Origin: a candidate division KSB1 bacterium
GTDB lineage: Bacteria > Zhuqueibacterota > JdFR-76 > DREG01
Length of the DNA stretch: 41,184 bases
NCBI GenBank assembly: GCA_022566355.1
Contig: JADFJB010000024.1
Span: 1-41,184 of the forward strand
Direction: 5' to 3'
The translations under genes were made by a program, and so were the position numbers. Below are positions 1-41,184 of this stretch, one piece after another. How positions within the stretch are numbered: the stretch's first letter is position 1; the number at the start of each line of letters is the position of its first letter. The notes beneath the pieces were generated by a model that was not told the origin of the DNA, made no database searches, and was given only the letters and a program-made list of their open reading frames with translations.

Positions 1-2
1 GG

Positions 3-386
3 GGAGACATTGACATGGATAAGATTGCCCATTTAGGTTTCAGCTGGGGAGCAGATGCGATCGGCGCTGTTTACGCGGCTATTGAAGATCGGTACCGCTC
101 TGTCATCTTCATCGGCGGAGGCATCCAACCCTACATCAGGCTCTTGCTCCCTGAAGCGAACGCGATTAATTTCGCACCGTATATCAAGCCTCCCAAGCTC
201 ATGTTGCACGGCAGGTATGATGAAGTGGCGGCTTTCAAAACGGAGGCGCTACCGCTTTATACCTTGATGCAAGAGCCAAAACGGCTTGCGTTGGTTGACG
301 CCGGCCACATGCCGGCATTAGAGATACGGGCCCCGATTATCAATAATTGGTTGGATGAAACCATGGGACCCGTCAAGTTTGAATAG
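3..386 (+). CDS. Alpha/beta-hydrolase (dienelactone hydrolase-like) domain, C-terminal part, cut by window edge
   Basis: The reading frame is open to the left edge, so this is the 3' end of a longer gene; the ATG at 15 is probably internal. The sequence shows a nucleophile elbow G-F-S-W-G with Ser as nucleophile, a strand-loop LMLHGRYDE supplying the acidic residue, and a GHMP motif supplying the catalytic His, in the order of an alpha/beta hydrolase. The wording (FIGGG, then NFAPYIKPPKLMLHGRYDE, then WLDETMGPV) resembles the hydrolase domain found at the C-terminus of bacterial Ser/Thr kinase or formylglycine-generating-enzyme fusions, so the missing upstream part may be such a fusion; that is inference. 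Substrate unknown. An attC-like hairpin begins 46 bases after the stop. Confidence 0.75.
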   Translation, partial: GDIDMDKIAHLGFSWGADAIGAVYAAIEDRYRSVIFIGGGIQPYIRLLLPEANAINFAPYIKPPKLMLHGRYDEVAAFKTEALPLYTLMQEPKRLALVDAGHMPALEIRAPIINNWLDETMGPVKFE

Positions 387-432
387 GTTGGAAATAACAT
401 CACTTAGATTATTTCAAACTGCGTTGTTCGTG

Positions 433-498
433 GTATAACGAATAAGCGTTCGCACTCGATCCCAGTTTTTTGGGTCGATGTGCAACGCATGGTTGAAC
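433..498 (+). other. attC-like imperfect hairpin (site 1)
   Basis: R''-like GTATAAC (433-439) and R'-like GTTGAAC (492-498, fits GTTRRRY) bracket a long stem: arm GCGTTCGCACTCGATCCCA (446-464) pairs with TGGGTCGATGTGCAACGC (471-488) across a 6-base loop, leaving unpaired C and T on the left arm and one unpaired base on the right. Short spacers separate stem and end boxes. This is the layout of an integron attC site of small size (66 bp), directly downstream of a coding region. No integrase is in the window. Confidence 0.5.
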
Positions 499-551
499 TT
501 AGCCGCCCATCTGGATTTATCATTTATGTTTGTATTTTAGGTTTTGAGAGA

Positions 552-574
552 TTTAGGTTATATCGTAACCTAAA
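552..574. other. Perfect 9-bp hairpin
   Basis: TTTAGGTTA (552-560) and TAACCTAAA (566-574) are exact reverse complements with loop TATCG. The right arm continues into A residues, so on the minus strand the hairpin is preceded, not followed, by a T-run; it is not a convincing terminator. The rest of 499-719 shows no gene. Confidence 0.5.
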
Positions 575-719
575 AAGACGAGAACACCTTGGTTATTTGA
601 TTGTTTGTTTAGCAACACGACCCTAAAAGGTACAAATATTACTAATTTATTGCAGATTAAACATACTCTACCAATTCGTTAGATTACGATTTTAATCAAA
701 CCCCCGGTATGATTGTTTG

Positions 720-809
720 CACCTGCCCGAAAACGCGGCTGGTGGTTTTCGTCTTCAACTTCAATGTTGTTGGCCGCTAATTTCGGCAGGTGATCGCCGG
801 CCGTTATGC
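720..809 (+). other. Long imperfect hairpin ending in GTTATGC, possible attC-like site (site 2)
   Basis: CACCTGCCCGAAA (720-732) pairs with TTTCGGCAGGTG (781-792) with one unpaired C, and an inner GCGGC/GCCGC pair extends the stem. It is followed by CGCCGGCCGTTATGCC, whose GTTATGC (803-809) is R'-like. The matching R'' box upstream is not clear, so the site is weaker than site 1. The motif CGCCGRCCGTTATRC recurs at 21513-21527. Confidence 0.35.
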
Positions 810-841
810 CTGTCATAAAACATACTTAAAGGAGATTGCTT

Positions 842-1323
842 ATGAAATTCTTCAAAAAACTATTTAACAAAAAAGATAATAATGCTGCTTTATAAGAGTT
901 GAAGTTGGTGACATAGGTTCGGGGTGCGATCACTACAAACGTTTAGAGCAAATAAAGGAACTATCCGGTCTCACAGAAACTAAGAGTGCTGAAAATCTAC
1001 TCCAACTTTTGCAGTACGATGTTAGGGGCGAAATTTCCCTACATTCGGCAATTGCACTCTCAGTTAGAAAGGATTTTGTATCTATAAACGAACTAATTAA
1101 GACCATGTATAACGAAGCGCCAGTGCAAAGTGCGGGCGGATATCCACCCAGGACTGGGCAAGGCGTATTTCCAAGAATGCGATTACTTTATTCTTATGCG
1201 CTGGAGATTGGATTTACGGACAAGACTTCTTGGGACAAGGGAATACGCGATCTGCATAAAGTTGCAGAGAATGAACACGGCACATTTTGCTATACCTTCT
1301 TCAAGGCCGTTGGAGTTAAATGA
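842..1323 (+). pseudogene. Unknown small protein gene broken by a one-base frameshift
   Basis: AAAGGAG (828-834) sits seven bases before ATG 842, giving a well-initiated frame that reads M-K-F-F-K-K-L-F-N-K-K-D and stops at 893-895 after 17 residues. The adjacent frame (codons in phase with 892) is open from 883 to the TGA at 1321-1323 and encodes about 143 further residues (RVEVGDIGSGCDHYKRLEQ onward) without a start of its own near its beginning. The two frames join if one base is missing near 890-895. I do not recognise the family. The Lys/Phe-rich start looks like that of many small cytosolic proteins. The TGA overlaps the next ATG (ATGA), so the product is translationally chained to the small ORF downstream. 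Alternatives: real decay, a sequencing deletion, or a 17-aa leader. Confidence 0.5.
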
Positions 1324-1412
1324 CGGACAAATTGCACCTAATCGGTGTTTTTACCTATTGTTATCCAGTGTTGCTAACCAAAAAGGAAACCGAACAATAC
1401 GAGGAATATTAA
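1320..1412 (+). CDS. 30-residue ORF coupled to both neighbours
   Basis: The ATG overlaps the upstream stop (ATGA at 1320-1323) and the TAA overlaps the next ATG (TAATG at 1410-1414). The product starts MTDKLHLIGVF and ends KKETEQYEEY. I recognise no domain. The coupling on both sides is the main evidence that it is translated; it could equally be a degenerate remnant of a longer gene, such as the toxin normally paired with the antitoxin that follows. Confidence 0.35.
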   Translation: MTDKLHLIGVFTYCYPVLLTKKETEQYEEY

Positions 1413-1615
1413 TGATAAAAAAAGAATACGATTTCTCTAAAGGCGAGCGTGGTAAATTCTATCATACCGATGTTCAATTAAATCTACCCGTTTACTTGGA
1501 GCCTGAGATAGCTGAATTTATTCGCAAGTATGCCAAGGAGAAAAACGTTGACACCGAAACAATTGTTAATGAATGGCTACGAAATAACATTGCTGTAATA
1601 AGATCAGTTTTGTAG
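1412..1615 (+). CDS. Ribbon-helix-helix (CopG-like) antitoxin
   Basis: 67 residues. The start ATG 1412 has GAGGA eight bases upstream and overlaps the preceding stop. The N-terminus KKEYDFSKGERGKFYH followed by LNLPVYLEPEIAEFIRKYA matches a widespread family of small antitoxins: a conserved YDFSKGxRGKFY lead, a beta-strand LNLPVYL and two helices ending in VNEWLR. Such proteins bind toxin and operator DNA. A convincing toxin is not present on either side, so this is an orphan antitoxin or its partner is the 30-residue remnant upstream. An earlier GTG start at 1130 would add unrelated residues and is rejected. An attC-like end box (GGCTAAC) lies 73 bases downstream. Confidence 0.65.
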   Translation: MIKKEYDFSKGERGKFYHTDVQLNLPVYLEPEIAEFIRKYAKEKNVDTETIVNEWLRNNIAVIRSVL

Positions 1616-1687
1616 TTCGTTCAATAATCAAAGCAGAATAAATACTAAAGGCAAGTTGTTTTACAAAATAAAAGTCGGTGCATCATT

Positions 1688-1793
1688 GGCTAACACTGTG
1701 GAGTTGACGGCAAGGTTCCTGCTTTTTGGGTTGCTTGTGCGTCTTATTCAAGTTTATTTTAATTTTAATCATTACTTTAAGCGCTCGTTAACC
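1688..1793 (+). other. Weak attC-like interval (site 3)
   Basis: GGCTAAC (1688-1694) and GTTAACC (1787-1793) are near-complementary end boxes 106 bp apart, followed by L''-like GTTGACGGC on the left side. I could not find the matching inner arm near the right box, so the call rests on end boxes, spacing and position after a coding region. Confidence 0.3.
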
Positions 1794-1835
1794 CGTCGTA
1801 ATTCACACTTACTCTATCTATAGAAACTATCGCTC

Positions 1836-2066
1836 TTCAGGAACACGGCATTGCGAACATCCTTGATTCCGATACTCAATGCATTTTTTGCCGTGGGACT
1901 TGTTTCGCTGCCGGGGATGATGACCGGGCAGATTTTATCGGGTATCTCTCCTCTACTAGCGGTTCGTTATCAAATCATGGTGATGTGCATGATATTTGGT
2001 TCGGCGGGAATTTCGACGGCGCTATTTCTGACATTCATAAAATCGAATCTTGAACTCTTTAAATAG
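1836..2066 (+). pseudogene. fetB: 3' fragment of an iron-export ABC permease gene (FetB/YbbM, UPF0014), copy 1
   Basis: Frame reads FRNTALRTSLIPILNA then VGLVSLPGMMTGQILSG and AVRYQIMVMCMIF, which is the conserved C-terminal third of the FetB family (GLVSLPGMMTGQIL and AVRYQI are family hallmarks). A normal protein is about 250-270 residues; only the last ~76 codons remain because the frame is closed upstream by TAG at 1821-1823. No start codon with a ribosome site is visible. The last 138 bases (1929-2066) recur at 4526-4663. The bases just before the fragment (TATCTATAGAAACTATC, about 1816) resemble the sequence at 24427-24442, beside repeat B. Confidence 0.75.
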
Positions 2067-2148
2067 CAACCTCAAAAAGAATTGAAAATTATGAAAAAAG
2101 GTTAATGAGCACTTTGGTTTTTAACTGTAGCCCTCAATGGAGGATGTT

Positions 2149-4518
2149 ATGCAGCTTATAAACATGTTAACGCAGCTCGCCATTTGTTCTTTGCTAGTCT
2201 TGTTTTCCACCAGCATTGTGAAAGCAGAGGGCAACCCCAATAAACCCAGGAGTCGCAGCAATTCATCAACTCCTGCGACAGGATTTGAATGCGGGGTTTA
2301 CAAAGGATCGGACCAGGAGTTCTTGTGGCATTACTACCAATACCAGGCAAGAATGAAAAGTCTGAACAAGTCAGGAGGAGTATTACCCGGTAGAGATTTT
2401 GTTTTTGACGATGTCGCGGTGATTGAAGATGATGGTAGCTTCCTTATTACCGGTATTAATCTGTTTGACACGGATATGAAGACTTTTCATTTTACACCAA
2501 ATGCTAATAATGGCTATGATGTTGCAAATATTGCATTTAGCTTTGATTCGGATTTCGGCAACAACCTTAATTTGGAAGATGATGCGAATGCGACGGCCGA
2601 CCTCCCCTTTATATTTACTTATTATGGCGGGAGTTGGACCGCTATACATGTAAACGCTAATGGCATCATTAGTTTTGGCGGCGACATTAATGCAAGCTCA
2701 GGCCGTTTCAATAATAATGATTTTTTTAGTACCCTGCCAAAAATTGCCGCTTACTTCATGGATTTAAATCCGGAGGAGAGTGGCGATGTTTTTTTCAAAA
2801 GTGAATCGGGCAAAGTGACCATTACCTGGAATCAAATCGCTGAGTTCCGCACAAATAACCTGAATACCATCCAGTTAGTACTTCGTTTTGACAATACTTT
2901 CGACATCTCCTTCAATGGGGTTACGACTAAAAATCAAACCAGCGGCGCCCCAATTACTTTTGGAATTCATCCCGGCGGTATGCCAAATCTAGAAGCAATC
3001 AGCTTTTCGGATAATATCCCTTTTACCGGACCTGCCGGCGCCGGAATATTTGAAACCTACCTTAATGTTCAAAACCCGATGGTAAACCGTTTCGCTTTAA
3101 TGAATAGGTTTTATCAAACTTACCCCGACAGTTTTTTTCAAGCAGTTTTCTTTACGAATTTTCAACAAACCATGCGTGGTTTCGCCAATTCAAGAACAAT
3201 TAAGACTAATATTCAAGGGATTGGTGTACGTATTCGAGACGGAAGCCAAGCCTATGGTAGCAATAGTATTCTTGAGAGTATTTGTAATATGAACCAAATG
3301 AGCGTCTGGCCGATCGATCCCGAAGCACGATTGCCTTCATCCGGGCATACTTTTTTGACCATTATGGGCCAGGAATCCGGACACCGCTGGGGAGCGTTTG
3401 TCAATTTCGTCGATGCGAATGGAGATACGAGCGATTTAATCATCGGGCGTCAGGATGCCCACTGGAGTTACTATTTCGATACCGACCACTCGGTGATGCA
3501 AGGCGGGGATTGGGAACACGTTTCAGGAAACACATTTACCAGCCGGACTCAGATAGATTTTTTTAGCGAACTCGATGAATATCTTATGGGGTTGAGAGCA
3601 CCGGAGGAGGTTGCCCCTACTATTTTTGTCAGCAGTGCGACGAATGACTTGTTAGCTAACCGCTCGCAAGGACCACCACTCATGAATGCATTTGCGACAG
3701 GAACCGCTGTGGAAGTGACTATTGAAGCCATCATCGCCGCCGAAGGGCCGCGGCTTCCCGCTGAAGCTGATGCGCCCAAAGACTTCAGGCAAGTGTTTAT
3801 GCTTGTCATCCGGAATGGCAGCACGCCATCACAAGGCGATCTTGACAAGATCGCGAATTTTCGCAGAGTTTGGCAGGATTATTTCGAGCGTTCCGTCGAT
3901 GGCCGGATGACCTTGAACACAAGTCTCACCCAAACATTTCCTGTAGCTGTAATCTCGGGCCATGTCCTGGATGAGGCGGATCATGCCATAGAAAATATCA
4001 CGGTAAAATCCTCAGAAAGGGGATTTGTGCAATTCGTCCCTGGCGGCGGCCGCTACACATTTCGCTACCTGGCTGATGCAAATTCAGGGACAGGCGAATC
4101 CATTACGATCATTACGGACGCCCCCGGCTATGGTGCGGATACCCTGGTCACCAGTATTGCTTATGGAACAGAAACTGAGGTTGATATCGTGCTTCAAGCA
4201 ATTGCAACTTTTGTAGCGGAGACAGAAAACCAGGTGCCCGGGTCCTTTGCTTTAGAGCAGAATTATCCCAATCCGTTTAATCCTGCCACAACCATTCAAA
4301 TCAAACTGCCTGTACAATCAGAAGTGACTTTGGCTATTTACAATTTGAATGGACAGCTCGTTCGTACTTTAGTTCAAGAAAATCTTCCTGCCGGAAATCA
4401 CAGCTTTCTTTGGGATGGCCGGAATGAGCGGGGCAGCGAAGTTGCAAGCGGTCTATACGTGAGCCGGCTGAAAGCAGGGCAGTTTACCCAACACCGGAAG
4501 ATGCTGCTAATGAGGTAG
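2149..4518 (+). CDS. T9SS-exported protein with NIDO-like domain and a metallopeptidase-like domain lacking the first zinc His
   Basis: ATG 2149 is chosen because GGAGG (2139-2143) lies just upstream; the in-frame ATG at 2137 lacks such a site. Product ~789 residues: signal peptide to about residue 26 (..SIVKA), NIDO-like beta domain about 100-290 (VNANGIISFGG, TITWNQ, NTIQLVLRF), then a peptidase-like domain with GQESGHRWG at 406-414. Zinc peptidases of this type carry HExxH; here Q408 replaces the first His while E409 and H412 remain. After it come IIGRQDAHWSYYFDTDHSVM and ELDEYLMGL, then a carboxypeptidase-regulatory-like domain about 600-690 and a FlgD-like T9SS sorting domain (QNYPNPFNP, SGLYVSRL, RKMLLM). 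Probably exported to the cell surface; catalytic activity is doubtful. It lies between two copies of the fetB gene tail. Confidence 0.8.
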   Translation: MQLINMLTQLAICSLLVLFSTSIVKAEGNPNKPRSRSNSSTPATGFECGVYKGSDQEFLWHYYQYQARMKSLNKSGGVLPGRDFVFDDVAVIEDDGSFLITGINLFDTDMKTFHFTPNANNGYDVANIAFSFDSDFGNNLNLEDDANATADLPFIFTYYGGSWTAIHVNANGIISFGGDINASSGRFNNNDFFSTLPKIAAYFMDLNPEESGDVFFKSESGKVTITWNQIAEFRTNNLNTIQLVLRFDNTFDISFNGVTTKNQTSGAPITFGIHPGGMPNLEAISFSDNIPFTGPAGAGIFETYLNVQNPMVNRFALMNRFYQTYPDSFFQAVFFTNFQQTMRGFANSRTIKTNIQGIGVRIRDGSQAYGSNSILESICNMNQMSVWPIDPEARLPSSGHTFLTIMGQESGHRWGAFVNFVDANGDTSDLIIGRQDAHWSYYFDTDHSVMQGGDWEHVSGNTFTSRTQIDFFSELDEYLMGLRAPEEVAPTIFVSSATNDLLANRSQGPPLMNAFATGTAVEVTIEAIIAAEGPRLPAEADAPKDFRQVFMLVIRNGSTPSQGDLDKIANFRRVWQDYFERSVDGRMTLNTSLTQTFPVAVISGHVLDEADHAIENITVKSSERGFVQFVPGGGRYTFRYLADANSGTGESITIITDAPGYGADTLVTSIAYGTETEVDIVLQAIATFVAETENQVPGSFALEQNYPNPFNPATTIQIKLPVQSEVTLAIYNLNGQLVRTLVQENLPAGNHSFLWDGRNERGSEVASGLYVSRLKAGQFTQHRKMLLMR

Positions 4519-4525
4519 TGGGGAA

Positions 4526-4663
4526 CAGATTTTATCAGGTATCTCTCCTCTACTTGCCGTTTGCTATCAAATCATGGCTATGTGCATGATATTTGGTTCG
4601 GCTGGAATTTCGACGGCGCTATTTCTAACATTCATAAAATCTAATCTTGAACTATTCGAATAG
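4526..4663 (+). pseudogene. fetB: fetB 3' fragment, copy 2
   Basis: 138 bases aligned without gaps to 1929-2066 with 13 mismatches (about 91% identity), in frame to the same TAG. Eight mismatches are synonymous third-position changes; three residues change (R to C in AVRYQI, V to A, K to E). It begins seven bases after the stop of the preceding gene and has no start. With copy 1 it forms direct repeats around the T9SS gene. Confidence 0.75.
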
Positions 4664-4695
4664 CTTCGGATTTTGTTACAGAAATGTTAGATTTG

Positions 4696-4810
4696 CCTTG
4701 ACTATTTCAACCTTGTTGATTACCTTGGATTTATTCAAAAAATTGAATAATCCGTTGGGGAAACCATGGTAGCGTTGCACCATACAACTTCAAAAACTGA
4801 AAAACCGAAT
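4696..4810 (+). repeat. Dispersed repeat A, copy 1
   Basis: Shares with 12936-13050, 15626-15741 and 36318-36430 the order CTTGAnTTTT, then AATAATCCGTTGGGG, then an ATGG..CGTTG block, then ACAACTTCAAAAACT and AAAAACCGAA. It is intergenic, lies directly after the fetB relic, and ends about 60 bases before the next gene start. No ORF spans it. Confidence 0.6.
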
Positions 4811-4871
4811 AGTTGGAGCAGGTTTCGACATTCATTTGCAACACACCGCTCTGTCCAAGGAGATCATTAAG

Positions 4872-7787
4872 ATGCAAAAGAGAATTAGTAAGATTCTAAA
4901 AATCGGGCTTCTCTGCCTCGTAGTAATGCCAAGTATCATTTTTGCGAAATCCGGTAAAACCGATTCAACACAAATACAGTATGGCACCAATGTTGCCGGT
5001 TCTATCTCATCACCTTCAGAACGTGATTATTACACTTTTGCTGGTGAATCCGGGGACGTTATCTTAATTCGAAGCACTGAAGGCAAGACTAACTTTCAAC
5101 TGCGTGTGGAGCTGTTTGGTCCTGACGGTGCTTCTTTGAGTAACGAATCAAGTCCTGGTGTCACCGAATTGCGTGTCGTGCTTGCTGATTCAGGCACTCA
5201 CGTTATCCTTGTTAGAGAAAACGGGGCAGCTATCGGAGGTTATAGAATTAACATCGATACTGACCAGCACCTGTTAGCGACTGCAGATACTCTATCCGGA
5301 AGCGGCTCTACTGAAGCCGTATTAGACTTTGTTCAACGCAAGGCTTACTTGTTTCTCGCTTCGGTTGATAGCGAGGTACTTATCAAGATGACGCGACTAT
5401 CAGGTTTTCTTGATCCTCAGCTTGAACTTTATGGCCCCAGTGGTGAATTAATTCTAAGAACCAAAAACGGATCATCAGCACAGATCAATAGCTCCCAGTT
5501 TAAGATTTCCGGTTCATATCTTTTAGTTGCTAGTGATGACATTGGAGATAATGCCGGAACTTACCAACTTGCATGGTCCGGTCTGCTTAGTGGGTCCCTA
5601 ATTCAGATAACATCTGTCGAAGACCTACTTGGCATTGTTTCTGTGGGGACAGCAACTACACCACAAGCAACGTTTACAAATATCGGTTGGCAAGAGGAAC
5701 GATTTGCAGCAAACTTTCAGATTCATGATATCTATGACGAGCAAATAGATGATATTCATCTACTACCCGGCCAAAGTATAACTTTGTCATTTCCGGTTTG
5801 GGTGCCTTTAATTGCCTCTACCTATCCCTATTCCTTTTCCTCATTTCACCAGACACTATTGGGGGGTGATACGGAGACGGGTTTTGTGGTCGTCAGCAAA
5901 TCAGCAAAAGGAACCGGACCAGAAATACACTTGGTCACGCCCCGTGTAGGATTAAATGGGGGCCTTTTCACAATACGGCTGAGCGGGAGGCGTTTTGAGG
6001 AGGGAGTAACAGCAATACTTAGCAAACAAGGTGAGCCTGACTTGGTGTCGGACAGCCTATCGACAAACTTTATTAGTAGCGATACAATAGATGTCACTTT
6101 CGATCTGGCAGAAGCCGCCGAGGGTTCAGGCGATATCAAAGTGGTCAATCCCAACAGTGACTCGTATACTTTTTTTTCGGGGTTTAAAGTTCTTGAGTTT
6201 GAAGGCCAGGAGCTTGCTTTCGGTCAGTGGGAGGAATTTAATGTTGCTAAAGGCACTTCATTAGAAGTTGGCGTAAATGTTCCGCTGGGACAAGAAGACC
6301 TCTTTGTGTTAGTGAAGAAATCTACGAAAATAGGTTACTCAGGAACATGGCGTGGCAATATTCGCCTTTCAACGGAAGGACAAGAGATCGCTTCCAAGAG
6401 TGGCAATAACGACTTCGAAATACACCTTAAGCAACCAGAAACCGGCTTCTACACCATAAAAATCTTTAGTAGTGATCTTGGTGATGGACAGATAAAAGTT
6501 TGTGGGGCATTGCCTGAACTAAAACTTGGCGAATGGCAAAAGGGTGAAGTTCTTAGACCTTATGGTTGGGATTGGTTTCAGTTAGACGTTCCGGCCAATC
6601 AATCGACAATATTCTTTGAGACGGAAGGTTTCGGTATTTGGAGTACGCTGGATATTTTCTATGAGTACATCGGCAACCAGGAGCAGCACTGGCAAATTTC
6701 AAGACCACGCAACGGCTACCACTTGGAAGGCCAGATCAACAACCCATCTGCGGGCCAGTATTACTTGCGATATATGGACTCGGCAGTAATTACAGGAGCG
6801 GATCGGCAAAGAAGAGAGTATTTGATTATTTCAGATACCAAACCTGTTGAACAGCCTCCGCCATCTGATGTTTCTATAACAGGACTATCTACTTACAGAG
6901 GGGGAACCGCTAAGCCTGTGACTTTCGTGATTTCAGGTTCAGGTTTGGACCCCAAAGCCTCAGTTATCTTCATCCGCGATGGTTATGAAAACATTCTTGC
7001 TAATAAAGTAGTCGGCGATTCTACGAGACGATCCTTAACCGCTACCTTTTTGTTGTCGGGCGCCGAACCTGGTGAGTGGGTTCTAAAAGTAGTAAACCTT
7101 AATGAACAATATTCTGTTGCCCCAAAAAGTTTTACTATAGAGAGAGTAGGTGAACCAGATGTTTGGGTAGAAATCATAGGGCGAAGCATAATCCGGTACG
7201 GTCGTAATTTCAAATATATTATTAAGTTTGGTAATCGGGGCAATGTTGATATCTATGATTTGGTTCTCTTCATAAATTTGCCCAAGAAAATACTTATTAC
7301 ACAACACTTTCCGAATATCCCTTCTATTGTTTTTGATCCTTTAAAGGAGATTGGGGTACCATGGGAAGATTTCCCAATGATTGTTGAAACGAATGATGCA
7401 CAAGTATTACCAATCTGGCTGCTACGTTTAGGGGCTGGAAGTGAGTTCTCTTTTGAAGTAGATGTTAATGTCCCCTCTTCTTTAAATAGTAATCTCTTTT
7501 GGATGGAAGCAGATTTACGCATTGCCAGTAGTTCTAGTTTTAGTATGACAGGAAACATTGATAGTATTGCAACATCCCCAATATTCAAGATCTTTGAAGA
7601 CGCTATAGTCGATAAGTATTCTAACTCTACTTTCGTCACGAAAACTGCATTATCATATCCTCCACCATTTCGTGAAAAGGTGCGAAAGTCTGGTCAACAC
7701 ATTACCAATGCTCTTTGGAATCATGCTGTTCCTACTTGGACAATCACTGGCGCGACATTAGGTGTGGGATATTGGGATTTTGGCTAG
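4872..7787 (+). CDS. T9SS-exported multidomain protein, 5' part (PPC-like, IPT/TIG and DUF11-like domains)
   Basis: AAGGAG (4857-4862) precedes ATG 4872, which gives a clean signal peptide ending ..SIIFAKS; a TTG at 4836 is rejected. The 971 residues visible hold two PPC-type beta-sandwich domains (about 35-130 and 145-240, e.g. DYYTFAGESGDVILI), an IPT/TIG-like domain about 350-445, further beta domains, a second IPT-like domain about 675-755 and a DUF11-like segment (FKYIIKFGNRGNVDIYDL). The frame ends at TAG 7785-7787 inside ATLGVGYWDFG. The reading continues in another frame (next entry): adding one T to the TTTT run near 7779 joins both parts into a protein of about 1,430 residues with the sorting domain at the end. 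Role: surface or secreted protein, function not recognised. Confidence 0.75.
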   Translation: MQKRISKILKIGLLCLVVMPSIIFAKSGKTDSTQIQYGTNVAGSISSPSERDYYTFAGESGDVILIRSTEGKTNFQLRVELFGPDGASLSNESSPGVTELRVVLADSGTHVILVRENGAAIGGYRINIDTDQHLLATADTLSGSGSTEAVLDFVQRKAYLFLASVDSEVLIKMTRLSGFLDPQLELYGPSGELILRTKNGSSAQINSSQFKISGSYLLVASDDIGDNAGTYQLAWSGLLSGSLIQITSVEDLLGIVSVGTATTPQATFTNIGWQEERFAANFQIHDIYDEQIDDIHLLPGQSITLSFPVWVPLIASTYPYSFSSFHQTLLGGDTETGFVVVSKSAKGTGPEIHLVTPRVGLNGGLFTIRLSGRRFEEGVTAILSKQGEPDLVSDSLSTNFISSDTIDVTFDLAEAAEGSGDIKVVNPNSDSYTFFSGFKVLEFEGQELAFGQWEEFNVAKGTSLEVGVNVPLGQEDLFVLVKKSTKIGYSGTWRGNIRLSTEGQEIASKSGNNDFEIHLKQPETGFYTIKIFSSDLGDGQIKVCGALPELKLGEWQKGEVLRPYGWDWFQLDVPANQSTIFFETEGFGIWSTLDIFYEYIGNQEQHWQISRPRNGYHLEGQINNPSAGQYYLRYMDSAVITGADRQRREYLIISDTKPVEQPPPSDVSITGLSTYRGGTAKPVTFVISGSGLDPKASVIFIRDGYENILANKVVGDSTRRSLTATFLLSGAEPGEWVLKVVNLNEQYSVAPKSFTIERVGEPDVWVEIIGRSIIRYGRNFKYIIKFGNRGNVDIYDLVLFINLPKKILITQHFPNIPSIVFDPLKEIGVPWEDFPMIVETNDAQVLPIWLLRLGAGSEFSFEVDVNVPSSLNSNLFWMEADLRIASSSSFSMTGNIDSIATSPIFKIFEDAIVDKYSNSTFVTKTALSYPPPFREKVRKSGQHITNALWNHAVPTWTITGATLGVGYWDFG

Positions 7788-9142
7788 GAGGTCCCGCAGG
7801 TGCAGGTTTGGGTATTCGAATTGGGGGAGGGCTTGGTGCTGTTGGTGATCTGGCAGCAACTGGTTCTGAACTTATAAAAGGCGGGAATGCCGCGATTGAT
7901 GGGTATTTCGATAGGTTAGAGGCACCCTTAGCCGGTTCCCTTACGCCAGAAGATAAGTTCGGACCAAAAGGATATAATATCACGGATTCTTCATCTAACT
8001 CAGTTCAGAGATACACTGCAATGGCCGAAGCTTTCTCCTATCGCATCGACTTCTGGAACAAAGAGGATGCTACGGCGCCGGCGCAAGAGGTCTTTATCGT
8101 TGATACGCTGGATGCGAATTTTGATGATACCACCCTCAAGTTTAGGCAGACAGGCTTTTTGAGATGGTCAGTCGAGCTTGAGGGCGGGCATTATTTCAAC
8201 GTCGATGTCGACATGCGTCCTGACTTCGATTTGATTGTTAATGTCGAAGGCAAATACGATCAGGATAGCCGGGAACTGCGTTGGACATTTCGCTCCCTCG
8301 ACCCCGCAACAGGCAAGCTGCCGGAAGACCCATTGGCCGGATTTCTACCGCCGATTGATTCTACGGGCTATCAAATTGGCTGGGTTTCCTATTCTGTTAA
8401 ACCCAAATCAGGTTTATCAACGGGCACCAAGATTAAGAACCAGGCATTTGTGAACTTCGATGGGGTTGGTCCATGGAATCCGGCACCACCAAATCCAGAT
8501 AGTGAAATCCCAGGTTTAGGTCCATGGATAAATACAATTGATGCAGATTTGCCAAATAGTAAAATACTCTCCTTTATTGAACTTCCGGATACGAGAGCAG
8601 ATTCGAGTATGTTTGAATTACATTGGACTGGTTCCGACATCGGTAGCGGAATTTCAGACTATACAATTTATGTGGCTGATGGTAGTGGCGCCTACGTTCC
8701 CTGGCTCCGTAATACCAGAGTTACTACAGCAGTCTATGTCGGAGTACCAAATATAGATTATTCCTTTTACAGCATAGCGAGAGATAATGTGGGTAATCGG
8801 GAAAAAACACCTGCAAAGCCAGATGTTGTCACCAGCATCTCAGATTCAGATGGCAATATCCCAAAGAAATTTGCATTATACGACAACTATCCAAACCCGT
8901 TCAATCCGACAACGACAATTAAGTACGATTTACCTGAGGCTACAGATGTAAAGCTGGTGATTTATAACATTCTCGGCCAAAGAGTCAAAACACTCATAGA
9001 CAAGAAACAGTTGGCTGGTTCATATACCGTCCAATGGGATGGCAAGAATGGAACAAATCTAAAGGTTGCTTCCGGCGTTTACATATATCGAATTGAAGCT
9101 GGTAAAAACATTAAGGCGAGAAAAATGCTACTTCTCAAATGA
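7715..9142 (+). CDS. T9SS-exported multidomain protein, 3' part with sorting domain (frameshifted from upstream part)
   Basis: The frame is open from about 7715 but has no credible start; homology-like continuity begins near 7775 (WLGGPAGAGLGI). It shows a Gly-rich hydrophobic stretch, then a DUF11-like beta domain (SYRIDFWNKEDATAPAQEV, FIVDTLD), a fibronectin-III-like domain about 8580-8830, and a FlgD-like T9SS sorting domain (NYPNPFNPTTTIKYDL, GVYIYRIEAG, RKMLLLK). Without a signal peptide this part could not be exported alone, so it is best read as the rest of the gene starting at 4872. Loss of one T in a homopolymer at 7776-7779 is the simplest explanation and fits either decay or an assembly error. 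Confidence 0.7.
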   Translation: MESCCSYLDNHWRDIRCGILGFWLGGPAGAGLGIRIGGGLGAVGDLAATGSELIKGGNAAIDGYFDRLEAPLAGSLTPEDKFGPKGYNITDSSSNSVQRYTAMAEAFSYRIDFWNKEDATAPAQEVFIVDTLDANFDDTTLKFRQTGFLRWSVELEGGHYFNVDVDMRPDFDLIVNVEGKYDQDSRELRWTFRSLDPATGKLPEDPLAGFLPPIDSTGYQIGWVSYSVKPKSGLSTGTKIKNQAFVNFDGVGPWNPAPPNPDSEIPGLGPWINTIDADLPNSKILSFIELPDTRADSSMFELHWTGSDIGSGISDYTIYVADGSGAYVPWLRNTRVTTAVYVGVPNIDYSFYSIARDNVGNREKTPAKPDVVTSISDSDGNIPKKFALYDNYPNPFNPTTTIKYDLPEATDVKLVIYNILGQRVKTLIDKKQLAGSYTVQWDGKNGTNLKVASGVYIYRIEAGKNIKARKMLLLK

Positions 9143-9310
9143 TCGAAAATGATCAATCTTGAGACTAACGATCATGTTATGTGTAAGGTTACCATAGCAA
9201 AAAGAATATTCAAAATGTATGGGAAGAAAGTAGTTTACTTTTGAGGGGTAAAAATTTATGAAATAAGAATTATTTCTGACGGTTTTACAACCCGTGTAAG
9301 AGTGAGCTGC

Positions 9311-9462
9311 AGAAACAATAGGTGCTACGAGTGGCTATTTCTTTGAATACTTTTTGTGATAAAAAGGGGAGTTTTACCGGACCTTGCCAGGTTCCGGGGA
9401 AGCGAAATGCACAGGTCAAATCACGATAACCCTTGCCTTTCGATAGTTGTACCTGTATCTTT
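9311..9462 (+). repeat. Dispersed repeat B, copy 1
   Basis: Matches 24450-24620 through AAACAATAG, GTGGCTATTTCTTTGAATAC, a TAAAA-GGGAGT block, CGGACCTTGCCAGGTT, GGGGAAGCG and TCACGAT. Non-coding; no ORF spans it. It lies about 160 bases upstream of the next start codon. Confidence 0.6.
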
Positions 9463-9487
9463 GCATTTATACAGTTAATTAATTAGT

Positions 9488-9569
9488 AGATTCCCGCTAA
9501 ACTTGTACCCGTACGTTTTTAATGGGAAAGCATGCGGGAATGACAGAATGGGTGTTTTTCGGTCAGAAA
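9488..9569 (+). repeat. Dispersed palindromic repeat C, partial copy
   Basis: ATTCCCGC (9490-9497) and GCGGGAAT (9534-9541) form an exact 8-bp inverted repeat. The stretch CTTGTACCCGTACGTTTTT, then GGGAAAGCATGCGGG, aligns with 35768-35812. A false start codon for the following gene (ATG 9522) lies inside this repeat. Confidence 0.6.
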
Positions 9570-9620
9570 CTAATGACCAAACACACTCAACCCATTTCAC
9601 TTAAACTCAAGGAGTGTCTT

Positions 9621-12248
9621 ATGAAATCAAAACATTGCCCGATCCGATTTACACTTCTTATTCTTGCCTTGTTCATCGGACTATCGGCATTCATATTCAC
9701 CCCGAAGCATGCTGTGGCTCAGCAAATCCCTTCTCCGGAGAGCTTCTTCGGCTTCGAAATGGGTGCCGATCGTAAACTTGCACGCTGGGATAAACTTGTG
9801 GAGTATTACCACCTTCTCGGCAGCGAGAGCCCGAGGCTGAAAGTCGTGGATATGGGACCATCCACATTGGGCAATCCTTTTTTAGTATTGTACATATCCT
9901 CGCCTGAAAATCTGGCAAGATTCGAAGACTTACGTCAGATTAACGCTACTTTGAGCGATCCCCGGGGTGCTAGTGAGTCGGAAATAAAGGATGCCATTGC
10001 CCGAGGTGTGGCGGTCGTTGTACAGTCGTTCGGGCTCCATTCGTCGGAGGTTGCAGCAAGCCAGGCTGCGGCGGAGATCACTTATGATATGGTAACCCGC
10101 GATGACGATGAAATGCTCCGTATCCTGGACAATACCATCGCGATCATGATCCCATGCTTCAATCCCGATGGTGAAATCATGATAACCGACTGGTACAATA
10201 AAACTGTGGGGACAGAATTTGAAGGCGTCGGTTTGCCGTGGTTGTATCACCATTATATCGGCCACGACAACAATCGCGATGCGTTTATGCAAAACACTAT
10301 CGAGTCCGTTTACGGCGCAAAGATCATCTTCAAGGATTGGATTCCCCAGGCTTATATCGATCATCACCAGATGGGAGCTTATGGCGCCCGGCTTTATGTG
10401 CCGCCCTATGCCGAACCGATCCGTCCCGGCGGCGATCCGCTAGTATGGCGTGAAATGGCCTGGTACGGAGCGCATATCGCTTATAAAGAAGAGGAGGCTG
10501 GTAAAGCCGGAGTGGTGAACGCGGCAATCTATTCAGGTTGGGGCCATTTTGGCTTTCATTGGATTACCCCTTTCCACAACATTGCAGGAATGCTGACCGA
10601 ATCCGCCAGTGCACGGTTGGCGACTCCGCTCTTTCTGCATCCGGATCAGCTCCAGGGTTCTCGCCGGGGTTTGCCCGAATACCAGGAGCAGACATCGTTT
10701 CCCAACCCCTGGAAAGGCGGCTGGTGGCATGTGCGGGATATCGTCGAACAACAGAAGATCGCTGCAATCGCTGCGCTGGATATGGCGGCAAGAAACCGGG
10801 AGACCGTCCTCCGCAACGCCTATCTCAAAGCCAAACGGCAAACGGAGCGTGGTGCAAATGGCAAGCCTGCGGCGTTCGTTATTCCTGCAAATCAGCACGA
10901 TCCTCTCACTGCAAAAAAAATGATAAACACATTACTCGGTCAGGGGATCGAGGTACGGAAAGCCTCGTCTGCATTCACTCACGAAGGCAGGGTCTATGGT
11001 GCAGAGTCGTTTGTTGTGTCCATGGCGCAACCCAAACGGGGGGTGATCCGCTGGCTATTGGGCCGGACCTACTATCCTGACAATTCTTACACGCGCGACC
11101 GTGACGGCAATCCGATTCGCCCATACGATATGTCTACCGACAACATTGCCGAATACATGGGTGTTCGGGTGGATCCTGTCGATACCCCTGTGGAAACAGA
11201 CCTGGTACGGGTGGCAGAACCTATCTCTCCATCGGGACAAGTGAATAAAGGGCAGCACGGATACGTCCTCGATGGCCGATTGAACGATAGCTTTACAGCT
11301 GTGAACTTGCTTTGGAATGGCAAAGTCAAAGTGAGGCGTGTCGATCGACAGGCTGCTGGTTTGGATCCCGGTGACTTTATCATTCCCGCATCCGCCCCGG
11401 ATGATCTCGTTGCCGAAGTGGCCGGGAAAACCGGTGTGGATTTTAAAGCGCTCAACTCTGATGGATCGTCTGTGAGCCGGCCGCTTAAACGCATGCGTAT
11501 CGGGATGTACCAGCGCTATCTCGGCGGCAACATGGATGAAGGGTGGACCCGATTATTGTTGGAGAAATTCGAATTTCCATATGCTTCGTTCAAAGATAAA
11601 GAACTGAAAGCAGGTAACCTTCACAAAAAGTATGATGTAATCATCCTGCCGGACGACAACATTGCCACCATGACCGGAAAGCGTCCGGAAGGCAATGATT
11701 TTTCCAGCCGCAGACCTGAGGCCTATCCACCGGAATACCGCAGCGGCTTCGGGCAAGAAGGCGTCGATGCGCTCAAAGCTTTCGTCGAGAAAGGCGGCAC
11801 TTTGGTGACATTTGGACAAGCCGGAGAACTCCCGATCGAAAAGTTCAAACTGCCGATCCGCAATGTCGTAGACGGTGTATCCTCTAAAGATTTCTGGTCA
11901 CCTGGCTCGACATTGAGAATGGAATTCGACAACAGCAATCCCCTCGCTTATGGCATGCCGAAAGAAGGGCTTGGGTTATTCCTGAGAAATAATGATGTCT
12001 ACCAGGTTATCCCGAGTGAAAAAAACCACCGCATTGATCGCATCGTGACCTTCGTGGAGCGCGACATTCTCCAAAGCGGCTGGCTGGTTGGCGGGGCATT
12101 GATCGCCGAGAAAGCGGCAATGGTATCGGTAGAACATGGTGATGGTGTGGTGATTCTTATCGGATTTCGTGCCCAGCACCGCATGCAGACCCATGGCACA
12201 TTCAAGCTGGTTTTTAACGCCCTGGTGAGTGGGCCGGCTGGAAATTGA
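9621..12248 (+). CDS. Secreted M14-family zinc carboxypeptidase-like protein
   Basis: ATG 9621 is chosen for AAGGAG at 9609-9614 and a signal peptide ending AVAQ (about residue 34). The 875-residue product has M14 features: H140-S-S-E143 (HxxE zinc pair, in SFGLHSSEVAASQ), N218-R219 after GHDN (substrate carboxylate site), D247-H-H249 region (third zinc His), and E327 in GMLTESAS at the place of the catalytic Glu. The peptidase domain spans about 40-380. The C-terminal half has a GATase1-like fold region (YDVIILPDDN, then LKAFVEKGGTLVTFG at about 720), as seen in large periplasmic M14 homologues. Substrate specificity is not predictable. Unlike other secreted proteins here it has no T9SS tail, and its codons are GC-rich compared with neighbours, which suggests separate origin or strong expression. 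Confidence 0.85.
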   Translation: MKSKHCPIRFTLLILALFIGLSAFIFTPKHAVAQQIPSPESFFGFEMGADRKLARWDKLVEYYHLLGSESPRLKVVDMGPSTLGNPFLVLYISSPENLARFEDLRQINATLSDPRGASESEIKDAIARGVAVVVQSFGLHSSEVAASQAAAEITYDMVTRDDDEMLRILDNTIAIMIPCFNPDGEIMITDWYNKTVGTEFEGVGLPWLYHHYIGHDNNRDAFMQNTIESVYGAKIIFKDWIPQAYIDHHQMGAYGARLYVPPYAEPIRPGGDPLVWREMAWYGAHIAYKEEEAGKAGVVNAAIYSGWGHFGFHWITPFHNIAGMLTESASARLATPLFLHPDQLQGSRRGLPEYQEQTSFPNPWKGGWWHVRDIVEQQKIAAIAALDMAARNRETVLRNAYLKAKRQTERGANGKPAAFVIPANQHDPLTAKKMINTLLGQGIEVRKASSAFTHEGRVYGAESFVVSMAQPKRGVIRWLLGRTYYPDNSYTRDRDGNPIRPYDMSTDNIAEYMGVRVDPVDTPVETDLVRVAEPISPSGQVNKGQHGYVLDGRLNDSFTAVNLLWNGKVKVRRVDRQAAGLDPGDFIIPASAPDDLVAEVAGKTGVDFKALNSDGSSVSRPLKRMRIGMYQRYLGGNMDEGWTRLLLEKFEFPYASFKDKELKAGNLHKKYDVIILPDDNIATMTGKRPEGNDFSSRRPEAYPPEYRSGFGQEGVDALKAFVEKGGTLVTFGQAGELPIEKFKLPIRNVVDGVSSKDFWSPGSTLRMEFDNSNPLAYGMPKEGLGLFLRNNDVYQVIPSEKNHRIDRIVTFVERDILQSGWLVGGALIAEKAAMVSVEHGDGVVILIGFRAQHRMQTHGTFKLVFNALVSGPAGN

Positions 12249-12283
12249 GTAAAAAATATACTTGAACACTGAGACAATCGGCT

Positions 12284-12312
12284 TTCGACGAGTTCATCCT
12301 GAGCTTGTCGAA
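12284..12312. repeat. Short palindromic repeat (REP-like)
   Basis: TTCGACGAG (12284-12292) pairs with CTTGTCGAA (12304-12312) with one mismatch around TTCATCCTGAG. This type of TCGACAAGCTCAGGATGA hairpin is common in intergenic DNA of many environmental bacteria. Here it follows the carboxypeptidase stop and may act as an mRNA end structure. Confidence 0.5.
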
Positions 12313-12335
12313 GGGCTCAAGCAGCTGAATTTAAG

Positions 12336-12359
12336 CATGGTGAGCGGAGTCGAACCATG
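12336..12359. repeat. Second short inverted repeat
   Basis: CATGGT (12336-12341) and ACCATG (12354-12359) bracket GAGCGGAGTCGA. It resembles the companion half of the preceding REP-like element. Confidence 0.4.
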
Positions 12360-12421
12360 AATATCTTATATCGAATTTATAATAGTAATCAATTAAAATA
12401 TGATGATTTCAGGAGTTTTTT

Positions 12422-12868
12422 ATGGATTTACCAAACGCACCCATCCCGCAAACAGGATTTTTTGTCACTCACTTTTTAACGGTCGAAGACCAGTCGAAAT
12501 CCAGGGAATTTTATGTTGGCATCCTTGGCGGAAAAGTCGTTAATCCCGAAAATCCCTGTATCATAAAACTGGCAAACTCCTGGATCATACTCAACTCCGG
12601 CGGCGGGCCTACGCCGGATAAACCGGAAGTATTTCTTGAACCTCCGCAAGATCCCAATAAAGTCAACAGTTTTTTGAATTTGCGAGTGGCGGATATACAA
12701 AGCTGCTACAATGACTGGAAGGAAAAAGGCGCGCACTTTCTAACGGAACCGCTCGACAACCATGGCTGGGAAATTCGATGTTATATGCGTGATCCTGATG
12801 GCTATATCCTCGAAGTTGGACAAGCGAGCCAAAAGATGATCGATTTATTCAACGCTCACGAAGGTTGA
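12422..12868 (+). CDS. VOC-superfamily (glyoxalase/dioxygenase-like) protein
   Basis: 148 residues, the usual length for a two-module VOC domain. It starts with a GFFVTHFLTVEDQSKSREFY strand-helix unit (metal-ligand position H17), continues with SFLNLRVADIQSCYNDW and ends with the typical RDPDGYILEVGQA, whose Glu is the usual last metal ligand. AGGAG lies about seven bases before the ATG. VOC proteins include glyoxalases, antibiotic-binding proteins and ring-cleaving dioxygenases; nothing here decides the substrate. Its last ~17 codons recur as a relic near 15511-15567, on the far side of the NfeD-flotillin operon. Confidence 0.85.
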   Translation: MDLPNAPIPQTGFFVTHFLTVEDQSKSREFYVGILGGKVVNPENPCIIKLANSWIILNSGGGPTPDKPEVFLEPPQDPNKVNSFLNLRVADIQSCYNDWKEKGAHFLTEPLDNHGWEIRCYMRDPDGYILEVGQASQKMIDLFNAHEG

Positions 12869-13050
12869 AATTTAAGATTTAAGTTCAACGGGAATTATGT
12901 GCCATATTGCTTTTATATTTCAATTCCTGATTTTTCTTGATTTTTGCAGGTCTGTTGGTTATTTTTATATAATTTCAAAATAGAATAATCCGTTGGGGAT
13001 TTATGGAAACGTTGTACTACAAAATTTCAAATTCTCAAAAGCCGAAATTG
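12817..13050 (+). repeat. Long direct repeat, left copy (VOC gene tail plus repeat A copy 2)
   Basis: The last codons of the VOC gene and the following intergenic DNA align with 15511-15741: GGACAAGCGAG, CAAAAGATGA, GATTTATTCAA, then GGGAATT, CTTGATTTTTG, and AATAATCCGTTGGGGATTTA followed by TGGAAACGTTG. Repeat A itself begins near 12936. The two copies bracket nfeD and the flotillin gene. The rest of 13051-13277 shows no gene. Confidence 0.65.
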
Positions 13051-13264
13051 CCGGATGAACGGTTTGACGCCTGGGCGGTTTATCGTCCTATTTATGATAA
13101 GATACATCTTCTCCGGCTTGTTCCGGCTAATAAATGATGGAAAAGGCAAATGGAATGGAAAGTGAGTTTTTGTGTGGAATCCCCTATAATAAAATCTTGG
13201 AGTTCGGCTTGGAAATAGATTGGTTGAATAAAAAATGAGTACATTGTTATAATACTTTACGGAA

Positions 13265-13272
13265 GGAGGTGA
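13265..13272 (+). promoter_or_regulatory. Strong Shine-Dalgarno that sets a TTG start
   Basis: GGAGGTGA is a near-complete match to the 16S rRNA anti-Shine-Dalgarno. A GTG at 13269 lies inside it and cannot be its target; TTG 13278 is five bases after it and is the better start. Confidence 0.6.
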
Positions 13273-13277
13273 TAAAA

Positions 13278-13880
13278 TTGCAAGAATGGTGGAGTTCATT
13301 GATGTTTACTCAGAAATTTTTCTGGGTAATTGCTACATTTTCCTCATCAATTTTCATACTTCAATCTTTGATGACATTAGTTGGTTTTCAGGGTGATTCC
13401 GGAGATGTGGATGGAAGCCACGATGAAGATAGTTCCCATTCACATGCGGAAGACCCAAGTGATACCGGGTTTTCTTTTGCGCAGTATTTTACAAGTCACA
13501 ATATGGTAGCATTTTTTATGGGATTTTCCTGGAGCGGATTGGCTTGCCTTGATTATGGTATTCACATCATTTTTACAGGTTTGATAAGTAGTTTGGTTGG
13601 CGTTGTGTTTGTTGCTGTTGTAGTTTCACTCTTGACTGGACTCTCAAAATTGAGTAGTGACGGGACTGTAAGATTAAAAAGTGCCATCGGAAGCTTAGCC
13701 AGGGTATCAATCGAGATTCCGGCTTTATATGAAGGTCAGGGTAAAGTATCGATGACCATCAGTGAAGTATATAGAGAAATGGTAGCTGTTACCGGTGAGA
13801 GCAAACCACTAAAGAGAAATCAAGAAGTCAAAGTTGTTGGGGTTGTGAGTAATCAATTAGTAGTAGAAAAAACCAACTAA
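13278..13880 (+). CDS. NfeD-like membrane protein, partner of flotillin
   Basis: Start TTG 13278 gives 200 residues (MQEWWSSLMFTQKFF). Membrane segments are seen at about 13-35, 75-95 and 98-125 (the last rich in V and A: SSLVGVVFVAVVVSLL). Between the first two is a His/Asp/Ser-rich loop (DGSHDEDSSHSHAED) that looks extracytoplasmic and may bind metal. The C-terminal ~70 residues form an OB-fold-like beta domain (GSLARVSIEIPALYEGQGKV ... EVKVVGVVSNQLVV), the hallmark of NfeD and YuaF proteins. The flotillin gene follows after 48 bases, the standard partner arrangement, so the pair probably forms membrane microdomains that support stress tolerance or protein assembly. Confidence 0.8.
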   Translation: MQEWWSSLMFTQKFFWVIATFSSSIFILQSLMTLVGFQGDSGDVDGSHDEDSSHSHAEDPSDTGFSFAQYFTSHNMVAFFMGFSWSGLACLDYGIHIIFTGLISSLVGVVFVAVVVSLLTGLSKLSSDGTVRLKSAIGSLARVSIEIPALYEGQGKVSMTISEVYREMVAVTGESKPLKRNQEVKVVGVVSNQLVVEKTN

Positions 13881-13883
13881 TCT

Positions 13884-13904
13884 AATTCGATATTTTATCG
13901 AATT
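13884..13904. other. Perfect hairpin between nfeD and flotillin genes
   Basis: AATTCGATA (13884-13892) and TATCGAATT (13896-13904) are exact reverse complements with a TTT loop. No T-run follows, so it is not a full terminator; it may tune the ratio of the two proteins or protect mRNA ends. Confidence 0.5.
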
Positions 13905-13928
13905 TAATCAATAAATACGGGAGGCACA

Positions 13929-15359
13929 ATGTATATACTTATTGTCGTAGGTGGCTTGGCTGTGATAGTCTTTGTTACGCTGATCAGTGCAATGTCACGT
14001 TATAAACGTTGTCCATCAGACAGGGTTCTGGTGATATTTGGTAAAGTCGGCAAGGATAAAACTTCCAAGTGTGTTCATGGAGGCGCGGCATTTGTCTGGC
14101 CATTGATACAAAACTACAAGTTTCTTTCTTTGCAGCCATTAACCATTGATATTCGATTGGATGGCGCTTTGTCAAAGCAAAATATCCGGGTTAACATACC
14201 CTCAAGATTTACGATCGGCATATCCACTAATCCTGCCGTAATGAATACGGCTGCTGAAAGAATGTTAAGTATGGATAGGAATCAAATAGAAGAAAACGCC
14301 AAGGATATTATTTTCGGCCAGCTGCGTGCAACCATCGCCACAATGGATATTGAGGAGATCAATGCGGACAGGGAAAATTTTGAAAAGAAAGTTATGAACA
14401 ATGTGGAGTCCGAACTAAAAAAAATCGGCTTAATGCTAATCAATGTCAACATAACCGACATAACCGATGAATCCGGATATATTGAAGCATTGGGCAAAAA
14501 AGCTGCTTCTGAAGCTATCAATAGAGCTAAAGTTGAAGTGGCCAAACAAGATCGTGATGGTGATGTCGGTGAAGCGCAAGCCAATCAAGATAAAAGAGTC
14601 AAGGTATCAGAAGCGAATGCAAAAGCTGTAGAAGGCGAGAATAATGCTAAAGTAACTGTGGCTGCTAGTGAATCTGATATGCGGATTAAACAATCTGAAG
14701 CAAAAAAACTAGCTGTCTCTGCTGAATTGATAAATGCAGCAGAAGCTGAAAAATCAGCTTACGAAGCTCAAAAAGCTGCTGAGTTGGCGCGTGCGCAGAA
14801 AGAGGAAGCTACTAGGAAAGCTGATATTATTGTACCGGCGGAAATTGCGAAAGAAAAAGTAACACTTGAAGCTGAAGCTGCTGCCGAAAAATTACGTCAA
14901 GAAGGCAAGGGCGAAGGCGATAATATCCGCGAAAAACTTAAGGGAGAAGCGGATGGTATTAAAGAGATACTTACCAAACAAGCTGAAGGTTTTAAGCTAA
15001 TTATGGAGGCTGCTGATAATAATGCTGATGCAGCCGTTAAATTGATGGTTGCTGATAAGCTGCCGGAAATAATCAAAATCCAGGTGCAAGCTTTGAACGG
15101 TATCCAGATTGATAAAATTGTGGTTTGGGACCAGGGCGGCAGTAACGGTGATGGATCTACTACAGCCAATTGGCTATCTAATTTTATTAAATCCGTGCCT
15201 GCTTTGAGTGATGCATTTGAATTAGCGGGTATGCAATTACCGGAAATACTGGGTAAATCCCTAGATGGTAATAAAGTAAATAATTCACCAAAAGAAGAAG
15301 CAGTTGTTGTTGATTCTGAGGAATCTACAAAAGAAGAAAAGAAAACTAAGTCAGAATAA
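13929..15359 (+). CDS. floT: Flotillin-family (SPFH domain) protein
   Basis: 476 residues; GGGAGG (13919-13924) precedes the ATG. One N-terminal membrane segment (about 2-20, ILIVVGGLAVIVFVTLI) is followed by the SPFH/PHB domain (about 28-190: CPSDRVLVIFGKVG, then PLTIDIRLDGALSKQNIRVN). A long Ala/Glu/Lys coiled coil with flotillin-type EAxA repeats spans about 200-345, and an oligomerisation region with ADKLPEIIKIQVQAL follows. The tail is acidic and Ser/Lys-rich (EESTKEEKKTKSE). Flotillins assemble large membrane scaffolds. The direct NfeD neighbour matches the bacterial YuaF-YuaG (FloT) pair. A terminator lies 16 bases after the stop. Confidence 0.9.
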   Translation: MYILIVVGGLAVIVFVTLISAMSRYKRCPSDRVLVIFGKVGKDKTSKCVHGGAAFVWPLIQNYKFLSLQPLTIDIRLDGALSKQNIRVNIPSRFTIGISTNPAVMNTAAERMLSMDRNQIEENAKDIIFGQLRATIATMDIEEINADRENFEKKVMNNVESELKKIGLMLINVNITDITDESGYIEALGKKAASEAINRAKVEVAKQDRDGDVGEAQANQDKRVKVSEANAKAVEGENNAKVTVAASESDMRIKQSEAKKLAVSAELINAAEAEKSAYEAQKAAELARAQKEEATRKADIIVPAEIAKEKVTLEAEAAAEKLRQEGKGEGDNIREKLKGEADGIKEILTKQAEGFKLIMEAADNNADAAVKLMVADKLPEIIKIQVQALNGIQIDKIVVWDQGGSNGDGSTTANWLSNFIKSVPALSDAFELAGMQLPEILGKSLDGNKVNNSPKEEAVVVDSEESTKEEKKTKSE

Positions 15360-15374
15360 TATTCGAATTTATAC

Positions 15375-15406
15375 AAAGGCCATAGAATAAAATCTGTGGC
15401 CTTTTT
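15375..15406 (+). terminator. Rho-independent terminator of the nfeD-flotillin operon
   Basis: AAAGGCCATAGA (15375-15386) pairs with TCTGTGGCCTTT (15393-15404) with one G-T pair, loop ATAAAA, followed by Ts. Confidence 0.85.
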
Positions 15407-15460
15407 ATAACATTGGCGGCCCGACTTCGACGCGTATACTCGCAAGTGGTTTAATCGGGT

Positions 15461-15483
15461 AAGGGCGCATTTTTAACGCCCTT
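15461..15483. other. Hairpin with 7-bp stem
   Basis: AAGGGCG (15461-15467) pairs with CGCCCTT (15477-15483). The stretch also aligns loosely with the VOC gene around 12725-12765 and may be a degraded continuation of the VOC relic. Confidence 0.35.
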
Positions 15484-15510
15484 CCCACAACATCCGCCAT
15501 GCTTTATTGC

Positions 15511-15741
15511 GGGACAAGCGAGTCAAAAGATGAATGATTTATTCAAGGTATACAAAGGTAGAATTTGAGATTTTAACTCAATGGGAATTGTATGTCATCT
15601 AGTTTTATCTTTCTATTTGATTTTCCTTGATTTTTGTAGACCTGTTGGCTATCTTCGGTTTAATTTAAAATTTTAATAATCCGTTGGGGATTTATGGAAA
15701 CGTTGGACCGCACAATTTCAAAACCTCAAAAACCAAAATTG
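15511..15741 (+). repeat. Long direct repeat, right copy (VOC tail relic plus repeat A copy 3)
   Basis: 15512-15568 reads GQASQKMNDLFKVYKGRI and stop, against GQASQKMIDLFNAHEG and stop at the end of the VOC gene. The following DNA repeats 12869-13050, with repeat A beginning at about 15626. It has no start and is a non-functional relic. Confidence 0.65.
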
Positions 15742-15788
15742 CTAGATCAAGTTCACCAAAAATTCTGAATAATAACAGTCAGGATACG

Positions 15789-15821
15789 ACCTTGGTCTAC
15801 ACGTATGTTTTGAACCAAGGT
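15789..15821. other. Inverted repeat in a gene-free stretch
   Basis: ACCTTGGT (15789-15796) and ACCAAGGT (15814-15821) are exact complements 17 bases apart, with no T-run. Further on, about 15890-15920, there is CCTCTGAGTCTC-type low-complexity sequence of a kind frequent in environmental genomes. Apart from these I see nothing in 15742-15985. Confidence 0.4.
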
Positions 15822-15985
15822 GGTAGAGGTGTTCGCAGTCCTGCTGATCGTTTAAAATAAAATCAATATAATTTTACCCCTCCGTGTCCTCTGAGTCTCT
15901 ATGGCTGTTTTTGTCAGTGTAAGTCTGTGGCAGTCACCTATACTGGCAAAGAAAATAATAAAAATGTATTTAAATATTTGTTTTC

Positions 15986-16222
15986 TTGATATTAATAACT
16001 ATTATCAATGAATTGGATGAACGGCTTGATTTGTCATCTATAAATGGTAAGAACGACTTGTTTATATCTATGTTAGCAACCTCAAAGCTTGTAGAAAATA
16101 GAAGCTGTATTGCCAAAATCAGGTCTAAAATAAACAAATATGAACAACGATTATATTTACATCTTATAAGAGGTCTCAATGGTGGAGGCTGGCACCGAGA
16201 ACTTCAAGCGGCTGAATATTGA
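15986..16222 (+). CDS. Doubtful small ORF, possible cassette gene
   Basis: 78 codons from a TTG, reading NELDERLDLSSINGKND and ending GLNGGGWHRELQAAEY. There is no ATG in frame near the beginning and no clear ribosome site, and I recognise no family. It is kept because its stop lies 40 bases before the attC-like site at 16263, the expected place of a cassette coding region. It may be a fragment or chance. Confidence 0.22.
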   Translation: MILITIINELDERLDLSSINGKNDLFISMLATSKLVENRSCIAKIRSKINKYEQRLYLHLIRGLNGGGWHRELQAAEY

Positions 16223-16262
16223 CAGCACGCTCGTAGGTCACTGTTATAATTGACAACATTAC

Positions 16263-16364
16263 GGCTAACATTTCGCTTCAGCTGACGGCTGCACCTGTGC
16301 CATAATTTTCATTCTTTGATTGAAAATTGTACAAATACAGCGTAGCTGAGTTCGGCGTTTAGGC
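16263..16364 (+). other. attC-like site with unpaired arm bases (site 4)
   Basis: End boxes GGCTAAC (16263-16269) and GTTTAGGC (16357-16364; GTTAGGC with one extra T). Left arm TCAGCTGACGGCTG (16278-16291) pairs with CAGCGTAGCTGA (16338-16349) leaving two unpaired G residues on the left arm, as the extrahelical bases of attC sites do. An inner hairpin AATTTTCA/TGAAAATT (16304-16311, 16321-16328) closes the loop. Length 102 bp is within the attC range. This is one of the two best candidates. Confidence 0.55.
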
Positions 16365-16395
16365 GGGTAATCTACAAATTATATTAAAGAAGTGT

Positions 16396-16478
16396 TGCTA
16401 AATGAGAAATAAACGCAATTGTGTTTATACCACTAAATAGGGGTTATAAGAACAATTGTTTTTATAGGTTCGTTAGCT
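16396..16478 (+). other. Paired CAATTG-centred palindromes ending in GTTAGCT, possible attC-like site (site 5)
   Basis: Two near-palindromes, ATAAACGCAATTGTGTTTAT and TATAAGAACAATTGTTTTTA (centred on CAATTG near 16419 and 16456), are also near-complementary to each other, so the segment can fold as one long stem or two small ones. A box GCTAAA lies on the left (16397-16402) and GTTAGCT on the right (16472-16478), 23 bases before the next start codon. The region could instead be an operator for the glycosyltransferase operon. Confidence 0.4.
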
Positions 16479-16500
16479 GCTATAACAAAAAATTAATTAA

Positions 16501-17454
16501 ATGAAACCGATAATTTCTCTTGTGGTACCATTATACAATGAAGAAGAATCTATAGGATTTTTGGTCGAAAGACTAAATAATTTAATGAATTCTCTGAGTC
16601 TTGAAATTGAAGTCGTGTTAGTAAATGATGGAAGTCAGGACAAAACAGAAGAGTTAATTTATGCAATTGGCATGAATGATAAAAGGTACCAAATTATCTC
16701 TCTTTCAAGAAACTTCGGACACCAGTTTGCGATAACTGCAGGGTTAAAATACGCAAATGCAAATGAGGCTGTAATGATTTTAGATGGAGACTTACAAGAT
16801 CCTCCAGAGCTTCTCGAAACATTTTATAAATACTATGAGCAGGGTTATGATGTTGTTTACGGGGTCCGAAAAAAGAGAAAAGAAAGCTTCATACAAAGAA
16901 TAAGCTACCATACATTTTATCGCATTTTAAGATCCTTATCATTGGTAGATATACCTCTCGATAGTGGTGATTTTTCTCTCTTAAGTAGAAGAGTTGTAGA
17001 CTTAATCAATTCCATGCCGGAAGAAAGCAGATATATAAGGGGCATGAGGGCATGGGCTGGTTTTAAGCAAATAGGAGTCGAATATGAACGAGATGCCAGA
17101 GTCGCAGGTCAATCAAAATATTCTTTTAAAGAGTTGTTTAAATTGGCCTATAATGGCATTTTTAACTTCAGTGTATTACCCATTAAATTCATTACTTCTC
17201 TTGGTATTGGATCGATATCTATAGCACTTCTGTATTTTCTTAAAGTTCTGTATCAAAAAATATTTTCTGATGATGTACCAATTGGGTTTACAGGGCTTTT
17301 GTTTGCCATCATATTATTTGGAGGTGTACAACTTGTTTGTCTTGGAGTAATTGGGGAGTATGTATCCCGTACTTTTTTTCAAGTTAAACAGAGACCTTTG
17401 TTTATTGTTAAAAACAGGTTATTTAATGGAGAATTAATTGAAGAAGGAAAGTAG
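16501..17454 (+). CDS. GT2 glycosyltransferase, polyprenyl-phosphate sugar synthase type (GtrB/ArnC/DPM1-like)
   Basis: 317 residues. The catalytic domain (1-210) shows VPLYNEEESI, VNDGSQDKT, the nucleotide-sugar/metal motif LDGDLQDPPE and SRNFGHQFAITAG, all typical of dolichyl- or undecaprenyl-phosphate glycosyltransferases. Two C-terminal membrane helices (about 225-250 and 260-285) and a final QRPLFIV stretch are those of the GtrB/ArnC branch. It probably loads a hexose from a nucleotide sugar onto undecaprenyl phosphate on the cytoplasmic face, supplying the GT-C-like protein encoded two genes downstream. The codons are AT-rich. The start is the first ATG after the attC-like site; the ribosome site is weak, common in Bacteroidota-like organisms. 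Confidence 0.88.
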   Translation: MKPIISLVVPLYNEEESIGFLVERLNNLMNSLSLEIEVVLVNDGSQDKTEELIYAIGMNDKRYQIISLSRNFGHQFAITAGLKYANANEAVMILDGDLQDPPELLETFYKYYEQGYDVVYGVRKKRKESFIQRISYHTFYRILRSLSLVDIPLDSGDFSLLSRRVVDLINSMPEESRYIRGMRAWAGFKQIGVEYERDARVAGQSKYSFKELFKLAYNGIFNFSVLPIKFITSLGIGSISIALLYFLKVLYQKIFSDDVPIGFTGLLFAIILFGGVQLVCLGVIGEYVSRTFFQVKQRPLFIVKNRLFNGELIEEGK

Positions 17455-17527
17455 TCCAAAGAATAGCTCAAAAGTAAAGAAGTACAATACAGTTGAAAAT
17501 AATAAGACAAAATGACAAGAAGTATAA

Positions 17528-18295
17528 ATGAATAACAAAATAGAAATTCTATCTGCTCCAGAAAAAGTTGACATGGCTGATGAATGGTATGAGTTTGTTT
17601 CTCTTCAACATTTTTGGATAAAAGCAAGATTTAATGCAGCGAAACGAGATTCACTCATTAATAGTTTGTCAAATGTTAAACTATTTGAAATAGGTTGTGG
17701 AAATGGGCTTATAATTCGTCAATTTGAATCACTTTCTGGTGTGACCGTTGATGGATGCGATCTAAATATGTTTGCCCTAAACCAAATTGAATATACTAAT
17801 GGGAGATTATTTTGCTTAAACATATTCGAAAAACCGGAGGCATTAATTAATCAATATGATGGCATATTATTAATGGATATAATTGAACATATACCTGACG
17901 ATAATGAATTTTTGAAAGTGTCGACCGAGTACCTGAAAAATGGAGGACTGGTTATCATAAATGTACCAGCACTCAACTTTTTATATAGTAAATACGATCG
18001 GTTAGTTGGCCATAAAAGGAGATATACAAAAAAAATGATAGAAGACCTGTTTGCTCTAAACCAAATTGAAAAAGTAAGCATTGAATATTGGGGGGGGAGC
18101 TTGTTGATTATTGCTCTGGTTAGAAAAATAATCATTCCATTTATTTCCAAGAGTAAAATCGTTCAATATGGGATCGCTTCCCCCAATGACAAGGTCAATT
18201 GTTTATTTGATAAAATCCTCAAGCTTGAAAACCGCATATTTCGATCTTCAATATTAGGTACTTCAATAATTGCAGTAGGAAAATTGCGAAAGTGA
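17528..18295 (+). CDS. Class I SAM-dependent methyltransferase
   Basis: 255 residues. SAM-binding motif I LFEIGCGNG (about 52-60), acidic loop VDGCDLN, motif LLMDIIEHIPDD and the post-motif GGLVIINVPALNFLYSKYD match the Methyltransf_23/11 type often found in polysaccharide and lipid-sugar clusters. It probably methylates a sugar, lipid or glycosyl intermediate; the acceptor is unknown. It lies 73 bases after the GT2 gene and overlaps the next gene by four bases (GTGA), which indicates translational coupling. A hydrophobic segment about 193-210 could touch the membrane. Confidence 0.8.
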   Translation: MNNKIEILSAPEKVDMADEWYEFVSLQHFWIKARFNAAKRDSLINSLSNVKLFEIGCGNGLIIRQFESLSGVTVDGCDLNMFALNQIEYTNGRLFCLNIFEKPEALINQYDGILLMDIIEHIPDDNEFLKVSTEYLKNGGLVIINVPALNFLYSKYDRLVGHKRRYTKKMIEDLFALNQIEKVSIEYWGGSLLIIALVRKIIIPFISKSKIVQYGIASPNDKVNCLFDKILKLENRIFRSSILGTSIIAVGKLRK

Positions 18296-20496
18296 AAAGC
18301 ACTAACATGAGAAGTAAAAAGAAACAACATAGAAAACAAAAGCATAGAACGTCCTCCAAGGCATCCTACAATAAGCCTAACGAAAAAACAACGGTTTTTT
18401 CAAATGATGTAATTATGTATTTATTTACGTTGCTTCTTGCGGTAATCTATTTCGCATACTCGAATGTTTCCGATGGCATGTACCAGGATGATGAGGCAGC
18501 TCATTTTATTTCCATGAAGAATTTTTGGTATGACCCATCAAGCATATTAGGAAACTGGCCTAAAACAGGTTATAAATTGGTTTATGCAATTCCATCTCTT
18601 TTTGGTGAAACTTTTGTAAAAGTTGTTAATTGTTTAGTTGCCGCCTTTACTTCTTTTTTTTGTTATAAGATAGTAAAACAACTCAACGGGAAATTTGCCA
18701 TTCTTGCTTTTGTATTACTGGCAAGCCAACCTATGTGGGTACAACTCAGCTTTAGGAATTATTCCGAAATTATTAGCGCATTCTTACTTGTGTTAGCGCT
18801 TTACATGCACTTCAAAAATAAATCAGTGTGGGCAGTATTATTATTATCTTACGCTTGCCTAATAAGACAAGAGTTTTACATTCTTTTAGCAGCCTATGGA
18901 GTATATTTATTGTTCAATAAACAGTTTAGGGCAATACTGATCGGATCAATACCCCCTGTTTTTTATAATATTTGGGGGGGTATCGCAACAGGTGACTATC
19001 TGTATTTAATTCATCAGATTTTTGAAACTTCTAGCACTTATGGGGATGCTTATCCCAGGCAAGGAATAGATCATTACCCGTTGGTATCAGAAATTATTTA
19101 TGGTGTTACCGTTCTCACACTTTTAATAACTTATATTGCTTCAAAAGTAATAACTTGGAAAAAGATAAACTTGTACATTTTTCTTCCTGCAGCCATTTTT
19201 TATTTATTACACTGCCTGTTTAACTCAAAATCGTTGAATTTTGGTCCTTCTAATGCGGGGAATCATCGTTATTTGATTGTTATAGCCCCATTACTAGCTG
19301 TAATGGGGGCTCTAGCCTTAGATGAAATAAAAAAGATGCCAAAAAGAAATTTATTATTGATTTTCTTAATCCCGTTTTTATTCATAATTGGCTATTTCTG
19401 GTCCTATGAACCAAAGGGAATACATATAGGAGATATAAGAAATTGGGTGCCCCTTGTCATTGGAAGCTTTAGTACTCTATTTATACTATTGCCTATAAAA
19501 AATAATACAATCATTACAGTAGTCTTTATGTTCTTACCTGTTATTAGTGTATCAAAAAGTATCAAACCAATTCGAAAAACTCCAGAAAATGTGACCCTAG
19601 AAAAAGTAGTTACATGGTACGAACGACAAGTTAAAAGCAATAATAAAACGCAGTACGAAATAGATGAAAATACCCAAGTATTTTCTCAGCATGCTTTGTT
19701 TTTATACTACCAAGGCAAAACAAAGTATGATTTTAACAAAGTGCTTCTGCCTGTCAAACATGAATACGTAGATACTGCAGATGTTGGGTCGTTAATTATT
19801 TGGGACTCTCACTACTCTTACCGGCCTAAACTGAGAGAAACCAGCATACCGGATCAATATTTCCTTAACCGTCCCCTTGAATACCGTTTAATAAATCAAT
19901 TTCTATCAACTGACAGAAGGTTTAATGTCAAAGCTTTTTTAAAAGTTAGTGAATCCGATAAGCAATTTGAGGAAGGTTTGGCTAAATTTAATAGTAAAAA
20001 ATATGATGAAGCTATATCCTATTTTAATGCTTCGATAAACAAGAATCCTCAAAATTACGTCTCATACTTTTATTTAGGTTCATGTTATCAAATTCAAAAA
20101 AACTACGATAGGGCACTAACTTATTATAATAAGTCCATAGAAATAAATAATTCCTTTCCAAAAGTATCGTTATACAGAGGGAATTTATATAGCATAACCA
20201 ACCGCAATGACTTGGCATTAAATGATCTTAATACTTACGTTATGCTTAAACCTGAAGACGCTAATGGATATATGAATAGGGGTAGCATATTCTTCAATTT
20301 AAAAAAATATGAAAATGCATTTAATGATTACTCATTAGTAGTTAGACTAGCTCCCTATTACGCCCAGGGTTATTACAAAGCTGGTTTGTCGCAAATTAAG
20401 CTGAACCAGAAACAAAATGCGTGTTCAAATTTTGAAAGCGCTAAAAAGCTTGGATACAAGCTAGCTGAAAATGCTATTAAACAATATTGTAATTAA
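18292..20496 (+). CDS. GT-C-like membrane glycosyltransferase fused to C-terminal TPR repeats
   Basis: 734 residues from GTG 18292, which overlaps the methyltransferase stop; ATG 18307 is an alternative. After a basic N-tail (KKKQHRKQKH) a first membrane helix is followed by the loop MYQDDEAAHF, whose acidic pair is placed like the catalytic D/E of GT-C enzymes (PMT, ArnT). About ten membrane segments reach residue ~430 (LLAVIYFAY, FLLVLALYMHF, ALLVIFLIPFLF-type). After a soluble part about 430-560 come at least four TPR units from residue ~565 (KKYDEAISYFNASINKNPQN; NYDRALTYYNKSIEINNSF). The enzyme probably takes the lipid-linked sugar made by the GT2 protein; the TPRs may recruit an acceptor on the outer side. 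The acceptor is unknown. Confidence 0.7.
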   Translation: MKSTNMRSKKKQHRKQKHRTSSKASYNKPNEKTTVFSNDVIMYLFTLLLAVIYFAYSNVSDGMYQDDEAAHFISMKNFWYDPSSILGNWPKTGYKLVYAIPSLFGETFVKVVNCLVAAFTSFFCYKIVKQLNGKFAILAFVLLASQPMWVQLSFRNYSEIISAFLLVLALYMHFKNKSVWAVLLLSYACLIRQEFYILLAAYGVYLLFNKQFRAILIGSIPPVFYNIWGGIATGDYLYLIHQIFETSSTYGDAYPRQGIDHYPLVSEIIYGVTVLTLLITYIASKVITWKKINLYIFLPAAIFYLLHCLFNSKSLNFGPSNAGNHRYLIVIAPLLAVMGALALDEIKKMPKRNLLLIFLIPFLFIIGYFWSYEPKGIHIGDIRNWVPLVIGSFSTLFILLPIKNNTIITVVFMFLPVISVSKSIKPIRKTPENVTLEKVVTWYERQVKSNNKTQYEIDENTQVFSQHALFLYYQGKTKYDFNKVLLPVKHEYVDTADVGSLIIWDSHYSYRPKLRETSIPDQYFLNRPLEYRLINQFLSTDRRFNVKAFLKVSESDKQFEEGLAKFNSKKYDEAISYFNASINKNPQNYVSYFYLGSCYQIQKNYDRALTYYNKSIEINNSFPKVSLYRGNLYSITNRNDLALNDLNTYVMLKPEDANGYMNRGSIFFNLKKYENAFNDYSLVVRLAPYYAQGYYKAGLSQIKLNQKQNACSNFESAKKLGYKLAENAIKQYCN

Positions 20497-20521
20497 AGTA
20501 AGCGAGATTTTATGTTTCAGC

Positions 20522-20652
20522 AGCTAACAAAGTATAAAAAACATAGGGCATTACATGGGTTTCGGCAAGCTGTTACTCTCAATAAACTTCTTGCTCCGTT
20601 GACGGGAAATTAGCTCAGAAAGCCCCACGTTTTTTATACAGAGCCGTTGAGA
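20522..20652 (+). other. attC-like site (site 6)
   Basis: AGCTAAC (20522-20528) and GTTGAGA (20646-20652) bracket arms GTATAAAAAACATAGGGC (20532-20549) and GCCCCACGTTTTTTATAC (20622-20639), which pair at 16 of 18 positions. CTCTCAA (20576-20582) is also complementary to TTGAGAG at 20647-20653 and offers an alternative fold. It starts 25 bases after the stop of the GT-C-like gene. Length 131 bp. Confidence 0.5.
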
Positions 20653-20671
20653 GCAATAAATGAAAATAACA

Positions 20672-20714
20672 CATAACCCCTAAACCCCGCAGTCAGAGAG
20701 GTGAAGGGGTTATG
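20672..20714. other. Perfect 10-bp hairpin ending in GTTATG
   Basis: CATAACCCCT (20672-20681) and AGGGGTTATG (20705-20714) are exact complements with a 23-base loop. The ends look like R boxes (ATAAC/GTTATGC), but the structure is shorter than known attC sites. It could be an operator or an mRNA structure for the toxin-antitoxin gene 108 bases downstream. Confidence 0.45.
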
Positions 20715-20822
20715 CTATAAACGTCAGCTACCAAATATCTTTTTAGTGAAAACCAATTGTTTCACCCAAAAACCAGAAATTTAGAAATATTTTAGTTTAG
20801 TTGTTAACTAGAAAGGTAAAAA

Positions 20823-21065
20823 ATGAGATCGATAAACATCCACGAGGCAAAAACCAACTTATCCAGGATTGCTGAAGAGGTTGCCGCTGGTGAAGAAGTT
20901 ATTGTGGTAAAAGCAGTTAAACCAAAAATGAAGCTTGTTCCTATTGATAACATCAAAAAAAAGATAAAATTAGGCGCGTTAAAAGGAAAGATCCAAATCA
21001 GCAAAGATTTTGACGCCCCTTTACCTCCAAATATTATTGATGAATTTTATGGCCGGAACCAATGA
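20823..21065 (+). CDS. Phd/YefM-type antitoxin
   Basis: 80 residues: MRSINIHEAKTNLSRIAEEV is the conserved N-terminal DNA-binding/dimer unit of Phd/YefM antitoxins, followed by GEEVIVVKAVKPKMKLVPI and a C-terminal toxin-binding tail with LGALKGKI and PLPPNIIDEFYG, as in antitoxins paired with PIN-domain VapC toxins. It is intact, with GAAAGG before the ATG. It overlaps the following toxin gene by four bases (ATGA). Since the toxin is dead, the antitoxin may survive as a repressor of its own promoter or protect against related toxins. Confidence 0.85.
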   Translation: MRSINIHEAKTNLSRIAEEVAAGEEVIVVKAVKPKMKLVPIDNIKKKIKLGALKGKIQISKDFDAPLPPNIIDEFYGRNQ

Positions 21066-21370
21066 GATTATTACTGGATACGCATATTCTACTATGGTGT
21101 CTGGAAGGAAGCGATGATTTACCGGATTAAACGCGACAATTGGTTTTATCCGCTGATGAAGTATATGCAAGTACTGTTAACATTTAGGAAATCATTATTA
21201 ATCTTTTGCACATTAAACCTGATCATGCTATTAAACTTATAGATTTGGAAGATTATCATGGAGATCCATTTGATCGCATGTTAATTGCCCAGAGCCTTGT
21301 TGAACCATTGCATTTGGTTACATGTGATTCATTAGTGGCAAAATACAATGCTAATATTATTAGAGTGTGA
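21062..21370 (+). pseudogene. PIN-domain VapC-type toxin, inactivated by two stop codons and a deletion
   Basis: All recognisable parts are in one frame: MRLLLDTHILLWCLEGSDDL (catalytic Asp in LDTH), then LSADEVYASTVNI, then AIKLIDLEDYHGDPFDRMLI and LVTCDSLVAKYN (DPFDR and TxD motifs). TAA at 21128-21130 and TAG at 21185-21187 interrupt it; the TAG stands where PIN toxins of this group have Trp in the WE motif (TGG to TAG). About 20 residues expected between WEI and the HA-LxL region are absent. The toxin cannot be made whole, so this is decay of a vapBC-like pair. Confidence 0.8.
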
Positions 21371-21512
21371 ATGTCAATTGGCAACAGCAACAAAGAAATA
21401 TACTATTCTATAGTGCCCATAAAATAAAAATAAGGGAGTAGTCCAATATTTATTTCATCAAGTTGAGATGACAACAGAATTGGCGTGTTTCCAATGCCCG
21501 CCGCCGGTTAAG

Positions 21513-21527
21513 CGCCGACCGTTATAC
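21513..21527 (+). other. CGCCGRCCGTTATRC motif, possible R' end of an attC-like site
   Basis: CGCCGACCGTTATAC at about 21513-21527 shares the pattern of CGCCGGCCGTTATGC at about 795-809. The complementary left end is not visible upstream. It lies about 106 bases before the next start. The rest of 21371-21632 has no gene. Confidence 0.3.
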
Positions 21528-21632
21528 TTTTTGGAATTTATGGAGTTAAAAGGGTGTTTTTTTTATTGATTTTAAAAAAATACAAACTATCTTTTTGCAA
21601 AGAATTGTTATCTATATTTATGAGTTTACATC

Positions 21633-24308
21633 ATGAATAAATCCATTCCTTTTTTATCAATACTCATTTTTTTACCAATTCTAGCTACCATTGGAAACAC
21701 ACAATTTATTAACCAAAGGTTAAATGCATTTGTCCCTGATTTTCAGGTTAATGAAGATACTGGGACTGGTCCGCAGAACTCTTCTTCGGTTGCATTAGAT
21801 GATTCTGGTAACTTTGTAATTGTTTGGGAAGAAAAACGCAATGGTGCCAACAATGATATATATGCTCAAAGATTTTTAAAAGATGGTACTCACATAGGTA
21901 ACGGTTTTAAAGTTAATGATGGCGGGTTGGAAAGTGAACATAATAGTCCTGAAATTTCAATGAATAGAATTGGTAATTTTGTGATTGTCTGGAAAAGCGG
22001 AGGTAAAATTTTTATTCAGCGCTATTTATATGATGGCACAAAGGCTGGTAAAAATTTGATAGTAAATGAGTTTAATGGTAATCATCCGCAAGTGGCTGTT
22101 GACAGCTCAGGCGTTTTTATAGTTATTTGGCGAGATTATAGAAACACTGAGCCCGACATCTATGGCCAGGCATATTCAAAAGATGGAATTGCAATAAATA
22201 ATAATTTTAAGATAAATGAAAATGAAGGAATCGCCAATCCAGATCTTGCCGCCAATCCAAAAGGAGAATTTATTGCCATTTGGAAAGATTTGCATGATGG
22301 AGGGGTTTATGTTCAAAAGTTATCAAGAAAAGGAAATCTAAATGGGCCAAATATTAAAATAACCGGTGAAGATGCAAATTTCTTCCCATTTCGTCCAAGA
22401 ATAGCGATGGATAATAATGGTGATTTTATTGTTGCCTGGAATTATTTGGATAATATTTATGCCCAGCCTTTTTTTGGATACGGCTCTCCAATAAGAAATA
22501 CTTTTAAAGTTAACAAAATAAATGGATTATTTCCTTCCAAACCTTCCCAACATTCAATATCAATAGACAATGACGGACGTTTCGTAATTGTATGGAGTGT
22601 TAAAGGGAATATTTATGGGCAGGCGTATAATAAATCTGGAATCGGTATTCTAGGCAATTTCAAAATTAATCAAGATGAAGGTAATGCAGCTCAGAGCCAA
22701 CCGGCAATACCACAGAGGAACTTTGGGAGTTTTATTATTTCATGGACCGATTATCGAAATATTCAAGATATTTATGTACAACAATTTTCTAATGACGTAT
22801 TCGTACAGGCCCTAGGTGATAATTTTAATGTAAATAAAAATCAAGGGACACTTTCGCAAAATAACCCGGAAATCGCAGTGGACGGTAGTGGGAATTTTAT
22901 TATAACATGGCTGGATTACCGCCTTGATAAAAATTTTGATATTTATTTGCAAAGATTTACAGAAACAGGATCACCATTAGACGGGGCTTTTCTGGTAACC
23001 GACAATTCAACTAATGTTATTAGTCCGCAAGGCCATGATGTTGCAATGGATAAAAAGGGAAATTTTGTTATAACCTGGCAACATGAAGAGGAGGGGAAAA
23101 ACGAAATTTATGCTCGCTTTTTTACATTTAATGGAGCACTAAACAAAACATATTTCAAAGTGAACGATGACATCGGTGAGTATAATCATTGGCAATCCGT
23201 GGTTAATTTTTTTCCTGATGGAAGATTTGTAATTGTTTGGACAGATACACGAGAAGGACATCAAGAAATATACGGGCAAATTTATGATTCAAAAGCGTTA
23301 CCTATAGGTGATAATTTTAAAATTAGTAATATCGATTCCACCAATCTCCTAAATCAAATATCAATTCTACAGCTAAATAACTGCGGTAATATTAGTATTG
23401 TAGGTAGTGATCAACCGGCAATGGCTATTAATGAAGATGGAGATTTCGTAGTTGCCTGGAATGATTATCGCCATACATTTTATGATCATTGTACTCTTGT
23501 TAATATAGTTATCTATGCCCGCTTGTTCACAAATGAGGGTGATCCCTTAGGCAGCGAAATCCAAATAACAAAAGAAGATTATTATAATAATCAATTCAAT
23601 CCATCAGTAGTATTTAAAGATAGTATTTTTATTGTTAGTTGGTATAATGATTTAATAGGTACCATCTTATTACAAAGATTTAATAAAGATGGAGACCCTT
23701 TAAACGAAGAAATGAGTTTTATGGAAGATGAAAAGGACATAAATCGTGGTAAGTTTCCAAGTTTTTCTATGAATGTTGAAGGAGATTATATAATTGCATG
23801 GCCGGGAAGTAGGGACGTTTATGCTCAACGATTCTCATTTTTAGGCATTCCCATTGGTACTAATTTTCGTATAACCAATACTTCCACAGGTTATCAAGAT
23901 TATCCGGACATTGTCCTTTTTAATAATAAAATATATAGTACATGGGTGGACAATAGGACCGGTGAAACCGGTTATGATATATGGGCCAATATACTGGATT
24001 GGGATATCCCTGTTACCGTTAGAGATAAACATCTAAATCAAGCAGGATCTTATAGTTTAGATCAGAATTATCCCAACCCATTCAATCCGACAACTACTAT
24101 TAATTATTGGCTTAAGACTGGTAGCAAAGTAAAGCTTGTCGTTTATGATATAAACGGTCGTGAAATAAAAATGCTTGTCAACCAACATCTGCCTGCAGGA
24201 AATCATTATATAAATTTTGATGCGTCTGATTTATCAAGCGGTGTTTACGTTTATAAACTTAAAGCAGGTTCATTTGAGCAAAGCCGCAAAATGATATTAT
24301 TGCGTTAA
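21633..24308 (+). CDS. T9SS-exported protein of 14 short beta repeats
   Basis: 891 residues. Signal peptide to about residue 23 (..LATIGNTQF). From residue ~50 to ~790 there are 14 degenerate repeats of about 45-60 residues of the form GNFVIVW-x-DYRN-x-DIYAQRF-x-DG-x-G-FKVN. Each has a strand ending in Trp, a short acidic turn and a Y-x-Q-R strand, as in beta-propeller blades; 14 would fit two seven-bladed propellers. It ends in a T9SS sorting domain (QNYPNPFNPTTTINYWL, SSGVYVYKLKAG, RKMILL). It is probably a secreted or surface-anchored protein that binds carbohydrate or protein; no catalytic motif is visible. An attC-like site starts 27 bases after the stop. Confidence 0.8.
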   Translation: MNKSIPFLSILIFLPILATIGNTQFINQRLNAFVPDFQVNEDTGTGPQNSSSVALDDSGNFVIVWEEKRNGANNDIYAQRFLKDGTHIGNGFKVNDGGLESEHNSPEISMNRIGNFVIVWKSGGKIFIQRYLYDGTKAGKNLIVNEFNGNHPQVAVDSSGVFIVIWRDYRNTEPDIYGQAYSKDGIAINNNFKINENEGIANPDLAANPKGEFIAIWKDLHDGGVYVQKLSRKGNLNGPNIKITGEDANFFPFRPRIAMDNNGDFIVAWNYLDNIYAQPFFGYGSPIRNTFKVNKINGLFPSKPSQHSISIDNDGRFVIVWSVKGNIYGQAYNKSGIGILGNFKINQDEGNAAQSQPAIPQRNFGSFIISWTDYRNIQDIYVQQFSNDVFVQALGDNFNVNKNQGTLSQNNPEIAVDGSGNFIITWLDYRLDKNFDIYLQRFTETGSPLDGAFLVTDNSTNVISPQGHDVAMDKKGNFVITWQHEEEGKNEIYARFFTFNGALNKTYFKVNDDIGEYNHWQSVVNFFPDGRFVIVWTDTREGHQEIYGQIYDSKALPIGDNFKISNIDSTNLLNQISILQLNNCGNISIVGSDQPAMAINEDGDFVVAWNDYRHTFYDHCTLVNIVIYARLFTNEGDPLGSEIQITKEDYYNNQFNPSVVFKDSIFIVSWYNDLIGTILLQRFNKDGDPLNEEMSFMEDEKDINRGKFPSFSMNVEGDYIIAWPGSRDVYAQRFSFLGIPIGTNFRITNTSTGYQDYPDIVLFNNKIYSTWVDNRTGETGYDIWANILDWDIPVTVRDKHLNQAGSYSLDQNYPNPFNPTTTINYWLKTGSKVKLVVYDINGREIKMLVNQHLPAGNHYINFDASDLSSGVYVYKLKAGSFEQSRKMILLR

Positions 24309-24334
24309 TTCCAGTTCTCGCGGTAAGTTCAAAG

Positions 24335-24430
24335 CATAACGAATCAATTAACACGGAACAAAGGCAAGGACAATGAATTGGCAAAAGGAAAATTATGCTA
24401 AGCCTTTGTCCGGTTATCTCGACGTTATCT
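24335..24430 (+). other. attC-like site with two unpaired A residues (site 7)
   Basis: GCATAAC (24335-24341) and GTTATC (24425-24430) are the end boxes. The left inner arm TAACACGGAACAAAGGC (24350-24366) pairs with GCCTTTGTCCGGTTA (24403-24417) along its full length, leaving two unpaired A residues on the left arm. Spacers of about eight and seven unpaired bases lie between boxes and arms. This reproduces the attC plan of R, spacer, L, loop, L, spacer, R. Length 96 bp. Confidence 0.6.
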
Positions 24431-24449
24431 ATAAAAACTATCACTCTCC

Positions 24450-24620
24450 AAACAATAGATTTTACTTTGTGGCTATTTCTCTGAATACTTTCTGTAGTAA
24501 AAGGGAGTATTATCGGACCTTACCAAGTTGAGGGGAAGCGGAGCGAAAGTACACAAATCACGATGACATTTAAGAGCGAAATGCTCTTGCCTTTTTTAAG
24601 TCCTTTCTGTACCTTTTAAA
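24450..24620 (+). repeat. Dispersed repeat B, copy 2
   Basis: Aligns with 9311-9462 (see AAACAATAG, TGGCTATTTCTCTGAATAC, CGGACCTTACCAAGTT, GGGGAAGCG, TCACGATGAC). It starts about 20 bases after attC-like site 7 and ends about 90 bases before the next gene. It carries an extra hairpin at 24573-24598. Confidence 0.6.
24573..24598 (+). terminator. Terminator-like hairpin inside repeat B
   Basis: AAGAGC (24573-24578) and GCTCTT (24584-24589) with loop GAAAT are followed by GCC and six Ts. It could end transcription from the T9SS gene upstream. Confidence 0.5.
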
Positions 24621-24708
24621 GATAATGCCAGATCGTCTTAAGTGGAAGCGGTTTAATAAGAAAGAGTTTTGATAATACAAAAAGAGAATCAACAGAACGA
24701 AGGGAAAA

Positions 24709-24997
24709 ATGAACAGAGATGAAATACTGCTTTTTTTACGCCGTTTTAGAGAAAAATATCATTCAAAATACAACATTGTCAAAATCGGAGTTTTTGGTTC
24801 AGCGGCAAGAGACAGTATGAACGATAAAAGCGATATTGATATTGTTGTGGATTTAGGAAGGCCTGACTATTTTAACCTCATTGGCATAAAGCAAGCACTG
24901 GAGGAACAGCTCCATTATCCGGTAGATATTGTACGTACAGGATAACATGAACAAATATCTAAAGCAGAGAATCGATGCAGAGGCCATTTATGTATGA
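24709..24997 (+). pseudogene. MntA-type nucleotidyltransferase antitoxin, frameshifted near its end
   Basis: The first frame gives 78 residues with the minimal nucleotidyltransferase signature GVFGSAARDSMNDKSDIDIV and then VDLGRPDYFNLIGIKQALEE. It stops at 24943-24945 after VDIVRTG. Skipping one G near 24940 restores DNMNKYLKQRIDAEAIYV and a stop at 24995-24997, the expected family C-terminus (about 96 residues). MntA proteins neutralise HepT toxins by AMP transfer to a toxin Tyr. The catalytic part is intact, so the shortened product may still work. The restored stop overlaps the HepT start at 24990. Confidence 0.7.
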
Positions 24998-25362
24998 TAG
25001 AGGCTTTGTTTTAGAAATATTAACTCAAATTTATCAGGCCGTATCTATCATTAGTAGACGAATTAAGCCCATAAAATCAGCAAATGATTTCACAGATTCT
25101 GAAGAAGGAATGGAAAAACTGGATGCGATCTGTATGCAATTAATTCGATTGGTGAAAGCCAGAAAAATATGGATAAGATTACAAGCAAATCCCTTTTACC
25201 TAAATATCCTCAAATAGAATGGGACAAATCAAAGGAATGAGAGATATTATTAGCCATCACTATTTCGATGTAGATGCTGAAGTTGTTTTTGATGTTTGCA
25301 AAAATCATATTGATGAACTGGCGAAGACAATTAACCAAATCATCAAAGATATATCACAATGA
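24990..25362 (+). pseudogene. HepT-like HEPN toxin, broken by two one-base frameshifts
   Basis: Three frames each carry a collinear part of a HepT protein: MYDRGFVLEILTQIYQAV through EKLDAICMQLI (from 24990); then IGESQKNMDKITSKSLLPKY and EWDKSKE (from about 25151); then GMRDIISHHYFDVDAEVVFD through KTINQIIKDI (25234-25362). The RNase motif Rx4-6H of HEPN (R..IISHHYF) is in the last part. One missing base near 25148 and one missing A near 25233 explain both breaks. As written, no whole toxin is made. Either the pair is decaying or the assembly has residual indels here. Confidence 0.7.
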
Positions 25363-25436
25363 CACGTTCCGAAAGGATTCCGTAGGAATAGTAGTAGCCC
25401 ATATGATCCGGATATATCAATCGAAAGGGACATTTC

Positions 25437-25697
25437 ATGAGAAAACAATTCGCCGTTTCTTTTTTAGCAGCCTCGATCAGCTATTTTGCCACGTCATGCC
25501 AGCAGGCTGATACAAATCAATCAGCTTCTTTTCGGGCATGGAATCTCGCCGATCTGCAGTTGGAAACAACCAATGTTCTAAAAGTGCTGGTTCTTCATGA
25601 TATGGAAGGACTTTCCGGCCAGGACGACTGGCATACTTTTTCGTACTCCTATAAAGAAGATTATGAACGCGGACAAAAATTATGGGTAGCCGATATA
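25437..25697 (+). pseudogene. N-terminal fragment of a lipoprotein M55 (D-aminopeptidase-like) gene
   Basis: 87 residues from ATG 25437. A lipoprotein signal (SYFATSC, lipobox Cys21) precedes VLKVLVLHDMEGLSG, which matches the first strand of M55 D-aminopeptidases (DppA: K-V-x-x-x-x-D-M-E-G, with Asp and Glu as metal ligands). It goes on to YERGQKLWVADI, where the family continues to VNAAI, and then stops. A full M55 protein is about 270 residues; the remaining two thirds are absent, replaced by the 3' end of the convergent gene ending at 25717. It is therefore a truncated relic. Confidence 0.6.
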
Positions 25698-25716
25698 TAA
25701 AATTTCTCAAAGGATT

Positions 25717-27624
25717 TTATTTAAGAATTGTTATTTTCTTTTTCCTGGTCTTTTCCTGCCCCGAAACCTTATCTGTCACCTTACCAAAAAATTCATACAA
25801 CCCGGGCTTTAATTTTTTAAGATCTATGCTGATATGTTCTTTTCTTGTTTGGTCAGGTACATCAAAATTGTAGACTACCGAAACTTTTTCCGCCTTATTG
25901 TCCAACCTGCCTTTCTTATCCAATTTGGAAATACCAAATTCAAGCGTATAATGAGCAGTCCCTCCGGCATCTTTTTGCAAGTGATAAATTTCACAGTAAA
26001 CCTGTAAAGGATCTTGTTTAGATACCTGTTTAGCCGGCACTAAAGGAAAGGGAAGATGAGATTTGTAATTCTCCGATGGAAAGTTTACACCCAGCACCCA
26101 ATCGCTTAATTCCAATGAATCAAGATTGGCGGCTAACGGTTTTCTGGTTTTGAAGAAGGTTTTACCTATGGCATAAAGTCTATTTTTCTCCTCAGAAAAA
26201 CGGTCTCCTTCTGCTATAGAATCAGCGTAATAACCAATGGCCTCGGAAGAAACAGAATAATGGTTATTGGCTTGCAAATGGTTTACCATAAACACAGAAA
26301 TATTATCCATTCCCTTTGGCACGAGATCTTCGACCCGGTCGATTTCCTCCAAAGATTCATTCCGAATAATTAGAGCGTGTTTCAGATGGTAATCCGGAAT
26401 TTCTAGGGATTTTTTGCTCCTGGCCGATACTTTCCTGGGTTTAAACTTTGGATAAGAAAGAGCGATAATTGCTAATCTTGGTTGGTTTTTTTGATCTAGT
26501 AAACGAATGTTATGGGTTATTATATCAATTTTACCAAACAGATCTTCGTAATCCGAATTATCCAAATTAGCGAATTTATAATTAGGATTAATCCTGTCAT
26601 TATTTTTATTGGCATAAAATATAGTGCGTAAAACACGAATGTAATGGCCGCTTGGCTGACCTCTTTCCCTGGCCATTTGCTGGTGGTTCCAAATTTCTTC
26701 CAACTCAAAATAACGTTCTCGAAATATTGGATTAAATAGAGATAACTCTGCATAGTACATAATTTGATAAATGGACTGTTTCTTGGGAATAAGAGATTCA
26801 ACTCCTTCAACCAGTCCAAAACTGCCAGTTCCAAATCTATTTGCAAAAAGAAATACACTGTGTTCTTCCGTTCCTAGCGTATTATAAATCCACATCTCAT
26901 ATTCCGGATTTAGATCTTCCGTCTTAATCTTTCTCCTCGCACGGAGATTGGCTACCCATCGCATGAGTTCAAGCTCGCTGGCTGACGAAGAGCCCAGCAT
27001 CCCCTTATGCTTCTTACCCGGTTGGCCATATTTCACATAAATTGTTCCCCTGGCATCGCAGCCATAAACGCCATTACGGTTCTTACCAAAATGTTTTCGG
27101 GCATAGGCAATACGTACCCAATGTTCGATCAAACGCTCATTGCCACGCGTTGCGGGTCTGGAATCCTTTTCAAGCCAAAACTTCCGTAAATAAAAACAGA
27201 TTTCCAGGCTTTGTTGTTTGGCCGTTTGCTGCCAGGTTGCTTGTGCCTCTTCACCTAGCAAAGGCGACAATCTATCGATCTCCTCCTTAACAGTTTTTGG
27301 AAATTCGAACATGCCCGGCTTTGAAAATCCCCATAAATAAATCTCGCTGGCATTGTTATAATATTCTTGTGCCTTCATTTCGGTCGCCAGTTCAATGAAG
27401 GCTATACCAATGCGAGGATCAACTTTGCCCAATTTGTCTAATTTATAGTGAGCAGACCACCATATTTTGAGTGCTCCTTGCCAATCGCCATTTTTCTTTG
27501 ACTCTAGTCCACGGGTAAAATAATCCTGGTTTGCATAGAGCTGGGAAATGAAGACTTGAGGCTGCATCAATGCGCAAATCGCTAAAGAAGTATGAAGAAG
27601 GGAGAATTTAATGATTTTATACAT
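25717..27624 (-). CDS. GWxTD-domain protein
   Basis: 635 residues with an N-terminal signal peptide (IIKFSLLHTSLAICALMQP). A helical TPR-like part (about 30-150: WQGALKIWWSAHYKLDKLG) is followed by the GWxTD-type domain: RLIEHWVRIAYARKHFG, then GVYGCDARGTIYVKYGQPG, in which the GW-TD-RG-YI-YG-P core is modified to G-VYGCDARG. The EYEMWIY motif follows. The C-terminal ~200 residues form beta-sandwich domains (DPLQVYCEIYHL, RKEHISIDLKKLKPGLYEF). GWxTD proteins are extracytoplasmic proteins of FCB and Acidobacteria genomes; their biochemical role is not settled. It is last in a minus-strand run after a T9SS propeller protein and a barrel protein. Confidence 0.75.
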   Translation of the reverse strand: MYKIIKFSLLHTSLAICALMQPQVFISQLYANQDYFTRGLESKKNGDWQGALKIWWSAHYKLDKLGKVDPRIGIAFIELATEMKAQEYYNNASEIYLWGFSKPGMFEFPKTVKEEIDRLSPLLGEEAQATWQQTAKQQSLEICFYLRKFWLEKDSRPATRGNERLIEHWVRIAYARKHFGKNRNGVYGCDARGTIYVKYGQPGKKHKGMLGSSSASELELMRWVANLRARRKIKTEDLNPEYEMWIYNTLGTEEHSVFLFANRFGTGSFGLVEGVESLIPKKQSIYQIMYYAELSLFNPIFRERYFELEEIWNHQQMARERGQPSGHYIRVLRTIFYANKNNDRINPNYKFANLDNSDYEDLFGKIDIITHNIRLLDQKNQPRLAIIALSYPKFKPRKVSARSKKSLEIPDYHLKHALIIRNESLEEIDRVEDLVPKGMDNISVFMVNHLQANNHYSVSSEAIGYYADSIAEGDRFSEEKNRLYAIGKTFFKTRKPLAANLDSLELSDWVLGVNFPSENYKSHLPFPLVPAKQVSKQDPLQVYCEIYHLQKDAGGTAHYTLEFGISKLDKKGRLDNKAEKVSVVYNFDVPDQTRKEHISIDLKKLKPGLYEFFGKVTDKVSGQEKTRKKKITILK

Positions 27625-27714
27625 CCAGTTTTATCTCGATGATTTGAGTAACAAAACAATAAACGTTACGGATCATTTATGGGTTCCCAATGAACTTATT
27701 TAGGAAAATTTTCC

Positions 27715-30700
27715 TTATTTCAATAAAATCATCTTTCTCATTTGAATGAAATCACCGGCTTTTAGACGGTAAAAGTACACACCGTTTGCAAGCCGGGAGG
27801 CATCAAAATCCACCAAATAATTCCCACTGTTTTTCTTTCGATCAACCAAAATTTGCACCAACCGGCCGGAAGCATCAAAAATTTTCAGTGAGACATGTTG
27901 CGGCTCTGGAATCGCATACTGAATGATTGTAGTAGGATTAAAAGGGTTAGGATAGTTTTGAGATAAGCTATATTCAACAGGAATATCCAATTGTTGATTC
28001 TCAACAGTCGTTAAGCTGCTATCTTCTTCAATTTGTAAAAATTGGTTTACTGCCGTATTTTCATACGTTTCAACAATCCCGGATGGCCATTGAACCGTAA
28101 TGGAATCAATAGAAGTTGCATCACCCAAACCGAAAACAGCATTAAGGCTATTCTGGCCGCCCCAACCTCCACCGGTTAAGCCGCTTAATTCACGTACTTG
28201 CCAGAGCGGGGTTCCATTGATAGTGGCTTTTAATTTAATTTTAGCACCGATAGCAGAGGCATTGGAAACAGTTCCTTTTAGAAGCAAATTAATCCAATTA
28301 TTGTTATTGGTTCCGCGACTTTTATTGTTCATATACAGGAAATTCTTTTGATCCACAGTAAAACTGTTGGCCACGAACATATCCAAAAAGCCATCCTTAT
28401 TATAATCACCCCAGGAGCATCCGTTTGAATTGCCAACATTGTTTATAATATTGTTGCCATTGCTGACTTTACTAAATGTACCCTGCCCATCAACATTCTC
28501 GTATAAGTAATTTATATCAATATTGGTTACAAAGATATCCAGGTCGCCATCGTTGTCATAATCACCCCAACTGCTGCCAAAAGAAGCCGCGGCGTCGGCA
28601 ACTATTTCACCGGTGACAATTTTTTCAAATGTAGCCGATCCACTTTCTGCTAACAGGTTTTTATAAAAGGAATTGACTCCTTTATCATTGGGTATAAAGA
28701 GGTCCAAATCACCATCGTTATCCATATCACCCCAGCTTCCGCCCATGGAACGATTATCTTCATTGACAATATCAATCCCCAGAATTTTTGTAAAGCTTCC
28801 GTCCCCATTATTTTGATATAGATAATTATTACCTATATTGGCAACAAAAAGGTCTAAATCTCCATCGTTGTCATAATCTACCCACGATCCGCTAATGGAA
28901 CGCCCACCATCATTGACAATTTCTCCTTGCGTTATCAGCGTAAATGAATAATCCGGTGGACCATTGTTATGATACAAGGCATTGTTCTGCTCCACACCAC
29001 TGCCATTTGCAACAAACAAATCAATATTCCCATCATTATCATAATCACCCCAGGTTCCGCTGTTGGAATCGTGATTATCGGTTACGACATTGCCATTGGT
29101 GATTTTAGTAAAATTACCTCCTTCATTTTTATATAAGAAATTCGTTTGGCCTAATCCGAAGAAACTATTTGCAACAAACATATCTAATTTGTTGTCGTTG
29201 TTATAATCACCCCAGGAGCTGCCAAATGAATTACCGGCATCGTTGACGATTTGACCCACTTGCGCAGAAGTCATTTTGGAGAAAGAACCATCACCATTAT
29301 TATGATATAAAATATTATCAACACCTATTGAATTGGTAAGGAACAAATCCAAAAGCCCATCATTATCGTAATCGCCCCAGCTATTACTAACGGTATTGCC
29401 GCCATCAAGGACAACTTCACCATCCGTAATCAACTCAAATAGTTTGTTGGGGCTTGGACTCCCGGATGTCTGTATATCTCCTACATGTTCGCTTTCACTA
29501 TTTGCATAAACTGCGGTTACCCTGTATAAATATTCCGTCCCGGCATCAGTAGACTGATCCACAAAGAAGGTCCTTTCCACAGGTACATTTGTGAGTAGTG
29601 ACTCTTCACCTGTGTCTTCATTTTTACGATAAATATTGTAAGAAAGTAAATTGGCAGAGCCTCCGCATTCACCCGGCAAATTATCGCCTATACTAAAAGC
29701 TTCAGTGTTACTTAGACTTGTCAGGTTTATAGATTGACCATCAGGTGATTTTGCTATATCAAAACCAAATTCCCTAAACGGACTTAAATTACCGGCATCA
29801 TCATTAATGGCAATGTTTACGGAAACCTTGTCATCGTTTCCAAACTTGATGCATAATTCGAAGGAAAACTGAAATTGAGGTTCATCTCCAGTTTGTAGAA
29901 TTTCAGTAACCAATGAACCGGGAATCAAGCGAGCTTCCGCTCCATATGGAGATGGTTCGGAATATACATTCACGATTGAGCTATCGGAGAGATCCCCATT
30001 TTGATCTTTAACAGTAATGGATATTATGTCAGGTATTGTTCCTTGCGAACCATCCGGGAATTCGCATACATCCTGTGCTTTTTTTGCTAATGAAGTCCCA
30101 AATAAACCGAAAAATGGAGCAGATGCATTAAGCGGTTGATTCCATGATATCTTGACAAAAGAAGAAAGCCCTTGTTTTTTATCGAATACTTGTTCCAAAG
30201 TAAGGTTCCTGGGTAAACCCAGATCTTCAATTCGAGTGACAAATATATCCAAGTCACCGCTGCTTGTGGGTTGGAACGTACCAAAATCTGCCGTGGAACG
30301 AAAACTTCCGGTAACAAAAGTATTTAGCAAGTTATTTTCTTCGCCTAGAATATCTTGATACGAAAATGCTGCGGCTGTTACTGCACTGCCAAAATCATCT
30401 TCGACACTCCCGGAGTGTTTAGCCCAAAGTAATCGTCCGGATTGATTGTACTTGGCAATAAAAATATCTCTGCCACCGTTACTTTCAAATTTATGCTCAT
30501 TTTGCAGCCCTTTTGCAAACACCATAGATTCTACATAATCTCCCGTGATCAAAACAGAAACAGCTTGAGGTCCCAGAGGATCCCTTCGCCTGAAAACATG
30601 TATCCCCCGGCTCTCATCTCGGCCAATGCTCCCGGCTTGTTGAATCCAAATTAAGTTGCCATCATCATCATACCTGGCGACAAAAACGTCTCGGTCCCCG

Positions 30701-31671
30701 GAACTTATTAACGATTTATTATCGAAAATTCCCGTATCATTAAAACCACCGGTCACATAAAGATGAGTTTTACCAAATTCTTCGTCATCTTCATGTATAT
30801 ATCTTGCAATGCCATGTCCCTGGTCTTTGCCTTTTCCTCCAGCTTGTTTAACCCAAATTAATAAACCATCCGGATCATATTTAGCAATAAAGATGTCTTT
30901 ATCTCCCCGGCTGGTTAATGCAGTTTCGTTATTTTCACCCGGGCCAAAAGTTGCCCTGGTTTCATCAAATTGTCCGGTTACAAAGCTATTGCCAAATTCA
31001 TCCAAAGTGATGCCCTGGCCATTGTCACTTTGTGGGCCGCCGGCTCTTTTTGCCCACACAAGTTCTCCAGTATTTCCATCATACTTTGCCACAAAAATAT
31101 CTTTATTGCCGGCGCTGGTCAATTCAGTCTGGTTTGCTTCACCTTTACCAAAAGTTGCCAAATCCCTAAACCATCCTGTCACAAAAACATCTGAGCCAAA
31201 ATTACCAACTGCAATACCTGTTCCTATATCTTCCAAAGAACCACCTGCACGGGTAGCCCATATGACATTACCCGAACCATCTAATCGGACTATGAAAATG
31301 TCATCACTGTTTGAATCGGATACCAGTGAAAAAGAACCAAATGCTACCGTGTCTTGAAACGAACCCACCATAAAAATGTGAGCATCCGAAGTAGCAACGT
31401 CATTTCCCGCACTTTTACTGGATGCATTGCCAAAAACCATGGACCAGTTTAACTTGCTTGTTGAATTATAATTGTTAATAAAAACATTTTGATCGAGTTT
31501 TCCGGTTATAAGAATATCACTGGACCCAAACAATGAAATTCCATGGCCGGCATCTCTGTTGGAACCACCGGCTTGATTAAGCCAGCAATATCCGACACTT
31601 TGTGCCGAAAGCTGATTTGTAATAGCGAAAATACTTATAATGAAAATCAACTGGAATTGGTTTTTTTTCAT
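27715..31671 (-). CDS. Giant T9SS protein: SBBP propeller, FG-GAP/VCBS propeller, ASPIC/UnbV domain
   Basis: The ATG at 31671 follows GGGAGT and gives a signal peptide (KKNQFQLIFIISIFAITNQLSAQ); an earlier TTG is rejected. About 1,318 residues in order: seven SBBP-like repeats to ~500 (WAKRAGG ... FVTGQF ... DIFIAKYD), a beta-sandwich/fibronectin-like part to ~770, seven FG-GAP/VCBS repeats about 780-1125 (SWGDYDNDGDLDLFVAN, each with the DxDxDG calcium-binding loop), an ASPIC/UnbV domain (NWINLLLKGTVSNASAIGAK, SITVQWPSG), and a T9SS sorting domain (QNYPNPFNPTTIIQYAI, RKMILL). Seven plus seven repeats suggest two seven-bladed propellers. A probable adhesin-like surface protein that binds calcium. 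The barrel gene ends 32 bases before this start, so they are likely cotranscribed. Confidence 0.85.
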   Translation of the reverse strand: MKKNQFQLIFIISIFAITNQLSAQSVGYCWLNQAGGSNRDAGHGISLFGSSDILITGKLDQNVFINNYNSTSKLNWSMVFGNASSKSAGNDVATSDAHIFMVGSFQDTVAFGSFSLVSDSNSDDIFIVRLDGSGNVIWATRAGGSLEDIGTGIAVGNFGSDVFVTGWFRDLATFGKGEANQTELTSAGNKDIFVAKYDGNTGELVWAKRAGGPQSDNGQGITLDEFGNSFVTGQFDETRATFGPGENNETALTSRGDKDIFIAKYDPDGLLIWVKQAGGKGKDQGHGIARYIHEDDEEFGKTHLYVTGGFNDTGIFDNKSLISSGDRDVFVARYDDDGNLIWIQQAGSIGRDESRGIHVFRRRDPLGPQAVSVLITGDYVESMVFAKGLQNEHKFESNGGRDIFIAKYNQSGRLLWAKHSGSVEDDFGSAVTAAAFSYQDILGEENNLLNTFVTGSFRSTADFGTFQPTSSGDLDIFVTRIEDLGLPRNLTLEQVFDKKQGLSSFVKISWNQPLNASAPFFGLFGTSLAKKAQDVCEFPDGSQGTIPDIISITVKDQNGDLSDSSIVNVYSEPSPYGAEARLIPGSLVTEILQTGDEPQFQFSFELCIKFGNDDKVSVNIAINDDAGNLSPFREFGFDIAKSPDGQSINLTSLSNTEAFSIGDNLPGECGGSANLLSYNIYRKNEDTGEESLLTNVPVERTFFVDQSTDAGTEYLYRVTAVYANSESEHVGDIQTSGSPSPNKLFELITDGEVVLDGGNTVSNSWGDYDNDGLLDLFLTNSIGVDNILYHNNGDGSFSKMTSAQVGQIVNDAGNSFGSSWGDYNNDNKLDMFVANSFFGLGQTNFLYKNEGGNFTKITNGNVVTDNHDSNSGTWGDYDNDGNIDLFVANGSGVEQNNALYHNNGPPDYSFTLITQGEIVNDGGRSISGSWVDYDNDGDLDLFVANIGNNYLYQNNGDGSFTKILGIDIVNEDNRSMGGSWGDMDNDGDLDLFIPNDKGVNSFYKNLLAESGSATFEKIVTGEIVADAAASFGSSWGDYDNDGDLDIFVTNIDINYLYENVDGQGTFSKVSNGNNIINNVGNSNGCSWGDYNKDGFLDMFVANSFTVDQKNFLYMNNKSRGTNNNNWINLLLKGTVSNASAIGAKIKLKATINGTPLWQVRELSGLTGGGWGGQNSLNAVFGLGDATSIDSITVQWPSGIVETYENTAVNQFLQIEEDSSLTTVENQQLDIPVEYSLSQNYPNPFNPTTIIQYAIPEPQHVSLKIFDASGRLVQILVDRKKNSGNYLVDFDASRLANGVYFYRLKAGDFIQMRKMILLK

Positions 31672-31703
31672 GTCTACTCCCAATATCAATGGTTAAAATA
31701 AAA

Positions 31704-33026
31704 TTAGAACACTATGGAAATGCCAAAAGTAGATACTATGTTTGACCTGATCCCGCCATCGTTCAGTGGAATCAAAAAATTGCCCAGCAGAAAAATCCGA
31801 TCTGAAGGTGCGAACTTGAATCCAACTGCGGTGTCGAATAGGTGATCATAATCATCTTCAGGAATATTACTGAGATCGATAATTTCTTCGTAGCTTGCCG
31901 TTCCTGGAAATCTTGTTCTTGTAATGACGCTAGTCCCTGGAAAGATATTGATTGTTTCGCTGCTTTCCAAATCGATTTCACCAATTAAGTCGATAGCGAA
32001 TGTCAAACCTGTGGTTAACTTTTGATCGAAACCTATATTAAACTCAAATTCGTCGCTGTCAAAATCTGCCCAGCGTCGGTTAAAGCCAATGTTGAGATGA
32101 GGATTAAAATCACCTATTTTTTTTGATAGAAAAATGGATGTTTTCACGCTGGGTTTTCCAGTACCGAGAAAGTCTTCTTTATTTCCTGTTGGAAATCGAT
32201 ATTCGGCAAAAGCGGCAAAATTCAGACTCGACTCTTGCTTAAAGCTGTATTTGAGTCGTAGAGCAATATCCCCAATGCCAGTCATGCTGCTTTCATACTC
32301 AAATGTATCCGTCAATTGGGGATGAAGCACGTCATCGTTAAAATTGAAAACAGCTTGTCCTAATTGAATCAAGGTAATACTGTTGATGACTGCCTTTGCT
32401 GTGCCATTCATTTTGAGGTTGATCATAGGAACTGCAATGCCTACGTCCAGGTTAGGTGTAAGTCCATAGGTTGAGTAGAACACGAAAGAACTAGCGCTGA
32501 GATTTAGATCAGGATAAAACTCCATCGTATCATTATCGATAAGATCATTGGGATCCTCACCTCCAAACACGCCATCTTGATCAAAATCCGGAATAAATGT
32601 AAATTTAAAATCTTCGATAGCTAATCCCCTGAAATCGGATAAGTCATAATAGGAATAATTCAGCCCAAAATAGAATTTACCTTTACCAATTGTCTCCGCC
32701 CTTTCTCCAAAAATAGGGCCGAGACTTTCTGTAATTAACTCCGGAACACCGGTTTGAAGATCTACAGTTACTCCAGCGATTGTTGAAGTTAACGGAAAAG
32801 AAGCGATTTTTGTTTGAATTAAACTGCCCATATTAAATAATGCCGTGCTCGCTCCCCGATATACGTCATCAATGATACTTATTGCACCGGGTGGAGAAAA
32901 TAGATCCTCTTGAAATATTTTTTTAACGATACTTGTGAAAATATTATCAGGCTGGGCTTTCGTTTCTTTTGGAAATAAGCAGCTAAGGATGATAGATATA
33001 AAGAAAACTTTGAACAGTGGTTTCAT
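31704..33026 (-). CDS. Outer-membrane beta-barrel protein (MetA/OmpW-like transporter type)
   Basis: 440 residues: signal peptide (MKPLFKVFFISIILSCLFP ... KAQ), a periplasmic or lid segment about 25-120, then alternating amphipathic strands (GKFYFGLNYSYYDLSDF, DIALRLKYSF, NFAAFAEYRFPTGN, FEFNIGFDQKLTTGLTFAID) ending with SNIVSTFGISIVF; a final aromatic Phe is the BAM recognition mark. A loop with DFDQDGVFGGEDPND is acidic and could bind calcium. The pattern fits MetA-pathway/phenol-degradation-like transporters, but substrate is unknown. It may be the partner of the propeller protein directly downstream. Confidence 0.75.
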   Translation of the reverse strand: MKPLFKVFFISIILSCLFPKETKAQPDNIFTSIVKKIFQEDLFSPPGAISIIDDVYRGASTALFNMGSLIQTKIASFPLTSTIAGVTVDLQTGVPELITESLGPIFGERAETIGKGKFYFGLNYSYYDLSDFRGLAIEDFKFTFIPDFDQDGVFGGEDPNDLIDNDTMEFYPDLNLSASSFVFYSTYGLTPNLDVGIAVPMINLKMNGTAKAVINSITLIQLGQAVFNFNDDVLHPQLTDTFEYESSMTGIGDIALRLKYSFKQESSLNFAAFAEYRFPTGNKEDFLGTGKPSVKTSIFLSKKIGDFNPHLNIGFNRRWADFDSDEFEFNIGFDQKLTTGLTFAIDLIGEIDLESSETINIFPGTSVITRTRFPGTASYEEIIDLSNIPEDDYDHLFDTAVGFKFAPSDRIFLLGNFLIPLNDGGIRSNIVSTFGISIVF

Positions 33027-33084
33027 TTTCCAGTATTGGTTCTTTTAAAGGTTTTGCCTGATATTGAATTTTAAAATCAGTTTG

Positions 33085-33114
33085 TTGCGGAAATTAACGA
33101 AATGGTTTCCGCAA
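33085..33114. other. Perfect hairpin between kinase and barrel genes
   Basis: TTGCGGAAA (33085-33093) and TTTCCGCAA (33106-33114) are exact complements with a 12-base loop and no T-run. It may separate expression of the kinase gene from the downstream genes. Confidence 0.45.
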
Positions 33115-33196
33115 TGCTTCACTGGTGTTATTGAACGCCAAATCAGTTACGATCTGTTTTAACTACTGTTAGAATGCTAATCATAATTATATTTTT

Positions 33197-35512
33197 TTAC
33201 CTGGCCTGGAAACTAGAAATCTTCCAGTTGCCATTGATTTGTTCGATTGTCCACGTATATGCGTAACTAATGGGTGGTCTTCTTCTGTTCTTATTGTCGA
33301 TATAGAAAATCCGCATTAAGATATCCACCGTCGCGCTATTTTCGCCGAATTTAATACTTTCTTGTGCGATTTGAACCCTTTGAATATTGATACGTCTAAA
33401 AGTCTTGCGCCATTTGTCCCTTTCGGATTGGATTAAATTAGTAAATAATGAGCGAACACCCTCAATATTCTTTTTCTCTAGACTGCCTTTAAATTTGTCA
33501 ATGACGCTTTTAACGCCTTGCTCAATGATAGATATTCGCTCTCTTTCACTATCAGTTTTTTCTTTTTCCATTAATGCAGCTTCAGTAACCACTTGACCAA
33601 AATTTAGCTCTGCATCTTTAAAATGGCTGGCAGCAGCGTTAAAATCATTTTGACTGTATGCCGTATTGCCATCCGTCTCAAATTGAATGGCTTTTTGGTA
33701 TTTTGCGTTTGTGAAATCATTTTGTTGAACATTTTCTTTTGCGGCATTCATCGAGGTCTTGGCATTGTTAGCGTTGTCTTTTAGTGTTGCCAGGATATTA
33801 ACTTTGGCTTCCGCATAAAGCATTTTTGCATTCTCGAAAGAAAACAACGCCGCATTAAAATCTTTGGCATCAAATTCACCATCACCCTTTTCTTCACGTG
33901 CAATTGCTTGTTGGTATTGATTGTTTCTTTTCTTATCTGTTTGACTACCCGGAAGTTGCGTTTTGATATCCATCATATCTGACCGCATTTGTACAACCCT
34001 GCTTTCTATGTTGGGTTTTGCTGGCCGTTCAATATTCACGCTGGATGCCGCTTCGTCTCTTGCTTTTTGGTAACCATCCTTTGCCATTGTAAACGCCATT
34101 TTTGCTGCACGCAAACTTTCTTTACCACCCGCAGTCATTTTTTCGTTTCCAACAATCTCTTGTTGAATGGCGTCATCGTAATAAACGTTTGCTTTTATAT
34201 TCGCATCTATCTTATCAGCCGCTGTTTTCTCCACTAACATTTCCGTTCGAATTTCTACAACTTCCTGTCTAATTTTGTTAAGAGCTTCTGTTTCCGCTTC
34301 AGTTTTACTTTGGGTCTGTGCTAATTTTGCCGGCATGCCTGGGGCAGACTGCCAGGATAGCACGCTGAATGCGGAGGCCAATACGATTACTGAAGCGTAA
34401 AGTAATACTTCCACACCTCTAAGTTTGTCAGGTCCTTTCCGGCCATGAAAGTAAGCAATGATTCCAGCAATTGGAAATCCCGATAATATACAAATTAGAA
34501 TCACTTGATGCCATCTTGGGTCAAATTTGTATTGATCGATAAAATAGGGGCCTACTTCGAACAGACCTATTGAAACCATCAGGTACGATCCAACAATTGG
34601 TATAAATTTACGCCGGCGAATTTCCCGGATAAATCGGGAAGTAAGGGACTCTTTGGAAATCGGGCGTTTCTGGTCAGGTATATCGACTATTGTAAGGGTT
34701 AATTCTTCAGGTTGTATTTTATTTAATTTATTGAGAAACGAGTTAGCATCTTCGGTTCGAACTTCTCTGTCTTTTTCAAGCAATCCTTCTATAAGTGAAA
34801 ATAGTGGATTAGAGATGTTTCGAATTGCAGCCATCCCGCTTGCATCTTCATTGAGGATCTTAAAAAGGATCGCGGCATCGTAATCTCCGGTAAAAGGTCT
34901 ATTACCGGTCAAAACTTCGATTAATATTACACCAAGAGACCATAAATCAGAGCGTGCGTCAACAATTTCACCTCTCACTTGTTCAGGCGACATATACGAA
35001 AGCGTTCCCAAAGTTGACCCACTCTGGGTTACCTGGGTGTGTTCTTCTCGACGTGCCAGGCCAAAATCCATTATTTTCACGATCCCGTTTTGATCCGTCA
35101 TAATGTTGGCCGGCTTCAAGTCTCTATGCACGATACCCTTCTTGTGTGCTGCCGCAAGTCCACGTACCACTTGCTTGGCCAATTCGATTGTTTGTTTCAC
35201 AGACAATGGTCCTTTAGCCAGCCGCGTTTCCAAAGATTCTCCCTCTACCAATGCCATAGCTATGTACGATTGGTTTTGGAATTCTCCAAATTCAAAGATG
35301 GTGCAGATGTTGGGGTGATCCAATGCCGAGGCCGCTTTCGCTTCATTGTGAAATCTTTTTTTTGATTCCTCATTTTCAAGTAAATGAGGAGGAAGGAACT
35401 TGAGAGCTACATCCCGGTCTAAGGTTGTGTCATGAGCTCGATAAACCACTCCCATCCCGCCACGACCTATTTCTTCTACTATTTTATAATGAGAAATTGA
35501 CTTGCCTATCAT
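33197..35512 (-). CDS. Membrane Ser/Thr protein kinase with periplasmic-side coiled repeats and NTF2-like C-terminal domain
   Basis: 771 residues. Complete Hanks kinase: G-loop GRGGMGVVY (16-24), ATP-anchor Lys38 in VALKFL, Glu57, HRDLKPAN (129-136, catalytic Asp131), DFG (149-151), SPEQ activation segment and DARSDLWSLGVIL. Three membrane helices about 300-400 (FIPIVGSYLMVSIGLF, VILICILSGFPIAGIIAYF, VLLYASVIVLASAFSVLSW) follow, then an Ala/Lys/Glu-rich helical region with TPR-like duplicates (NDFTNAKYQKAIQFETDGN; QNDFNAAASHFKDAE) and a C-terminal NTF2/SnoaL-like domain about 670-771 (VIDKFKGSLEKKNIEGVRSL ... WTIEQINGNWKISSF). The C-terminal part likely lies outside the cytoplasm and senses a ligand. 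Its start overlaps the stop of a 41-codon kinase stub upstream (ATGA). It may control the surface-protein genes downstream in the same run. Confidence 0.9.
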   Translation of the reverse strand: MIGKSISHYKIVEEIGRGGMGVVYRAHDTTLDRDVALKFLPPHLLENEESKKRFHNEAKAASALDHPNICTIFEFGEFQNQSYIAMALVEGESLETRLAKGPLSVKQTIELAKQVVRGLAAAHKKGIVHRDLKPANIMTDQNGIVKIMDFGLARREEHTQVTQSGSTLGTLSYMSPEQVRGEIVDARSDLWSLGVILIEVLTGNRPFTGDYDAAILFKILNEDASGMAAIRNISNPLFSLIEGLLEKDREVRTEDANSFLNKLNKIQPEELTLTIVDIPDQKRPISKESLTSRFIREIRRRKFIPIVGSYLMVSIGLFEVGPYFIDQYKFDPRWHQVILICILSGFPIAGIIAYFHGRKGPDKLRGVEVLLYASVIVLASAFSVLSWQSAPGMPAKLAQTQSKTEAETEALNKIRQEVVEIRTEMLVEKTAADKIDANIKANVYYDDAIQQEIVGNEKMTAGGKESLRAAKMAFTMAKDGYQKARDEAASSVNIERPAKPNIESRVVQMRSDMMDIKTQLPGSQTDKKRNNQYQQAIAREEKGDGEFDAKDFNAALFSFENAKMLYAEAKVNILATLKDNANNAKTSMNAAKENVQQNDFTNAKYQKAIQFETDGNTAYSQNDFNAAASHFKDAELNFGQVVTEAALMEKEKTDSERERISIIEQGVKSVIDKFKGSLEKKNIEGVRSLFTNLIQSERDKWRKTFRRINIQRVQIAQESIKFGENSATVDILMRIFYIDNKNRRRPPISYAYTWTIEQINGNWKISSFQAR

Positions 35513-35634
35513 AGGCTCATCCAGGAATTTATTTCTTTCTGTCTGCGGGACGACTTGTCCCGATCTGTCGGGAAGTTCCCGCCACGGCCAATCTCCTCCA
35601 AGATTTTGTAATGAGAGATAGTTTTACCGATCAT
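35509..35634 (-). pseudogene. Kinase 5'-end stub, a truncated second kinase start
   Basis: The minus strand from 35634 reads MIGKTISHYKILEEIGRGG, nearly the start of the intact kinase (MIGKSISHYKIVEEIGRGG), then runs into GC-rich palindromic DNA (GGGACGACTTGTCCC and CCCGATCTGTCGGG hairpins) and stops after 41 codons. Its TGA overlaps the ATG of the real kinase. It has synonymous and non-synonymous differences from the real gene, so it is a relic of a paralogue and not a recent tandem copy. As written it might act as a leader peptide whose translation feeds into the kinase start. Confidence 0.6.
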
Positions 35635-35700
35635 AACTGAGTTTCTTTCGATTTAATTAACCTGGTCTATTCATAAACTTTGTCACTGGTTTATAAAACT

Positions 35701-35885
35701 GTCATTCCCGTCCCGCCTGGTCGGGATTATCGGGAATCTTGTTACACAGGCCCATAAACTCCCGACAAACTTGTGCTCGTACGTTTTTTACGGGTAAGCA
35801 TTCGGGGGTGACATTTTTGGTGTTCTCGGACAGCCTGAAAGTATTGGGGAACCACACCATGCAGCATCCTGGGCGACGGGATGAC
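35701..35885 (+). repeat. MITE-like palindromic repeat C, full copy
   Basis: GTCATTCCCGTCCCGCC (35701-35717) is matched in reverse complement by GGGCGACGGGATGAC (35871-35885), giving terminal inverted repeats. The interior contains CTTGTGCTCGTACGTTTTT, then GGGTAAGCATTCGGGGG, shared with 9505-9545. ORFs that cross it (one starts at 35739) are taken as accidental. Confidence 0.55.
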
Positions 35886-35969
35886 ATTGGATGCTATAAG
35901 CTTAAAAACATGATTCATGAATTATCCAGGTTAATTAATAAAACTTATTTTCTTCTTTTTTTTCAATAC

Positions 35970-36004
35970 TCTTTGTGCCTTTGTGCCTTTGTGCCTTTGT
36001 GGAT
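35970..36004 (+). repeat. Short tandem repeat CTTTGTGC
   Basis: About four units of CTTTGTGC/CTTTGTGG at 35970-36004. Such tracts are frequent in intergenic DNA of environmental bacteria; no function is inferred. From 35886 to 36240 nothing else is seen. Confidence 0.6.
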
Positions 36005-36240
36005 AAGTAAAATTTGTAGTTGCATAACGCAAAAGTCAAGAATTTTTCTATTTTTTTCAATTATCAACCCTGAGTTTACTCTAAAAACCGATTCAATCGC
36101 TTTTCTAAAAAAAATTGATACATAAAAACAAATACTTATGAGAGCGATGGAATCGGTTATCCCACCTTTTTAGAATGTGAGCAAAGAACCACACGATCTT
36201 TACTATCGAATCAAAGCGTTAAATCCACGTATATAAGTCC

Positions 36241-36311
36241 TGATAATTTGATAATTGATAATTGTTCATTGCCCATTGTTAACTGATCATTGTTAATTGT
36301 TAATTGTTCAT
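36241..36311 (+). repeat. AT-rich degenerate repeat of ATTGTTAA units
   Basis: Repeated ATTGATAATTG, ATTGTTCATTGCCC and TGTTAATTGTTAATTGTTC units. A shorter similar stretch occurs at 37485-37512. Both come just before a CCTTGATTTTTC or CCTTGACTTTTC block, the start of repeat A. Confidence 0.5.
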
Positions 36312-36317
36312 CTTTTC

Positions 36318-36430
36318 CCTTGATTTTTCAAAAACTGCTTGGTACTTTGGTTATCAAAATAGAATAAACCTTTGGGGGCTATATGAGCATGTTTCACCAC
36401 ACAATTTCAGAATCTAAAGAGCAAAATTAT
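36318..36430 (+). repeat. Dispersed repeat A, copy 4
   Basis: CTTGATTTTTC, AGAATAAACCTTTGGGGGC, then CACCACACAATTTCAGAATC and GCAAAATT match the A consensus. It ends about 160 bases before the next toxin-antitoxin pair. Confidence 0.55.
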
Positions 36431-36587
36431 TGCAGGAGGTTTAGGTTGCTATGCGGATCAAAACTATAGCATTTACGAGACTTGTGAGGTCTGCTAGTGT
36501 GATTAAGTGTATTCCATTTTCGAATTGATTTGGTGAACATACATGAGTATATTAATTTCAAAGTCTTAAACAGAAAGAATTCATAAG

Positions 36588-36824
36588 ATGACAGAATTTG
36601 AAAAAATTACTTCACACATACTTTCTCTCCCTACGGAGAAAAGGGCGGAATTAGCTGAAATTCTAATTCAAAGCCTCGATGAAAAAGAAAACGAAGATGT
36701 TAAAGGAGCTTGGTTATTGGAAATTAAACACCGAGATCAAGAAATCAGATCTGGAACCGCGGAAATGAAATCAGCGCAAGAAGTTCTTCACGAAGCTCGT
36801 GAACAGCTAAGATGTATGAAATAG
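36588..36824 (+). CDS. Addiction-module antitoxin (TIGR02574/RelB-like)
   Basis: 78 residues. ITSHILSLPTEKRAELAEIL and LIQSLDE form the N-terminal helical part, and AWLLEIKHRDQEIRSGTAEM then KSAQEVLHEAREQL is the conserved C-terminal half of this family. These antitoxins pair with ParE/RelE toxins, and the toxin gene starts 13 bases before this stop. Expected to be an autorepressing antitoxin. Confidence 0.88.
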   Translation: MTEFEKITSHILSLPTEKRAELAEILIQSLDEKENEDVKGAWLLEIKHRDQEIRSGTAEMKSAQEVLHEAREQLRCMK

Positions 36825-37102
36825 CAATTCATGTTGACGCAGAAAGAGAGTTAAATGCTGCTGCGCTGTATTATGAAGAAAGTGTTGAAGGATTAGGACA
36901 GCAGTTTTTGGATGAATTCGAAGAAGCCATCTCTCAAATACAAAAATTCCCTAAAGCATCTCCAATTTACGAAGAAGAATACAGACGTTATCTTCTGAAA
37001 CGATTTCCATTTGGCGTCATCTACCGAATTGATGGTGACGATCTTTTTATCATCGCGATTGCCCACCTTAAAAGAAAGCCAAACTACTGGGTATCTCGAT
37101 AG
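36812..37102 (+). CDS. ParE/RelE-family toxin
   Basis: 96 residues. IAIHVDAERELNAAALYYEE, then LGQQFLDEFEEAISQIQKFP, RRYLLKRFPFGVIYRIDGD and IAIAHLKRKPNYWVSR match the ParE/RelE fold with the conserved RxFPFxVxY strand and the final AHxxRxPxYW motif. It is full length and intact, unlike the other toxins in this window. ParE members poison gyrase and RelE members cut ribosome-bound mRNA; AHxxRxPxYW fits the ParE-like branch. Translation is coupled to the antitoxin by the 13-base overlap. Confidence 0.88.
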   Translation: MYEIAIHVDAERELNAAALYYEESVEGLGQQFLDEFEEAISQIQKFPKASPIYEEEYRRYLLKRFPFGVIYRIDGDDLFIIAIAHLKRKPNYWVSR

Positions 37103-37269
37103 AAATATAAATGGAAATTGAATATCCCCCATCCAACTCGAACAGAGATTCTACTGGAAAACGGCAAACGAGACATTCAACTTGCTCCGTTTGCCAAAAA
37201 GGTAGTGGCCATTCTTCGGAGAAATATTATCGGCACGAAGGCAAGATTTTGGAAAAAGTTTCATATAAT

Positions 37270-37292
37270 AAAAAAAGGCCCTAAAAGGGCCC
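37270..37292 (-). terminator. Terminator-like hairpin, minus-strand orientation
   Basis: GGCCC (37277-37281) and GGGCC (37287-37291) with a five-base loop; on the minus strand the stem is followed by seven Ts. The nearest minus-strand gene upstream is eno, more than 1.3 kb away, so its target is unclear. Apart from this and the AT-rich tract at 37485-37512, 37103-37627 holds no convincing gene. Confidence 0.55.
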
Positions 37293-37627
37293 GATGGTTT
37301 TCGCCATCCACCTCCAGTAATCTGGATTAATATAACTCTAAATAATTTTTCATATAATGTCAATTTTTTTCAAACAGTTTCAAAAGAAAAACACAAAATG
37401 GCAAATAACCTCGCTTCCAGCGGACAGCGGGCCGTTGGACCTTAGTCAATAAGACTAAAATACAAAAACCAGCAAAAATGAAACTTGCTCATTGTTCATT
37501 GCTAATTGTTCTCCTTGACTTTTCGCAATTTGTTAAGTAAACTTAATAGTTATAGCTGCAAATCCAGTCTTAAAACAATACCGAGAAGTCACATAGGCAT
37601 TTCTGTTTAAGAAAAGGAGATAGTCTA

Positions 37628-38503
37628 ATGAACAGTCTCTACTCGAAACTGGCTTTGGTCCTTTTTCTTTTGAATGCAATTGCATTTAAAGTGGACATCC
37701 TGCATTCCCAGCAGCCAAGGATTGGCAGAGAAAATAAACTTCTCCCTAGTGATGGGAAGGACGAAGATTACTTTGGCACATCGGTTGCAATTAGTGGAGC
37801 TTATGCCATCATTGGCGCACCCCAAGGGGTAGGGGCGGCATACATATTCAAGTTTGACGGCAGCGATTGGGTCGAAACACAAAAGCTGGTGCTAAGCAAT
37901 GCCGTGGGTTTTGGTACTTCGGTAGATATTGAAGGAAACGTAGCTGTTGCCGGGGCTCCTTTTAAAAGTGGATCGGCCTCCATCTTCGAATTCGATGGCT
38001 TTTAATGGACGGAACGACAAAAGCTGCTATCACCGTCTGGCGGTAATGATAGTTTTGGGGTTTACAACAAAGATATATCTGGCAATAAATTATTCCTTTC
38101 AGGTGGTGCTAAGATTGATTTTGCAACCGGTACATATACTTTTGATGCAAATCAAAGCACCGATCTAACACAGGTATATTACCCAAGTACACGGGCGTTA
38201 ATCGTAACGGAGGAAACAAGCTCAGGCAATCTTGAATTATTCATCAATGGAATAAGTCAAAAGACGGGGGCAGCATCAGCCGGTAGTGTTTCAAACAGCT
38301 TTACAGTTCAAGATGCCTTACAGTTGTTCTATAGTTCAACAGCGGCTGCCAATCACCTGACTATATACACAAATTTTGAAGAGTTCAGGACTCAATTAAA
38401 CCCTGAAATATTATATAATTTTCCTCAGGATACAGACGCTACCACCTCATATAGAACAGGCGATGATAATTGGATAAAAAGTAATTATTTAGATCATTTT
38501 TAA
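37628..38503 (+). pseudogene. Secreted FG-GAP-like protein interrupted by an in-frame TAA
   Basis: AAAAGGAG precedes ATG 37628. A signal peptide (SKLALVLFLLNAIAFKV) is followed by FG-GAP-like repeats: KDEDYFGTSVAISGAYAIIG and GFGTSVDIEGNVAVAGAPF, each with AYIF or SIFEF strands. TAA at 38003-38005 stops it after FEFDGF. The same frame then continues as WTERQKLLSPSGGNDSFGV, exactly where the next repeat unit should begin, and runs to TAA 38501-38503. The second part turns into a beta-rich sequence (KIDFATGTYTFDANQ) without recognisable family. A single nonsense mutation in a ~291-codon gene is the simplest reading. There is no T9SS tail. Confidence 0.6.
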
Positions 38504-38639
38504 TAAATAAGAGACGCTAAGTTACGAAATATTGATCAAAAATTTTAACTATCACTAAGGTTTGTAGGGTTAAAATATCCGTAATTCTACCAATAGTGAT
38601 TTGAATTAAACCAGAATCTATTCCTTTGTGATTATATAT

Positions 38640-38662
38640 AAATATAAATATCGTTTATATTT
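38640..38662. other. AT-only perfect hairpin at the eno stop
   Basis: AAATATAAA (38640-38648) and TTTATATTT (38654-38662) are exact complements with loop TATCG. It overlaps the eno stop codon and may end or protect the carA-eno mRNA; no T-run follows. Confidence 0.35.
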
Positions 38663-39941
38663 TAAAGGCTTTTCGTTGGGGGTAATAAGCGAGTTTACCT
38701 AAATCCTCTTCAATTCGAAGCAATTGATTGTATTTAGCCATACGGTCACTACGAGAAAGAGATCCTGTTTTTATCTGACCACAATTTAGTGCTACAGCAA
38801 GGTCTGCAATGGTATTATCTTCTGTTTCGCCTGATCTATGTGACATCACAGTGGTATAACCCGCATTATGAGCCATGTCTACCGCAGCAATTGTTTCGGT
38901 AAGAGTTCCTATTTGATTTACTTTTATAAGTATTGAATTAGCTATACCTTCGTTAATCCCCTTAGATAATCGATCTACATTGGTCACAAATATATCATCA
39001 CCAACGAGTTGAATTGTATCACCAATTTTTTCGGTTAAATATTTCCATCCTTCCCAATCGTTTTCGTCCATACCGTCTTCAATTGAAATTATAGGATAAC
39101 TATTACTTAATTCGGCCAAATAATCTGCCTGTTCTTTTGAGGAACGTACTTTTCCTCTTACACCTTCAAACTTTGTATAATCGTATTTACCATTGATATA
39201 AAACTCAGAAGCAGCACAATCAAGTGCAATCATAATTTCGACACCTAGTTTATACCCCGCATTTTTTACAGCTTTAGCAATGGTATCTAATGCATCTTCC
39301 GTTCCGCTTAAAGTTGGTGCAAAGCCTCCTTCATCACCTACCGTAATGCTCAACCCTCTATCCTGAAGTACTTTCTTAAGATTATGAAATATTTCAGTTC
39401 CCATTTTCATAGCATGAGTAAAATTTTTTGCTTCTACAGGCAATACCATAAACTCTTGAAATGCAATAGGTGCATCACTATGTGAGCCTCCATTAATAAT
39501 ATTCATCATTGGAACCGGAAGTGTCTTAGCTTTAACACCACCAACATAACGATATAATGGCATTCCTGATTCTTTTGCTGCAGCTTGTGCAACTGCTAGG
39601 GAAACTCCCAGAATAGCATTGGCTCCTAATACTGATTTGTTTGGTGTACCATCAAGATCGATCATATAAGTATCTATTTGTTTCTGTTCAAAGACAGATA
39701 CCCCAAGCAAAGATTCAGCAATTTTATTATTTACATTTTTAACAGCTTGGGTAACCCCTTTACCCATATAATCACTCCCGCCATCTCTTAATTCTACAGC
39801 TTCATGTTCTCCAGTTGAAGTTCCTGAAGGGACAGCTGCACGACCTAGAAATCCATTTTCGGTGATTACATCTACTTCAATAGTAGGATTTCCCCGTGAA
39901 TCAAATATTTGACGTGCGTGAATATCTACTATTTTGCTCAT
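38655..39941 (-). CDS. eno: Enolase (phosphopyruvate hydratase)
   Basis: 428 residues, full length. Converts 2-phosphoglycerate to phosphoenolpyruvate in glycolysis. Visible signatures: the N-terminal [35 protein letters not shown], catalytic-loop VGDEGGFAP, metal ligands in [20 protein letters not shown] and [10 protein letters not shown], catalytic Lys in [14 protein letters not shown], and [10 protein letters not shown]. The wording is strikingly like enolase of Flavobacteriia. Its ATG overlaps the carA stop (ATGA), so the two are cotranscribed and coupled. The carA-eno order is also seen in Flavobacteriia, usually downstream of rplQ. Confidence 0.97.
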
Positions 39942-41059
39942 GCGGTTTGCAATTTGTGCTTTTTAATGTTTTCGATAAATTCGTCAAAAAGATAAGACGC
40001 ATCGTGTGGTCCCGGACTGGCTTCTGGGTGATATTGAACCGAAAATACCGGTTTGTTTTTAATACGTATTCCAGCAACAGTATTGTCATTTAAGTGGATG
40101 TGCGTTATTTCAATATCGGGATGTTGTTCAGTATCTTCTTTATTTATTGCAAATCCGTGGTTTTGAGAAGTAATTTCTCCTTTACCTGTAATTAAATTTA
40201 GAATTGGATGATTGATTCCTCTATGACCGTTATGCATTTTAAAGGTAGAAATACCATTTGCCAATGCTATTATTTGATGACCCAAACAAATTCCAAACAA
40301 AGGTATACCACTTTTTATTATTTGTTTTGTAGCTTTTATAGCATTTTGAAGTGGTTGTGGGTCACCGGGACCATTAGACAAAAAATATCCATCGGGATTA
40401 AATGCTTTCATTTCTTCAAAACTTGTATCATACGGAAAGACCTTTATATAACAATCTCTTTTTGCTAGATTACGAAGTATATTTCTTTTGATTCCCATAT
40501 CTAAGGCCGAAATTTTAATAGTTGAATCTGCGTTTCCGAAGTAATAGGCTTCCTTAGTGGAAACTTTTGAAGCCAACTCCAGACCATTCATATTAGGAAT
40601 TCCTGCTAATTGTTTTTTAAGACTATCTATATTTTCAACTTCTGTTGATATTACAGCATTCATAGCTCCATTATCCCGAATGTAAGCTACTAATGCTCTT
40701 GTATCCACATCGCTTATAGTTAGCAAATTATTTTTCGCTAAAAAAGATTCTAATGAATTTTGTGCAGCAGGACGTGAATACTGATAACTAAAATTTCTAC
40801 AAACTAACCCGGCAATCTTTATGGATTCAGATTCTATTTCATCATCGGCAACACCATAATTACCTATATGCGCATTTGTTGCAATCATTAATTGGCCATA
40901 ATATGAAGGATCTGTAAAAATTTCCTGGTAGCCTGTCATTCCCGTATTAAAACACACTTCCCCAAATGCGGATCCTTTTATGTTTCCAACAGCTTTTCCA
41001 TAGAAGATGGTTCCGTCTGCTAATAAAATAATTGCCTTTTTTCTTTTTTGGTATTTCAT
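39938..41059 (-). CDS. carA: Carbamoyl-phosphate synthase small (glutaminase) subunit
   Basis: 373 residues, complete. The N-terminal domain has [14 protein letters not shown] and [21 protein letters not shown]. The class I glutaminase domain has [12 protein letters not shown], the nucleophile Cys in [13 protein letters not shown], the oxyanion/loop motif [17 protein letters not shown], and the His-Glu pair in [11 protein letters not shown]. It releases ammonia from glutamine for the large subunit CarB, which makes carbamoyl phosphate for arginine and pyrimidines; carB is not in this window. The stop overlaps eno by four bases. The 125 bases upstream (41060-41184) show no further gene. Confidence 0.97.
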
Positions 41060-41184
41060 ATTTAATAATGTTATGCGAAATTACTTTAAAAGATAGAGTT
41101 TATATACATTCATGTTTATAATTTTTAAACAAAAGATAAATTTATAGAAATGATCTAGGTTGGTGTACAAATGTGATTTTTGTG

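Follow-up and report, generated by a model that had tools for sequence, protein, structure and literature searches.

In the genome of a candidate division KSB1 bacterium, two C-terminal fragments of the permease gene fetB lie in direct orientation on either side of a single gene for a secreted protein, and we judge the chances to be about even that this locus would be the scar left by DNA that entered a resident fetB gene at its 3' end. The window, i.e., the whole stretch of DNA that was analysed, comprises 41,184 nucleotides (contig JADFJB010000024.1, positions 1 to 41,184), and both fetB tails are less than 5 kb away from the contig end. The insert between them measures 2.46 kb and holds one gene, with the tails 2.6 kb apart. 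The locus is composed of the following features:

1839-2066, plus strand: fetB tail 1, the C-terminal ~75 codons and stop without the gene head, matching PF03649 positions 170-238 at 89-92 bits (frame inspected)
1929-2066, plus strand: duplicated segment, copy 1, 138 bp with a TAG stop at its end
2137-4518, plus strand: bracketed gene for a secreted protein of 793 aa with a T9SS sorting tail (PF18962, PF13860, TIGR04183)
4519-4525, no strand: right junction, the 7 bases of sequence from the stop of the bracketed gene to fetB tail 2
4526-4663, plus strand: fetB tail 2, which is also copy 2 of the duplicated segment, the C-terminal 45 codons and stop (PF03649 positions 201-238)
4687-4810, plus strand: interspersed repeat R2, following tail 2, with other copies at 12977-13046 and 15616-15737 and on contigs C35 and C86

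An ungapped comparison of 1929-2066 with 4526-4663 reproduced the alignment described in an earlier note on this DNA, i.e., 138 bases with 13 mismatches and no gaps, and both copies keep an open reading frame with a stop codon. The mismatches are distributed over the three codon positions as 2, 1 and 10, thus 10 of 13 fall at the third position, and eight are synonymous, while the other five are spread over three codons that encode different residues in the two copies (R to C, V to A and K to E). The probability of eight or more synonymous changes among 13 random substitutions is about 0.001-0.006, and dN is 0.030 against a dS of 0.39 (NG86). Because the mismatches are biased by coding, both copies were still working gene ends while they diverged, in line with the coding constraint that the note had proposed. 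The longest exact match between the two tails is 23 bases, and the 138-bp repeat is present nowhere else in the genome (4.62 Mb in 213 contigs, 98.5% complete by estimate). The homology runs out one base past the stop codon, comparison of the flanks revealed no shared 3' UTR, and the 80 bases on each side of the tails are dissimilar (28% and 20% ungapped, with local scores within those of shuffles). The unrelated flanks, together with a gene after tail 2 that is unlike the bracketed gene, argue against tandem duplication and agree with the claim that the pair is not a simple recent duplication.

Judged by their sequence, both segments are the C-terminal tail of FetB (UPF0014). In a profile search of the genome contigs, tail 1 reached 89 bits and tail 2 29.9 bits against a PF03649 cut-off of 22.6, and the matched positions (170-238 and 201-238 of 242) are those of the C-terminus, thus the assignment of both pieces to fetB holds. 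The two tails resemble the FetB/UPF0014 iron-efflux permease in belonging to the C-terminus of the family (PF03649, TIGR00245), and differ from it in that neither is a gene; with 75 and 45 codons they fall short of the approximately 240 residues of a full-length permease and stay far under the TIGR00245 cut-off of 410. The homology of tail 1 to FetB starts abruptly near 1839, hence this tail is longer than the 138-base repeat; its fetB homology was correctly recognised before, and its start was placed too far to the right, at 1929. The draft genome contains no further PF03649 match, head included, and the earlier statement that no full fetB exists in the window can be extended to the rest of the draft genome.

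The two tails are 91% identical in their shared region, and either of them is at most 77% identical to about 100 other fetB genes. A tree of 96 rows places them as sisters (support 99/97) on branches of 0.0099 for tail 1 and 0.087 for tail 2; the alignment comprises only 117 columns, and the other forks of the fetB tree are therefore poorly resolved. Such a strong sister relationship indicates an origin in the same or very close lineages, and so adds to the proposal that the pieces derive from two related fetB genes. Tail 2 alone replaces an arginine found in all of 95 other fetB sequences (R to C) and a valine conserved in 94 of the 95 (V to A), and most of the mismatches are unpolarised since the synonymous sites are too diverged from the outgroups. 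The constraint appears asymmetric, and the pattern fits tail 2 as the copy that may have been the first to lose function.

The search for full fetB genes that the note had suggested found none in the genome itself and full-length FetB in three further genomes of this phylum (G001, G033 and G040; 76-84% aa identity to tail 1). The relatives are not syntenic with the window at the fetB-tail locus, and none of the related loci examined repeats the paired-tail arrangement, nor did relatives reveal a known repeat unrelated to fetB in the same arrangement. The same fetB subfamily is found across many phyla at 70-88% identity, and at the loci L036, L028 and L041, in genomes of Cytophagales, Brocadiaceae and Desulfobacteraceae, fetB is decayed or 5'-truncated. 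The idea that the tails are widespread viral or plasmid cargo was rejected, as the plasmid and phage matches are ordinary fetB genes with less than 60% identity and the one match on a viral contig has 49%.

The bracketed protein is 793 aa long, or 789 aa if translated from the ATG at 2149, which has GGAGG in front. Only the T9SS sorting tail and a FlgD-Ig domain are recognised in it by Pfam and NCBIfam, neither of which recognises a protease domain, and the motif conserved among aligned relatives is (Q/E)ExxH rather than HExxH. The label of a T9SS protease-like gene is thus supported in its T9SS part and unsupported in its protease part, which is a correction to the earlier note, while its observation of paired, coding-constrained fetB tails stands. 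Relatives of the protein occur in other families of the phylum, with 65% aa identity over the full length in G056 and 57% in G060; the DNA similarity to G056 is limited to the CDS (2135-4517), and the neighbouring genes differ. The AlphaFold model of the protein has a pLDDT of 42 and is too poor to use. No recombinase domain was found by Pfam between the tails, where this is the sole long gene.

We hypothesize that the two tails can both be explained by an insertion at the 3' end of a gene; it is the likeness to the icd/icdC pair of Escherichia coli, compared below, that points to the 3' end of fetB as the site. Incoming DNA would have brought a diverged 3' end of fetB of its own, with the T9SS-sorted gene behind it. 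By recombination in or close to the end of fetB, the resident head would have been joined to the incoming tail (tail 1), thus fetB would have stayed intact at first, and the displaced original tail of 138 bp (tail 2) would have remained to the right of the insert. Tail 2, now unused, would have started to gather amino-acid changes, and a later, separate rearrangement would have deleted the fetB head up to about 1839. The order of these events, which of the tails is foreign and the route of recombination are inferred. The right junction at 4526 is abrupt.

The faster branch of tail 2, with its changes at conserved residues, counts for the insertion, as do the signature shared with icd/icdC, the unrelated flanks and the further gene-tail pairs in this genome described below, whereas the lack of a recombinase between the tails and of an empty site or intact intermediate in the relatives examined counts against it, together with the unpolarised mismatches and the tail-type pairs of control genomes; the synteny of G001 upstream of the M14 peptidase also yielded no empty site. 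A further point against it is that, with the fetB head gone, the genome does not show the hybrid gene that the model predicts. As for the route, a homology-guided insertion, either homologous at one end and illegitimate at the other or by a single crossover of a circle, may tentatively be proposed, and site-specific integration of an element that is now without its recombinase would be an unlikely route. Both give the same anatomy, and with no recombinase in the insert the homology-guided route is at least as likely as the site-specific one.

The tails could also descend from tandem fetB paralogues of an old lineage duplication, which diverged while functional, were separated by the entry of the T9SS-sorted gene and later lost both heads by deletion. 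The sister position of the tails and their divergence under constraint would suit such a history, as would the orientation of near repeats that are not both coding in 1.64 Mb of the genome (37 direct and 3 inverted), since tandem duplication yields direct repeats. We nevertheless consider it rather unlikely, because at least three independent events would be needed, two of them ending inside fetB, the sequences downstream of the two tails are unrelated, and no second fetB copy was found within the fetched flanks at about 108 loci with fetB relatives. That random decay and rearrangement left the debris of two unrelated fetB acquisitions close together by chance is decidedly unlikely. The window does hold other gene fragments (the methyltransferase tail at 1162-1323, a HepT tail, a split PIN domain and a weak M55 head) and fetB is truncated at L028, L041 and L036, but the tails are strongly supported sisters in direct orientation, 2.6 kb apart and ending at the same base, and two acquisitions from the same lineage would be an extra coincidence. 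A chimeric contig, in which two strains or loci were joined near the contig start, is conceivable in a draft of 213 contigs with the tails less than 5 kb from a contig end and is highly improbable, since 23 bases, the longest exact match, are little for a false join, no frame is broken, and similar tail pairs are found well inside other contigs. We abandoned a 5'-truncation (retrocopy) model, as the window also contains gene heads and the tails have no shared 3' UTR.

Gene-tail pairs were detected at eight places in 1.64 Mb of the genome, some of them weak. Duplicated tails with other genes between them belong to a HAD hydrolase (contig C14), a glyoxalase (in the window), a helicase (C7) and an epimerase (C1); the helicase pair is not third-position-biased, and a case on C39 resembles a non-coding repeat. 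The HAD-hydrolase end on C14 (34785-34972 and 36195-36384, 88% over 187 bp, 1.4 kb apart) ends at the stop codon, is third-position-biased and has two small opposite-strand ORFs between its copies. The 3' end of the glyoxalase gene, with its last 50 bases and about 190 downstream (12818-13059), is repeated at 15512-15750 with about 80% identity, 8 kb from the fetB locus, and two intact genes, one flotillin-like by eye, lie between these copies. Among the controls, 400 kb of G002 yielded one tail-type case and 191 kb of G040 up to three, some from paralogous genes; the 350 kb of E. coli yielded none. As the samples are too small and mixed, we claim no enrichment over the controls, and since such pairs also occur in control genomes, the bacterium is not shown to be special in this respect. 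It is very doubtful that this bacterium repeatedly gains single genes by insertion at resident 3' gene ends, with no recombinase and a displaced tail each time; if true, such a recurrent gene-end route would allow small gene gains to be read from paired tails.

Several other features of the window were recorded. The C-terminal tail of a SAM-dependent methyltransferase at 1162-1323 forms an in-frame fusion with an unrelated ORF upstream, and the full-length enzyme (about 270 aa) is present in G022, G070, G018, G016 and G069. It is followed at 1320-1615 by a BrnA-like antitoxin ORF that matches NF047399 weakly; in front of it lies a short ORF ending in KKETEQYEEY, which by eye is like the end of a BrnT toxin and has no confirmation by Pfam or NCBIfam. 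Further toxin-antitoxin-like intergenic pairs lie at 20820-21367 (Phd/PIN, with PIN split over frames), 24676-25359 (a nucleotidyltransferase and the tail only of HepT) and 36570-37099 (an addiction-module antitoxin and a ParE toxin). On the minus strand, a kinase-like gene start at 35512-35652 (MIGKTISHYKILEEIGRGG) stands immediately upstream of the kinase gene 33197-35512 and is almost identical to the beginning of that gene, by eye a gene-head duplication. The interspersed repeat R1 at 432-585 (about 70-155 bp with an imperfect stem) has copies on C13, C60, C44 and C18 at 83-91%, and R2, which carries AATAATCCGTTGGGGA...GTTG, sits after gene ends or before gene starts; no Rfam match to a structured RNA was found in the repeats. 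The stemmed short repeats at 432-585 resembled attC, but their ends form no attC core pair, and an integron cassette array was thus rejected; the genome has no IntI match to TIGR02249 above the cut-off of 265 bits (best 78.5). Insertion based on a tRNA was rejected too, as the window is without a tRNA.

The type of scar proposed here is already known, and the fetB locus would be an instructive but fairly ordinary instance of it. CIME-like remnants are integrated segments between att sites that have no recombinase; the fetB locus is similar in that its cargo lies between two related repeats and the recombinase gene is absent, and differs in that neither a recombinase in trans nor an att core was identified. 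In homology-facilitated illegitimate recombination with serial displacement, described for the T6SS immunity arrays of Vibrio cholerae and for Rhs orphan tips, incoming DNA is anchored by homology at one end and 3' gene ends are pushed downstream, with products comparable to the fetB scar (PMC5361080, PMC3240628); the fetB locus would share this anchoring if its insertion was homology-guided. The pieces displaced in those systems are immunity genes or toxin tips on which selection acts, whereas the fetB locus has a transporter tail with no evident use.

The closest counterpart is the prophage e14 of E. coli K-12, which is inserted in icd after codon 362 and displaced a 165-bp tail that differs by 12 exchanges, with two amino acids replaced conservatively (PMC11148124, PMC6379469). 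Analysed with the same script, icd/icdC gave 165 bp, 12 mismatches (1, 0 and 11 by codon position), a dN of 0.016 and a dS of 0.36, with the homology ending 0 bases past the stop. Both loci have a direct duplication of a 3' gene end around an insert, about 7-9% divergence that is mostly synonymous, an intact frame and an end of homology at the stop. However, e14 is 15 kb long, carries an integrase gene and left icd intact, whereas the fetB insert of 2.46 kb holds one gene and lacks a recombinase, and in place of an intact hybrid target gene the homology breaks off near 1839, with the head gone. Should scars of this kind prove common in this lineage, they would offer a simple means of detecting small gene gains that escape island-finding tools. 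Paired tails with mostly synonymous differences may record an insertion and the gene that it struck, even when the recombinase and the head of the target have since been lost.

Follow-up and report, generated by a model that had tools for sequence, protein, structure and literature searches.

In a stretch of 41,184 nucleotides from a candidate division KSB1 bacterium, hereafter called the window, a short reading frame opens like a protein kinase, passes through a hairpin, and stops on the start codon of an intact kinase gene. The question raised by this locus is how such a frame, here called the stub, came to stand before the gene and whether it serves it. The most likely reading, to which we give slightly better than even chances, is that repeated grafting of kinase 5' ends left the stub behind as a relic, with incidental coupling to the kinase.

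The stub, its hairpin, and the intact kinase

The preliminary description had reported a truncated kinase start in frame with a hairpin, with a TGA overlapping the ATG of the intact kinase, and this anatomy (Table 1) is confirmed by the coordinates of the reading frames and by residue identity: MIGKTISHYKILEEIGRGG of the stub and MIGKSISHYKIVEEIGRGG of the kinase start agree at 17 of 19 residues, more than chance gives, and the stop codon at 35511-35509 overlaps the start codon at 35512-35510 in the motif ATGA. Across these 57 bases, stub and kinase start are separated by 12 synonymous and 2 nonsynonymous changes. The kinase has a Pkinase domain (Pfam PF00069, residues 9-253, E 9.5e-56), the spacer before its ATG contains a weak match to a ribosome-binding site (-3.8; shuffled, -2.1), and the 46-base piece holding the hairpin has a predicted folding energy of -21.2 kcal/mol. 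The stub combines homology to intact kinase starts with truncation, as a relic would, and its frame is open to the kinase start with stop and start close together (ATGA), as that of a leader would be.

Table 1. Features of the window around the stub, with positions counted from its first nucleotide
Feature	Position	Strand	Description
Stub reading frame	35509..35634	-	41 codons, MIGKTISHYKILEEIGRGGNFPTDRDKSSRRQKEINSWMSL; kinase start, hairpin, and spacer in one frame
Kinase-homologous part of stub	35578..35634	-	57 bases (19 codons), MIGKTISHYKILEEIGRGG; homologous to kinase 5' ends
Hairpin, long form	35545..35582	-	5' arm GCGGGA inside glycine-loop codons; 3' arm TCCCGC
Spacer	35513..35544	-	32 bases, from stub hairpin to kinase ATG
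Intact protein kinase	33197..35512	-	771 amino acids; translation starts MIGKSISHYKIVEEIGRGGMGVVY
MITE-like element	35653..35938	.	286 bp; 25-base inverted ends, 84% complementary; 18 bases upstream of stub ATG

The MITE-like element has a 91% copy ahead of another kinase (L035, contig C12), and its ends have matches at many loci of this genome. Elsewhere in the window, a putative addiction-module antitoxin and a ParE-type toxin form a pair at 36588-37102 on the plus strand, and direct repeats, perhaps the other duplicated gene ends to which the preliminary description alluded, occur at 1929-2067/4526-4664 (91% identity) and 12970-13059/15661-15750 (83%).

Recurrence of the unit among kinase genes

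The stub is no one-off of the window. When the stub DNA and the kinase N terminus served as queries against the whole genome (213 contigs, 4.6 Mb), stub plus hairpin turned up at four further kinase loci, C15, C121, C35, and C80, two of them tandem: two stubs precede the kinase at C15 and three at C121 (s0, which is degenerate, s1, and s2), the single stub at C35 is followed by a truncated kinase, and at C80 the hairpin is the long form of the window, the stub is broken by a MITE-like insert and also contains another short repeat, and the kinase is interrupted in frame by TAG. The distance from stub to next start is 122 bases in the window, 95 and 116 at C15, 96, 95, and 95 at C121, and 94 at C35. 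Covariance models of six and then of fourteen units were run against 82 genomes of the phylum, and the second separated stub-plus-hairpin units (at least 77.6 bits) from the next match (66.7 bits); above this score gap lie 12 places in 7 of the 82 genomes (G000, G022, G030, G042, G068, G078, and G081, this genome included), with 10 of the 14 training units recovered by construction or within the same arrays and C80 absent from the matches. An exact pattern of stub and short hairpin, which misses long hairpins like that of the window, was matched at six places among 84,980 species (one genome per species), all in uncultured MAGs, three titled candidate division KSB1 and one each Calditrichia, Calditrichota, and "bacterium"; four of the six are the loci already found in G022, G030, G068, and G081, and L132 and L137 represent two MAGs with the unit beyond the seven phylum genomes. 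As far as the sequences allow, close relatives lack the stub, an absence that the preliminary description had counted against its reading: the two same-family genomes G001 and G002 score nowhere above the gap, although G001 is best matched over kinase residues 175-765, up to a contig edge that leaves the orthologous 5' end out of view. The stub is a member of a recurrent class of kinase 5' ends that stand before kinases with a palindromic glycine-loop junction in genomes of KSB1 and Calditrichota type, an arrangement of which we found no report among the open-access papers listed for the search terms used.

The hairpin had also been called foreign DNA, for which its distribution offers no support. 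The start of the long hairpin, with at most one mismatch, occurs at three places in this genome, each behind a kinase start. Across the 82 genomes, GCGGGNACNNGTCCCGC occurs at 8 places (two here, both kinase stubs, one at the G068 stub, and five elsewhere), and GGGAACYTGTCCCG occurs at 6, three of them at stubs. The non-stub places inspected were those of G002, G037, and G056 and the flank of that in G012, with G011, G031, and G051 left out; by eye, those in G002, G037, and G056 fall within long open frames that do not resemble kinases. Twelve distinct places with the tail ACNTGTCCCGY were found in 231 overlapping loci (747,552 bases) picked for kinases, nine of them at kinase stubs, including one on the opposite strand. 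A dispersed repeat of the REP or RPE type, for which many copies across the genome would be expected, is not supported by these few places, all of which in this genome are behind kinase starts.

Other sequences were observed within kinase 5' ends. At L032, L040, and L042 (contigs C168, C115, and C35 of this genome), CCGCCCAGGCGGGA replaces in frame the codons around CATTA, and the kinase starts read IG(K/Q)TIPPRRDKIL. Palindromic elements with ends like TTTACCCTGTGAGATAA or CACCCCGTGAGATA are present at L033 (C80), L040 (C115), L060 (C15:17398), and L175 (G081), the first three being placed at CATTAC.

Two arrays show a gradient of divergence. At L137 (Calditrichota), units of 100, 121, and 100 bases precede the kinase. 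The second and third hardly differ from the kinase start, the three tails are alike except for a 21-base difference in the hairpin, and the first stub (u0) is diverged, with a stop codon after nine residues. At C121, s0 is decayed, s1 and s2 differ by 13 synonymous and 3 nonsynonymous changes, and s2 and the kinase differ by 5 synonymous changes and no nonsynonymous ones. Since inner units are near-identical to the kinase start and outer ones are diverged, the inner units look like recent tandem duplications and the outer ones like copies in decay. Between stub and next start, synonymous and nonsynonymous differences range from 12:2 in the window to 13:8 in G078, and much of this divergence may predate truncation.

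It is very improbable that the stub records the plain loss of a tandem paralogue through one deletion, independent of the other loci. Several kinases do occur on one contig, as on C24 of G014, and short GGCGGGA repeats could mediate a deletion, but the identical junction and hairpin recur at unrelated loci and in unrelated genomes, which weakens this account, and the expected intermediate, an intact pair of complete kinases with the hairpin between them, was not seen in the loci examined.

A quick-method tree of 42 kinase domains, with the first residues left out, scatters the eight stub-bearing kinases: 8 changes are needed (mean of 7.5 with shuffled labels), and the starred branches force at least 5. 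We therefore consider that the unit arose or moved repeatedly, and a single ancient orthologous leader is not supported. Movement in the strict sense, in which a self-restoring cassette of hairpin, spacer, start codon, and 57 bases passes among kinase genes, enters at GGCGGGA, and supplies a new N terminus, is rather unlikely. In its favor, the start behind the hairpin is of the type x-E-[LI]-G-R-G-G at 7 of 12 stub loci (the window, G022, G030, G042, G078, L132, and L137), while the kinases nearest by body begin, by eye, with EKLGEGG like the stubs (L104 with L119, L107 with L133, and L132 with L072/L089), a pattern suggesting, on comparison of the sequences, that the start behind the hairpin was grafted onto the kinase body; CGT encodes the Arg in 7 of 7 stub-bearing GRGG kinases versus 2 of 9 others, and the confinement of the hairpin to kinase starts in this genome points the same way. 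However, the N-terminal type switches in stub-less kinases too (L075, L081, L094, and L122), the nearest kinase to L109, L023, is residue by residue no closer to the L109 stub than to the L109 kinase start, and no single nearest body exists for L106, which lies in a group without resolved branching, or for the window kinase, which has no resolved neighbor. Between different loci of one genome, the tails lack near-identity and so give no sign of recent movement, none of three other kinase starts with Y1-transposase-like frames is a hairpin-stub locus, and we know of no enzyme for such a cassette.

Signals for and against translation of the stub

A selected leader peptide, which we regard as unlikely, would explain the stub differently: the stub would be translated, the ribosome would open the hairpin and pass to the kinase at the overlapping stop and start, and kinase synthesis would follow that of the stub. 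A tail was scored as open if the stub frame had no stop farther than 6 bases ahead of the next start, and 14 tails were scored (C121 s0 and s2 and L137 u0 and u1 were left out). Thirteen are open in the stub frame, against 8.0 expected with the spacer shuffled (P ~0.004 if independent), with G081 as the sole closed tail; with the window set aside, since this trait was the reason for its choice, the count is 12 of 13 (P ~0.008), and with one tail per genome, again without the window, it is 8 of 9 (P ~0.05). When whole frames are considered, 15 of the 17 hairpin units whose stub is readable are open; those of L137 u0 and G081 are closed, and the C80 stub is broken and not readable, all three of which tell against a leader. 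The phase for a stop overlapping or just preceding the next start is found at 9 of 13 hairpin loci (the window, C15, C121 except s0, C80, for which it was worked out by hand from a 59-base tail, G030, G042, G068, G078, and L132) and is absent from C35, G022, G081, and L137; a hairpin-less stub on contig C475 of G056 is also in this phase, which brings the count to 10 of 14 loci. The open tails, the overlap phase, and the purely synonymous divergence of C121 s2 from its kinase argue for a leader, but ATGAT makes a stop near the start almost automatic, the stub loci are scattered and not orthologous on the kinase tree, and an Rfam search of positions 35400-36000 gave no match up to E 1.

Initiation signals also weigh against a leader. 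There is no ribosome-binding site before the window stub (-0.9 versus -1.8 shuffled), and the MITE-like element that ends 18 bases upstream means that any original leader there is gone. Six of 11 first stubs have a ribosome-site score better than shuffled; the other five, the window included, do not. The ribosome-site gain averages -2.7 at next starts and -2.3 at 43 intact kinases, and this resemblance implies that the kinase can start translation on its own.

Pairing of the 3' arm with the glycine-loop codons of stub or kinase could make a switch. Pairing of the arm with its own kinase beats that with permuted partners (-15.0 versus -13.9, p 0.007, equal lengths, 13 units), which favors a leader, although shared ancestry of tail and start could give this result as well. 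A general preference of the arm for the kinase glycine loop is rejected: it appeared in 13 of 14 cases with the kinase piece three bases longer, but in only 7 of 17 at equal lengths. It is quite improbable that both ideas hold together, with a self-restoring mini-cassette, built of the first 19 codons of a kinase gene, entering the glycine-loop codons, regrafting the start, and multiplying in tandem, while the choice of the arm between stub and kinase is set by stub translation. Translational coupling of the window stub to the kinase is possible.

Orphan 5' ends and the origin of the stub

Six genomes selected as rich in matches or orphans were searched with a 41-residue N-terminal and a 41-residue catalytic-loop query, of which the N-terminal query is the better conserved and hence the more readily detected, giving 150 and 96 places, respectively. 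An N terminus was called an orphan if no catalytic loop lay 150 to 900 bases behind it or another N-terminal match lay between; by this definition, under which some frameshifted fragments were counted twice, 72 of the 150 N-terminal places are orphans, versus 19 of the 96 catalytic-loop places without an N terminus. In this genome the counts are 21 and 0, and in G042, G033, G012, G058, and G065 as well, orphan 5' ends greatly outnumber orphan catalytic-loop fragments. Orphan places covering at least 30 query residues, counted by hand, number 34 N-terminal and 15 catalytic; five of each, known to lie too near a contig end, were removed (the lengths of other contigs are known only in part). Of the 29 and 10 that remain, 29 and 3 are in frames of fewer than 300 codons. 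Both the full and the filtered counts indicate that, in fragment form, kinase 5' ends persist or spread far more than mid-gene sequence does.

A role of orphan 5' ends as promoter donors is not borne out. Of 51 orphans examined, 40 with at least 800 bases past the stub stop were judged (L181, L170, and L208, with kinase frames or an in-frame fusion, were left out); a same-strand frame of at least 90 amino acids starts between -50 and +150 bases from the stub stop in 19 of the 40, compared with 14 of 40 ordinary gene ends, which is no clear excess. A promoter scan gave chance level only, and short peptides behind three orphans were below the cutoff or without hits in Pfam.

Some kinase starts adjoin other frames. 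At L004, L174, and L114, in three genomes, a frame like the C terminus of REP-associated Y1 transposases terminates at the kinase start or no more than 30 bases from it; in Pfam, the L004 fragment matched Y1_Tnp below the cutoff (E 0.0026), and the longer L174 frame was unmatched, which we nevertheless take to be transposase-like from its HVH motif and C-terminal likeness. At L208 (G033, contig C291), a kinase start continues in frame, as a fusion, into the remainder of a 589-codon frame that presumably encodes an amidohydrolase lipoprotein, and the 61 residues submitted had no Pfam hit.

The preliminary description had set a selected leader against a relic coupled to its kinase by luck. The relic gains from the orphan 5' ends, the decayed copies, and the missing ribosome-binding site before the window stub; "by luck" is weakened by the 13 open tails of 14. 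The reading that we prefer, a relic of recurrent 5'-end grafting, draws on what was observed, namely, the anatomy of the unit, its recurrence and tandem arrays, the scattering on the tree, and the orphan 5' excess. The kinase genes of the family are present in many copies per genome with nearly the same first 57 bases, and TCCCGC is a sequence on which their GC-rich glycine-loop DNA can fold back. At this point, recombination or template switching may repeatedly set a hairpin, a spacer with a ribosome-binding site, a start codon, and 57 bases before a kinase body, so that the former 5' end stays upstream as a short reading frame; the stub would then be what remains of the 5' end of a different kinase copy, with the palindromic junction GGCGGGA linking it to the present kinase. 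Once in place, a unit of ~95 to 120 bp can multiply in tandem, and the intact kinase starts from its own ATG. We infer the template-switch step, a window stub that is at most weakly translated, and a stop/start overlap that gives only incidental coupling. A related proposal, duplication of the local untranslated region together with the 5' end, in which the spacer would copy the region upstream of the stub, is unsupported for first stubs (mean score of 5.8 with the own region and 5.5 with others, only G068 standing out at 10). Against the grafting relic stand the 13 open tails, the 5:0 divergence of C121 s2 from its kinase, and the ribosome-binding sites of 6 of 11 first stubs; moreover, random deletion leaves the conserved 3' arm in unrelated genomes unexplained, and the loci examined held no intermediate in which a complete kinase, the hairpin, and a second kinase follow one another.

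If the stub is only a relic, it documents recurrent rearrangement at one codon in a large kinase family of poorly known bacterial groups, together with orphan 5' gene ends in strong excess, which would not be predicted from ordinary decay. Were it translated, the N terminus of the regulated protein itself would have given rise to a leader peptide, time and again, with the tandem copies as natural dose variants.

Among known arrangements, pseudogene fragments and partial gene duplications can leave a truncated paralogue adjoining an intact gene; the stub differs in its fixed end point at one codon, its recurrence in MAGs of two named groups, and the strong 5'-end excess. Rickettsia palindromic elements and MITEs within genes resemble the stub in that palindromic DNA is read in frame inside a protein gene; a review covers such elements (PMC10969869). 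The stub hairpin differs in that one arm consists of codons of the kinase itself and in that the searches did not show it to be dispersed. REP and REPIN elements are moved by RAYT transposases (PMC3116915, PMC2817692), and the likeness lies in the hairpins and in the transposase-like frames at three kinase starts; in contrast to them, the stub hairpin is not a repeated sequence, and the stub loci showed no transposase. Closest in layout are bacterial upstream reading frames and leader peptides with translational coupling, such as the short iraD frame, which, in the account cited, likewise ends at the start codon of the main gene (PMC5574718); unlike that frame as described there, the KSB1 stub has no ribosome-binding site in the window, is tandem at some loci, and encodes a peptide that copies the N terminus of the main protein.
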